Assembly (NCBI GenBank): GCA_016212295.1
Contig: JACRGO010000046.1
Location: forward strand, 1 to 39,011
Direction of reading: 5' to 3'
Length of the DNA: 39,011 nucleotides
Origin: Nitrospinota bacterium
GTDB taxonomy: Bacteria > Nitrospinota > Nitrospinia > JACRGO01
The notes under the pieces were generated by a model, which searched no databases, was not told the DNA's origin, and saw nothing but the letters and a program-made list of their open reading frames with translations. A program made the translations under genes and the position numbers. Shown here piece after piece: positions 1-39,011 of the stretch (position 1 is its first letter; every line of letters starts with the position of its first letter).

Positions 1-40
1 AAATTATACTGCCGCGATTAAAATTTTTTCCTTTGAAAAA

Positions 41-142
41 TTCCCCTCTTGAGAGGGGTGGCCGAAGGCCGGGGTGTGTTAAGGATTTCAGTGGCTGCTT
101 GCAAGGCGGCGGACCATAATGCTTTTTTCAAGACAGCTTCTA
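41..142 (+). repeat. Palindromic intergenic repeat, family F1, copy 1
   Basis: The core (41-84) holds the perfect palindrome CCCCTCTTGAGAGGGG, the small hairpin GGCCGAAGGCC, then GGGGTGTGTTAAGG. The same core occurs inverted at 6807-6850 and direct at 6998-7040. Similarity to the 6998 copy resumes near the right end (AAGACAGC at 130-137 and 7091-7098), so the element is about 100 bp. No reading frame is evident. It looks like a non-coding, MITE- or REP-like unit downstream of tyrS. Confidence 0.8.
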
Positions 143-224
143 ACATCGAACGTTGAAATGAGCCATGCGCCATAGGCGTTTTCCCTGGACCCTGCATCTT
201 GTATCCTGAATTCCGCCCCCTATC

Positions 225-1436
225 CTATTCCTGAACAATTTTCGCGAAACGTTTTTTCCCCACTTTTATAATGAAGCGGCCTTCCTTTGCCAGTTCCATC
301 ATTTCATTATTAACCTTTTCGTCATTAATGGAAACAGCCCCCTCCTTGATCAGCCTTCTCGCCTCGGATGAGCTTTTCGCCAGGCCCGCCTCGACGATAA
401 CATGGACGATCCATTTCCTTTCCTTTTCCCACCGGACCCGCGCCTCCGGTATTTCATCAGGCATCCCTTTTTTCTGGAATATGCGATTGAACTCGCCCTC
501 GGCGGCTGACGCCTCCTCCAGCGAATGGTAACGGGCCGCCAGTTCCCTGGCCAGCATTGATTTGACCCCCTTTGGATTGATGGCCCCGGTACGCATCCCC
601 TCCTTCAACCTGTCAAATTCCTTGCTTGATATGTCGCTAAGCAGTTCATAATATCGCAGCATCAAATCATCTGAGATGGACATGATCTTGCCGTAAATCT
701 CCCTCGCCGGCTCCGTGATGCCTATGTAGTTATTCAGGCTCTTGCTCATTTTCTGGGTTCCGTCCGTCCCTTCCAGCAAAGGCACGGTGATGATGGCCTG
801 CGGGGCCATGCCGTGCGCCTTTTGCAGGTCACGGCCCACAAGCAAGTTGAACTTCTGGTCGTTTCCTCCAAGCTCAACATCAGCTTCCAGGACAACTGAG
901 TCATAACCTTGAATCAGGGGGTACAGAAATTCATGGATGCTTATGGGCTGCCTGGAGTTGTAGCGTTTTTGAAAATCATCGCGCTCAAGCATCCTTGCCA
1001 CTGTATATTTGGCGCTTAATTCAATGATATCCGTCGCGGACATTTTCTCCATCCACGAACTGTTGAACACGATCCGGGTTTTTTCCGGATTAAGAATTTT
1101 AAATATCTGCTCCTTGTAGGTTTCCGCGTTTTTCTTTACCTCATTCCTGGTGAGGACCTTCCTGGTTTCCGATTTTCCGCTCGGGTCTCCTATCATGCCG
1201 GTATAGTCGCCTATAAGAAAAATGACCTGATGGCCCAGTTCCTGGAAATGTTTCATCTTCTGGATCAGCACGGTGTGCCCCAGGTGGAGGTCCGGCGCTG
1301 TGGGGTCGAATCCGGCCTTGACCTTGAGAGGTCTTCCCTCAAGGGCGGAGACCTCCATCTTTTTCACCAGTTCCTCAACAGAAATGATCTCCACCGCGCC
1401 GCGCTCTAAAAGTTCCAGTTCCTTTTTGAATTTCAT
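225..1436 (-). CDS. tyrS: Tyrosine--tRNA ligase
   Basis: This cytoplasmic class I aminoacyl-tRNA synthetase charges tRNA-Tyr with tyrosine. The 403-residue protein shows the HIGH-type motif HLGH (51-54), the tyrosine-pocket stretch GFDPTAPDL just before it, GGNDQKFN near 190, KMSKS (229-233), and an S4 RNA-binding domain in the last 60 or so residues ([20 protein letters not shown]). I chose the ATG at 1436 because AAAGGCG lies about 8 nt upstream and because the protein then begins [13 protein letters not shown], as in relatives. An upstream in-frame extension to 1481 has no support. The gene is alone on the minus strand, and its downstream side carries repeat family F1. The [11 protein letters not shown] segment and the C-terminal S4 domain fit the longer TyrS/TyrZ-like bacterial form. 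Confidence 0.97.
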
Positions 1437-1532
1437 TTTGCTTCGCCTTTCATGGAAAAATGTCACGAAAAATTTTGGCAATCGTTCACAGGGTTGCCAT
1501 GAAAAACCAGAGAAAGCTTCATTAATTTTTTA

Positions 1533-1632
1533 CATCCCCCTTGGTCCCCCTTGGCAAGGGGGAATTAAAACAGATCCCATTTCAGGGGCGTTTCCCGTAT
1601 TCCCCCTTACCAAAGGGGGACCAAGGGGGATG
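1533..1632. repeat. Inverted-repeat element, family F2, copy 1
   Basis: Two arms of about 33 bp (1533-1565 and 1599-1632) are near-perfect reverse complements, built around CATCCCCCTTGG and CCAAGGGGGATG, with a spacer of about 33 bp. A related element lies at 5173-5250. No open frame fits. The transcript would form a long hairpin between the divergent tyrS and glycosidase genes. Confidence 0.75.
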
Positions 1633-1738
1633 TGGTTCCCCTGCAATTGAGCATGAAACCGTTTTCCATTACACATCGTAAACGGTTACAAACTTTGTTT
1701 ATTTAAATTAAGACGATGAATTTATTTACCCTAAGTCC

Positions 1739-1767
1739 TTGACTGGTTTGATTAAATTCATTAGAAT
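1739..1767 (+). promoter_or_regulatory. Sigma-70-type promoter of the phosphodiester glycosidase gene
   Basis: TTGACT (1739-1744) and TAGAAT (1762-1767) are separated by exactly 17 bp. The expected transcription start, about 1774, falls almost on the GTG start codon at 1776, so the transcript may be leaderless. Confidence 0.6.
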
Positions 1768-1775
1768 CTCATTTC

Positions 1776-2651
1776 GTGATTCATAATGCGGGACCGCCAA
1801 TCAGCGCTGTTCAGAATAGCCTTCGATTTTTTTATCGGGCCCTCTTGGGCTGGGCCTTATTTATTTTCCCCTTCCAGGCCGGAGCCGAAGAGCATGATTT
1901 TACCATAAATGGATCGTCCGGCGGCACTCTCAAGGTCGGCTACCTTAAAAAATGGGAGGCAATCGATAAAGGGATCGGGTATAATAAAATCATCATCAGT
2001 TCAGGGGAATCCTTTGTCCGCGCCATTCTCAAATTTGTCAGGCTAGATCCAGCGCTTGTTAAACTGAAAATATTGGCCTCAGGCAATTCCGGGTTAAATG
2101 GCGGTTTTTTTGTAAGAGACCTTGCGGAAAAAACCAACGCCGCCTTGGTGATTAACGGAGGCTATTTCGATGAAAACGGAAAACCGCTTGGATTCCTGGT
2201 AAGCGACGGCGCCGCCATAAATAAGCGGGTGGCCACCAACTGGATCTATTCAGGGTTATTTTATGTCAAGGGTGACAAGCCATTTCTGGTGCATAGGGAG
2301 GATTTCCAGGAAGGCATCGGCGTGGAACAGGCCATACAGGCCGGGCCTTATTTAATGGCCAATGGCTCGCCGCTCAAGGAAATAAAAAACCTCCATGCGT
2401 CCCACTTCAGGTCGGGCATCGGAATAACGAGAGATAATGAAATTTTTATCTTTGCAACCGACACAAAATACAGCGGCGTCAGTTGGCATGAACTCCAGCA
2501 AATACTAAGCATCCCTGATTTGCATTGCGCCCATGCCATGAATCTGGACGGAGGCGGGTCCACGCAAATGGCCCTGTCAACCGCTGGTAAAAAGGAATAT
2601 ATTGATGGGACCTCCAAAATTCCGGTGGCCATCGGTTTTTTTAAAAAATAA
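1776..2651 (+). CDS. Exported phosphodiester glycosidase (NAGPA/DUF2233 family)
   Basis: The protein resembles the NAGPA-like phosphodiester glycosidase family, whose members cleave sugar phosphodiesters or act on cell-wall glycans. It has 291 residues with an N-terminal signal segment (RFFYRALLGWALFIFPFQAGA, cleavage near 37). Family landmarks are the conserved blocks VINGGYFDENGKPLGFLVSDG (about 124-144), QAGPYLMANG (about 190) and the catalytic-region signature NLDGGGSTQMAL near the C terminus. The start is a GTG with no convincing Shine-Dalgarno sequence. It sits 8 nt after a good -10 box, so a leaderless start is plausible. No better in-frame start would keep the signal peptide. The PilZ gene follows after 22 nt and may be cotranscribed. 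The substrate cannot be stated from the sequence. Confidence 0.85.
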   Translation: MIHNAGPPISAVQNSLRFFYRALLGWALFIFPFQAGAEEHDFTINGSSGGTLKVGYLKKWEAIDKGIGYNKIIISSGESFVRAILKFVRLDPALVKLKILASGNSGLNGGFFVRDLAEKTNAALVINGGYFDENGKPLGFLVSDGAAINKRVATNWIYSGLFYVKGDKPFLVHREDFQEGIGVEQAIQAGPYLMANGSPLKEIKNLHASHFRSGIGITRDNEIFIFATDTKYSGVSWHELQQILSIPDLHCAHAMNLDGGGSTQMALSTAGKKEYIDGTSKIPVAIGFFKK

Positions 2652-2673
2652 GTAAGAAGGAAAGCGCGCCCTT

Positions 2674-3378
2674 ATGGCAAAAATAGAATTATATTTAAAA
2701 CCCGGATTGGAAGTGAATGCCAAAATCATGCCTGATCCCCATACGCATACCCTGATGGTCAGGGGATGGAAAACCGGGCAGTACATAATCCTGGACCATC
2801 CCGTTGTTGGAGCGAACCTTACCAAGGTGTCCCCGGACGCCAAGTGCACGCTTCGCTATGTGAGCGAGGGGAGAGTGACTAGTTTCGCCAGCCACGGAAT
2901 CACAGTTTTAAGGCAGCCCGTCAATCTTTTCGTCATCGATTACCCCAAGGCCGTCCATTCCCAAATATCATTGAGAAAACATGAGCGTCTCAAGACCACT
3001 ACCCTTGCGCTGATAAAAGACATGGACGCTGGTCCGGGGAATGGCGAACAGACAAAGGGAATGATTCTGGATGTGAGCCTGAGCGGGTTGCTGGTCTCGA
3101 CGAACAAGGAATTTCCCTTGAATAAAACCCTTTCCTTCGATTTTGAGTTTGTTACTGGACAGAAGGTGGAAGGGGTCCAGGCAAAAATCAAGAATAAGAG
3201 CATCGATTTCAAGAGCCTTGATTATCCCTATTTGCATGGTTGTGAATTCCTGGAGATAAAACCCCAGGAAAGAACAATATTCCAGAATTTCTTTGAATAT
3301 TGTTTCCGGCAGATGGATAAATTGAAGACCCAGGAGCAGGCCCTGGCCAAGGCCAAAGCCGTAGATGTTGAAAGATAA
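2674..3378 (+). CDS. PilZ-domain c-di-GMP receptor, YcgR-like
   Basis: This is a cytoplasmic c-di-GMP receptor of the YcgR type, a family that slows the flagellar motor or relays c-di-GMP to other targets. In 234 residues, an N-terminal YcgR/PilZN-like beta domain (about 8-95) precedes a PilZ domain (about 98-215). Both ligand motifs are intact: RxxxR at 101-105 (RKHER) and DxSxxG at 133-138 (DVSLSG). The C terminus is helical and lysine-rich. The gene follows the glycosidase by 22 nt, with GAAGG upstream at rather long spacing. The HD-GYP and FlgM-like genes in this window fit a c-di-GMP/motility circuit, but no flagellar structural gene is nearby, so the target is unknown. A repeat (3396-3578) begins 18 nt after the stop. 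Confidence 0.85.
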   Translation: MAKIELYLKPGLEVNAKIMPDPHTHTLMVRGWKTGQYIILDHPVVGANLTKVSPDAKCTLRYVSEGRVTSFASHGITVLRQPVNLFVIDYPKAVHSQISLRKHERLKTTTLALIKDMDAGPGNGEQTKGMILDVSLSGLLVSTNKEFPLNKTLSFDFEFVTGQKVEGVQAKIKNKSIDFKSLDYPYLHGCEFLEIKPQERTIFQNFFEYCFRQMDKLKTQEQALAKAKAVDVER

Positions 3379-3395
3379 CGCCTTCCTCTTGCATT

Positions 3396-3578
3396 CCATG
3401 GCGCGGCATGGCCGCGATCAAAATAAATTTCGACGCATTCAAACGTTCTATGATATAATTACGTTCAGAAATTTACGTTTTCCGCTTGAAATAAAATCAG
3501 CGTTGAATGCTTCAAGAGAAATTTATTTTGATCGCGGACATGCGCGCTTCGAGAAACGAACGTAATTATATAAAAGCC
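3396..3578. repeat. Composite palindromic repeat A-B-A' plus partial B', copy 1
   Basis: Module A (3396-3431, CATGGCCGCGATCAAAATAA) is repeated in inverse at about 3519-3542 (GAAATTTATTTTGATCGCGG). Module B (about 3457-3490, TTACGTTCAGAAATTTACG) is represented in inverse only by a short tail (GAACGTAATTATAT). About 130 bp align with the copy at 22082-22299. The element fills the whole spacer between the PilZ gene and the MEMO gene, ending at the MEMO ATG. An in-frame ATG-less extension of the MEMO frame through it (from 3507) is repeat sequence, not protein. Confidence 0.85.
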
Positions 3579-4382
3579 ATGAAAAGAAAACCAGCGGTGG
3601 CGGGAACGTTTTACGAAGGCGGCGCAAAGGCCTTGCGCGCGCAGATAGGGGCCTTGGCTGACCCGAAGGCGCCAAAGGAACCGGTCCTGGGCGCAATGGC
3701 CCCTCACGCCGGCTATGTCTATTCAGGCCCGGTGGCCGGGGCGGTCTATTCCAGGATAAAACCGGCGGACACTTTTATCATTCTTGGACCCAACCACACC
3801 GGATTGGGGGCCGATGCCGCGGTTTTCCAAAAAGGCTCATGGGAACTTCCCTTCGGCGAAGCGCTGATAGATGAAACCCTGGGAGCGGCCCTCCTGGAAG
3901 CCTCAAGAGACTTGGCCCCTGATGACAGGGCCCATATCTCGGAGCACTCAATAGAGGTGCAGGTCCCGTTTCTGCAATTTTTTTTCGATAATATTAAAAT
4001 ACTTCCAATCTGCCTTGGCCGCCTGGACTTGAAGAAGTGCATGGATATAGGAAAGGCGATAGCCCGCGTCATAAAAGGCAGGCAGGAGAAAATCGCCATC
4101 ATCGCCAGTTCGGACATGAGCCATTATGTATCGAGGGAAACAGCGGAGAAGAAGGACCGGCTGGCGCTGGACGCAATGGAGGCCCTTGATCCGGACAGAC
4201 TTTACGAGGTCGTGTTGAAAAACAGGATTTCCATGTGCGGATTCATTCCCGCGGTTTGCATGCTTTCCGCTTGCAATGAGCTTGGCGCAAAGCGGGCTTT
4301 TTTAGTCAAATACGCCACATCCGGCGATGTCTCCGGGGATTACGGGCAAGTGGTCGGTTACGCCGGATTAATCATACAATGA
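3579..4382 (+). CDS. amrB: MEMO-family protein (AmmeMemoRadiSam system protein B)
   Basis: This is a MEMO1-fold protein related to LigB-type dioxygenases. In bacteria and archaea it is often linked to AMMECR1 and radical-SAM genes (AmrA/AmrS), which are absent here. The 267 residues carry the family's metal-pocket residues: H43 in [10 protein letters not shown]73 in GPNHTG, H182 in SDMSHY, and C220 in [10 protein letters not shown] used the ATG at 3579 because [12 protein letters not shown] is the usual family start and everything upstream is repeat DNA. No clear Shine-Dalgarno sequence is visible; the repeat end AATTATATAAAAGCC abuts the ATG. The stop overlaps the RNase PH start (ATGA), implying translational coupling. 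The biochemical role of the family is poorly defined. Confidence 0.9.
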
Positions 4383-5113
4383 AGATGAGAACAAACGGCA
4401 GAGCCAAGGACCAACTGCGCAAGGTAATCATACATCCGAATTATATCAAACACGCGGCTGGGTCTGTCCTGATCGAAATCGGCGATACCCGGGTCATTTG
4501 CGCTGCCAACGTGGAAAACAAGGTCCCTCCCTTTTTAGCTAATTCCGGCAAGGGCTGGGTCACCGCCGAGTATTCCATGCTCCCCAGCGCCACCAATCCT
4601 CGCGGCGTTAGGGAAGCAACCAGGGGCAGGATAGGCGGCCGGACCCACGAGATTCAAAGGCTGATCGGCAGGTCCCTCCGTTCCGTGGTGGACATGGAGA
4701 AATTGGGCGAAAAGACCATAAGCGTCGACTGCGACGTGATTCAAGCCGACGGCGGGACCAGGACGGCCTCCATTACCGGCGCCTTTCTGGCCCTGGCGTT
4801 CTCCATCAATTCCCTGAAGAAGTCCGGGGCCGTTGACGGCAAGGCAAGGTTGATCAAGGACCACTTGGCCGCCACAAGCGTCGGCTTGATAAACGGAGAG
4901 GCATGGCTGGACCTCGATTACTCCGAGGATTCCAAGGCGGAAGTGGACCTCAACGTGGTGATGACCGGCTCCGGCAAGTTCGTGGAAATACAGGGAACGG
5001 CTGAAAAGGAGCCTTTCTCCCTTGAGGACATGCGTGACTTTCTGGATATTGCGGCCAAGGGCATAAGAGATTTGATAGAGATTCAGAAGGAATTCCTAAG
5101 AAATGATATATGA
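4379..5113 (+). CDS. rph: Ribonuclease PH
   Basis: RNase PH is a phosphate-dependent 3'-to-5' exoribonuclease that trims tRNA 3' ends. The 244-residue protein is full length and typical: [11 protein letters not shown] at the N terminus, [14 protein letters not shown], the R-rich segment [21 protein letters not shown], the active-site acidic block [16 protein letters not shown], and TAEKEPFS with [16 protein letters not shown] before the C-terminal helices. The start overlaps the amrB stop by 4 nt. A second ATG two codons later (4385) would give the more usual MRTNGR start, so the true N terminus may be two residues shorter. A ham1-type partner, common next to rph, is missing. Confidence 0.96.
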
Positions 5114-5172
5114 AATTTGGGATTGCGGATTTTAGATTTGGGATTTAAATAGTAGAGGAATCAAAACAATTG

Positions 5173-5250
5173 ACATCCCCCTGGCCCCTTTTTTTAAGGG
5201 GGAATAGCTCAAAAATTTCCCCCTGCCAAGGGGGGATCAAGGGGGGTGTG
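5173..5250. repeat. Inverted-repeat element, family F2, copy 2
   Basis: ACATCCCCCTGG...AAGGGGGAA on the left and TTTCCCCCTGCC...AAGGGGGGTGT on the right form a long imperfect hairpin related to 1533-1632. It lies between rph and rodA. Just before it, 5116-5155 contains tandem GGATT/GGGATTT units like those found beside the relBE-type module. Confidence 0.65.
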
Positions 5251-5264
5251 ATTAATATATCTAT

Positions 5265-5305
5265 TTGATTTTTAAGATTAAAAATGGAAATTCCTATACT
5301 ATTAA
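5265..5305 (+). promoter_or_regulatory. Candidate promoter of rodA (motif AATTCCTATACTAT)
   Basis: TATACT at 5295-5300 lies in GGAAATTCCTATACTATT, 22 nt before the rodA GTG. About 40 bp, starting from TTGATTT at 5265, align with 34337-34378 upstream of another gene, and the 14-base core also occurs upstream of the minus-strand gene ending at 13014. The TTGATT-to-TATACT distance (24 bp) is too long for a normal sigma-70 -35/-10 pair. Confidence 0.5.
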
Positions 5306-5322
5306 ATATAAGGACTTAACCT

Positions 5323-6429
5323 GTGTTTGACCGAAGGTTGATCACGAATTTCGACTGGCCTCTTTTTTTGCTGACCCTCCTTATCACGGTGGTGGGCCTG
5401 GTCACGCTTTACAGCGCGTCCCTGGAAGAGGGCGGCCAAGCCGACCATGTGTTCACCAAGCAGATATATTGGCTGATCTATGGGCTTATAGCCATGGCTG
5501 TTGTTCTGGCCATTGATTATCATTATCTTGCCAGGACCGCCTATCTTCTTTACGCAGCCACGATAATCGGCCTTGTGGCGGTGGCCATGACCGGCAAGGT
5601 CATTTCAGGAGCGCAGAGATGGTTGAAAATCGGCTCCATGACCTTCCAGGTATCAGAGATGGCGAAGCTTTCCCTCACCGTGGTCCTGGCCAGGTATTTT
5701 TCGGAGGGCAAAGGCGACAGGCAATATTATTACCTGAAGGACCTAATCGTACCATGCCTCCTTATCCTTGTCCCCTTTGCCCTCATAGTCAAGCAGCCGG
5801 ACCTCGGCACCGCGCTTTTGTTTGTTATCATTTCCTTCGCGATTGTTTTTGTTATAGAGATGAACTTCGCTTCCATGATAAAATTGATGAGCGCTGGGAC
5901 CGTGGCGGTGTTTTCCATGTGGTTTTTCCTGAAGGACTACCAAAAAAACAGGCTGATGAACCTCTTCTCGCCGGAGCAGGACCCACTGGGGACCGGTTAT
6001 CATGCCATCCAATCGAAAATCGCCATCGGGTCCGGCGGAGTTCTGGGCAAGGGCCTTTTCGCCGGTACCCAAAGCCGGTTGAACTTTCTGCCTGAAAAGC
6101 ATACTGATTTTATTTTCTCGGTTTTCGCTGAAGAGACGGGCTTCGTGGGGTCTCTTTTGTTGATTATCCTTTATGTGATTTTCCTGGTCCGTTGTTTTCA
6201 GGTCATTTCGCGCTCCAAGGACAGGTTCGGCGTGCTCCTTGCCACTGGTATCATTGCGTCCTTTTCTTGTTATATAATTTTGAACATAGGGATGACCGTG
6301 GGTCTTTTCCCCATAGTGGGGGTGCCCTTGCCCCTCATGAGCTACGGCGGGTCCTCCCTGATTACAACTTTTATCGGCGTCGGGCTGCTTTTAAACATAA
6401 AAATGCGAAGATTCATTGAGTTAAGGTGA
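5323..6429 (+). CDS. rodA: Rod shape-determining protein RodA (SEDS peptidoglycan polymerase)
   Basis: RodA is an inner-membrane SEDS-family glycosyltransferase that polymerises lipid II into glycan strands during elongation, with a class B PBP partner. The 368-residue, multi-span protein starts FDRRLITNFDWPLFLL and contains the SEDS landmarks SGAQRWLKIG (about 94-103), FQVSEMAKLS, KQPDLGTALLF, SPEQDPLGTGYH with QSKIAIGSGG, FLPEKHTDFIFSVFAEETGF, and the C-terminal PLPLMSYGGSSL. The conserved acidic residue expected for catalysis lies in the PEKHTDFIF-AEE loop region. The GTG start is supported by AAGGA about 8 nt upstream. A mrdA/PBP2 or mre cluster is not seen before it. The next gene starts inside the stop codon (TGATG). 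Confidence 0.95.
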   Translation: MFDRRLITNFDWPLFLLTLLITVVGLVTLYSASLEEGGQADHVFTKQIYWLIYGLIAMAVVLAIDYHYLARTAYLLYAATIIGLVAVAMTGKVISGAQRWLKIGSMTFQVSEMAKLSLTVVLARYFSEGKGDRQYYYLKDLIVPCLLILVPFALIVKQPDLGTALLFVIISFAIVFVIEMNFASMIKLMSAGTVAVFSMWFFLKDYQKNRLMNLFSPEQDPLGTGYHAIQSKIAIGSGGVLGKGLFAGTQSRLNFLPEKHTDFIFSVFAEETGFVGSLLLIILYVIFLVRCFQVISRSKDRFGVLLATGIIASFSCYIILNIGMTVGLFPIVGVPLPLMSYGGSSLITTFIGVGLLLNIKMRRFIELR

Positions 6430-6779
6430 TGAAAAAATTTCTATCGGCCTTTATTTTATTTCTTGCGGCTGCCCTGTCCTTCACCGCCCATTCCATTGCC
6501 GGAGACACCGGGTTCAGCCTGGATGACGTCCTGGGCGGACTTGGCGGCGACCAGAAGATGGAAGAAGAGGATGTTTCCACGGCCTCTGCCATCCGGGGAC
6601 TTAACCCCGTCTCGGAAAAATACGGCGCCGGGCAAAAGGACCTCTCCCCTTATATCAAGGACGTCAAGGTCATGGAGGGAAGGCGAATAAAGAAAAAAGA
6701 GCTTCGCCAGTTTTTAATGGACGAGGGCCTAGGAGCCCAGGGAAACCAGAAAAGTCCGGAACAGAAAAAAAAATATTAA
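6429..6779 (+). CDS. Small exported protein downstream of rodA
   Basis: I do not recognise this family. The 116-residue product has a classic signal peptide (MKKFLSAFILFLAAALSFTAHSIAG, cleavage near 25), an acidic glycine-rich stretch (DDVLGGLGGDQKMEEED), then a basic helical tail ending KSPEQKKKY. Its mature start resembles that of the exported M48 protease encoded 0.4 kb further on: both have a GGLG motif followed by an AxxxLxP segment (SAIRGLNPV here, GAVQSLKPI there). A functional link is therefore possible. The ATG shares one base with the rodA stop, and AAGG precedes it. A GTG one codon upstream is an alternative start. Probably periplasmic and expressed with rodA. Confidence 0.75.
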   Translation: MKKFLSAFILFLAAALSFTAHSIAGDTGFSLDDVLGGLGGDQKMEEEDVSTASAIRGLNPVSEKYGAGQKDLSPYIKDVKVMEGRRIKKKELRQFLMDEGLGAQGNQKSPEQKKKY

Positions 6780-6780
6780 G

Positions 6781-7105
6781 GCTTGCTTGCAAACAGCCGG
6801 AGAAATCCTTAACACACCCCGGCCTTCGGCCACCCCTCTCAAGAGGGGAATTTATAATAGATGATGGCGCCTTTTCAACAGGCGATCATGGAATTAACGT
6901 ACCACAATTCGTGGCAAGCCGCTGAAAATCATGAAGGTATCGAGGAAACCGCTGGAAATCATGCCTGCGGCGGCTGAAGGATTTTTTCTCTTAATAATTC
7001 CCCTCTTGAGAGGGGTGGCCGAAGGCCGGGGTGTGTTAAGGGGCTTCTTATTCAAGCCTCATATTCGCGCTTAAGTATAAACATTTTTCCAAGACAGCCT
7101 CTTAG
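6781..7105. repeat. Inverted pair of F1 repeats flanking a 150-bp segment
   Basis: An inverted F1 core (6807-6850) and a direct F1 core (6998-7040) face each other. Outer sequence also matches copy 1: GGATTTC...GGCTG.TTGCAAG on the left and AAGACAGC on the right. Between them are two near-identical CCGCTG(A/G)AAATCATG units (6920-6965) and no open frame. The pair could fold into one very long hairpin, like a small non-autonomous mobile element with 43-bp terminal inverted repeats. Confidence 0.7.
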
Positions 7106-7108
7106 AAA

Positions 7109-7195
7109 TTTTTTCACACAAAGGCACAGAGGCAGAAGTGTAAAAATGAAACCTAAACTTAGTGCCTTCTGCCTCTGTGCCTTTGTGTGAAAAAA
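7109..7195. repeat. Perfect 30-bp inverted repeat ending at the M48 ribosome-binding site
   Basis: The arms 7109-7138 and 7166-7195 are exact reverse complements over 30 bp (core CAAAGGCACAGAGGCAGAAG), with a 27-nt loop. The right arm ends immediately before the GG of the AAAAGG used by the M48 gene (start 7205). There is no T-run afterwards, so it is not a standard terminator. Confidence 0.8.
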
Positions 7196-7204
7196 GGTTT
7201 TAGT

Positions 7205-8107
7205 ATGAAAAAAATTCTTTCAATATTCATTATTTTTATAGCGGCTTGGGCCGGAGCCCTTCCCCATGACGCCTTGGCCGGGAGCAAGGATAGCCCGCTG
7301 GGCGGGCTTGGAAAGGCGCTGGGCCTGGATGAGAAGACCATCGGCGTCATTGAAAAAGGCGCGGGCGCGGTCCAGAGCCTTAAGCCGATTCAATATGAGG
7401 AGGAAAAGGCCATAGGCGGGGGCGTGGCGCTGAAGGTTTTCGCGAGGTTCGGCGGCGCCTATCCCAATGAAGACCTGGTCCGGTATGTTTCCATGGTCGG
7501 GAAAAGCGTGGCCTTGGCCTCGGACCGCCCCGACAAACCTTACTGGTTCGCGGTGTTGAACTCCGAGGAACCTAACGCCTTCGCCGCCCCTGGAGGATAT
7601 ATCTTCGTCACGTTTGGACTCTTGAAAAAATTGGAAAACGAGGCCCAACTCGCCGGGGTCTTGGGACATGAAATAGCCCATGTGGCCAAGAGGCATTCCC
7701 TGCAAACCATCGAGAGGGGCAAGCGGCTTCATGGCTTCAGCGAATTCAGCCTTGCCGTCATGGACCAGGACCCGAAGCTTTTTTCCGACGTTATAGACAA
7801 TGTATCGGAACTCCTGTTCACCAAGGGAATGGACCATTCCCTTGAGTACGAAGCTGACAGGCTTGGGACCCAGTATGCCGCCAAGCTCGGGTATCAACCC
7901 CAGGGGCTTAAGCAGTTTCTGGATAAACTGTCAAGACACCAGTCCGGGGGCGGGGGGTCTGTCTTTTTCCAAACCCATCCTCCCACCAAGTCGAGAGTCG
8001 ATGAACTGGCGGCCAAAACGCTTCCGGCTTACCCGGACCCCAAGGTATTCAAGCCTGTGGGCCAACGCTTCAAGAGTCAAGTGAAAAATCTATGGACCAG
8101 CGAATAG
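7205..8107 (+). CDS. Exported M48-family zinc metalloprotease
   Basis: This is a periplasmic M48 peptidase of the BepA/LoiP/YcaL kind, a family that degrades or helps assemble envelope proteins. The 300-residue protein has a signal peptide (MKKILSIFIIFIAAWAGALPHDALA), a spacer with GGLGKALGLDEKT, and an M48 domain from about 65. The zinc motif HEIAH is at 155-159, with the third ligand in EYEAD (214-218). The family's FQTHPPTKSRVDEL block is near 265. No TPR domain follows, unlike BepA. The ATG at 7205 has AAAGG 7 nt upstream; a GTG at 7187 lies in repeat DNA and was not used. The stop lies 13 nt inside the following cNMP gene. A 30-bp perfect stem touches the ribosome-binding site and may modulate translation. 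Confidence 0.93.
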   Translation: MKKILSIFIIFIAAWAGALPHDALAGSKDSPLGGLGKALGLDEKTIGVIEKGAGAVQSLKPIQYEEEKAIGGGVALKVFARFGGAYPNEDLVRYVSMVGKSVALASDRPDKPYWFAVLNSEEPNAFAAPGGYIFVTFGLLKKLENEAQLAGVLGHEIAHVAKRHSLQTIERGKRLHGFSEFSLAVMDQDPKLFSDVIDNVSELLFTKGMDHSLEYEADRLGTQYAAKLGYQPQGLKQFLDKLSRHQSGGGGSVFFQTHPPTKSRVDELAAKTLPAYPDPKVFKPVGQRFKSQVKNLWTSE

Positions 8108-8571
8108 AGTTCTTGAAGAGAAACCCCTTTTTCCGCGATTTCCAGGAGGCCGACCTCACGGAAATCCTTAAGGCCAGTTCATGGAACAAGTATGAATTCA
8201 ATGAGATGATCCTCCACCAGTATGAGTTGGCGGAGAAAAATGAAAGGATACTTTTCATTATCATAATGGGGAAGATAGTGGTCATGAAGGAAGGAAAACC
8301 CCTGGCTGAACTGAAGGAGGGGGACTATTTCGGCGAGGTTTCCTTTTTGAAGGGGCAGCCCAGAGTGGCGGACGTGGTATCCAAGGCCAAGCAGGTAATC
8401 ATCCTTGGCGTGGACAAAAACAAATTCGACCAGATTAACCCCGAATCCCATAGTTGCTTCTATCGGCGCCTTGCGGAAGTCATATTGGACCGTTACCTTT
8501 TCAAGAAGAGCTCGGATGCGGAAAAAAAGGCGCCGAGGCCCAACGCTGCTGAAGGCAAATCACCTTTCTGA
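8092..8571 (+). CDS. Cyclic-nucleotide-binding-domain protein
   Basis: The 159-residue cytoplasmic protein consists almost entirely of one cNMP-binding (CAP_ED) beta-roll. The phosphate-binding-cassette region is recognisable as GDYFGEVSFLKGQPRVADVV (about 82-101), with the conserved FGE and the PRxA arginine. No helix-turn-helix or kinase domain follows; the C-terminal 25 residues are charged and probably disordered. It may be a regulatory subunit or a scaffold rather than a transcription factor. It overlaps the end of the M48 gene by 16 nt and is followed by the glycosyltransferase after 17 nt, so it belongs to the same operon. Its ligand is not determinable. Confidence 0.88.
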   Translation: MDQRIEFLKRNPFFRDFQEADLTEILKASSWNKYEFNEMILHQYELAEKNERILFIIIMGKIVVMKEGKPLAELKEGDYFGEVSFLKGQPRVADVVSKAKQVIILGVDKNKFDQINPESHSCFYRRLAEVILDRYLFKKSSDAEKKAPRPNAAEGKSPF

Positions 8572-8588
8572 CATGGCAATCCGATTCA

Positions 8589-9335
8589 ATGGAAACAAAT
8601 CTCCCGGAAATTCAAATCTCCGTTGTTGTTCCCCTTTTCAATGAAGAGCCTAACCTGATACCGCTTTACGAATCCACGAAAAAAGCGCTGGAAGGCATTG
8701 GCCGCCCCTGGGAAATAATCTTCGTGGACGACGGCAGCAATGACGAAGGTCCAGGAATTTTGGCGGGGCTGGCCGGAAAGGACCCCTGCGTACGGGTCCT
8801 CACCTTCAGAAAAAACGCGGGCCAGACGGCCGCCTTTGACGCCGGTTTCAAAAGGGCCGTGGGAAAATATGTAGTGACAATGGACGCGGACCTTCAAAAT
8901 GACCCGGCCGACATACCCAAGCTGTTGGCGCTCATTGATGAAGGGGACTGCGAGTTGGTTTGCGGCTGGCGGCACAGGCGGAACGATCCTCTGGTGAAAC
9001 GAGTATCCTCCAAAATCGCCAATTACGTCCGCAATAAACTGAGCGACGAAAACATTCACGACACGGGCTGCTCCCTGAAGATTTTTCAAAGAGAGGCCCT
9101 TGTCCAAATTAGGCTTTTCAACGGCATGCACAGGTTTTTCCCGACGCTGATGAAAATGCATGGCTTCCGCGTCCGGGAGGCCAAGGTCAACCACCTTCCG
9201 AGAAAATTCGGTAAAAGCAAATACGGCATATCAAATCGCGTATTGAGGTCTTTTATAGACCTCCTGGCGGTGCGGTGGATGAAAAACCGCCATTTGCGAT
9301 ATGCCATAGCGCAACATGGCCGCAACCAAAAGTGA
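8589..9335 (+). CDS. Family 2 glycosyltransferase, dolichyl-phosphate mannose synthase-like
   Basis: A GT-A-fold enzyme that probably transfers a sugar from a nucleotide donor to polyprenyl phosphate. Motifs over 248 residues are VVVPLFNEEPNL (12-23), FVDDGSND (45-52), the metal-binding DAD at 99-101 followed by LQNDP, and the DPM1-type HLPRKFGKSKYGISNR near 205-220. No transmembrane helices follow, as in DPM1. The next gene encodes a LABN membrane protein, a frequent partner of such enzymes in lipid A modification loci. The last residues (about IAQHGRNQK) and the TGA are encoded by repeat module A, which begins at 9303, so the natural C terminus has probably been replaced. Confidence 0.92.
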   Translation: METNLPEIQISVVVPLFNEEPNLIPLYESTKKALEGIGRPWEIIFVDDGSNDEGPGILAGLAGKDPCVRVLTFRKNAGQTAAFDAGFKRAVGKYVVTMDADLQNDPADIPKLLALIDEGDCELVCGWRHRRNDPLVKRVSSKIANYVRNKLSDENIHDTGCSLKIFQREALVQIRLFNGMHRFFPTLMKMHGFRVREAKVNHLPRKFGKSKYGISNRVLRSFIDLLAVRWMKNRHLRYAIAQHGRNQK

Positions 9336-9552
9336 AACAAAATCCCAAATTACAAATAGCAAATTACAAGTAAATTACAAATTACAAATTACAATTACCG
9401 AATGTCCCAAACAATTCCATTTCCTTTTCCTTGTTTGTAATTTTGGTTATTGAGATTTATTTGTGATTTGACAATTGTGATTTGGATTTTCATAACGCGA
9501 CATGGCTCAAAAAGCTTGCGCGGACAACGCAAATTTCTGAACGTAATAATAT
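9303..9552. repeat. Composite repeat A - 'caaaatcccaaa' module - A - B', filling a whole spacer
   Basis: Module A (9303-9331, CATAGCGCAACATGGCCGCA) lies inside the end of the glycosyltransferase gene. It is followed by a long imperfect AT-rich hairpin (about 9336-9490) built from CAAAATCCCAAATTACAAAT-type units and their inverse. Then come a second partial A (9491-9505) and inverted module B (about 9511-9552, ending TTTCTGAACGTAATAATAT). The AAGGAG of the next gene starts two bases later. Confidence 0.85.
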
Positions 9553-9565
9553 CAAGGAGTGAGTA

Positions 9566-9874
9566 ATGAGTTACTGGATAACCATCGGAGTTTTGGGTCA
9601 GGCGTGTTTCTTCATGAGGTTTTTCGTGCAGTGGATCGCCTCGGAAAAAAGAGGGGAAAGCGTTATACCCGTGCAGTTCTGGTATCTTAGCATAGTGGGC
9701 AGCCTGATACTGCTCGCTTACTCCATCCACCAGAATGATCCGGTTTTTATCCTGGGCCAATCCACGGGCACGGTGATTTATTTGCGGAACCTGGTTTTGA
9801 TTTATAAAAAAAAGCCGAAGCCCGGACAAGGAAACGAAGCCGCATGCTCACAAAAAATCACTACCGCCAATTAA
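9566..9874 (+). CDS. Lipid A biosynthesis N-terminal-domain (LABN) membrane protein
   Basis: A 102-residue inner-membrane protein with three hydrophobic segments. It matches the LABN domain pattern: WITIGVLGQACFFMRFFVQWIASEK, the conserved S(V/A)IPVQFWYLSIVGSLILLAYSI, then DPVFILGQSTGTVIYLRNLVLI. The domain also occurs fused to lipid A acyltransferases and beside DPM1-like glycosyltransferases. The latter arrangement is seen here and suggests a two-gene polyprenyl-sugar or lipid A tailoring unit. AAGGAG 6 nt before the ATG is a strong ribosome-binding site and directly follows the upstream repeat. It overlaps the next gene by 31 nt. Confidence 0.9.
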   Translation: MSYWITIGVLGQACFFMRFFVQWIASEKRGESVIPVQFWYLSIVGSLILLAYSIHQNDPVFILGQSTGTVIYLRNLVLIYKKKPKPGQGNEAACSQKITTAN

Positions 9875-10350
9875 AGGAAAAAGTTTCCTTGAGCCCCTAT
9901 AAGCACGGGCCATGCTGGGAACTGTGCGGGGGCCTTTGCTGCCGCGAACCCCACTCGGAAGACTGGGAATACGTGCTCGAATTCTTCCCTTTCGAGGAAC
10001 CCCTGGTAAGCCGCCGGATGTTTCCAAGGCTCGGCAAGTATGAAGTCCAATGCCTGTTCCCGGCGGACAGCCGGTCTTCCTGCGACAAGACCCTGTTCTG
10101 CCACTTGGCTCCTTCCTACCCTGCCTTTGAACGCGGGGCGCACGTTGGGGTGACAATCGACCCTGAAATAGAGTCCTGCCCCCTGATGCGGTACCCCGCC
10201 AAGGTTTCCATTGAATTCATGCGCGCGGCCTTTAGCGTATGGAAGGAGGTATTGTCGCTTTTGCCTCCCGAGAGGGTCACTCATTACAAGAGCCAATTCC
10301 GCAGGTTTCTGAATGAAAAAAAAATAAAAAAAGTTTGGAAATTTTGTTAG
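9844..10350 (+). CDS. Cysteine-rich protein, possibly YkgJ-like metal-cluster family
   Basis: I cannot assign this 168-residue protein firmly. It has nine cysteines: C24, C28, C32 and C33 in CWELCGGLCC, then C70, C80, C86, C112 and C168. The N-terminal cluster recalls the CxxxxCC pattern of YkgJ-type Zn/Fe-S-binding proteins, but spacing is not a clean match. No signal peptide or membrane span is visible. The C-terminal half is helical and basic. The ATG lies 31 nt inside the LABN gene, indicating cotranscription and coupled translation. Its role with the glycosyltransferase/LABN pair is unknown. Confidence 0.7.
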   Translation: MLTKNHYRQLKEKVSLSPYKHGPCWELCGGLCCREPHSEDWEYVLEFFPFEEPLVSRRMFPRLGKYEVQCLFPADSRSSCDKTLFCHLAPSYPAFERGAHVGVTIDPEIESCPLMRYPAKVSIEFMRAAFSVWKEVLSLLPPERVTHYKSQFRRFLNEKKIKKVWKFC

Positions 10351-10360
10351 CATAGAAAAT

Positions 10361-10450
10361 TAGTCATTTGTCAATGGCCATTTGTCATTAGAAAAAAACG
10401 CACCTTAGCAACCCAATGGCCAATGACCATTGACTAATGACCATTGACCA
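10361..10450. repeat. Palindromic repeat of CCATTGAC/GTCAATGG units
   Basis: TAGTCATTTGTCAATGGCCA on the left and TGGCCAATGACCATTGACTA with a further copy on the right form an imperfect hairpin that occupies the spacer before the M16 gene. AAGGA for that gene begins at about 10457. Confidence 0.65.
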
Positions 10451-10467
10451 TTTTTTAAGGAATCCCC

Positions 10468-11898
10468 ATGCTGCTTCGCAAAAACATTGTTTTTTTATTA
10501 ATCGCCGCGGCGGTCCTTTCGTCTGACCTCTGCCTGGCCGAAGACAACAGGCCAATGCCATCGGATCTCAAATTTCCGCCGATCTCCTTTTCCCCGCCCA
10601 AGCCGGAAAGGGTGGCGTTGAAGAACGGCATGGTCCTTTTTCTGCTGAAAAACGACGAACTCCCGGTGCTGGACATAAACGCCGTGGTCAGGACAGGGGC
10701 CGCCTACGAGCCTGATGATAAAATCGGCCTGGCCGGCCTCACCGCCACGGTGATGAGGACCGGCGGCGCCTCCTCCATGTCAGGCGACGAGGTGGATGAA
10801 AAACTTGAATTCATAGCCGGCGGGATCGACCTCCAATGCAACCAGACCCACCTCATGGCCTCCTTGTCGATTTTGAAAAAGGACGTGGACCTGGGTTTGA
10901 GGATTTATTCCGACATACTCATGCGTCCAGCTTTCGAGCAGGCAAAAATCGATCTGGCCCAAAAAGCGCTCATCGAGGGGATCAGGAGGAAAAATGACGA
11001 CCCGGGCGCCATAGCGGCCAGGGAATTCGGAAAACTTGTTTACAGCGGCCATCCCTTCGGACGCGAACCCGCTATCGCGACCGTGTCTTCCATAAAGAGG
11101 GACGACCTTCTGGATTTTCATCAAAAGTACTTTCATCCAAACCGGATCATCATGAGCGTAACCGGTGATTTCCAAAGGGAAGAGATTATCAGGAAAATCG
11201 AGGCCGCCTTTAAGGGATGGGAACCAGCCAGGGAAAAATTACCGGCCGTAAAGCCCATTGAGAAAAAATTTCCCCTTTCCGTGAATTATATTGAAAAGGA
11301 CACCACCCAATCCGTTGTCCGCATGGGGCACCTCGGGGTCAAGATTTCCAATCCAGACCATTTTGCCCTTCAGTTGATGAACGATATCCTGGGGGGAAGC
11401 TCCTTTCAATCGAGATTGATGCAGGATATCCGGACGGACAGGGGGCTCGCTTATTCCGTGTGGAGCCATTTCGGGGCCGGGGTTTTTGATTACGACGTCT
11501 TTGCCGTTGGGGTGGAAACCAAGGCGTCCACCACGGCGGAGGTGATCAGGCTGGTCCTGGGCCATATTCAGAAAATGAGGGAGGAGCCGGTCTCGGAACA
11601 AGACCTGGAAAACGCGAAACAATTCCTGATAAATTCCTTCGTCTTTAAATTCGCTTCCAGCGCGCAAGTCACCAACCGGATGGCCCTTTTTGAATTTTAC
11701 GGAATACCAATTGACTACCTGGACAAATATCTGGAAAACATAAGGAAGGTGACTCGGGAGGACATCCAGAAGGCGGCCAGGGAGTATCTTCATCCGGATG
11801 GGATTATCATTACCGTGGTGGGTGACCAGAAAAAATTCGACGCGCCCTTGAGCGCCTTCGGGGAGGTCCGCTCCATACCCTTGGAGAAATTTGAATAA
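10468..11898 (+). CDS. M16-fold protein lacking the zinc motif (probable inactive M16 subunit), exported
   Basis: Secreted or periplasmic protein of the M16 (insulinase/MPP) family, 476 residues, with signal peptide MLLRKNIVFLLIAAAVLSSDLCLA. The two-domain M16 layout is clear: N-terminal LKNGMVLFLLKNDELPVLDINAVVRTGAAYE, the middle GHPFGREPA and FYHPN-like block, and the C-terminal RGLAYSVWSHF signature. Where active members have HxxEH, the sequence reads GLTAT (90-94), so both histidines and the glutamate are missing. Such chains normally pair with an active M16 partner, but none is encoded in this window. Start: ATG 10468 with AAGGA about 6 nt upstream. It may act as a binding or chaperone-like subunit. 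Confidence 0.9.
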   Translation: MLLRKNIVFLLIAAAVLSSDLCLAEDNRPMPSDLKFPPISFSPPKPERVALKNGMVLFLLKNDELPVLDINAVVRTGAAYEPDDKIGLAGLTATVMRTGGASSMSGDEVDEKLEFIAGGIDLQCNQTHLMASLSILKKDVDLGLRIYSDILMRPAFEQAKIDLAQKALIEGIRRKNDDPGAIAAREFGKLVYSGHPFGREPAIATVSSIKRDDLLDFHQKYFHPNRIIMSVTGDFQREEIIRKIEAAFKGWEPAREKLPAVKPIEKKFPLSVNYIEKDTTQSVVRMGHLGVKISNPDHFALQLMNDILGGSSFQSRLMQDIRTDRGLAYSVWSHFGAGVFDYDVFAVGVETKASTTAEVIRLVLGHIQKMREEPVSEQDLENAKQFLINSFVFKFASSAQVTNRMALFEFYGIPIDYLDKYLENIRKVTREDIQKAAREYLHPDGIIITVVGDQKKFDAPLSAFGEVRSIPLEKFE

Positions 11899-11910
11899 AG
11901 GGGCAAAGCG

Positions 11911-12033
11911 GCTGAAGTTTCAAGTGAGCTGAAGTTTCAAGTGGCTAAAGTTGTGAAAGGTATTATTTCACTATAAAAAAACCTACCACAACTTTAGTTC
12001 GCTTGAGGCGCTTCAAGCTTTAGTCACTTTAAA
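11911..12033. repeat. Long imperfect hairpin repeat (family of AGTGRCTAAAG units)
   Basis: GCTGAAGTTTCAAGTG units and AAGTGGCTAAAGTTGTGAAAGG on the left pair with CCACAACTTTAGTTCGCTT and GGCGCTTCAAGCTTTAGTCACTTT on the right. It could form a stem of more than 40 bp after the M16 stop. A related element is at 25588-25695. Confidence 0.65.
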
Positions 12034-12178
12034 ACGGACGTTCGCCGGAAATCAGGAAAGGAGGTGCGAAACTTAGAAGACAGGGCAATATCGCGGGTCA
12101 AGCCGGATATAGGCGTTATGGTTTTTGTCAAATCTGAATCCCGGCCTCTTTATAAACAATCACTATCGGAGAAAGTTA

Positions 12179-12586
12179 ATGAAGAAATTGTTGACTGTTT
12201 CAGCGCTCTCATTTTTTGTATTATTCGCGGTTGTGGTCCATGCCGGCGAATTTGGCGACCTGAAGAAAAAGATCAGTGACGCCAGGGAATCTTTCGTGGC
12301 TATGCTTAAAAATCCGGACAAAAGAGGCGAAGACCAGCAAAAGTTGGTCAAGGACACCGCCAATGCCGTCAGCGCGACGATCGCAGGCATAAAAGCGCCG
12401 GCCGGCAAGGAAGCTCAATTCAAGGAACTGGCTGACACCTGGAGCGCGTTCAAGAACACCCGTGAAACTGAGTTGGTCCCGATGGTCCTTTCCGGCAAGC
12501 AGGAGGATGCAGAGAAACTCGCCGGAGGAATTCAAAAGGAAAGATTGAAAAAGATAAATGAGATCTGCGACGCGTTGGGGGATTAA
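12179..12586 (+). CDS. Small exported helical protein (four-helix-bundle, chemoreceptor sensor-like)
   Basis: The 135-residue product has a signal peptide (MKKLLTVSALSFFVLFAVVVHAG) and then an all-helical mature chain of about 112 residues. The segment around TWSAFKNTRETELVPMVLSGKQEDAEKLAGG, followed by a conserved-looking lysine-rich helix, resembles the ligand-binding four-helix bundle of methyl-accepting chemotaxis proteins, but no second membrane span or signalling domain follows. It is thus a free periplasmic bundle of unknown ligand. Start: ATG 12179 with GGAGAAAG upstream; longer frames into the upstream region lack support. A strong terminator follows at 12622. Confidence 0.8.
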   Translation: MKKLLTVSALSFFVLFAVVVHAGEFGDLKKKISDARESFVAMLKNPDKRGEDQQKLVKDTANAVSATIAGIKAPAGKEAQFKELADTWSAFKNTRETELVPMVLSGKQEDAEKLAGGIQKERLKKINEICDALGD

Positions 12587-12621
12587 TCGAAGGGACGCGG
12601 TATATTTCTGATTTGTAATTG

Positions 12622-12662
12622 TTAAGGGGTTGGACGGCAAAGTCTAACCCCTTAAATTTTTA
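12622..12662 (+). terminator. Rho-independent terminator
   Basis: A 14-bp stem (12622-12635 with 12642-12655; one G-U pair) has the 6-nt loop GGCAAA and is followed by ATTTTTA. It closes the transcription unit of the small helical exported protein and is the clearest terminator in the window. Confidence 0.85.
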
Positions 12663-13013
12663 TTGGATTAGTTACAAAGTCCCGAAGACTCTAAGTCCCT
12701 TGCATCCTTCATGGCTTGAAGGCTTCGCGGTTCAAAAAGCTGAACAGCGGAATATCGAACAAAAAATCATGAATGTCGAAGGGAATGCAATGCATTTGAA
12801 ATGCCTCTTATTTTTTATATCCAGTAAAAAATCCGATACCGTCATCGCTGCTCAGGAATCCTCCTGTCCAAGAGCTTATTACGCTGAATAGTTATAAAAA
12901 TTCTTCCTTTATTCTGACTCCTGGCCCCTGATACCCGTGAACTATTACTTGAAACCAGGCGAAGAATCTCCTCACCCCCTTTTGCTTGCAGTTCCTCGCG
13001 CGCCCAGCGTCCG
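12663..13013. other. Gene-free spacer
   Basis: No gene is convincing here. A 90-codon open frame (12619-12891) starts inside the terminator and has no family resemblance. The stretch 12750-12785 (GGAATATCGAAC...GAATGTCGAAG) resembles another short palindrome-like repeat type. The adjacent secreted-protein gene ends at 13014 without an obvious terminator. Confidence 0.5.
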
Positions 13014-15110
13014 CTAATCCAATTTGACGCCGATCAATTCAAACTCGTACAGGACGCTTTGGTCGGCGGCGTCGTACCACTGCCATACTCCAGTCCCGGC
13101 TTTTTGCGTCTCGTCCAGTTTAAGCTTGTAATAAAAAACGGCCCCCATCTCCTTGTCCTCATAGCGTATCTCATAATCGTATTCCGCGCTTGGGTTCTTG
13201 GCCACCGTAAGGGCCGTTTCGCTTGCGACGTCGTATCCGGCCAGTTGCCCGTTTTCCGAGGAGAACTGAATCAGGCTGTCCCATTCATCCCCGGCGTCTG
13301 GAGAGCCATAATAATAGAACGCCCAGTCGCCGACCAGTGGATCAATCTCCTGTACTTTTACCTGGATGTCAACAGAGGTCCCGGCCTTCCCCTTCGTGGG
13401 AGAAAAGCTCAGGATGTCCAGGGAAAGGGGTTGGACCGTTTTCAGTTTGCCTTTTGCGCCGCCCTTGACATTGATTTTAGCGTCAGAGGATTTAATGTCG
13501 ATTCCTAGGTCGGACCTGGCGAAATCCCGGCCAAAGCGGTCATACAGGTTGACGCTCGCTATCTTCACCGGATGGGTCCCTGGTTCCGCGGCCCTGAAAA
13601 CCACTTCAGCCAATTCCTTGTTTTGCGCGCTGATAGCCGCCCTTCCTTCTTTTTTATAGGCGAGAGAGATGACCGCGAAGCCCTTGGTCTTGGTGTTGGC
13701 GTCGAGTTTAAACAGGTCCTTGGCGAAAGCGGACGGCTTGATGGTCTTCAGGGCCAGTTTCTTGGGGTCATAGGCTATTTTAAATTCGCCGGAATTCAGG
13801 TCGTTGAGATTGTTCATCTTCAACCGGAGCGATATGTCCTTGTTAGCGGACCCTTTGGAAGACGTCAATTGAATATTCCTGGCGCTCTTTTTAACGTCGG
13901 TGTTGTCCAGCGAGGGCCAGCCGCCGTTCACGGTAAAGTAATAGATCAACCCGGCGTCGTTGGTGTCGACCTTGCCATCGCCGGAGATGTCACCGGCGGA
14001 CAGTTGAATGGAGTCCGGCTCCTGCTTTCCATTCGCGAACTGAAACGCCTTGGCCGCATCCACGGAGTTGACTTGGCCGTCGCCTGAAAGATCCCCGCGC
14101 GAGTGCTTCGCGCTCACCACAAAGGCGCCCTGTGAGCTGGCGATATCCGTGGCGGCCTGGCTTTTCCTGGCCAATGATTTCAGGAGTGAAAAGGTCATGG
14201 GTATGGGCTGCCCTTTTTGGTTCGCCATCTTGGAATCAGCGGCGAAGGACAAAGGGTATTCCTTTCCATCCTCAGCCGCGTTTGCGTCAACGTTAAAGAT
14301 CACGTTGAAAAAGGTCCCCTCTCCGATAAGGGCCTTGGAGGAGCCCTGGTCCAGTGAAATCCGGGCCTCCCCGCTCTTGGAAAAATCGGCCCCCCATGTC
14401 AATTTCTCCGTAAGGATGGAGCTTTCCACTCGTATAGGCGTCAAAACCGACGAGTCATAGACAATGCCGATGTCCGCGGTTTTCAGTTGGAGCTTGTCCG
14501 CGTTTTCTATGTTCACCGGGACTATGACCTCGCTCCCTGCCGCTCCCCGCGTGGTCTGTATGTACAGAACAATGGCCCCGAAGACCGCTGACGCGTCTGA
14601 AGAGTAATCGCTTGTCTGAGACTTGCCGCTGAAAAGGAACGTGGTCTTTACCGCGTAATAATAGGTCTCACCGGTTTTAAGGCCCTTGTCCTGGTCCGTA
14701 AAGGACGGAGAGGCGGCAGTCCCTATCTTGTCAGGATATGACCCGCTTTTTGTCCCGCGGTACACTTCGTACCCTGTTATATATGGGGACGCCGGGGCCT
14801 CCCAGACCAATTCCACTGAGCCGACCCCTGGCTTTGCCGCAAGGTTATACGGGGCCGGGGTGTCTATTGTCACCTCGAAGTCAGTGGAACTGAGGAAGAC
14901 CCCGTCAGAGGTCTCAATGGAAATGGGGCCGGTGGTGGCGCCGGGCGGGACCGCGGCTTTTATGTGGGACGTGTTGGCGGAGATGGATACTTCAGTGGAG
15001 GTGACGCCATTGAACTTGACCAGCGCGGTCTCGGAAAAGGCCGCGCCGGCTGTAAGAAAAAACAAGGAAAGGGAGAATAAAAACCTTGCGCATGGTAAGG
15101 GCTTCTTCAT
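13014..15110 (-). CDS. Exported TIG-FnIII-cohesin-dockerin-cohesin protein
   Basis: A 698-residue exported protein. Domains in order: signal peptide (1-26); the second half of an IPT/TIG domain (29-81, VKFNGV...PPGATTGPISIETSDG); fibronectin type III (about 85-176); cohesin-like domain (about 180-333, LYIQTTRGAAGSEVIVPVNIENAD); a two-loop dockerin (338-398) with calcium loops GDLSGDGQVNSVDA and GDISGDGKVDTNDA; a second cohesin-like domain (about 412-545); and a C-terminal segment opening like a TIG strand (SPTKGKAGTSVDI, 570-582). It has no enzyme domain, so it is probably an adhesive or scaffolding protein able to self-assemble. The TIG domain lacks its first strands because the signal peptide joins it directly. 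ATG 15110 is followed by MKKPL; a promoter-like motif lies upstream. Confidence 0.88.
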   Translation of the reverse strand: MKKPLPCARFLFSLSLFFLTAGAAFSETALVKFNGVTSTEVSISANTSHIKAAVPPGATTGPISIETSDGVFLSSTDFEVTIDTPAPYNLAAKPGVGSVELVWEAPASPYITGYEVYRGTKSGSYPDKIGTAASPSFTDQDKGLKTGETYYYAVKTTFLFSGKSQTSDYSSDASAVFGAIVLYIQTTRGAAGSEVIVPVNIENADKLQLKTADIGIVYDSSVLTPIRVESSILTEKLTWGADFSKSGEARISLDQGSSKALIGEGTFFNVIFNVDANAAEDGKEYPLSFAADSKMANQKGQPIPMTFSLLKSLARKSQAATDIASSQGAFVVSAKHSRGDLSGDGQVNSVDAAKAFQFANGKQEPDSIQLSAGDISGDGKVDTNDAGLIYYFTVNGGWPSLDNTDVKKSARNIQLTSSKGSANKDISLRLKMNNLNDLNSGEFKIAYDPKKLALKTIKPSAFAKDLFKLDANTKTKGFAVISLAYKKEGRAAISAQNKELAEVVFRAAEPGTHPVKIASVNLYDRFGRDFARSDLGIDIKSSDAKINVKGGAKGKLKTVQPLSLDILSFSPTKGKAGTSVDIQVKVQEIDPLVGDWAFYYYGSPDAGDEWDSLIQFSSENGQLAGYDVASETALTVAKNPSAEYDYEIRYEDKEMGAVFYYKLKLDETQKAGTGVWQWYDAADQSVLYEFELIGVKLD

Positions 15111-15121
15111 AACCGTCTCCT

Positions 15122-15152
15122 TTTATAGTATAGGAATTACATTTTATCTTAT
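15122..15152 (-). promoter_or_regulatory. Candidate promoter of the cohesin/dockerin gene (motif AATTCCTATACTAT)
   Basis: Read on the minus strand, AAGATAAAATGTAATTCC continues into TATACTATAAAA about 15-27 nt before the start at 15110. It shares the exact 14-base core and parts of the upstream A-rich flank with the elements before rodA and before the 34423 gene. Confidence 0.5.
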
Positions 15153-15222
15153 TGTTACGTTCAGAAATTTGTGTTGTCCGCGCAAATTTTATTTCAAGCG
15201 GAAAACGTAAATTTTTGGACCG
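15152..15222. repeat. Compact B-B' hairpin repeat
   Basis: Module B (TTACGTTCAGAAATTTGTG, from 15155) is followed at once by its imperfect inverse (GCGGAAAACGTAAATTTTTGG). It lies between the two divergent exported-protein genes. Confidence 0.75.
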
Positions 15223-15375
15223 AATAGATGATCTCCACCAACTCAAGGCACTCCTGTAATCCCCGGAGGACAGGCCCATCAGAAATATCCTACATTTGTG
15301 GGATTTATCTTTCTTGTACATTTTACTATAATATTAGTAACTATGCATTCAAATGTTCACGGAAAAAAGAAAAAA

Positions 15376-17808
15376 ATGCCCACGAACAAGACAGCTATAC
15401 GAAATGAAGCTCTTTATTCGCCATGCGGGGTTGGGAGCAGGAGGGCAGCGCCTTGCTTAACTGGCAGGGCATCCTTTGTCTTTCTCCTCTTTTTTCTTTG
15501 GACTTTCGCCCTGGTCTGGCTCCTGCCTGGAGGGGCATGGGCCGCGGCCAATGACGCCTCCTTCACGCTGAAGAAAATTAAAACAGGCGTAAAGAGTATA
15601 AGCGCCCCAAGGCTGTCCGGGGACGGAAAGAAAATTTTTTTCCAGAGCGGCGACTCTGTCTACCAGATGAATTCGGACGGGTCCGGCTCTCCACTTAAGG
15701 CCGCGGATGGTTCATTTAATGATATCAGCCATGACGCTTCAAAGGCATTATTAACTAAGCTGACTTATGAATATGATGCCGCCCTGAATAGCATACCGAG
15801 GCGCATGCTGTACATCCTCGATACCGCCGCTGGTTCCATCACCGGCGCGACCCCATGCGTATCCTCCGGCGTGGACACAGTATCCTATTATGACAAACAG
15901 TGCATCTCCCCCCTTGGGGCCGCGCTGAGCGGCGACGGCAATCACGTGTTTTTCACAAGCGACAACGCATGGGACTGCGTTTACACGACTGGCTGGAGCT
16001 GCTCTAAAGGAAGCGGGGTAGAGCGGCTGTGGCGAGTCCCCGCGGACGACCCTTCCAATCCAGGCAAGGTCGAGCTGGTTTTTGATCCGGAAGCGGAATG
16101 GAGCGAGCGCACGTATAATGGAAATTTCTCCTCCCTGCTCGCTGACCATTCAGGGGGCGTTGCCTTTGCATATAGCGCGTATAAGGCAAACGCCGACGGT
16201 ACTTCCGGCCCGGCGGTGGGCGGCATTTATATCAGCCGGAACGGCAATGTGCAAAAAGTTTATGATTATGACGGGACGGTCTCGCCTGACACTTCCCTGA
16301 AGCTGTTCAGTCCGGACGGGAAATGGCTCGTATGGGAAAGAGCGAATACAGTCTATCTCTTCAACACGGCAAAAAAGAACGAGGCCAAGGTTGTCAGCAG
16401 GGTGTTTGACGCCAATCAGGATAGCGCCCAGGTTTACGGCATAAGCGAGGACGGCCAATGGCTTTTGTTTTACCATTTTTTCAACAAAAAGAAAAACATA
16501 ACTCCTAAATACTCCATGGTGAGCAGGGACAAGACAAGGATTATTCCGTTGATTACGTATGAAGATGAATTTGGAAGCGGACGTTATATAGAATTTGCGC
16601 ATGGGGCCGGCAACCCGGTCTCATATGACGGCGGCGTCGCGCTTTTTTACGATCCCAACGGCTCTGGCGGAGATATTTACGTCGCCAGGAAAAAAGAAAA
16701 CCAATGCGCGGCCCTGGGCGCGGCAAAAAAAAGGCGGTACGTGGCGTCATTGCCCGCTAACCTCCCCAAGGAAACCAGAGCCATCATGGAGGACGCGTGC
16801 AGGACCGACTATGAAAAGAAGGTGGACATCGCGACCCTGGTGGAAGGCTGGCTCAAGGAAAGCATAATCGACGCCGGGGACCTGACGAACTATATCATCC
16901 CCTCCCTGGAGGCGGCCAAGGAGTTGGAAAGGGGATATGAAATTCTTGATGAGGATTTGGCGGGCGGTGGAATCGAAAATACCCCTTTTTTCAGGACCCT
17001 GGCCGCGGAGCTTATGGACAGCAAACTGGCCTCTGACTTCATAGGCAGGCTCAGAAAGTATTGCAAAAAAGGGGACGATAAATGCGGGAAGTCAGTTTTG
17101 AAAAAGGTCCTCTTCCTGTGCGGAGAATCCATCCTCTCTCCGAGAAGCCCGGAGGATTTCCTTGAGCAGACCCTGAAACCAATTGACCAAGCGGTGGACA
17201 GGGGGACCAGTCCCCTCACCGCCAATACGGAAATGGCGCAAAAGATACGAAACGACGTCTTTAGCGGCGACAAGTTCGCGTTCGGCATCATAACCCATAT
17301 AGTGGAAGGGTTGATTGACATGATCCCCGTGGGGCAGGTGCTGTCGATCATTAAAAAAGGGTTCCAACTCTTCTTGAACGCCGTTGACGCCTACAAGGAC
17401 ATGACCCCCAAGGACAGACAACTGAGGTCCTACTCCTATACGAGCGCTATCGATGGGAAGGACTATACCGCGGTGGCGGCCATCTCAAGGGTCCCAAGGC
17501 TCGCCAGGGTCCATATCCAGGTCGTAAGGGGCCAGGGGTCAGGCAAAAATTTTGACCCGGATGAAAAGGTCTCCTATTTCGGCGACCTCCCTATCTCGCT
17601 CAATTTCGGCAGTTCCACGGTGCAGGACTTAGTGAAATTCGATTACGTCAGCATACATACCATGGATGGAATCATGGCAAAGGCCCAGACTTATTTCCAG
17701 TCATTGGAAAAAAAGGGATACACGGCGGCGCGGAAGATCGAGTGGGAGGATTATGACTCAACGGACCTTAATGCGCTGACCCCGGTGACCGCCGGCAAGG
17801 GGAAATGA
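15376..17808 (+). CDS. Large exported protein: propeller-like N-terminal half, unassigned helical C-terminal half
   Basis: The product (810 residues) has a long basic N-region, a hydrophobic export segment (FVFLLFFLWTFALVWLLPGGAWA), then repeated TolB/PD40-like beta-propeller strands: APRLSGDGKKIFFQS, GAALSGDGNHVFFTSD, LKLFSPDGKWLVWER, YGISEDGQWLLFYH, PVSYDGGVALFYD. From about 450 the chain becomes helical with several cysteines (Cys-rich KKGDDKCGKSVLKKVLFLCG). It contains a hydrophobic stretch (GLIDMIPVGQVLSIIKKGFQLFLNAV) that could be a membrane-associated or amphipathic helix. I recognise no enzyme motif. The start is uncertain: ATG 15376 (GGA upstream) or ATG 15343, 10 nt after TATAAT (15327-15332). 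It is divergent from the cohesin/dockerin gene, and both may be surface proteins. Confidence 0.8.
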   Translation: MPTNKTAIRNEALYSPCGVGSRRAAPCLTGRASFVFLLFFLWTFALVWLLPGGAWAAANDASFTLKKIKTGVKSISAPRLSGDGKKIFFQSGDSVYQMNSDGSGSPLKAADGSFNDISHDASKALLTKLTYEYDAALNSIPRRMLYILDTAAGSITGATPCVSSGVDTVSYYDKQCISPLGAALSGDGNHVFFTSDNAWDCVYTTGWSCSKGSGVERLWRVPADDPSNPGKVELVFDPEAEWSERTYNGNFSSLLADHSGGVAFAYSAYKANADGTSGPAVGGIYISRNGNVQKVYDYDGTVSPDTSLKLFSPDGKWLVWERANTVYLFNTAKKNEAKVVSRVFDANQDSAQVYGISEDGQWLLFYHFFNKKKNITPKYSMVSRDKTRIIPLITYEDEFGSGRYIEFAHGAGNPVSYDGGVALFYDPNGSGGDIYVARKKENQCAALGAAKKRRYVASLPANLPKETRAIMEDACRTDYEKKVDIATLVEGWLKESIIDAGDLTNYIIPSLEAAKELERGYEILDEDLAGGGIENTPFFRTLAAELMDSKLASDFIGRLRKYCKKGDDKCGKSVLKKVLFLCGESILSPRSPEDFLEQTLKPIDQAVDRGTSPLTANTEMAQKIRNDVFSGDKFAFGIITHIVEGLIDMIPVGQVLSIIKKGFQLFLNAVDAYKDMTPKDRQLRSYSYTSAIDGKDYTAVAAISRVPRLARVHIQVVRGQGSGKNFDPDEKVSYFGDLPISLNFGSSTVQDLVKFDYVSIHTMDGIMAKAQTYFQSLEKKGYTAARKIEWEDYDSTDLNALTPVTAGKGK

Positions 17809-17827
17809 ATTGGTAAGCTTCCCTGCC

Positions 17828-17880
17828 TCTCGTTCCCAGGCTCCTGCCTGGAATGCCGGATCACGAGGCTCCGCCTCGTG
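17828..17880. repeat. Double-hairpin repeat (CCAGGCTCCTGCCTGG / CACGAGGCTCCGCCTCGTG)
   Basis: Two adjacent perfect palindromes with GGCTCC(T/G)GCC centres fill the spacer between the propeller-protein gene and the TIM-barrel gene. No T-run follows. The arrangement is REP-like. Confidence 0.75.
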
Positions 17881-17885
17881 CCATA

Positions 17886-18695
17886 ATGAAGGGAAAGGAA
17901 AATCCGCGGCTTTTCAAGGAATTTGGAGTTGACCTTCGCGCTATGGACTTAGGCTTTAGAATATCGGACAATTCCTACTTTAACGAATTTGATTTGAAGT
18001 TCGTCCAGATTTCCGTGTGGCATAAAGGTCCGGCGGACGTGGAAAGGGTCCGCAGTCTCTCGGATGAGGTAAAAAAAAGCGGGAAGAGGTTCGTGATCCA
18101 TCCCTTCAGCCTGTGCCTCTCGGAAACCAGAAAGGAGGAGAGGAAGTATTACCTGGATATGCTGGAGCGGTACGCGAGGATAGCGGACCTGGGATTGATC
18201 CTGCATGACGAAACGGTCCCGGGCGTGGGCCGGCTGGGCGGGATTTGGGAAGAGGCGTACACTGAGGCCCTTTCGCGTATCAAAAAAATTTGTCCGGTCT
18301 CCATCGAAAACGGAACGGATTGCCGGAACGTGGTCCGGTTCTGGAAGACCTTCGCTGGTTCCATTGTCTTCGATATCGGGCACTTCGAGGTGGCCGGCAT
18401 GGATTGCACTGGGGTGATGGACGAAATGGGGCCGGGCCTCTTGGGCAAGCTCGACTATATCCACCTGCACCGCAAAGGGGACTTAAGGGAAGGCATGGGA
18501 ATCCGGGACCACTGGCCCCTGGAGGAGGGATGCCCTGAACTCGCGGTTTTAAAAAGGCTCCTGGAGCTGAGGCCTGGGGCGAAGGTGATTCTGGAAGTGG
18601 ACGGAAAAGCTGACTTGGCTCAAAGCCTGAAGGTTTTGAAGGGAGCGGCCTTTAGCCGCAACCAAAGGAAAAACAAAATCCCAAATGGCAAATAG
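17886..18695 (+). CDS. Xylose-isomerase-like TIM-barrel protein
   Basis: A 269-residue protein of the AP-endonuclease-2/sugar-phosphate-isomerase fold. Barrel-type strands are DLKFVQISVW, KRFVIHPFSLCLSE, ADLGLILHDETVPGVG, CPVSIENGTDC, SIVFDIGHFEVAG (metal-site D and H), KLDYIHLHRKGD (H) and AKVILEVDGKADL (terminal E). The putative metal ligands E, D, H, H and E are thus in place, but the substrate cannot be named. The last 13 or so residues (RNQRKNKIPNGK) and the TAG come from a dispersed repeat and resemble the tail of TrpD in this window. Start: ATG 17886 has no good ribosome-binding site. An upstream ATG at 17853 lies in repeat DNA and ATG 17943 is an alternative. Confidence 0.8.
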   Translation: MKGKENPRLFKEFGVDLRAMDLGFRISDNSYFNEFDLKFVQISVWHKGPADVERVRSLSDEVKKSGKRFVIHPFSLCLSETRKEERKYYLDMLERYARIADLGLILHDETVPGVGRLGGIWEEAYTEALSRIKKICPVSIENGTDCRNVVRFWKTFAGSIVFDIGHFEVAGMDCTGVMDEMGPGLLGKLDYIHLHRKGDLREGMGIRDHWPLEEGCPELAVLKRLLELRPGAKVILEVDGKADLAQSLKVLKGAAFSRNQRKNKIPNGK

Positions 18696-18815
18696 TAAAT
18701 TACAAATAAATTACAAATTACAATTGCTGAATGTCCAAAACAACTACATTTCCTTGTTTGTCATTTGTAATTTTTGTTATATTATTACGTTCAGAAATTT
18801 GCGTTGTCCGCGCTA
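18655..18815. repeat. Composite repeat: 'caaaatcccaaa' module plus B, from TIM-barrel 3' end to ferritin
   Basis: CCGCAACCAAAGG and AACAAAATCCCAAATGGC begin inside the TIM-barrel gene. The hairpin continues through GAATGTCCAAAACAA to TTTGTAATTTTTG, and module B (ATTATTACGTTCAGAAATTT) runs to about 18815. Copies of the first part are at 9320-9440 and 29534-29630. Confidence 0.85.
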
Positions 18816-18841
18816 TGTATTTTTTGTACATGGAGAAAAAA

Positions 18842-19354
18842 ATGATCAGCAAAAAAATGGCCTCGGCCTTGAATGCGCATCTTAATTTTGAATTCTACTC
18901 ATCTTATATATACGTTTCAATGGCCTCTCACGCCCATCATATAGGACTTAAAGGATTCGCCAACTGGTTTAACGTTCAGGTGCAGGAAGAACTGGTCCAT
19001 GTCCAAAGGATTTATAACTATATTTTGAACCAAGGCGAAAAGGTCGTTCTCGATGCAATTGAAAAGCCGCGAAATAAGTTCGACTCCCCGCTTGCCCTGT
19101 TTGAAATCACGCTGGAGCACGAGAGACAGGTCACGGCCAGAATCAACAAACTGGCCGGCCTTGCCCGAAAGGAAAACGACCACGCAACCTCGACAATGCT
19201 TCAATGGTTTGTAACCGAACAAGTTGAGGAAGAGTCGGCGGCCGTCGACATAATTCAGCAATTGAAGCTTGTGGGAAACAGCGGCAACGGCTTGTTCCTG
19301 ATTGATAAGGAACTGGGCGCCAGGACCTTTGTCCCGCCAACTCCGCCAAATTAA
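18842..19354 (+). CDS. Bacterial non-haem ferritin
   Basis: Ferritin stores iron as a ferric mineral inside a 24-subunit cage and detoxifies ferrous iron. The 170-residue protein begins MISKKMASALNAHLNFEFYSSYIYVSMASHA, typical of FtnA-like ferritins. Ferroxidase ligands are visible: the glutamate in NFEFY, the E/H pair in QEELVHVQRI, the glutamate in LEHERQVTARIN, and the EQVEEE block. I chose ATG 18842 because GGAG lies 7 nt upstream; ATG 18830 and the long upstream frame run into repeat DNA. It converges on the HD-GYP gene with only 3 nt between stops and no terminator, so the two transcripts must overlap. Confidence 0.93.
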   Translation: MISKKMASALNAHLNFEFYSSYIYVSMASHAHHIGLKGFANWFNVQVQEELVHVQRIYNYILNQGEKVVLDAIEKPRNKFDSPLALFEITLEHERQVTARINKLAGLARKENDHATSTMLQWFVTEQVEEESAAVDIIQQLKLVGNSGNGLFLIDKELGARTFVPPTPPN

Positions 19355-19357
19355 TTA

Positions 19358-20836
19358 TCAGTGCGCCTGTTTTCCAAGCATGAAGACGAAATTCTTTACG
19401 ATGTTCTTGTCGAATTCTTCCGCGTTCTTGGCCAGAAAGGCCGCGGCGTCAAAGGGCTTGAACGCCTTCTTGTAGGCCCGCTCCGTTGTGAGAGCGTCAT
19501 ACACGTCCAAAATCGAGCATATCCTTCCAAAGAGATGAATCTTGTCTCCCCCGATCCTGTTGGGGTAGCCGGTCCCGTTTAATTTCTCGTGGTGCTGCGT
19601 TACCGCGAACATGGCCCTTGGGGAAAGGTCTTCCTGCGCCCTCAGGATTTCCAACCCTAAATTCACATGCTTTTTCATGTGCGCGAATTCCTCGTCCGTG
19701 AGTTTTCCCGGTTTGTTGATAAGACTCTTCGGAACCTGGCTTTTGCCGAGGTCATGCATCAAGGCGCCCATTGCAATACAGGAAAGGTCCGTTTTTTTCA
19801 TACCCAGAGCAGCGCCCAAACCAACGGAAAGGGTCGAAACATTGATCGAATGCACGTATGTGTAATAGTCGTGGGTGTTGATTTTCATGAGGCCGTAAAA
19901 AGAAGAGGGGTTTTCCAGAACGTTATCAATCATTTCAGAGACCACGCCCTTGGCCTCCTTCACCGCTTTGCCGCTCCGAGGATTATCCATCAACTCCTTC
20001 ATGACCAGTTTCGAGTTCTCCTTGAACACCGCTGAGCGGATTTTAACCGCCTGGTCCGGATTTCCAGGGCCTTTTCCCGACGCCAGTCCCTTGAGGAAAT
20101 TTTTATAGGCGTCCGCGTCACCGGAGTGGATCAGAAAATTTTTCCTGGATCGGCCGTTTTCCCGCGCGCAAAAGATTTCATTTTCTGGCACAATGCCCCC
20201 AGCCCCCAAAACGGGCCTGACTTCCATTTCCATTTCCAGGTAAATGCTGAATGAGACCTTGATGCCTGGGAAAAAAACGGAGGATTCAACAGGTATGTAA
20301 TTATTCAAAAATTGGTTATACCGCGCGACTTTTTCAGGGGACTCAAAGCCGGGAACAAGGCCCTGCGCGGAAAGGGCCTTTTCTTTTTCAAAGCTTTTCT
20401 CATATTTTTCCAACAGTTCCCTGTCGCTTGCCGGAATGTAAACGCCGGTTTGCGACTCCAACTCCCTCAGCACGAAATCATGCAGAGGGAGGCCCTTTTG
20501 CAGGTACATTGAGTAAGCGCCTTCCCTTTTCACAAAAATATTGAAAGGCAGAGTGGTGTTGGCAACAAGACGGCCGGTGGAAACGGCCATGTACTCAATA
20601 GCGGCGCTCTCCTCTATTTTTTCCTCAGGCTTTGGCCCGGAAGAGTCGTCGGCGTCTATCCCCTTATCCGTGTCAATGTATACCTCCTGTATGCCGGAAT
20701 CCTTTATTTTCTTGATTTGATGATCGTAGGAAATTGTAAATTGATTGCGGAGAAAAGGGGTTGAAAACCAGCTCTGGTCTATTTTTTCCAGAAACATTCC
20801 GACGCTCAGGCTTTTGACCGGTATTTTTTTTACCAT
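19358..20836 (-). CDS. HD-GYP cyclic-di-GMP phosphodiesterase with DUF3391 domain
   Basis: The 492-residue cytoplasmic protein starts with a DUF3391 domain (KKIPVKSLSVGMFLEKIDQSWFSTPF...VYIDTDKG, about 1-75). A central region without clear assignment and a C-terminal HD-GYP domain follow (from about 290). The HD-GYP core is intact: MHDLGK, QVPKSLINKPGKLTDEEF, HHEKLNGTGYP, then DVYDALTTERAYK. The family hydrolyses c-di-GMP to pGpG or GMP. The enzyme is encoded 20 nt downstream of an MshEN-like protein, so both probably share one transcript; this may be a receptor/phosphodiesterase pair. No membrane span or separate sensor domain is visible. Confidence 0.93.
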   Translation of the reverse strand: MVKKIPVKSLSVGMFLEKIDQSWFSTPFLRNQFTISYDHQIKKIKDSGIQEVYIDTDKGIDADDSSGPKPEEKIEESAAIEYMAVSTGRLVANTTLPFNIFVKREGAYSMYLQKGLPLHDFVLRELESQTGVYIPASDRELLEKYEKSFEKEKALSAQGLVPGFESPEKVARYNQFLNNYIPVESSVFFPGIKVSFSIYLEMEMEVRPVLGAGGIVPENEIFCARENGRSRKNFLIHSGDADAYKNFLKGLASGKGPGNPDQAVKIRSAVFKENSKLVMKELMDNPRSGKAVKEAKGVVSEMIDNVLENPSSFYGLMKINTHDYYTYVHSINVSTLSVGLGAALGMKKTDLSCIAMGALMHDLGKSQVPKSLINKPGKLTDEEFAHMKKHVNLGLEILRAQEDLSPRAMFAVTQHHEKLNGTGYPNRIGGDKIHLFGRICSILDVYDALTTERAYKKAFKPFDAAAFLAKNAEEFDKNIVKNFVFMLGKQAH

Positions 20837-20856
20837 TGTTTTCCTGCATTCCTTAG

Positions 20857-21270
20857 CTAAAAAATCCTTATGCTCATGACAGGCAATTTGTCCGGGGAGA
20901 TTAATCGCTCGTACTCGGACAATGCCCGCTCAGCAGTCTCATATTCCATTTTTCTTAACTTCAATAGCGCTTCCCCAAGGTACAGCCTTAATATTTTCTG
21001 GCGCTCCAGGATGTCGCTCAGATTGCCTTGGTCCAGATAACCGCGTTGAAGGCCGATTTCTCCAAAGCGGAAATGAAGGGGATAGAAGCCCAACTGGGTA
21101 TCGAGAATCTCCAGGACCTGAACTTGGCTCAGATTGCCGTTCAGCATCGCGATTTTTCCCACCGGCGTCTTGCTTTTAGCCTGAAAATCCAGGGCGTCCA
21201 TTAGGTCCTTTTCAGTGATCAACTTTTTTTCAAGCAAAAAAGCGCCGAAGGGGAGAGGTTTTTTCATCAT
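20857..21270 (-). CDS. Small MshEN-like (GspE N-terminal-type) protein
   Basis: The 137-residue protein resembles the N-terminal domain of type II secretion/pilus ATPases (T2SSE_N / MshEN), a domain known to bind c-di-GMP. Two tandem repeats are recognisable: FGAFLLEKKLITEKDLMDALDFQ and LGEALL..., with FGEIGLQRGYLDQGNLSDILERQ between them. No ATPase part follows, so this is a stand-alone domain. It is encoded 20 nt upstream of the HD-GYP gene. Start: ATG 21270 has AAGGAGG 8 nt upstream, a strong site; the longer upstream frame is repeat DNA. Direct c-di-GMP binding is an inference from the fold and the neighbour. Confidence 0.75.
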   Translation of the reverse strand: MMKKPLPFGAFLLEKKLITEKDLMDALDFQAKSKTPVGKIAMLNGNLSQVQVLEILDTQLGFYPLHFRFGEIGLQRGYLDQGNLSDILERQKILRLYLGEALLKLRKMEYETAERALSEYERLISPDKLPVMSIRIF

Positions 21271-21391
21271 TTTCTTGTCCTCCTTATTGCTTATTCCATG
21301 TGGAATTTTCCCGGCCAGTTCCTTCCTGTTTGCTGTGCCGGTCTTTAACTGCTGTTTCGTCAATTTATTTTTCAACTGAAAATCCTTTTCA

Positions 21392-21526
21392 TAACCACAA
21401 AGCGCGCAAAGCAGGCGCAAAGACCACAAAGTTTTTAAAAACATTTTTAACCACAGATTTCACCGATTGCATAGATTTTATAAAAAATAATTTAATCTTG
21501 CGCCATCTGCGTAATCCGTGGTTAAT
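21392..21526. repeat. Repeat spacer: CACAAAG units and TTAACCACAGATT hairpin
   Basis: ACCACAAAGCGCGCAAAG-type units (21392-21432) precede an inverted repeat in which TTAACCACAGATT (21447-21459) pairs with the AATCCGTGGTTAA end (about 21513-21525). It resembles the GCGGAT/ATCCGTG hairpin at 38414-38516. Confidence 0.6.
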
Positions 21527-21642
21527 TCCTGCTTTTGGTTATTCACGCAAAGGCCCGGTCAATTATCTTGAACAAAAACCAAATAACAAATACGCTGAAT
21601 ATTGACGCGGCGGCAAGGAACCTTATTAATCTTATGTCCTCT

Positions 21643-22074
21643 TTATTCATTGATATTCTCCGGGCGCCGGACAATAAAAACGTCCCGCGATTCAAGGATC
21701 TTTTCTATCCGGCATTCCACTTCCTGTATGGCTGATGCCATATCCTCCCTCCATTTATAAGGGAATTCACCGGAGTGAAGCCTGGAGGATATCCTGGCCA
21801 AAAAACCGTTGAACAAGTAACGCGTTCCAATGCGGGCTTTTTCGCATGGATGGGAATGGATAAGGGCTTCCTTTTCCCTGTTCAGGCCCTCGTACGCGGA
21901 ACAAAATTGCTCAACATCTCCCCTGATGCCCTCACGTAAGGCGCAAAGCTGCCCCTTTAAACATTTCAGGATGTCCTTGAGCATTGGATGTCCCTTGCCC
22001 TTTTCCAGAAAGGGGCAGGTTTTGCATAGGTACATATTCTTTTTTTGTTTTTCCAGCAGCATGAAAATTTGCAT
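21643..22074 (-). CDS. Cysteine-rich hypothetical protein
   Basis: No family is recognised. The predicted 143-residue protein has an N-terminal cysteine cluster (C17 and C20 in CKTCPF, then C38, C44, C58 and C77) in a helical context. This could bind zinc or an Fe-S centre. It is highly charged and has no signal peptide. Its frame continues upstream into repeat module A (22082-22120), which can be read as MIAAMPRYG. I therefore put the start at ATG 22074, although no strong ribosome-binding site is visible; ATG 22035 is also possible. A composite repeat lies directly upstream, so any promoter must be within or beyond it. Confidence 0.55.
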   Translation of the reverse strand: MQIFMLLEKQKKNMYLCKTCPFLEKGKGHPMLKDILKCLKGQLCALREGIRGDVEQFCSAYEGLNREKEALIHSHPCEKARIGTRYLFNGFLARISSRLHSGEFPYKWREDMASAIQEVECRIEKILESRDVFIVRRPENINE

Positions 22075-22081
22075 TTTAAAT

Positions 22082-22299
22082 CCATAGCGCGGCATGGCCG
22101 CAATCAAAATAAATTTCGACTCTTTAAAACGTTTGATGATATTATTACGCTCAGAAATTTACTTTTTCCGCTTGAAACAAAATCAGCGTTGAATGCTTCA
22201 AGAGAAATTTATTTTGGTTGCGTACATGTCGCGCTTCAGGATGCGGTTAAAAAACTTGCGCGGAAAACGTAAATTTCTGAACGTAATAATATAAAAGCC
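22082..22299. repeat. Composite repeat A-B-A'-B', most complete copy
   Basis: All four modules are present: A (22082-22118), B (about 22141-22170), inverted A (about 22202-22236) and inverted B (about 22250-22292). About 130 bp match 3396-3578 closely, including the internal TTGAATGCTTCAAG palindrome, and the right end (AACGTAATAATATAAAAGCC) matches the one that abuts amrB. No open frame is conserved. Confidence 0.9.
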
Positions 22300-22700
22300 T
22301 TGAAAAAATTCCCCCTGGGCTTGAGCGCCGCCCAAGCCCAGGGAGTGACAGGGGTATCGATATGGTGAGGAAAAGGCCCCTATGCCATTAAGTCGAATAA
22401 GTAAATATTGCTTATAAAAGCAGGAAGTGTGCCAGGCAGGGGAATATATTACAACCTATTGTTTTTCAATGAATTATTCATTTTGATGAAAAAAGGGGGA
22501 AAGGCGGGACTATAGCAAAATGAGTTAATCAAAAGGGGAAGAAAGAGAATTTTGCGTTATTTTTCAGCGGCTTAAAACGAGCTATATCAAAATGACCCAA
22601 CTATGTCATTTTGATTCACAGAGGATAAGATAGGTAACTGCTTACAGGTGGCAAGCGCAAGGGAGAAGGGGGCAGGCGCCAGGGAGCGGAGGGGCGTAAG

Positions 22701-22784
22701 AAGCCATAAGGAAACACAAAGAACCAGTAAAAGATATTTTAAATTTCAGATTGTGGATTTTGGATTGGAAGAATATAAAAAAAC
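22701..22784 (+). repeat. 84-bp direct repeat flanking the relBE-like module (left copy)
   Basis: It aligns with 23418-23502 at roughly 90 % identity by eye, from AAGCCA through AAGGAAACACAAAGAA and ATTTTAAATTTCAGATTG to ATATAAAAAAA. The two copies stand in the same orientation and bracket the minus-strand toxin-antitoxin genes. Confidence 0.75.
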
Positions 22785-22844
22785 TACTCTTAAAAATAAT
22801 TAGTGTTCATTAGTGTCCATTCGTGGTTCCTTCTTTTTTAAAAC

Positions 22845-22882
22845 GTCGAAATCTATTTTGGTTGCGGCCATGTCGCGCTATG
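22845..22882 (-). repeat. Solo repeat module A (inverted)
   Basis: ATTTTGGTTGCGGCCATGTCGC, followed by GCTATG, is the inverse of module A as found at 9303-9331. It lies 10 nt after the stop side of the RelE-like toxin gene. Confidence 0.75.
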
Positions 22883-22892
22883 CAGTAAGGCG

Positions 22893-23159
22893 CTAATATT
22901 TTTTCCCAAAATCCTGCCTTGTTAAAACCCTTACTATGTTAATGTCAAGGCCTTTCCATTCAAAAACAATTCTATAGTCCCCTACTCTCAAGCGATAAAT
23001 ATCCTTATAGCCTTTAAGTTTCTTTATATGCTTGCCATCAGTGGCGGGATTTTCCTCAAGTCTCTTACACCCGTCCACTATACGATTAAACTTATCATCT
23101 GACAGGGCATCCATATCACCGCCTGCCCTGTTGGAAAATACAACATTAAACCTTTTCAC
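22893..23159 (-). CDS. RelE/ParE-superfamily toxin
   Basis: The 88-residue product has the RelE fold pattern: RFNVVFSNRAGGDMDAL, an alpha-helical region with CKRLEENP, then the conserved KLKGYKDIYRLRVGDYRIVFEW and a C-terminal strand IVRVLTRQDFGKKY. RelE-type toxins cleave mRNA at the ribosome; ParE relatives poison gyrase. The KL.GYKD.YRLRVGDYRIVFE signature is closer to RelE. The start overlaps the upstream antitoxin gene by 14 nt, as usual in such modules. Confidence 0.88.
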   Translation of the reverse strand: MKRFNVVFSNRAGGDMDALSDDKFNRIVDGCKRLEENPATDGKHIKKLKGYKDIYRLRVGDYRIVFEWKGLDINIVRVLTRQDFGKKY

Positions 23160-23349
23160 CTTTCGCCTTCCTTTGAGCTATAAGACTATCCAGAGATATA
23201 ACATTGCCTTCCTTGATGTCTTTTAGCCCTTCTTCAATTTTTTCCCTTGTGGCAGGGTCTAACGCAAAATAAAGATCTTCAACCTCTTCCTCTATTGCCC
23301 CATGGATTATGGTCTCGAATTCCTCAATAGTTAAATCGGATACTTTCAA
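23146..23349 (-). CDS. Antitoxin partner of the RelE-like toxin (TTG start)
   Basis: A 67-residue acidic protein (MKVSDLTIEEFETIIHGAIEEEVEDLYFALDP...) encoded just upstream of the toxin. The start is a TTG at 23349, with GGAGG 7 nt upstream, a strong ribosome-binding site. An upstream extension of the same frame to 23559 would encode hydrophobic residues from the direct repeat and is rejected. It belongs to no antitoxin family I can name with certainty; its position, size and overlap support the role. A promoter may lie around 23385-23420, where TTGTGT and TAAAAT are 17 bp apart on the minus strand, and the -35 would then fall at the edge of the 84-bp repeat. Confidence 0.8.
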   Translation of the reverse strand: MKVSDLTIEEFETIIHGAIEEEVEDLYFALDPATREKIEEGLKDIKEGNVISLDSLIAQRKAKGEKV

Positions 23350-23417
23350 TTTTAAGTCCTCCAAAAATAATTGCCCTATTCCACTTATTATTTTATATTT
23401 TTTGCCACGAAGACACA

Positions 23418-23502
23418 AAGCCACAAGGAAACACAAAGAAATAGTAAAAGATATTTTAAATTTCAGATTGCGGATTTCAGATTGGAAAAATATAAAAAAA
23501 AC
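23418..23502 (+). repeat. 84-bp direct repeat flanking the relBE-like module (right copy)
   Basis: Partner of 22701-22784. It is preceded by TTTGCCACGAAGACACAAAG, another repeat-type string. It ends about 45 bp before the promoter of the divergent Phd/ParE module. Confidence 0.75.
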
Positions 23503-23546
23503 CACCACAAATCTAAAATTAATTTCATCGGCTTGGCGGCGGGTTC

Positions 23547-23573
23547 TTGACTTTATCATTAAAGTGATATAAT
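23547..23573 (+). promoter_or_regulatory. Promoter and candidate operator of the Phd/ParE module
   Basis: TTGACT (23547-23552) and TATAAT (23568-23573) stand 15 bp apart, short but acceptable. Between and partly over the -10 lies a perfect inverted repeat TATCA-N6-TGATA, followed by a second TGATATAA. Such a site would suit autorepression by the Phd-type antitoxin. Confidence 0.55.
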
Positions 23574-23600
23574 TTTGATATAAAAACTAAGGAGGAAGCC

Positions 23601-23873
23601 ATGCCGGTTATTAAACCTATTTCAGACCTGCGGAACAAAGCGAACGAAATATCGGAAATCGCGCGCCATCATGACGAGCCGATATTCATTACCAAAAACG
23701 GTGAAGGCGATATGGTTGTCATGTCGATGGCTCATTACGGCAAGCTGCAGATGAAGCTCAATTTATATGGCAAGCTTGCGGTTGCTCAATCTCAAAAAGC
23801 CAATGGCGATAAGGGGAAGACTCTTTCCGGCGTCATGAAAGGCATACGAAAGCTGATCCATGAAGCAGGCTGA
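23601..23873 (+). CDS. Phd/YefM-family antitoxin
   Basis: The 90-residue protein matches the Phd/YefM pattern: MPVIKPISDLRNKANEISEIARHHDEPIFITKNGEGDMVVMSMAHYGKLQ, in which the N-terminal half dimerises and binds DNA. The C-terminal tail (TLSGVMKGIRKLIHEAG) would wrap the toxin. AAGGAGG lies 5 nt before the ATG. The gene overlaps the toxin gene by 14 nt. It sits divergently from the RelE-like module, so two toxin-antitoxin pairs stand back to back. Confidence 0.93.
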   Translation: MPVIKPISDLRNKANEISEIARHHDEPIFITKNGEGDMVVMSMAHYGKLQMKLNLYGKLAVAQSQKANGDKGKTLSGVMKGIRKLIHEAG

Positions 23874-24168
23874 ATATACAGCGCGATTACTGCAAGCCGC
23901 CGAAGAGGATTTGAACGAGGCCATAGCATACATTGCCCTTGATAATCCGGCGGCAGCCAAAGCCTTAGCTGATAAAATTGAAAATAGCCTGTCTAATCTC
24001 TCCTCCTACCCCTTTATCGGCAAGATACCCAATGAAGAAGGGCTTGCCGGCATGGGATATCGCTTTCTCGTTGTTCAAAACTATCTTATTTTTTACACAA
24101 TTGAACGGCGGGTTATTTTGGTCCATCGTATAATTCATGGCGCGCGGGATTATTTGAGTTTATTGTGA
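23860..24168 (+). CDS. ParE/RelE-family toxin
   Basis: The 102-residue toxin of the Phd pair: AAEEDLNEAIAYIALDNPAAAKALADKIENSLSNLSSYPFIGKI, then YRFLVVQNYLIFYTIERRVILVHRIIHGARDY, the ParE C-terminal signature. ParE proteins act on DNA gyrase, RelE proteins on translation; the HRIIHGARDY ending favours ParE. Its last 19 nt overlap, tail to tail, the end of the NtrC-family regulator gene on the other strand. Confidence 0.93.
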   Translation: MKQAEYTARLLQAAEEDLNEAIAYIALDNPAAAKALADKIENSLSNLSSYPFIGKIPNEEGLAGMGYRFLVVQNYLIFYTIERRVILVHRIIHGARDYLSLL

Positions 24169-25580
24169 CCGCTTTGTTTTTTCAGTTTCCTGTGCAGGGT
24201 GGAATAGCCTATGCCAAGGATTTCCGCTGCGCGGGTAAGGTTGTTGTCCGCCAGTTTCAACACATCCGCGATGTGTTTTTGCTCCACCTCCTCCAGCGTT
24301 GGCATGGAATCCGGCTGTAGCGCCGAGGCATTGGAAAAACCGGATACGCCGTCCCTGTCAGGGGCCTTGCCTTTAATGGCCTTTGAAAATGGGGAGGTGG
24401 AAAGGGGCTCGCCGTCCCTGGCCATGGCGACCGCGTCAGCTGCCATGTTCTCCAATTCCCTTATATTCCCGGGAAAATCGTATCGTGACAGCATATCCGC
24501 CAACCGCTCCGGGCAAGTTGGGGGGGATTTTTTCAACATCTTAGCGTGTTTTTTTATGAAATGGTCCAGCAGAAGCGGCAAATCGCTTGTGCGTTCCCTG
24601 AGCGGCGGCAGATGAATGCGGTGCGTGTTGAGGCGGTAGAACAAATCCATCCGGAATTTTCCGTCCTTCATTTTTTTTTCAAGGTCGCTGTTGGTGGCGA
24701 CGATTATCCTTGCGTTAGTCTTTTCCTTCCTGTCAGATCCCAGTGGATGGAATTCCCTTTCCTGAAGAAGGCGCAGCAGCTTTTGTTGGGACACATTTTC
24801 AATGTCCCATATCTCGTCAAGGAAAATGGCCCCGTTTTCCGCCTTCCGCAGAAGGCCTTCACGCCCCTTGTCCGCCCCGGTGAAGGCCCCGCTGGAGTGC
24901 CCGAACAGGGCGTCGGAAAAAAGGGCGTCGTCAAGGCCCGCGAGATTCACCGCCACGAATTCCCCGGTGAGTCCGCCCAACTTGTAAGCGCATCTCGCTA
25001 TCAATTCCTTGCCGGTCCCGCTCTCCCCCGTGATCAGTATGGGATAGGGGGTCCTGGCGATGGCCTCCAGGTAAATGAAAATGGATTTCATCCGCGGATG
25101 GCCGGACACGATTTCCCGCATGGCGCCGGGATTTTTTATACCCTCTTCCAGGAGCCCCTGCTTCAGGGCTAAATTCTCCTCCTCAAGCATCCTCACGTAA
25201 AAGGCGTTTTCCAGCGCGGAAATAAGACGCGCCGGGTCGACCGGCTTTATGATATAGTCCTTGGCCCCGGCCCTCCAGCATGAGACCACGGTTTCCAGGC
25301 CGGATTTCGCGGTTATCACCAGCGTGGAAATATGAGGATGCCTTTCGGATATAAGGGCAAGAAGCTCCTCTCCGGAAAGGCCTGGCATGGTCAGGTCCAG
25401 CAGCACGATGGAGAAACGGCCTTTTTCCAGCGTGTCCATTGCAAGGCGGCTGTCGTTGATCGCTGTTACATCGTTGTATCCTGCGCCGCGCAGATTGATG
25501 GCCATGCTGAAGGCCAGTTCCTGATCATCCTCCACGATAAGGATTTTCGCGTCAGGCCTGAGAAGTTGTGGTTGAGGCAT
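24150..25580 (-). CDS. NtrC-family sigma-54-dependent response regulator
   Basis: A 476-residue enhancer-binding protein. Receiver domain (11-130) with D62 as phospho-acceptor and the DLTMPGLSG and KP motifs; AAA+ domain (about 155-395) with Walker A GESGTGKE, GAFTGA (231-236) for sigma-54 contact, and Walker B AIFLDE (251-256). The C-terminal Fis-type helix-turn-helix is NLTRAAEILGIGYSTLHRKLKK. It activates sigma-54 promoters after phosphorylation by the kinase encoded just upstream. Start: ATG 25580 because MPQPQLLRPDAKILIVEDD opens the receiver; an upstream frame of 55 residues is repeat DNA. The gene end overlaps the ParE-like gene by 19 nt. Confidence 0.95.
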   Translation of the reverse strand: MPQPQLLRPDAKILIVEDDQELAFSMAINLRGAGYNDVTAINDSRLAMDTLEKGRFSIVLLDLTMPGLSGEELLALISERHPHISTLVITAKSGLETVVSCWRAGAKDYIIKPVDPARLISALENAFYVRMLEEENLALKQGLLEEGIKNPGAMREIVSGHPRMKSIFIYLEAIARTPYPILITGESGTGKELIARCAYKLGGLTGEFVAVNLAGLDDALFSDALFGHSSGAFTGADKGREGLLRKAENGAIFLDEIWDIENVSQQKLLRLLQEREFHPLGSDRKEKTNARIIVATNSDLEKKMKDGKFRMDLFYRLNTHRIHLPPLRERTSDLPLLLDHFIKKHAKMLKKSPPTCPERLADMLSRYDFPGNIRELENMAADAVAMARDGEPLSTSPFSKAIKGKAPDRDGVSGFSNASALQPDSMPTLEEVEQKHIADVLKLADNNLTRAAEILGIGYSTLHRKLKKQSGHNKLK

Positions 25581-25587
25581 TAGAAAA

Positions 25588-25695
25588 AGTGAGCTAAAGT
25601 TTAAAGTTGTAAAATTTCGGAGGGGGCAGTTGTCAGGGATAGTATATGACAGGAACGCGCCATGAGTCGAGCACAACTCAAGACGCTTTAGTGAA
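25588..25695. repeat. Palindromic repeat between kinase and regulator genes
   Basis: GTGAGCTAAAGTTTAAAGTTGT on the left and ACAACTCAAGACGCTTTAGTGAAG on the right form an imperfect hairpin related to 11911-12033. On the minus strand, CATATACTATCC near 25640 is a weak promoter-like string for the regulator. Confidence 0.55.
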
Positions 25696-25763
25696 GTAAA
25701 ACCTGACATTCCCTGAAAACTGCACCCTGATACCTGCCCCCTCATCCTCCCTATCCCCTCTTA

Positions 25764-27713
25764 CTAAACTGGCAGAGCCACTGTCACGGTCGTCCCCTTG
25801 CCCGGCTTTGACTCCACCTTGAAGTCCCCTCCGTGGTCCTTTATTATTCCATAAGCTATCGGCGCTCCCAAGCCCGTGCCCCCGGATGCCTGTCTCGTTG
25901 TAAAAAAAGGTTCAGTGATACGGCGCAGGGTCTCCAGGTCCATTCCCCTCCCGGTGTCCATGATTTTAATAACAATGCGGCCGCTATCCTGGTCCCTGGC
26001 GGCGTTGACCTCCACCTTTTGGGTGGGCCTGGTGAGGGACTGAAGGGCGTTCATGATAAGGTTGACCATGGCTTGCTCCAGCTTCAGCCTGTTCCCTTTT
26101 ATCCTGGGCAGGTCCCCTATGCTGATTTTGAAGCGCCGCGTATTTTTCTTGATGAGGCTTTCCAGCAGGTCCGTTGCATACAAAATGGCCTTTTTGACGT
26201 CAACTTCCTCCTCTAATCCAGATAAATCCTTGCAAGCAAAGTTTTGCAGTCCTGCGGCTATGCCTTTGATTCTCTCCGCGCCCTTAAGTATCCCTGATGT
26301 TAATCTATCGAATGCCTTAATTGTCTCCTCAATGGGCAGGCCTGCCAGTTTTTTCCTGTCCTCGATTTTCGCCGCGGCAAGAATGAGGGGCTTTGCATCG
26401 GCCCATATCCTGTCAAGAAATGGTGCGTTGAGAATTATATAATTGTTGGGATTTTGTATCTCGTGGGCCACGCCGGCGGCAAGGGTCCCAAGGGAGACCA
26501 TTTTATCGGCGTGGCGCAGCATCTCCCGCTGCCGCCTCTCCTTTTCTTCCTCAAGTTTTTTTTCCGTTATATCCTCCTTTACCTCGATAAAATGGGTAAT
26601 ATCGCCATTTGCGTTTTTAATGGAAGAGATGCAGGCGAGTTCCCAAAAGAGTTCCCCGTTCTTCTTCCGGTTATGGAATTCCCCCCTCCATTCACCGCCT
26701 GATGTAATAATGTCCCATAACTGTTTATATTCCTCTTGTGATGTTTTTCCTGATTTTAAAAACCGGGGATTTTTCCCCATGACTTCCTCGAGGGTGTAGC
26801 CGGCCACTTGAGTGAATTTCGGGTTTGCATACTCAATATTTCCCATTGTGTCCGTGATTATAATGGAAACGGGGCATTGCTCCACGGCATGGGACAATTT
26901 CCGCAACTCCTCTTCAATTCGCTTGCGTTGGGTGATGTCCGTGGAGATCCCGCACACCGCGTTGATTGCCCCATTAGGACCAAAAAGCGGGAATTTTATG
27001 GAAATATAACTATGCATGCCATCGTCCTGCGGGACAGTCTCCTCGAATTCCAGGGACACCCCGGTCTTCATGACCTTTATGTCGTTTGCCCGAAAGGCGT
27101 CCGCCTTGTCCTTGGGAAAGATATCATGGTCGGTCTTCCCTACGATATCCTTGTTGGAAACATGGAAGAGTTTTTCAAACCGCCGGTTAACGAAGGTATA
27201 CCGTCCCTCCTTGTCCTTGACGTAAATAACCGCGGTTGTGTTATCCATAATGGACTGGAACCTTATTTCGCTTTCCCTGAGGTTTTCCTCGGCTTCCCTC
27301 AACCTTTTTTCAAGGGACGACTGCGCCGCCGCCCTCAGGACAGCCATTGGCAGAAGGTCCCTGAAACCTTCGTCCTTGATTAAATAATCCTCCGCGCCCA
27401 GCTTCATCATCTCCACCGCGATTTTCGCGTCCTGGGAAGCGGTCATTACAATGAAGGGGACCCGATTATTTTGATATGCCTGGGATTCGACGATACCTTT
27501 ACCTGTCATGTCCGCCAAATAGTAATCAAGCAGCAATAAATTATATGCGCCGCCGCCGGCCAGGAGGTCCAGCGCTCCCGCGCCGCTGGAAACGGTTTCA
27601 ACGGCAAGATCAAAGCCTTGCAGTATCTTCTGAATAATGCGCGAGAATGCCGGATCGTCTTCCACAACCAGGATACGGAAAGCACGCGTGTCGTTTTTTT
27701 CTGTTTTTATCAT
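25764..27713 (-). CDS. Hybrid sensor histidine kinase, receiver-PAS-PAS-HisKA-HATPase
   Basis: The soluble-looking 649-residue protein has an N-terminal receiver domain (13-130, D63 in LLLLDYYLAD, K113), a coiled linker, two PAS domains (about 150-265 and 275-390, each ending in a DITQRK/DITEKK PAC-like motif), then HisKA with H417 in AAGVAHEIQNPNNY and an HATPase_c domain. The ATPase boxes are intact: NLIMNALQS (N), DTGRGMD (G1), EPFFTT (F), GTGLGAPIA (G2). No membrane span is present, so it senses a cytoplasmic cue, perhaps redox or small ligand through PAS. It is upstream of the NtrC-type regulator on the same strand, 183 nt apart, and is its likely partner. The N-terminal receiver suggests input from another kinase. 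Confidence 0.95.
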   Translation of the reverse strand: MIKTEKNDTRAFRILVVEDDPAFSRIIQKILQGFDLAVETVSSGAGALDLLAGGGAYNLLLLDYYLADMTGKGIVESQAYQNNRVPFIVMTASQDAKIAVEMMKLGAEDYLIKDEGFRDLLPMAVLRAAAQSSLEKRLREAEENLRESEIRFQSIMDNTTAVIYVKDKEGRYTFVNRRFEKLFHVSNKDIVGKTDHDIFPKDKADAFRANDIKVMKTGVSLEFEETVPQDDGMHSYISIKFPLFGPNGAINAVCGISTDITQRKRIEEELRKLSHAVEQCPVSIIITDTMGNIEYANPKFTQVAGYTLEEVMGKNPRFLKSGKTSQEEYKQLWDIITSGGEWRGEFHNRKKNGELFWELACISSIKNANGDITHFIEVKEDITEKKLEEEKERRQREMLRHADKMVSLGTLAAGVAHEIQNPNNYIILNAPFLDRIWADAKPLILAAAKIEDRKKLAGLPIEETIKAFDRLTSGILKGAERIKGIAAGLQNFACKDLSGLEEEVDVKKAILYATDLLESLIKKNTRRFKISIGDLPRIKGNRLKLEQAMVNLIMNALQSLTRPTQKVEVNAARDQDSGRIVIKIMDTGRGMDLETLRRITEPFFTTRQASGGTGLGAPIAYGIIKDHGGDFKVESKPGKGTTVTVALPV

Positions 27714-27751
27714 AGGCTTAAAAAAAATTCTTTCACCGCAATTGAAAAGTA

Positions 27752-27916
27752 AATTCGAAATCCGAATAACGAAATCCTAAACAATATCAAAATTCAAAGG
27801 CTCAAATTTCAAAACTCAGGCCAGCGTGGTTTGGTATATTGAATTTGGTTATTCGGATTTGTTTCGTATTTCTATATTCGGTATCCGGATTTTGGTTGCG
27901 GCGAAGCCGCGCCATG
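27752..27916. repeat. Long imperfect hairpin plus module A'
   Basis: GAAATCCGAATAACGAAATCC and TCAAAATTCAAAGG on the left pair with TTGAATTTGGTTATTCGGATT and TTTCGTATTTC on the right. The element ends in ATTTTGGTTGCGGCGAAGCC, GCGCCATGG, a module A' relative. It lies just upstream of the histidine kinase and downstream of cobO. Confidence 0.7.
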
Positions 27917-27927
27917 GTGAACCATCA

Positions 27928-28446
27928 CTAAAACTCTATCCCTTTTTGCGCCCTGACCTTTTTTTTGTAATGGTGCTTGATCTCCTTCATCTCAGTGACG
28001 GTGTCTGCCATGTCCATGACTTCCTGCTTCGCGTTTCTGCCGGTCAGCACCACGTGCAGGTCCGGGTCTTTTTCCGCTAGGAATTCCAAGACCTTCTCCA
28101 GCGGAAGGAACCCGTGATGGAGGGCGATATTGATTTCGTCCAGGATCAGTATCTGATAATTTCCCGGCCTGATCTTCTCCATGCAAAACTCCCAGGCGCT
28201 CGCGGCCGCGGCAGCGTCCTTTTCCAGGTCCTTGCTCTTCCAGGTGAAGCCTTCTCCCATCTGGTGGACCTCGAAGGCGGCGCCGAATTTTCCGAGGGAC
28301 AGCAGTTCTCCGCTGGGGCGGCTTTTGATGAATTGGACCATCAGGACCCGGAGGCCTGCGCCGACGGCCCGGACCCCGAGTCCAACAGCGGCGGTGGTTT
28401 TGCCCTTGCCGTCTCCTGTGTGGACTATAATCAGGCCTTTGCCCAT
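27928..28446 (-). CDS. cobO: Corrinoid adenosyltransferase (CobO/BtuR family)
   Basis: The enzyme transfers the adenosyl group of ATP to Co(I) of cobyrinic diamide or cobalamin, giving the B12 coenzyme form. The 172-residue protein has the unusual P-loop GDGKGKTTAAVGLG near the N terminus, VLMVQFIKSRPSGE, EGFTWKSKD, the Walker-B-like ILILDEINIALHHGFL and VVLTGRNAKQEVMDMADTVTEMKEIKHHYKKKVRAQKGIEF. These are standard CobA/CobO/BtuR signatures. No other cobalamin gene is nearby, and the short spacer to trpD (71 nt) leaves no room for a cobalamin riboswitch. It is divergent from trpD. Confidence 0.95.
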   Translation of the reverse strand: MGKGLIIVHTGDGKGKTTAAVGLGVRAVGAGLRVLMVQFIKSRPSGELLSLGKFGAAFEVHQMGEGFTWKSKDLEKDAAAAASAWEFCMEKIRPGNYQILILDEINIALHHGFLPLEKVLEFLAEKDPDLHVVLTGRNAKQEVMDMADTVTEMKEIKHHYKKKVRAQKGIEF

Positions 28447-28506
28447 TTTTTACTCTTTCATTGCGCGGCTATATATATTGCAGCAGATAATTTTTTTGTT
28501 TTGGGA

Positions 28507-28512
28507 TATAAT
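28507..28512 (+). promoter_or_regulatory. -10 element close to trpD start
   Basis: TATAAT lies only 5 nt before the trpD ATG (28518). No convincing -35 sits at 16-18 bp. If used, transcription would start at or next to the ATG, giving a leaderless message. Confidence 0.4.
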
Positions 28513-28517
28513 ATACC

Positions 28518-29573
28518 ATGTCCGAAAAAATAAAAAAAACGTTATCAAAATTGATTGAGTTCCAGGACCTCACGCGAGTGGAGATGATCGGCGCCATGAG
28601 GGAGATCGTGAACGGCGAGGCCACGGACGCGCAGATCGGGGCTTGGATCACGGCCCTCAGGATGAAGGGCGAAAAGGTGGAGGAGATCACTGGGGCAGCT
28701 GAAGTCCTTCGCGAGGAGTGCGTCAGGATCGACGCCGGCGGCGGAATGGTGGTGGATCTTTGCGGGACCGGAGGGGACGGGGCAGGCGCCTTCAACATCT
28801 CCACTACAGCCGCCTTCGTGGCGGCCGGGGCCGGGGCCACTGTCGCGAAACACGGAAACCGGGCGGTTTCCTCCTCCTCCGGGAGCGCTGACCTCCTTGT
28901 CGCCCTTGGAGTAAAAATAGACGTTTCGCCAGGGATAATGGAGGAATGTCTGAAGTCCATCCACATAGGATTTCTTTTCGCGCAGGCCCTTCATCCAGCC
29001 ATGAAGCGCGCCGACGGGCCGAGAAGGGAGACCGGGATTCGCTCCATTTTCAACATCCTCGGACCGCTCTCGAATCCCGCCGGGGCGCAGGCCCAACTGG
29101 TAGGGGTCCACAGGCGGGATTTGGTGGAGCCCATAGCGTCGACCTTGAAAAACCTCGGCCTGAAAAGGGCCTTAGTGGTCCACGGCCTGGACGGCCTGGA
29201 CGAGATCACTCTTGCGGCCGAGACCTTTGCCGCTGAGTTGAAGGACGGGGAAATACGCGCCTTCAACCTCAGACCTGAGGACTTTGGCTTAAAGCGGTGC
29301 GTTTTGAAGGATTTGGCCGGCGGAGGCCCGGAGGAGAACGCGAAAATAACCATGCGGATTTTAAAAGGCGAAAAGGGGCCTTGCCGTGACGTCACCCTCA
29401 TGAACGCCGGGGCGGCAATCATGGTCGCTGGCCAGGCAGAGGACCTTTCAAGGGGAATAGAGCTTGCCGGGGAGTCCATCGACTCCGGCAAGGCGTTGCG
29501 GAAGCTGGAGGATTTGATACGCTTGACCAATTCGCACAACCAAAAGGAAAACAAAATCCCAAATGACAAATAG
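28518..29573 (+). CDS. trpD: Anthranilate phosphoribosyltransferase
   Basis: TrpD joins anthranilate to phosphoribosyl pyrophosphate in tryptophan synthesis. The 351-residue protein has the family core: GEATDAQIGAWITALRMKGE, the PRPP site DLCGTGGDGAGAFNISTTAAFVAAGAGATVAKHGNRAVSSSSGSADLL, GFLFAQALHPAMK, RRETGIRSIFNILGPLSNPAGA, VVHGLDGLDEI, and the terminal NAGAA and LA(G)ES segments. No other trp gene is present in the window. The C-terminal residues SHNQKENKIPNDK and the TAG come from the 'caaaatcccaaa' repeat and share sequence with the tail of the TIM-barrel protein. ATG 28518 has no Shine-Dalgarno site and may be leaderless. Confidence 0.95.
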   Translation: MSEKIKKTLSKLIEFQDLTRVEMIGAMREIVNGEATDAQIGAWITALRMKGEKVEEITGAAEVLREECVRIDAGGGMVVDLCGTGGDGAGAFNISTTAAFVAAGAGATVAKHGNRAVSSSSGSADLLVALGVKIDVSPGIMEECLKSIHIGFLFAQALHPAMKRADGPRRETGIRSIFNILGPLSNPAGAQAQLVGVHRRDLVEPIASTLKNLGLKRALVVHGLDGLDEITLAAETFAAELKDGEIRAFNLRPEDFGLKRCVLKDLAGGGPEENAKITMRILKGEKGPCRDVTLMNAGAAIMVAGQAEDLSRGIELAGESIDSGKALRKLEDLIRLTNSHNQKENKIPNDK

Positions 29574-29640
29574 CAAATTACAAATAAATTCCAAATTACA
29601 AGAACTGAATGTCCAAAACAATTCAATTGCCGCCAAAGGC
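29534..29640 (+). repeat. 'caaaatcccaaa' repeat module at the trpD 3' end
   Basis: CACAACCAAAAGGAAAAC, then AAAATCCCAAATGACAAATAG, runs through ATTACAAGAACTGAATGTCC to about 29630. It corresponds to 18655-18755 and 9320-9440. It provides the last 11 or so codons and the TAG of trpD. The inverse half is mostly missing in this copy. Confidence 0.85.
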
Positions 29641-29764
29641 CGCGCCAAGCTTTAGTGGATTATTTTTTTGTTTTGTGGTTAAATTTTGTTCCCTGTCTGC
29701 CTTCGGCACAGGCAGGCGGCTTGTCCGGGCCGGGTATTAAAAAATCAATTTAAAGGAAAATTTC

Positions 29765-31093
29765 ATGGAATTAAGAAACAACAGAATGGTTTCAACGGCC
29801 TTTATCGCCGCTCTTTTCCTGGCCATGGCTTTTTTTCCGCCCTTCTTTAAAGCGGAAGCGGACGACCTGCTGGACCTCCTGAAGGAAAAGGGGCTGTTGA
29901 CCGAGAAAGAGGCCGAAAGCCTCCAAAAGGGAGACAGCCAAAAACTTAAGGGAAAATTCAAGGACGGCTACAAGTGGGAAAGCGGCGACAAGACCGCCAG
30001 CATACAGATAGGGGGCCAGGTCCATGGCGACGTGGAAATATTCGAGGGCAACCATTCGAAACCGGCCAACATTTTCCTGAGAAGGGCCAGACTTCACGCA
30101 TCAGGCAAGTTTTATGAGTTCTATGAATGGAAGGTGCAGGGAGACTATGGCGAAGGCGCCTTCTCCGCCAAGGACCTTTTTATCAACATGCATTATGACG
30201 ACAGGATGCAGTTAAAGGTCGGCCAGTACAAGGAGCCGTTCGCCATGGAGCACCAGACTTCAAACAGATATACAGATTTCAAGGAGCGCAGCCTTATCAG
30301 CGCCAGGATAGGGCCGGACCGCGACATCGGAATCATGCTTCATGGAATTTGCGCTGAAGCCATCGTGGGATACCAACTGGGCGTTTTCAACGGCAGCGGG
30401 TCAAATCTGAAGGAAGACACGAACGGCGACAAGGACATAGCCATGAGGGTATGGTACGAGCCATTCAAGGACCTGCACGTTGGAGGCGCTTTCACATGGG
30501 GAAAATTGTCCAGGGGGCTTGTTGATTTCAAGCAAACCGGGTCCGGCACGAATTTGCTGGCCTTTGACAGCGCCAAGGTGGACGGGAAAGACATGGACCT
30601 GCTAAGGAGCGGGGCTGAGCTGGCCTATGGGATCGGGCCGGCAAGGATCGTGTCCGAATTCATGCGGGCCGATTACAGCAACGTGAATGTTATTTCCTCC
30701 GGGGCGCGGAATGATTTTTATGTGCAGGGGCTGTACGCCACCGCAAGCTGGTTCCTCACCGGCGAGGAGAAGCGGACCGAAAAGGGGGAGTTCGGAAGGA
30801 CCTACCCGAACCAGAATTTCAACTTCAAGACAGGCGGCCTTGGCGCGTGGGAACTGCTGTTCGGCTATGAATGGGTGGATGTGGACAGTGATTGGCTGAA
30901 CGTGGCGGGCCTGAGCGGCGCCGACAGGACCAACTCCTATAAAGCAGGCGTCAACTGGTACCACAACCCCATGTTTAAAATAGTGCTCGACTACGTATAC
31001 AACGACTATTCGGAAGCCATAGTGAAAATGGACAGCGGCGCGAAAAAAGACTATGAGCACATGGTCTGGATGAGGTTTGCGCTGGAGTTCTGA
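29765..31093 (+). CDS. OprO/OprP-type outer-membrane porin
   Basis: A predicted 16-strand outer-membrane channel of the phosphate-selective porin O/P family, 442 residues. After the signal peptide (RMVSTAFIAALFLAMAFFPPFFKAEA) it has the typical N-terminal helix motif DLLDLLKEKGLLTEKEAESLQK. Then come alternating amphipathic strands such as IQIGGQVHGDVEIF, RRARLHASGKFYEFYEWKVQGDYG, LKVGQYKEPFAMEHQTSNRYTDFKERSL, and a C-terminal strand ending in the phenylalanine (MVWMRFALEF) recognised by the BAM complex. AAGGA lies 8 nt before the ATG. The substrate is not known; family members pass phosphate, polyphosphate or other anions. No phosphate regulation box could be identified. Confidence 0.93.
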   Translation: MELRNNRMVSTAFIAALFLAMAFFPPFFKAEADDLLDLLKEKGLLTEKEAESLQKGDSQKLKGKFKDGYKWESGDKTASIQIGGQVHGDVEIFEGNHSKPANIFLRRARLHASGKFYEFYEWKVQGDYGEGAFSAKDLFINMHYDDRMQLKVGQYKEPFAMEHQTSNRYTDFKERSLISARIGPDRDIGIMLHGICAEAIVGYQLGVFNGSGSNLKEDTNGDKDIAMRVWYEPFKDLHVGGAFTWGKLSRGLVDFKQTGSGTNLLAFDSAKVDGKDMDLLRSGAELAYGIGPARIVSEFMRADYSNVNVISSGARNDFYVQGLYATASWFLTGEEKRTEKGEFGRTYPNQNFNFKTGGLGAWELLFGYEWVDVDSDWLNVAGLSGADRTNSYKAGVNWYHNPMFKIVLDYVYNDYSEAIVKMDSGAKKDYEHMVWMRFALEF

Positions 31094-31126
31094 CGGCAAT
31101 TGGTTCGGATTGAGGCGTGGAAGGAA

Positions 31127-31837
31127 TCAAAACGGCGTTGCGCCGCTCTCAAGGGCGGAGCGGGCGGCCTGCTGTTCCGCCTCCTTCTTGCTTTTGCCGG
31201 TCCCTGAGCCGAACACCGCGCCGTTTATAAATACGTTGACCTCGAAGGTCTTGTCGTGGTCCGGTCCGGTGTCCTTGGCCACCACATATTGCGGAACAGT
31301 GTTGAATTCAAGCTGGGTCCTTTCCTGCAACTCGCTTTTAAAATCCTGGTACTTATTGGTGGTGGCGGCTTTATCCATGCCTTCCAGGAAATATTTTAAA
31401 AGGACCTGCCGGGCCTTTTCGAATCCGGCGTCCAGATAAATGGACGCGGCAACCGCCTCCAGGGCGTTCGCTATAATGGAAGGCTTGGCGCGGCCTCCGG
31501 ATTGCTCCTCGCCTTTTCCCAGAAGGAGAAATTCTCCGAGATTCAGACTCTGGGCTATGTGGGCAAGGTTGCCCTCGCTTACCACCACCGAGCGTATCTT
31601 TGACAGGACCCCTTCCTGGTAGTCCGGGAACTTCTTCACCATGTAATCGCTCACCATCAGGTCAAAAACCGCGTCACCCAGGAATTCAAAACGCTCGTTG
31701 TTCTTGGTTTGCTTTCCGCTCTCATACGCGAAAGACTTGTGGGTCAGGGACTTGTTCAGGTATTGAATGTTCTCGAACCGGTAGTCCAGGATTTTTTCAA
31801 AGCGGTTGAGCTCTTTCAGGCGTTTTTCCGATATCAT
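31127..31837 (-). CDS. rnc: Ribonuclease III
   Basis: RNase III cleaves double-stranded RNA in rRNA maturation and mRNA decay. In 236 residues it has the RNase III domain with signature NERFEFLGDAVFDL and the second acidic site in ANALEAVAASIYLDAGFEKA. A C-terminal double-stranded RNA-binding domain follows (DFKSELQERTQLEF...GSGTGKSKKEAEQQAARSAL). It overlaps the upstream apgM by 4 nt, so the pair is an operon. Interestingly, the many long hairpins in this genome would be potential substrates. Confidence 0.96.
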   Translation of the reverse strand: MISEKRLKELNRFEKILDYRFENIQYLNKSLTHKSFAYESGKQTKNNERFEFLGDAVFDLMVSDYMVKKFPDYQEGVLSKIRSVVVSEGNLAHIAQSLNLGEFLLLGKGEEQSGGRAKPSIIANALEAVAASIYLDAGFEKARQVLLKYFLEGMDKAATTNKYQDFKSELQERTQLEFNTVPQYVVAKDTGPDHDKTFEVNVFINGAVFGSGTGKSKKEAEQQAARSALESGATPF

Positions 31838-33048
31838 GGCAGCGCATTTCCAGAAATAAAAAAATCGATTAAACGGAAGCCTTCCTTGAAGGCATGTTTT
31901 CCATGTTTTAAAATCCTCTCGTCGAACGCGCCCACATCGTCTTTTTCCCCTATAGCCGGGTAAATGGCGAAGGGCACCGGATCCTCCGCATGGGTCTTCA
32001 TGGATAAAGGCGTGGGGTGGTCGGTGACGAGCAGTATTCTATAATCCACGAACTCCTTCATCCCTTCAAGGACCTTGCCCACCACTCTTTCATCAAATTC
32101 TTCCAAAGCCTGGATTTTCAGGTCGAATTTTCCCTGGTGGCCCGCCTCGTCCGGGGCCTCCACGTGGAGGAACACGATGTCCTTTTCCCTTAATGCCTTC
32201 AGCGCGGCGTCCACTTTGCCCTGGTAATTGGTATCGAGGTATCCGGTGGCGCCCGGCACATTGATGGAATTAAACCCGGCGCAGACGCCGATCCCTTTCA
32301 GGAGGTCAACCGCGGATATAACCGACCCTTCCAATCCGAACCTCTCACTGAACGTGGGCATTGCTGGCCTTTTTCCCTGCCCCCAAAGCCAGATGCTGTT
32401 GGCGGGCTTTCCGCCATCGGCCTCTTTTTTCTTGTTGCGGGGATGGACCTTGAGGAGCATCTGTGAACCGGTGAGCAGCTCGTGGATATCCTCGCCGCCT
32501 GCGCCACCTTTCGGAAGGTGTTCCTTGATTCCGCGGCCCGTGATATCGTGCGGGGGGACCAGGGAAAGGCCGGAGAAATCCCTGTCCTTCCAGACCATGA
32601 GGTGGCGGTAACTGACTCCCGGAAAAAACCGGATGGACTCATTTCCGAGTTTTTCGTTGACGTGCAGAATCAGCTCTCTTGCGTCCTCCGTCGAAATATG
32701 CCCGGCGCTATAGTCATCCATTATAACGTCCGCGCCCGCGAGGCGGAGGGTCACCAGATTGCAACGGAACGCGGTGTCGTTATCCCCCAAGGGGACCCCC
32801 ATGCTGACCGCCTCCAATGGAGAGCGGCCTGTGTAATATTCCGCGGGATCATAGCCGAACACGGAGAGGTTCGCCACGTCGCTGCCCGGTGGAAAACCGT
32901 TTGGGACGGTTTTGGCGAAGCCGGTCACGCCGGCGGCGGCGATCTTGTCCATGTTCGGCGTGCGGGCCAACTGGAGGGGCGTTTTTCCTTCGTGGTCCGG
33001 CAAGGGATAATCCGTCATGCCGTCACCGATGAGTACTATGTATTTCAT
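31834..33048 (-). CDS. apgM: 2,3-bisphosphoglycerate-independent phosphoglycerate mutase, archaeal type
   Basis: A cofactor-independent phosphoglycerate mutase of the alkaline phosphatase superfamily, ApgM branch, 404 residues. It starts MKYIVLIGDGMTDYPLPD (metal-binding D), contains the archaeal-type block TPNMDKIAAAGVTGFAKTVPNGFPPGSDVANLSVFGYDP (catalytic serine in GSDVANLS) and YYTGRSPLEA. The C-terminal metal motifs are FLHVEAPDEAGHQG and LVTDHPTPLSMKTHAEDPVPFAIY. This branch is found in archaea and many deep bacterial groups. It overlaps rnc by 4 nt. On the minus strand TATAAT lies at 33081-33086, a plausible -10 about 33 nt before the ATG. Confidence 0.95.
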   Translation of the reverse strand: MKYIVLIGDGMTDYPLPDHEGKTPLQLARTPNMDKIAAAGVTGFAKTVPNGFPPGSDVANLSVFGYDPAEYYTGRSPLEAVSMGVPLGDNDTAFRCNLVTLRLAGADVIMDDYSAGHISTEDARELILHVNEKLGNESIRFFPGVSYRHLMVWKDRDFSGLSLVPPHDITGRGIKEHLPKGGAGGEDIHELLTGSQMLLKVHPRNKKKEADGGKPANSIWLWGQGKRPAMPTFSERFGLEGSVISAVDLLKGIGVCAGFNSINVPGATGYLDTNYQGKVDAALKALREKDIVFLHVEAPDEAGHQGKFDLKIQALEEFDERVVGKVLEGMKEFVDYRILLVTDHPTPLSMKTHAEDPVPFAIYPAIGEKDDVGAFDERILKHGKHAFKEGFRLIDFFISGNALP

Positions 33049-33157
33049 AATAGCCGGGCTTTCAATTTTCCATGTTTTTTATTATACTACAAAAAACAGG
33101 TTGATTTTAAAAATTTCCCTTAAAAAATTTCAATAATCTCTTTCAGATAATAAAAAA

Positions 33158-34159
33158 ATGGAAAAATATCCAAAGCTTTTTTTAAAGGCCGGTTTGGTGT
33201 ATCTGGCGGCAGGCGCGCTGGTAGGGGTGCTGATGGCCTGGGACTTGGTGGACCCTGTCACATACCGGTTCGTGCATTTCCATGTGAATCTCCTTGGATT
33301 CATGTCCATGACGGTTTTCGGCGTGGCCTTCCACATACTGCCCCGCTTCAATGGCAAGCCTATCCCCCATCCCTCGTGGCTTCCCTTGCAATTTTTCCTC
33401 ATGAACGCCGGACTTATCGGCATGGTGTTCTTTTTTGTTTCAGGCGGCTATTGGGAGCCAGGGGTGAAGTCCGTTCTCTTTGGAAGTTTTTCAGTGGTGA
33501 TGTCTGCGGCAATCTTTCTTTTTATATTTAATATTTTCCCTATTCTGGTGGATCCGCCCCGCGTGGTTGTTCCGGCGCAAGCGCCGGTTTCCGCTTCAGG
33601 CCAGGGCAAGGCAGGGGCGGACAAGATATCGGGCAACATGAAGGTCGCGGCGGTTTTGGATACCTGGCCCGATATTGTCAGGATTTTCGTGGACCATGGT
33701 TTCAAGGCCCTGGCAAACCCCGTGGCCAAGGCCGCCTTCGCCAAACTGATAACCATCTCCACCGCTTGCAAAATTCACAACGTTGACGAAGCGAAGTTCT
33801 TGGCCGCGTTGAATGATTTCGTGAAGGACTCGGACAAGGCCCCTCCTCCAGCCGCGTCAAGGCCCCAACAGTCCGCTGCCGCCCCGGCGAAGCCTAAAGA
33901 GCCGGACACCTCTTCTCTTCAGGCCGAAGGCAAGGGGATAGCCAGGGGGGAAAAATGCACAGGGGAGGTTTTAGTGGGCAAGCTTATTGAAACCTATCCT
34001 GAGACGAAAAAAGTATTTGAAAAACATTACGGGTCCGCCTGCTTTTCTTGTCCTGGCCAGGCGTTTGAAACCATCAAGCAAACCGCCGCTATGCACAACG
34101 CCGACCTAAGCATGATTTTGGGCGAGATCAACGCGGAGATAGATAAGGCGTTAAGTTAG
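33158..34159 (+). CDS. Haem-copper-oxidase-like membrane domain fused to two DUF1858 domains
   Basis: A 333-residue fusion. Residues 1-130 form four membrane spans resembling the cbb3 subunit I/NnrS-like module (H40, H42 in HFHVNLLGFMSMTVFGVAFHILP and H59 could bind haem). After a proline/alanine linker come two DUF1858-type domains: 160-222 (AAVLDTWPDIVRIFVDHGFKALANPVA) and 265-330 (VLVGKLIETYPETKKVFEKHYGSACFSC). Only the second keeps the C294xxC297 pair; the first has alanine and asparagine there. Between them a low-complexity A/P/K linker is present. DUF1858 is typical of hybrid-cluster or nitrosative-stress-related proteins. No strong Shine-Dalgarno site is visible. It is divergent from apgM. 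Confidence 0.75.
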   Translation: MEKYPKLFLKAGLVYLAAGALVGVLMAWDLVDPVTYRFVHFHVNLLGFMSMTVFGVAFHILPRFNGKPIPHPSWLPLQFFLMNAGLIGMVFFFVSGGYWEPGVKSVLFGSFSVVMSAAIFLFIFNIFPILVDPPRVVVPAQAPVSASGQGKAGADKISGNMKVAAVLDTWPDIVRIFVDHGFKALANPVAKAAFAKLITISTACKIHNVDEAKFLAALNDFVKDSDKAPPPAASRPQQSAAAPAKPKEPDTSSLQAEGKGIARGEKCTGEVLVGKLIETYPETKKVFEKHYGSACFSCPGQAFETIKQTAAMHNADLSMILGEINAEIDKALS

Positions 34160-34185
34160 AGCCCTTCCTGGCGGACTTTAAAGAA

Positions 34186-34309
34186 TTGAACATCGAACAT
34201 CCAACTTTGAACGTCGAACGTCGAAAAAGGAAGAAAGTATTTAAAACGTAAAATGAATTTTTATTACTTCGATGTTGGACGTTCGATGTTCGACGTTGGA
34301 CATTCAGTT
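34186..34309. repeat. Palindromic repeat of GAACATCGAAC / GTTCGATGTT units
   Basis: GAACATCGAACATCCAAC and GAACGTCGAACGTCGAA on the left pair with TTCGATGTTGGACGTTCGATG and TTCGACGTTGGACATTC on the right. The same family occurs at 36107-36258 and in reduced form near 146-162. Confidence 0.75.
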
Positions 34310-34336
34310 TTTTCCTCTTCTGCATTTAGCATCTCG

Positions 34337-34378
34337 TTGATTTATAAGCGAAAAAAATGGAAATTCCTATACTATAAA
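34337..34378 (+). promoter_or_regulatory. Candidate promoter (motif AATTCCTATACTAT) before the 34423 gene
   Basis: TTGATTT at 34337 and GGAAATTCCTATACTATAAA (TATACT 34368-34373) align with the rodA upstream element over about 40 bp. It lies 50 nt before the ATG, leaving room for a leader that contains AAGGGG. Confidence 0.5.
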
Positions 34379-34422
34379 TTTAAACAAGAACGCATTAAAA
34401 ACTTTTTTTAAGGGGATATATT

Positions 34423-35094
34423 ATGAGCATGTTTCTGGGGCCGATCCATTATTGGCTTTTCGGCAAGATCAAGATCGTGGAATCTCGAAGGGACGCTTAT
34501 ATCAACGCGTTGAAGGGGAAGTTCGGAGATGAGGCCGCCGGGATGATTGAAGGGCTGAACAAGGATTACGGCGCGAAGCTTGATAGCGGCCAGCCGCTGG
34601 AAAATATGGTCGGCAACAACCCGATACACGGTTTTCTGCAGTCCCTGATTCAAAAAGTCGAGGTGGGTGAAGGAAAGCTTGTGGCCGCGGCCTTTGACAA
34701 ATTCAACGGCGACGCATTTAACCTGCTTCTGGAGGCGTCGGAAAAACACGGCAAGGAAACCGGCGAGCGCGCCCTGAAGGAAAAAGACATTTCAGACCCC
34801 TCGGCAGAGGAGGTTTTCGGCCTTCTTAATGATTATCTCCTTGAGGGAATGCCATGCGACCAAGCGGCCTTTGCCCACCCGAAATCCCAAAATTCCTTTG
34901 ATCTGGAGCATAAACTTTGTCTGCATGTTACAAATTGGAAGGCGGCGGGGGCGCCTTTCATGGAGATGTGCTGCTTCACACATGCCTGGATCGGCGGCTT
35001 TGTCAAGGCGACGCAGCCAAGGATGAAGTATGAAAGCAAGGCGGCCATAGCCGCTGGAGACCCCGGCTGCCTGGCGGAGTTCAACGGGGACTAA
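34423..35094 (+). CDS. Conserved-looking protein, possibly ATC-hydrolase-like
   Basis: I cannot place this 223-residue protein with certainty. It begins SMFLGPIHYWLFGKIKIVESRRDAY, is mainly helical, and has a C-terminal cysteine/tryptophan block (MEMCCFTHAWIGGFVKATQP) followed by AIAAGDPGCLAEF. The last part recalls the L-2-amino-thiazoline-4-carboxylate hydrolase (ATC hydrolase)-like family ending (A.GdprCef), but this is a motif-level resemblance only. AAGGGG lies about 11 nt before the ATG. It sits between the membrane/DUF1858 fusion gene and a small toxin-antitoxin-like pair, with a promoter-like motif of its own, so it is probably a separate unit. Confidence 0.7.
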   Translation: MSMFLGPIHYWLFGKIKIVESRRDAYINALKGKFGDEAAGMIEGLNKDYGAKLDSGQPLENMVGNNPIHGFLQSLIQKVEVGEGKLVAAAFDKFNGDAFNLLLEASEKHGKETGERALKEKDISDPSAEEVFGLLNDYLLEGMPCDQAAFAHPKSQNSFDLEHKLCLHVTNWKAAGAPFMEMCCFTHAWIGGFVKATQPRMKYESKAAIAAGDPGCLAEFNGD

Positions 35095-35174
35095 GAAAAA
35101 AATAGAACGCGGATAAACGCGGGAGCTTCTCGGATTGGCTCGTATTTAATTTTATAAGCAAGGGCAGCAAAAGT

Positions 35175-35489
35175 GTGGACATCGAAGATATCAGAGCTAA
35201 AATTCGTGCCGACAGATATGTATATACCCATCATGCGGAAACCGAGCGTAAGACAGACGAACTAACCATTGCCCAAGTTGAAGAAGCATTGCTTAATGGA
35301 AAAATACTTGAGCAATATTCCAATACTGGCCGCGGGGAAAGCTGTCTGGTAGCCGGCTTCGCGGGGTATTTGCCTGTTCATATTGTTTGCGGTTGGCGTG
35401 GTGAAAAAATAGCGCTTATTACAGTCTACATCCCACGTCCACCGAAATTCGCAGGCCCATATACGCGAGGAGACATAAGTGGCGCATAA
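35175..35489 (+). CDS. DUF4258-type toxin-like protein
   Basis: A 104-residue protein matching the DUF4258 pattern: RAKIRADRYVYTHHAETERKTDELTIAQVEEALLNGKILEQY...GRGESCLVAGFAGYLPVHIVCGWRG...ALITVYIP. In other genomes this domain is found next to YgiT-type zinc-finger proteins and is regarded as a RelE-like toxin candidate. The start is a GTG at 35175 without a clear ribosome-binding site. It overlaps the finger gene by 11 nt. The order toxin first, antitoxin second is like MqsRA. Preceding DNA (35098-35130) has a partial copy of the GAACGCGGATAA repeat. Confidence 0.8.
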   Translation: MDIEDIRAKIRADRYVYTHHAETERKTDELTIAQVEEALLNGKILEQYSNTGRGESCLVAGFAGYLPVHIVCGWRGEKIALITVYIPRPPKFAGPYTRGDISGA

Positions 35490-35730
35490 AATCGAATGCA
35501 ATTTTTGCGGCAGTGATCGCTGTGAGGAACGAAAAATCGAATATCTATACAGCCACAAGGGCAAATACTTGCTTGTGCCGAATACTCCTGTTGAAATTTG
35601 CCTAAACTGCGGGATGATTTACTACGATGCCGCTGTTCTCAAGGAGATCGAGCATCATTTTTTCGCCATTCAGCATAAAACTGAAAAACCAGACCGCTAT
35701 ATTGAGATGCCGGAAAAGGCATACGCTTAG
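35479..35730 (+). CDS. YgiT/MqsA-type zinc-finger antitoxin
   Basis: The 83-residue protein has a two-CxxC zinc finger: C8xxC11 in IECNFCGS and a second pair in PVEICLNCGMIYYD, the YgiT-type signature, followed by a short helix (AAVLKEIEHHF). No HTH domain follows, so DNA binding is less sure. The GTG start (35479) has GAGGAG 6 nt upstream and overlaps the DUF4258 gene by 11 nt, indicating translational coupling. This is the third toxin-antitoxin-like unit of the window. Confidence 0.85.
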   Translation: MAHKIECNFCGSDRCEERKIEYLYSHKGKYLLVPNTPVEICLNCGMIYYDAAVLKEIEHHFFAIQHKTEKPDRYIEMPEKAYA

Positions 35731-35860
35731 AAGCTGCGGCCACGCAAACCGCATAAAGAGCGGGCGGGACGCCCGCATTCCCGGCAAGGAATAAGGCGTA
35801 GGGATATGTAAACTCTATAATGAGACTATTAATTATCAACCATTTTTTTAGGAGAAGGCC

Positions 35861-36085
35861 ATGAAGGAAAAAATTGAAAAGGCATTGGATGAAATCCGGC
35901 CCGGTCTTCAGGCAGACGGAGGAAACGTGGAGTTCGTGGACGTCAATGACGAGGGGGTCGTGTTTCTCAGGATGGTCGGGGCCTGCTCCGGCTGTCCAAG
36001 CTCGCAGATCACATTGAAGATGGGCATTGAGCGGAAATTAATGGAGCGCATCCCGGAAGTAACAGCGGTGGAAGCGGTGCCGTAA
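35861..36085 (+). CDS. NifU-like C-terminal (NFU) domain protein
   Basis: A stand-alone 74-residue NFU domain, an Fe-S cluster carrier. It has the canonical EIRPGLQADGGNVEFVDV and the CxxC in VGACSGCPSSQITLKMGIERKL. The start ATG at 35861 has AGGAGAAGG in front. It would receive a 4Fe-4S cluster from scaffold proteins and pass it to clients, possibly the siroheme reductase two genes downstream. A palindromic repeat separates it from the ScdA_N gene. Confidence 0.95.
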   Translation: MKEKIEKALDEIRPGLQADGGNVEFVDVNDEGVVFLRMVGACSGCPSSQITLKMGIERKLMERIPEVTAVEAVP

Positions 36086-36106
36086 CGTAAATCATAAGGA
36101 AAAAAC

Positions 36107-36258
36107 CTGAACATCGAACACTGAACATCGAACGTCCAACATCGAAGGGGAGAGCGAGTCATGTGCCATGCGTAGTGAGTCATGTGCTAACGACACACAA
36201 CGCGTGACGCACAACGCAAAGCTCATTTCGACGTTCGATGTTGGACGTTCGATGTTAA
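36107..36258. repeat. Palindromic repeat of GAACATCGAAC units, second copy
   Basis: GAACATCGAACACTGAACATC and GAACGTCCAACATCGAA pair with TTCGACGTTCGATGTTGGACG and TTCGATGTT. A loop of about 80 nt contains GTCATGTGCCATGCGTAGTG and a second GTCATGTGC. Confidence 0.75.
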
Positions 36259-36287
36259 TTATTTTTACATACGGAAAGGTCCGGCCC

Positions 36288-36476
36288 ATGTCTTTGGAAA
36301 TAAATGAAAACACCACCATAAATGAAATCACGCGGGCATATCCCAATACCCTGGCGATATTCAAGGAATTTCACGTTGATTCCTGCTGCGGCGGAGGGGA
36401 CTCCCTGGCCCAGGCTTGCCAAAAAGGAGGCCAGGACCTCGACGAGTTGATCGAGACCCTGAAGAACTCCATTTGA
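36288..36476 (+). CDS. Stand-alone ScdA_N (DUF542) domain protein
   Basis: A 62-residue protein equal to the N-terminal domain of RIC/YtfE/ScdA iron-sulphur-repair proteins: TTINEITRAYPNTLAIFKEFHVDSCCGGGDSLAQACQ with the CC pair, and a final helix. The hemerythrin domain that normally follows is missing, so it may act with another protein or bind a ligand by itself. Start ATG 36288 with AAAGG about 9 nt upstream; longer upstream frames lie in repeat DNA. The stop TGA overlaps the TTG start of the siroheme-reductase gene (TTGA), suggesting coupling. Confidence 0.9.
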   Translation: MSLEINENTTINEITRAYPNTLAIFKEFHVDSCCGGGDSLAQACQKGGQDLDELIETLKNSI

Positions 36477-37108
36477 CGCCGAAAAAGGAAAAGCCAGAGA
36501 TATACGCCCCGCACATCCCCGCCGGGGTCATTGAAACGCGCCGCCTGCGGGAGCTGCTCGATCTTCTGGAAAAGAGAGGGGCGAAGGAGGCCAAGATCAC
36601 CGGAGAGCTGATTTTCGTGCTGGGCGAAAAGCCGTTGAGCGCCGGGGAAAAGGATTCACTGCCTTACGCGGCGTCACGCTACGAAATTCCCGGAGTTCGC
36701 GGCATCAAGGTCTGTTCCGCCACCACCTTCTGCAATAGAAACCATCAAGACGTCCTTTCCCTCGCCCTCGAGTTGGACAAGAAGTTTTACGGCGCCGAAC
36801 TCCTAATGAAACTCACTGTCGGCCTATCCGGGTGCGCCCGCTCGTGTTCGGAACCGGCCACCAAGGACATCGGTGTCATGGCGCAGCCCCAGGGTTATAA
36901 AATCCTTATCGGGGGCAACGCAGGGATCAATCCCTCAATAGGCAAGGAATTCGCGACTCTCAAGACCCAGGAAGAAGTGGTCAGGCTGGTGGAAAGGGTC
37001 GTGGACTTCTGCAAGGCCCACGGCAGGAAGATGGTCCGCCTGGGAAAACTCATTGAGGAAAAGGGCGAGGATTTTTTCAGGGAACATGTCGGCTATCCTT
37101 CTCATTAA
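36473..37108 (+). CDS. Small siroheme/4Fe-4S sulfite- or nitrite-reductase-like protein
   Basis: A 211-residue protein with the siroheme-[4Fe-4S] binding signature C-x5-C (VCSATTFCNRN) and C-x3-C (GLSGCARSCSEP), as in the ferredoxin-type half of nitrite/sulfite reductases. Its size fits the small low-spin assimilatory-type sulfite reductase group of anaerobes. The N-terminal region (AGVIETRRLRELLDLLEKRGAKEAKITGEL) matches the parachain of these enzymes. The start is a TTG (36473) overlapping the ScdA_N stop. A longer frame from 36416 lies inside that gene and is rejected. It overlaps pyrC by 23 nt. NFU, ScdA_N and this protein form a coherent redox group. Confidence 0.85.
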   Translation: MTPKKEKPEIYAPHIPAGVIETRRLRELLDLLEKRGAKEAKITGELIFVLGEKPLSAGEKDSLPYAASRYEIPGVRGIKVCSATTFCNRNHQDVLSLALELDKKFYGAELLMKLTVGLSGCARSCSEPATKDIGVMAQPQGYKILIGGNAGINPSIGKEFATLKTQEEVVRLVERVVDFCKAHGRKMVRLGKLIEEKGEDFFREHVGYPSH

Positions 37109-38390
37109 AAACGGCAGGATTCTGGACCCGGCCTCAGGCTTCGATCAAACCTCGGATATTCTTATAAAAGATGGCCGCATAGTTGAAATCCGCGATGGTA
37201 TTGAAATTCCCACGGAACTCCAGTCTGAAAGCATCGACGCGCGCGGCTTAATCGTTGTCCCCGGCTTCATAGATATTCACACCCACCTCCGTGAACCAGG
37301 ATTTGAACACAAGGAAACCATAGCCACCGGGGCCGAAGCCGCGGCGGCCGGCGGGTTTACCTCAATAGCATGCATGGCCAACACCAGGCCGGTCAACGAC
37401 TCAACGGAAATCACGGGCCTTATTTTGCGAAAAGCCAGGGAGGCCGGACTGCTGGCCAGGGTATACCCCATTGCCGCAATCACCATCGGACTCCAGGGAA
37501 AAACCCTTTCACCAATGAAGGCCCTTAAGGACGCCGGAGCAGTCGCGTTCTCGGATGACGGGAGCCCGGTTTCAGACGACTCAATCATGGAGCTCGCCCT
37601 GGAGGCGGGAAAAAGGCTTGGCGTCCCCATAATTTCCCATTGCGAAACAAGGGAGTTGGCGCATGGGGGTGTGATGAACGAAGGGCCGTTTTCCAGGAGA
37701 CTGGGACTGAAGGGAATTCCAAATGAGTCGGAGGACCGCATGGCTGAAAGGGACATCCGGTTGGCCGGGAAGACCGGCGGCCATGTACACATCGCCCACG
37801 TCAGCACCGCTGGGACGGTCCAGTTGGTCCGCGACGCGAAAAGGGCCGGAATAAAAGTGACCTGCGAAGCTGCCCCGCATCATTTTACTTTGTCGGATGA
37901 AGACGTGTCCCGCGACAACCCCAACACCAAGATGAATCCCCCGCTAAGGAGCTGGAGGGACGTTGATGCCGTTCTGGAGGGGCTGGCTGATGGGACCATC
38001 GACGCCATCGCCACTGACCATGCCCCTCACAGCCAGGAGGAAAAGGCGAGGGGCTTTGAGGAAGCGCCTTTCGGGATTGTCGGGCTGGAGACCGCCCTTC
38101 CCTTAGTGTTGAGTCTGGTCAGGGACAAGGTTATAAGCCTCAATAGGGCGATTAGTTTGATGGCCTTTCTTCCAGCCAAAATCATGGGATTGGACAAAGG
38201 AAGGCTTCGCGTAGGGGACGAAGCGGACCTCGCTGTTTTTGATCCGGAAAGGGAGTGGACTGTTGATCCCGCTTCTTTCAAGTCCAAGGGGAAAAACACC
38301 CCATTCGTGGGATGGAAAGTGAAGGGAAAGGTCTGCTTCACCATTGCAGGAGGAAAAATCGTCTACAGGGAGAGGGCGCAGATAAAATGA
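37086..38390 (+). CDS. pyrC: Dihydroorotase, type I
   Basis: PyrC cyclises carbamoyl aspartate to dihydroorotate in pyrimidine synthesis. The 434-residue protein shows the amidohydrolase-superfamily layout: LLIKNGRILDPASGF start, zinc site GFIDIHTHLREPGFEHKE, the bridging-region AFSDDGSPV, SHCETREL, IAHVSTAGTV, EAAPHHFTLSD, ATDHAPHSQEEK with the catalytic aspartate, and AVFDPEREWTVD at the end. The ATG at 37086 (AGGGA close upstream) lies 23 nt inside the siroheme reductase gene. An upstream frame to 37053 is not needed. Other pyr genes are not present here. Confidence 0.95.
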   Translation: MSAILLIKNGRILDPASGFDQTSDILIKDGRIVEIRDGIEIPTELQSESIDARGLIVVPGFIDIHTHLREPGFEHKETIATGAEAAAAGGFTSIACMANTRPVNDSTEITGLILRKAREAGLLARVYPIAAITIGLQGKTLSPMKALKDAGAVAFSDDGSPVSDDSIMELALEAGKRLGVPIISHCETRELAHGGVMNEGPFSRRLGLKGIPNESEDRMAERDIRLAGKTGGHVHIAHVSTAGTVQLVRDAKRAGIKVTCEAAPHHFTLSDEDVSRDNPNTKMNPPLRSWRDVDAVLEGLADGTIDAIATDHAPHSQEEKARGFEEAPFGIVGLETALPLVLSLVRDKVISLNRAISLMAFLPAKIMGLDKGRLRVGDEADLAVFDPEREWTVDPASFKSKGKNTPFVGWKVKGKVCFTIAGGKIVYRERAQIK

Positions 38391-38413
38391 ACTTAACGCC
38401 CGTTGGGCGGACA

Positions 38414-38516
38414 AAAAAAAATAGAACGCGGATAACGCGGATGACACAGATTAGCGCGGATGAAATTTATTTTAATCCGTGAAAATCCGTCTAATCCGTG
38501 TCATCCGTGTTCTATT
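38414..38516. repeat. Long palindromic repeat after pyrC
   Basis: AGAACGCGGATAACGCGGATG, ACACAGATTAGCGCGGAT, and the inverse ATCCGTCTAATCCGTGTCATCC with GTGTTCT form a stem of more than 25 bp. The copy lies between the convergent pyrC and flgM-like genes, where it could act as a bidirectional terminator-like structure. Partial copies are at 35098-35130 and 21447-21525. Confidence 0.75.
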
Positions 38517-38544
38517 ACTATTAAGTTAAAAGCGGCGAAGCCTT

Positions 38545-38760
38545 TCAAAGCCTGACTATCGCGAAATCCCCTCCCCTCCTGGGCGTGGGTTGCTCCTTCA
38601 AACGTTGCACCATTTTTTCAGCGATTTCCTCGGATTTTACCAGGTATTCTCCCTGCGCGATCTTATTTTTATAATAGGCAACCAGGCCAGTCCGGACCAT
38701 TGACAGGTCTTCCTGGCCGCCTTTTTCTTTTTTATGTATTGGTTTTGGTTTCTTTTCCAT
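38545..38760 (-). CDS. flgM: FlgM-like anti-sigma-28 factor
   Basis: A 71-residue protein with a disordered lysine-rich front and a C-terminal sigma-28-binding segment: RTGLVAYYKNKIAQGEYLVKSEEIAEKMVQRL, as in FlgM. FlgM holds FliA inactive until the hook is complete. The assignment is helped by a sigma-28-like promoter 53 nt upstream. Start: ATG 38760; a TTG at 38778 in the same frame is an alternative. An out-of-frame ATG at 38789 has a better ribosome-binding site (GAGGAG), which leaves some doubt on the N terminus. No other flagellar gene is in the window. Confidence 0.75.
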   Translation of the reverse strand: MEKKPKPIHKKEKGGQEDLSMVRTGLVAYYKNKIAQGEYLVKSEEIAEKMVQRLKEQPTPRRGGDFAIVRL

Positions 38761-38812
38761 TTTGTTTTGCCAATCCAAAAGCGCGACATTATTTTCAACT
38801 CCTCGTACTATT

Positions 38813-38840
38813 TTATCGGGAATACTGAAAAATTACTTTA
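38813..38840 (-). promoter_or_regulatory. Sigma-28 (FliA)-type promoter of flgM
   Basis: On the minus strand TAAAGTAA (38840-38833) is followed by 12 nt and CCCGATAA (38820-38813). The known consensus is TAAAGTTT-N11-GCCGATAA, so this is a good match with one extra spacer base. It would transcribe flgM. Confidence 0.65.
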
Positions 38841-39011
38841 ATGGTAAGATTGAATACTTTCCCGGTTCTCTTTATAGAGCCTACGCATAAATAAGAAAAA
38901 GTCTTTTAAATCAACAAGGTATTCTTTTTTATTGGATAAAAAAATTGTAAAAATTTCACCTTCCATGCTTATGCTCATTTACAGGCATGGCTATTTTACA
39001 GGCCGTTATGA

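Follow-up and report, generated by a model that had tools for sequence, protein, structure and literature searches.

The fusion of one evolutionary unit of the haem-copper oxidase (HCO) fold to two DUF1858 domains defines a conserved protein family rather than a peculiarity of a single genome, and the same few parts come back in different phyla, either fused or encoded by adjacent genes. The member described here is encoded in the window, that is, the whole stretch of 39,011 nucleotides analysed (contig JACRGO010000046.1 of the Nitrospinota assembly GCA_016212295.1). An open reading frame of 333 codons plus stop, with a product of 333 aa, lies on the + strand at 33158-34159, exactly where the original prediction, made from the sequence of the window alone, had placed an oxidase-like/DUF1858 fusion (Table 1). 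The AF2 model of the product (mean pLDDT 83.9, pTM 0.54) has helices at residues 3-27, 33-65, 74-94 and 103-131, in agreement with the four membrane spans that had been proposed, followed by two small helical domains. A linker rich in A/P/K had been described as joining the membrane part to the DUF1858 domains; such a linker is present, but in the model the main one (pLDDT below 50) separates the two DUF1858 domains, and it is a shorter disordered stretch, residues 137-152, that connects the membrane part to the first of them. A PHROGs scan of the fusion protein returned nothing useful (E 0.1).

Table 1. Coordinates in the window of the fusion gene, its parts and the genes downstream
Feature	Position	Strand	Basis
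Fusion gene: four-helix single-unit HCO domain, DUF1858 (no CxxC), DUF1858 (CxxC)	33158..34159	+	ORF, Pfam, NCBIfam, AF2
Membrane domain (residues 1-135), corresponding to a third of the HCO catalytic subunit	33158..33562	+	AF2, profile searches, VIA-align
H40-x-H42 codons, putative haem ligands	33275..33283	+	alignments, HMMER
H59 codon	33332..33334	+	alignment
First DUF1858, residues 157-214, without CxxC	33626..33799	+	Pfam, alignment
A/P/K-rich disordered linker, residues 229-255	33842..33922	+	AF2
Second DUF1858, residues 268-325	33959..34132	+	NCBIfam, alignment
C295-x-x-C298 codons, within second DUF1858	34040..34051	+	alignment
ATC_hydrolase-like partner, predicted H-NOX/TRAPP/V4R-like fold	34423..35094	+	tblastn/HMM, model
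nfu (NifU C-terminal domain, Fe-S carrier)	35861..36085	+	Pfam, tblastn/HMM
ScdA_N (DUF542) mini-protein with DSCCGG, start uncertain	36276..36476	+	Pfam
NIR_SIR (sirohaem/4Fe-4S) half protein with uncertain start, found at the same place in L047	36416..37108	+	Pfam

The original prediction had proposed a survey of other genomes for the same fusion and its neighbours, and this finds the fusion widespread and present in several phyla. Matches at E 0.001 occur in 55 of 77 Nitrospinota genomes, some via small DUF1858 proteins or stand-alone units only; in 31 of the 77, G025 with its in-frame stop among them, a single alignment spans almost the full length, and in G001, G036 and G063 two aligned pieces lie in one open frame. 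The fusion is also carried by G002, of the same genus as the window. A wider genome collection yielded 151 candidate stretches, 120 of which are relatives; 80 were kept, and the fusion is found in 63 of these, in rows longer than 250 aa, which with the window makes 64 fusion rows in set A2. Eight of the 80 loci are omitted from A2 as cut by a contig end, partial or short (L073, L106, L112, L113, L116, L119, L122 and L123), and set A1 omits L015 (in-frame stop) and L027 (cut by a contig end). The titles of the relatives name Nitrospinota, Nitrospirae, Deltaproteobacteria/Desulfobacterales, Zixiibacteriota, Latescibacterota, Calditrichota, Rokuibacteriota, Spirochaetia and Pseudomonadota, the spread over phyla being read from record titles that belong mostly to metagenome-assembled genomes and can be wrong. 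A tree of the 64 fusions joins the window to L047 (100/100) and separates the Nitrospinota side from all others. An explanation by chance or by a purely local joining is rejected on the basis of the 55 of 77 genomes with matches, the 31 of 77 full-length cases and the 120 relatives among 151 stretches.

Oxidases and NO reductases are made of three similar four-helix units, an HCO catalytic subunit having about twelve helices in three units and a full set of metal ligands. The window protein alone matches the Pfam COX1 profile (PF00115) at E 3.3e-5 with 23.4 bits, under the cut-off of 34.8, and with four helices, two invariant histidines and this score it falls outside COX1 itself. Fused relatives do exceed the cut-off (G071, 36.6 bits; G072, 39.2; G075, 35.2), as does the form of G001 with one DUF1858 (37.6 bits); the match of G002 (35.8 bits) was left out because it extends upstream of the gene through stops. 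A profile of 32 diverse single-unit sequences (A4), searched against the PDB, matches CcoN of cbb3 oxidase at E 3.8e-20 (9g6b) and 8e-18 (3mk7), in three stretches each, one per third, of which the first two are weak and the last strong; it matches NorB (4xyd) at 3e-6, and in the CcoN-like protein L175 it covers all three thirds (23-164, 171-302 and 311-458, with 31, 40 and 47 bits). Among the Nitrospinota single units, some align with the COX1 profile in its first third (G049, 6-147; G019, 4-148) and others in its last third (G072, 302-425; G071, 303-427). VIA-align overlays residues 1-135 both on the first third of an oxidase (5z62, 12-171) and on the last (6wti, 376-524), each with Z 13.9, although by the tool's own caveat a Z near 13 is possible between unrelated helical bundles; a Foldseek search of the PDB with the fusion model yielded nothing at E 0.001 or below. 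The COX1 scores of the relatives, the A4 matches to each third and the overlays together identify the membrane module as a single unit of the HCO fold, homologous to the HCO thirds and best to the last, and the domain identity of the fusion protein as a whole is virtually certain.

The membrane domain had been called NnrS/cbb3-like, and of this the COX1/cbb3 relationship stands, firmly so once the relatives are included. Membership of the NnrS family is rejected, since the NnrS profile (PF05940, length 371) gives E 0.014 and 15.2 bits against a cut-off of 28, over the last third only; NnrS is more than twice as long and has no DUF1858. NnrS has been linked to the NO response (an excerpt of PMC1274295); none is found in the window's genome, and 17 of the 77 Nitrospinota genomes pass the NnrS cut-off. 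Compared with CcoN of cbb3 and NorB, the fusion protein has a homologous unit, but one instead of three, and shows no sign of the other metal-binding histidines. Four-helix relatives of each HCO third, most of them of the last, were reportedly described by Pei et al. in 2014, with conserved histidines and a proposal of homotrimers; to this type of unit the fusion protein adds two DUF1858 domains. The expectation of a new architecture as a singular find was therefore mistaken, the fusion being a conserved family and its single-unit HCO relatives having reportedly been described already. The single-unit idea of Pei et al. is cited and used in PMC4602095, as far as an excerpt of that paper goes. 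Parts and unit type are known, then, and a search of open-licence PubMed Central found no published description of the fusion, its spread or its split form.

Three membrane histidines had been singled out; the window protein does contain all three (H40, H42 and H59), but only two can be counted as functional candidates: all 73 sequences of A2 and all 32 of the wider A4 set have H40 and H42, whereas position 59 is occupied in A2 by H in 44 sequences and by F in 29. The residues invariant across the 32 diverse units are Y15, G23, H40, H42, N44, G47, M51, P62 and N125. In the HMMER alignment H40-x-H42 falls on the H-V-H of CcoN, whose histidines hold the two haems; the membrane unit of the fusion probably binds haem. 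The mean number of K+R is 1.41 before helix 1 and 2.27 in the loop between helices 2 and 3, against 0.37 in loop 1-2 and 0.45 in loop 3-4, a bias that points to cytoplasmic N- and C-termini and would put the HxH motif at the periplasmic end of helix 2. There is perhaps an even chance that the protein assembles as a trimer. Styrene oxide isomerase is a four-helix homotrimer with haem b bound at the interface through H58 (an excerpt of PMC11374702); both it and the fusion have four-helix membrane folds, and the isomerase is described as an interface-haem b trimer with cytosolic termini (excerpts of PMC11374702 and PMC12502698); it matches the fusion in fold by VIA-align, with no sequence similarity found, and its chemistry is different.

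The tail is clearly assigned, with 89.1 bits for DUF1858 (PF08984, cut-off 32.2) in two stretches, the best at 157-214, and 68.7 bits for TIGR03980 (NCBIfam, cut-off 44.95), again in two stretches, the best at 268-325. The profile searches agree with the proposed oxidase-like domain and paired DUF1858 domains, one with CxxC, the COX1 side via the relatives. The second domain, above both family cut-offs, carries the motif CFSCPG; C295, C298 and H313 each occur in 64 of 64 fusions and C267 in 31 of 64. As had been noted, there is no CxxC in the first domain, but the view that it had lost both cysteines is disfavoured: its closest solved relative, PDB 2fi0 (E 4e-4), is also pair-free in the aligned stretch, and H207 is present in all 64 fusions and C204 in 51 of them, so that the domain looks like a pair-free subtype rather than a degenerate copy. 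L119 (224 aa) and L043 (263 aa) consist of the membrane unit and a single CxxC-bearing DUF1858 only, which makes the CxxC domain the constant partner and the pair-free one dispensable. DUF1858 also occurs as a CxxU selenoprotein (an excerpt of PMC9312934), which favours a redox thiol role; compared with the TIGR03980/DUF1858 mini-proteins, the second domain differs in being tethered to a membrane unit. Hcp, the namesake partner of TIGR03980, gave no match in the window's genome (90.5% complete) and was found in 7 of 77 Nitrospinota genomes, which lends it no support as a partner.

In Nitrospirota the same parts are found as separate genes. A stand-alone unit is matched in 129 of 198 genomes at E 0.001, a count that includes matches to larger oxidases, and the loci considered below come from the best 30 of the 129 matching genomes and are the closest relatives of the query. 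A DUF1858-type gene lies near the separate membrane unit in 20 of these best 30 loci by HMM search, on the same strand in 12 and on the opposite strand in 8; since those 30 genomes hold 46 DUF1858 matches in all, 0.06 such loci would be expected. The neighbour is a CFTC(P/A)G mini-protein in 19 of the 20, and in L145 there is only a ScdA_N-like match. In the remaining 10 of the best 30 no DUF1858 neighbour is found in the examined stretch, and stand-alone membrane modules without one exist. Directly upstream and on the same strand, nfu is found in 7 of the best 30, and a ScdA_N-like protein (DSCCGG) is encoded near the unit in 4 (L144-L147), in three of them between the unit and the CxxC protein. 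It is from these nfu, ScdA_N and DUF1858 loci, together with the window and L047, where the fusion has nfu and ScdA_N downstream, that the recurrence of the parts across phyla is evident.

The original prediction had read the nearby NFU, ScdA_N and sirohaem reductase genes as signs of a nitrosative or sulfur redox role. The first two do appear meaningful, as they adjoin the same membrane module in Nitrospirota along with DUF1858 genes, but the sirohaem reductase neighbour has its support within one genus, in the window and L047. The link to nitrosative chemistry is favoured by six related deltaproteobacterial loci (L081, L083, L084, L087, L096 and L111) with norC-norB directly upstream on the same strand, at 5 to 300 nt; the norB product of L087 matches cNOR NorB (3o0r) at E 1.6e-113. 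Of the 28 fusion loci outside Nitrospinota that have 1.5 kb of upstream sequence, these 6 have norCB before the fusion and the other 22 do not. The linked loci belong to a single clade of seven, whose remaining member (L086) showed no norB, and they count as one linkage event retained by the other six. Most Nitrospinota carry the NO-making NirK and lack norBC and nosZ, according to an excerpt of PMC10839748, and according to an excerpt of PMC6710368, a DUF1858 gene beside nnrR in Bradyrhizobium is dependent on the NO-response regulator NnrR, being listed at -29.2 in the nnrR mutant. Most Nitrospinota neighbours (by reading, glycosyltransferase, SH3, MazG and others) give no functional hint, and neighbour counts are rough unless re-tested by tblastn/HMM, the gene caller having picked shadow frames and left 8 of 81 records without the target gene.

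The window's own neighbours are loosely spaced, with 263 nt, including an imperfect inverted repeat, before the next gene. Intergenic imperfect inverted repeats are seen at 34188-34305 and 36095-36271, with arms of 42-45 nt that are 76% complementary and a common core, TTCGATGTTGGACGTTCGATGTT; both seem to belong to a single family of short repeats carried by this genome. The stretch at 35175-35730, after the partner gene and before nfu, holds overlapping DUF4258 and YokU/MqsA-like genes that resemble a toxin-antitoxin pair, and in L047 nfu comes directly after the partner gene. In the Nitrospinota loci L048-L051 a FmdE-family gene is downstream of the fusion and a CopD/DUF4149 gene upstream.

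The reading that we tentatively favour, at somewhat under an even chance, is that of an oligomeric membrane haem protein which exchanges electrons or signals via its cytoplasmic CxxC tail in a setting of NO defence and Fe-S repair. Residues 1-135 would form one four-helix HCO unit, three copies of which probably assemble; H40 and H42, in helix 2 towards its periplasmic end, would hold haem b at the subunit interfaces; the DUF1858 tails would hang in the cytoplasm, where the charge bias places the termini; and the CxxC of the second domain would exchange electrons with soluble partners or report the haem state to them. Gene context makes nitric oxide defence together with Fe-S protein repair the likely setting. 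Taken separately, coupling of the membrane unit to the thiol (CxxC) domain is about as probable as its absence, and a role in NO, suggested by the gene context, is plausible at rather less than that. A bolder version, in which a homotrimeric one-third HCO binds or reduces NO and passes electrons to or from its own disulfide domain, is decidedly unlikely; if true, it would be a membrane haem-to-thiol wire in nitrite oxidisers that make NO by NirK without norBC, and a living protein that demonstrates the workings of an ancestral single oxidase unit. As a widespread single unit tied to a cysteine-pair domain by fusion and by gene order, the family offers a simple system for testing haem use; DUF1858, a domain of unknown function, would gain a membrane partner, and the protein could shed light on NO tolerance in abundant nitrite oxidisers that have no norBC.

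A signalling role is the foremost rival, though an unlikely one: the haem unit would sense NO, O2 or the state of the quinone pool, and DUF1858 would relay this, with no bulk electron transfer, to a soluble regulator or an H-NOX/V4R-like partner. A candidate for the latter is encoded next downstream of the fusion in seven loci (the window, L047, L053, L056, L072, L076 and L079) and upstream of it in L119. Its similarity to ATC_hydrolase is distant (6 of 8 members match, best E 1.7e-6), and a profile search against the PDB by sequence gave nothing (E 0.63 and above). The model, built from 8 sequences (pLDDT 80.8), has a sensor-like predicted fold that resembles H-NOX (2o09, Z 8.9), TRAPP and V4R sensor domains, at a modest Z of 7-9. 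The haem motif of H-NOX is YxSxR, and it is absent from all 8 partner sequences. Paired DUF1858 domains with disordered linkers would also suit a scaffold, and according to an excerpt of PMC6282519, DrpB of Thermus, a nitrate/NO-related regulator with DUF1858, regulates genes of nitrate respiration and is in part membrane-bound; as described there, however, DrpB has DUF1858 plus two DUF2249 domains and, unlike the fusion, no membrane domain. Against signalling, neither the fusion nor any constant neighbour has a kinase, cyclase or DNA-binding domain, and a pure scaffold would not need the CxxC that is kept in 64 of 64 fusions.

It is improbable, more so than signalling, that the protein is an accessory or maturation factor which delivers haem, copper or Fe-S to respiratory complexes, the CxxC handling metal or thiol. 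The nfu genes upstream in 7 of the best 30 Nitrospirota loci, norCB upstream in six loci and four proteins in which DUF1858 is fused to SufT (an excerpt of PMC4982691) would fit such a factor, but the neighbours vary by lineage and are mostly unrelated housekeeping genes, and COX1 matches above cut-off occur in only 16 of 77 Nitrospinota genomes, single units included, the fusion being commoner. A haem enzyme whose substrate is a lipid or a small organic compound, comparable to styrene oxide isomerase (as a Lewis acid) or to a glutathione-using MAPEG-like trimer, is very improbable, for although VIA-align matches the fold to the isomerase (8pnu, Z 10.6, rmsd 3.3 over 128 residues) and to LTC4 synthases (Z about 9), the latter have rmsd above 5, the HxH motif follows the oxidases, and neither enzyme has a sequence match up to E 10, the isomerase being absent among the 38 sequences matched by A4 to that limit.

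Other arrangements of the four-helix unit were seen alongside the fusion. In the Nitrospirota survey, L163-L166 (281-286 aa) have two tandem four-helix units with HxH in the first only, possibly a two-third oxidase relative, and L167 has 430 aa and three unit stretches. In L036 and L037 the four-helix unit stands alone and has a C-terminal tail with CQEDCCP, which may be a thiol or metal site of its own. L168, L169, L171 and L172 are four-helix proteins of 160-206 aa with HGHINLLG, HTHINLLG or HAHVNLVG; at L169 and at L172 two four-helix proteins are encoded near each other, which may form hetero-oligomers.
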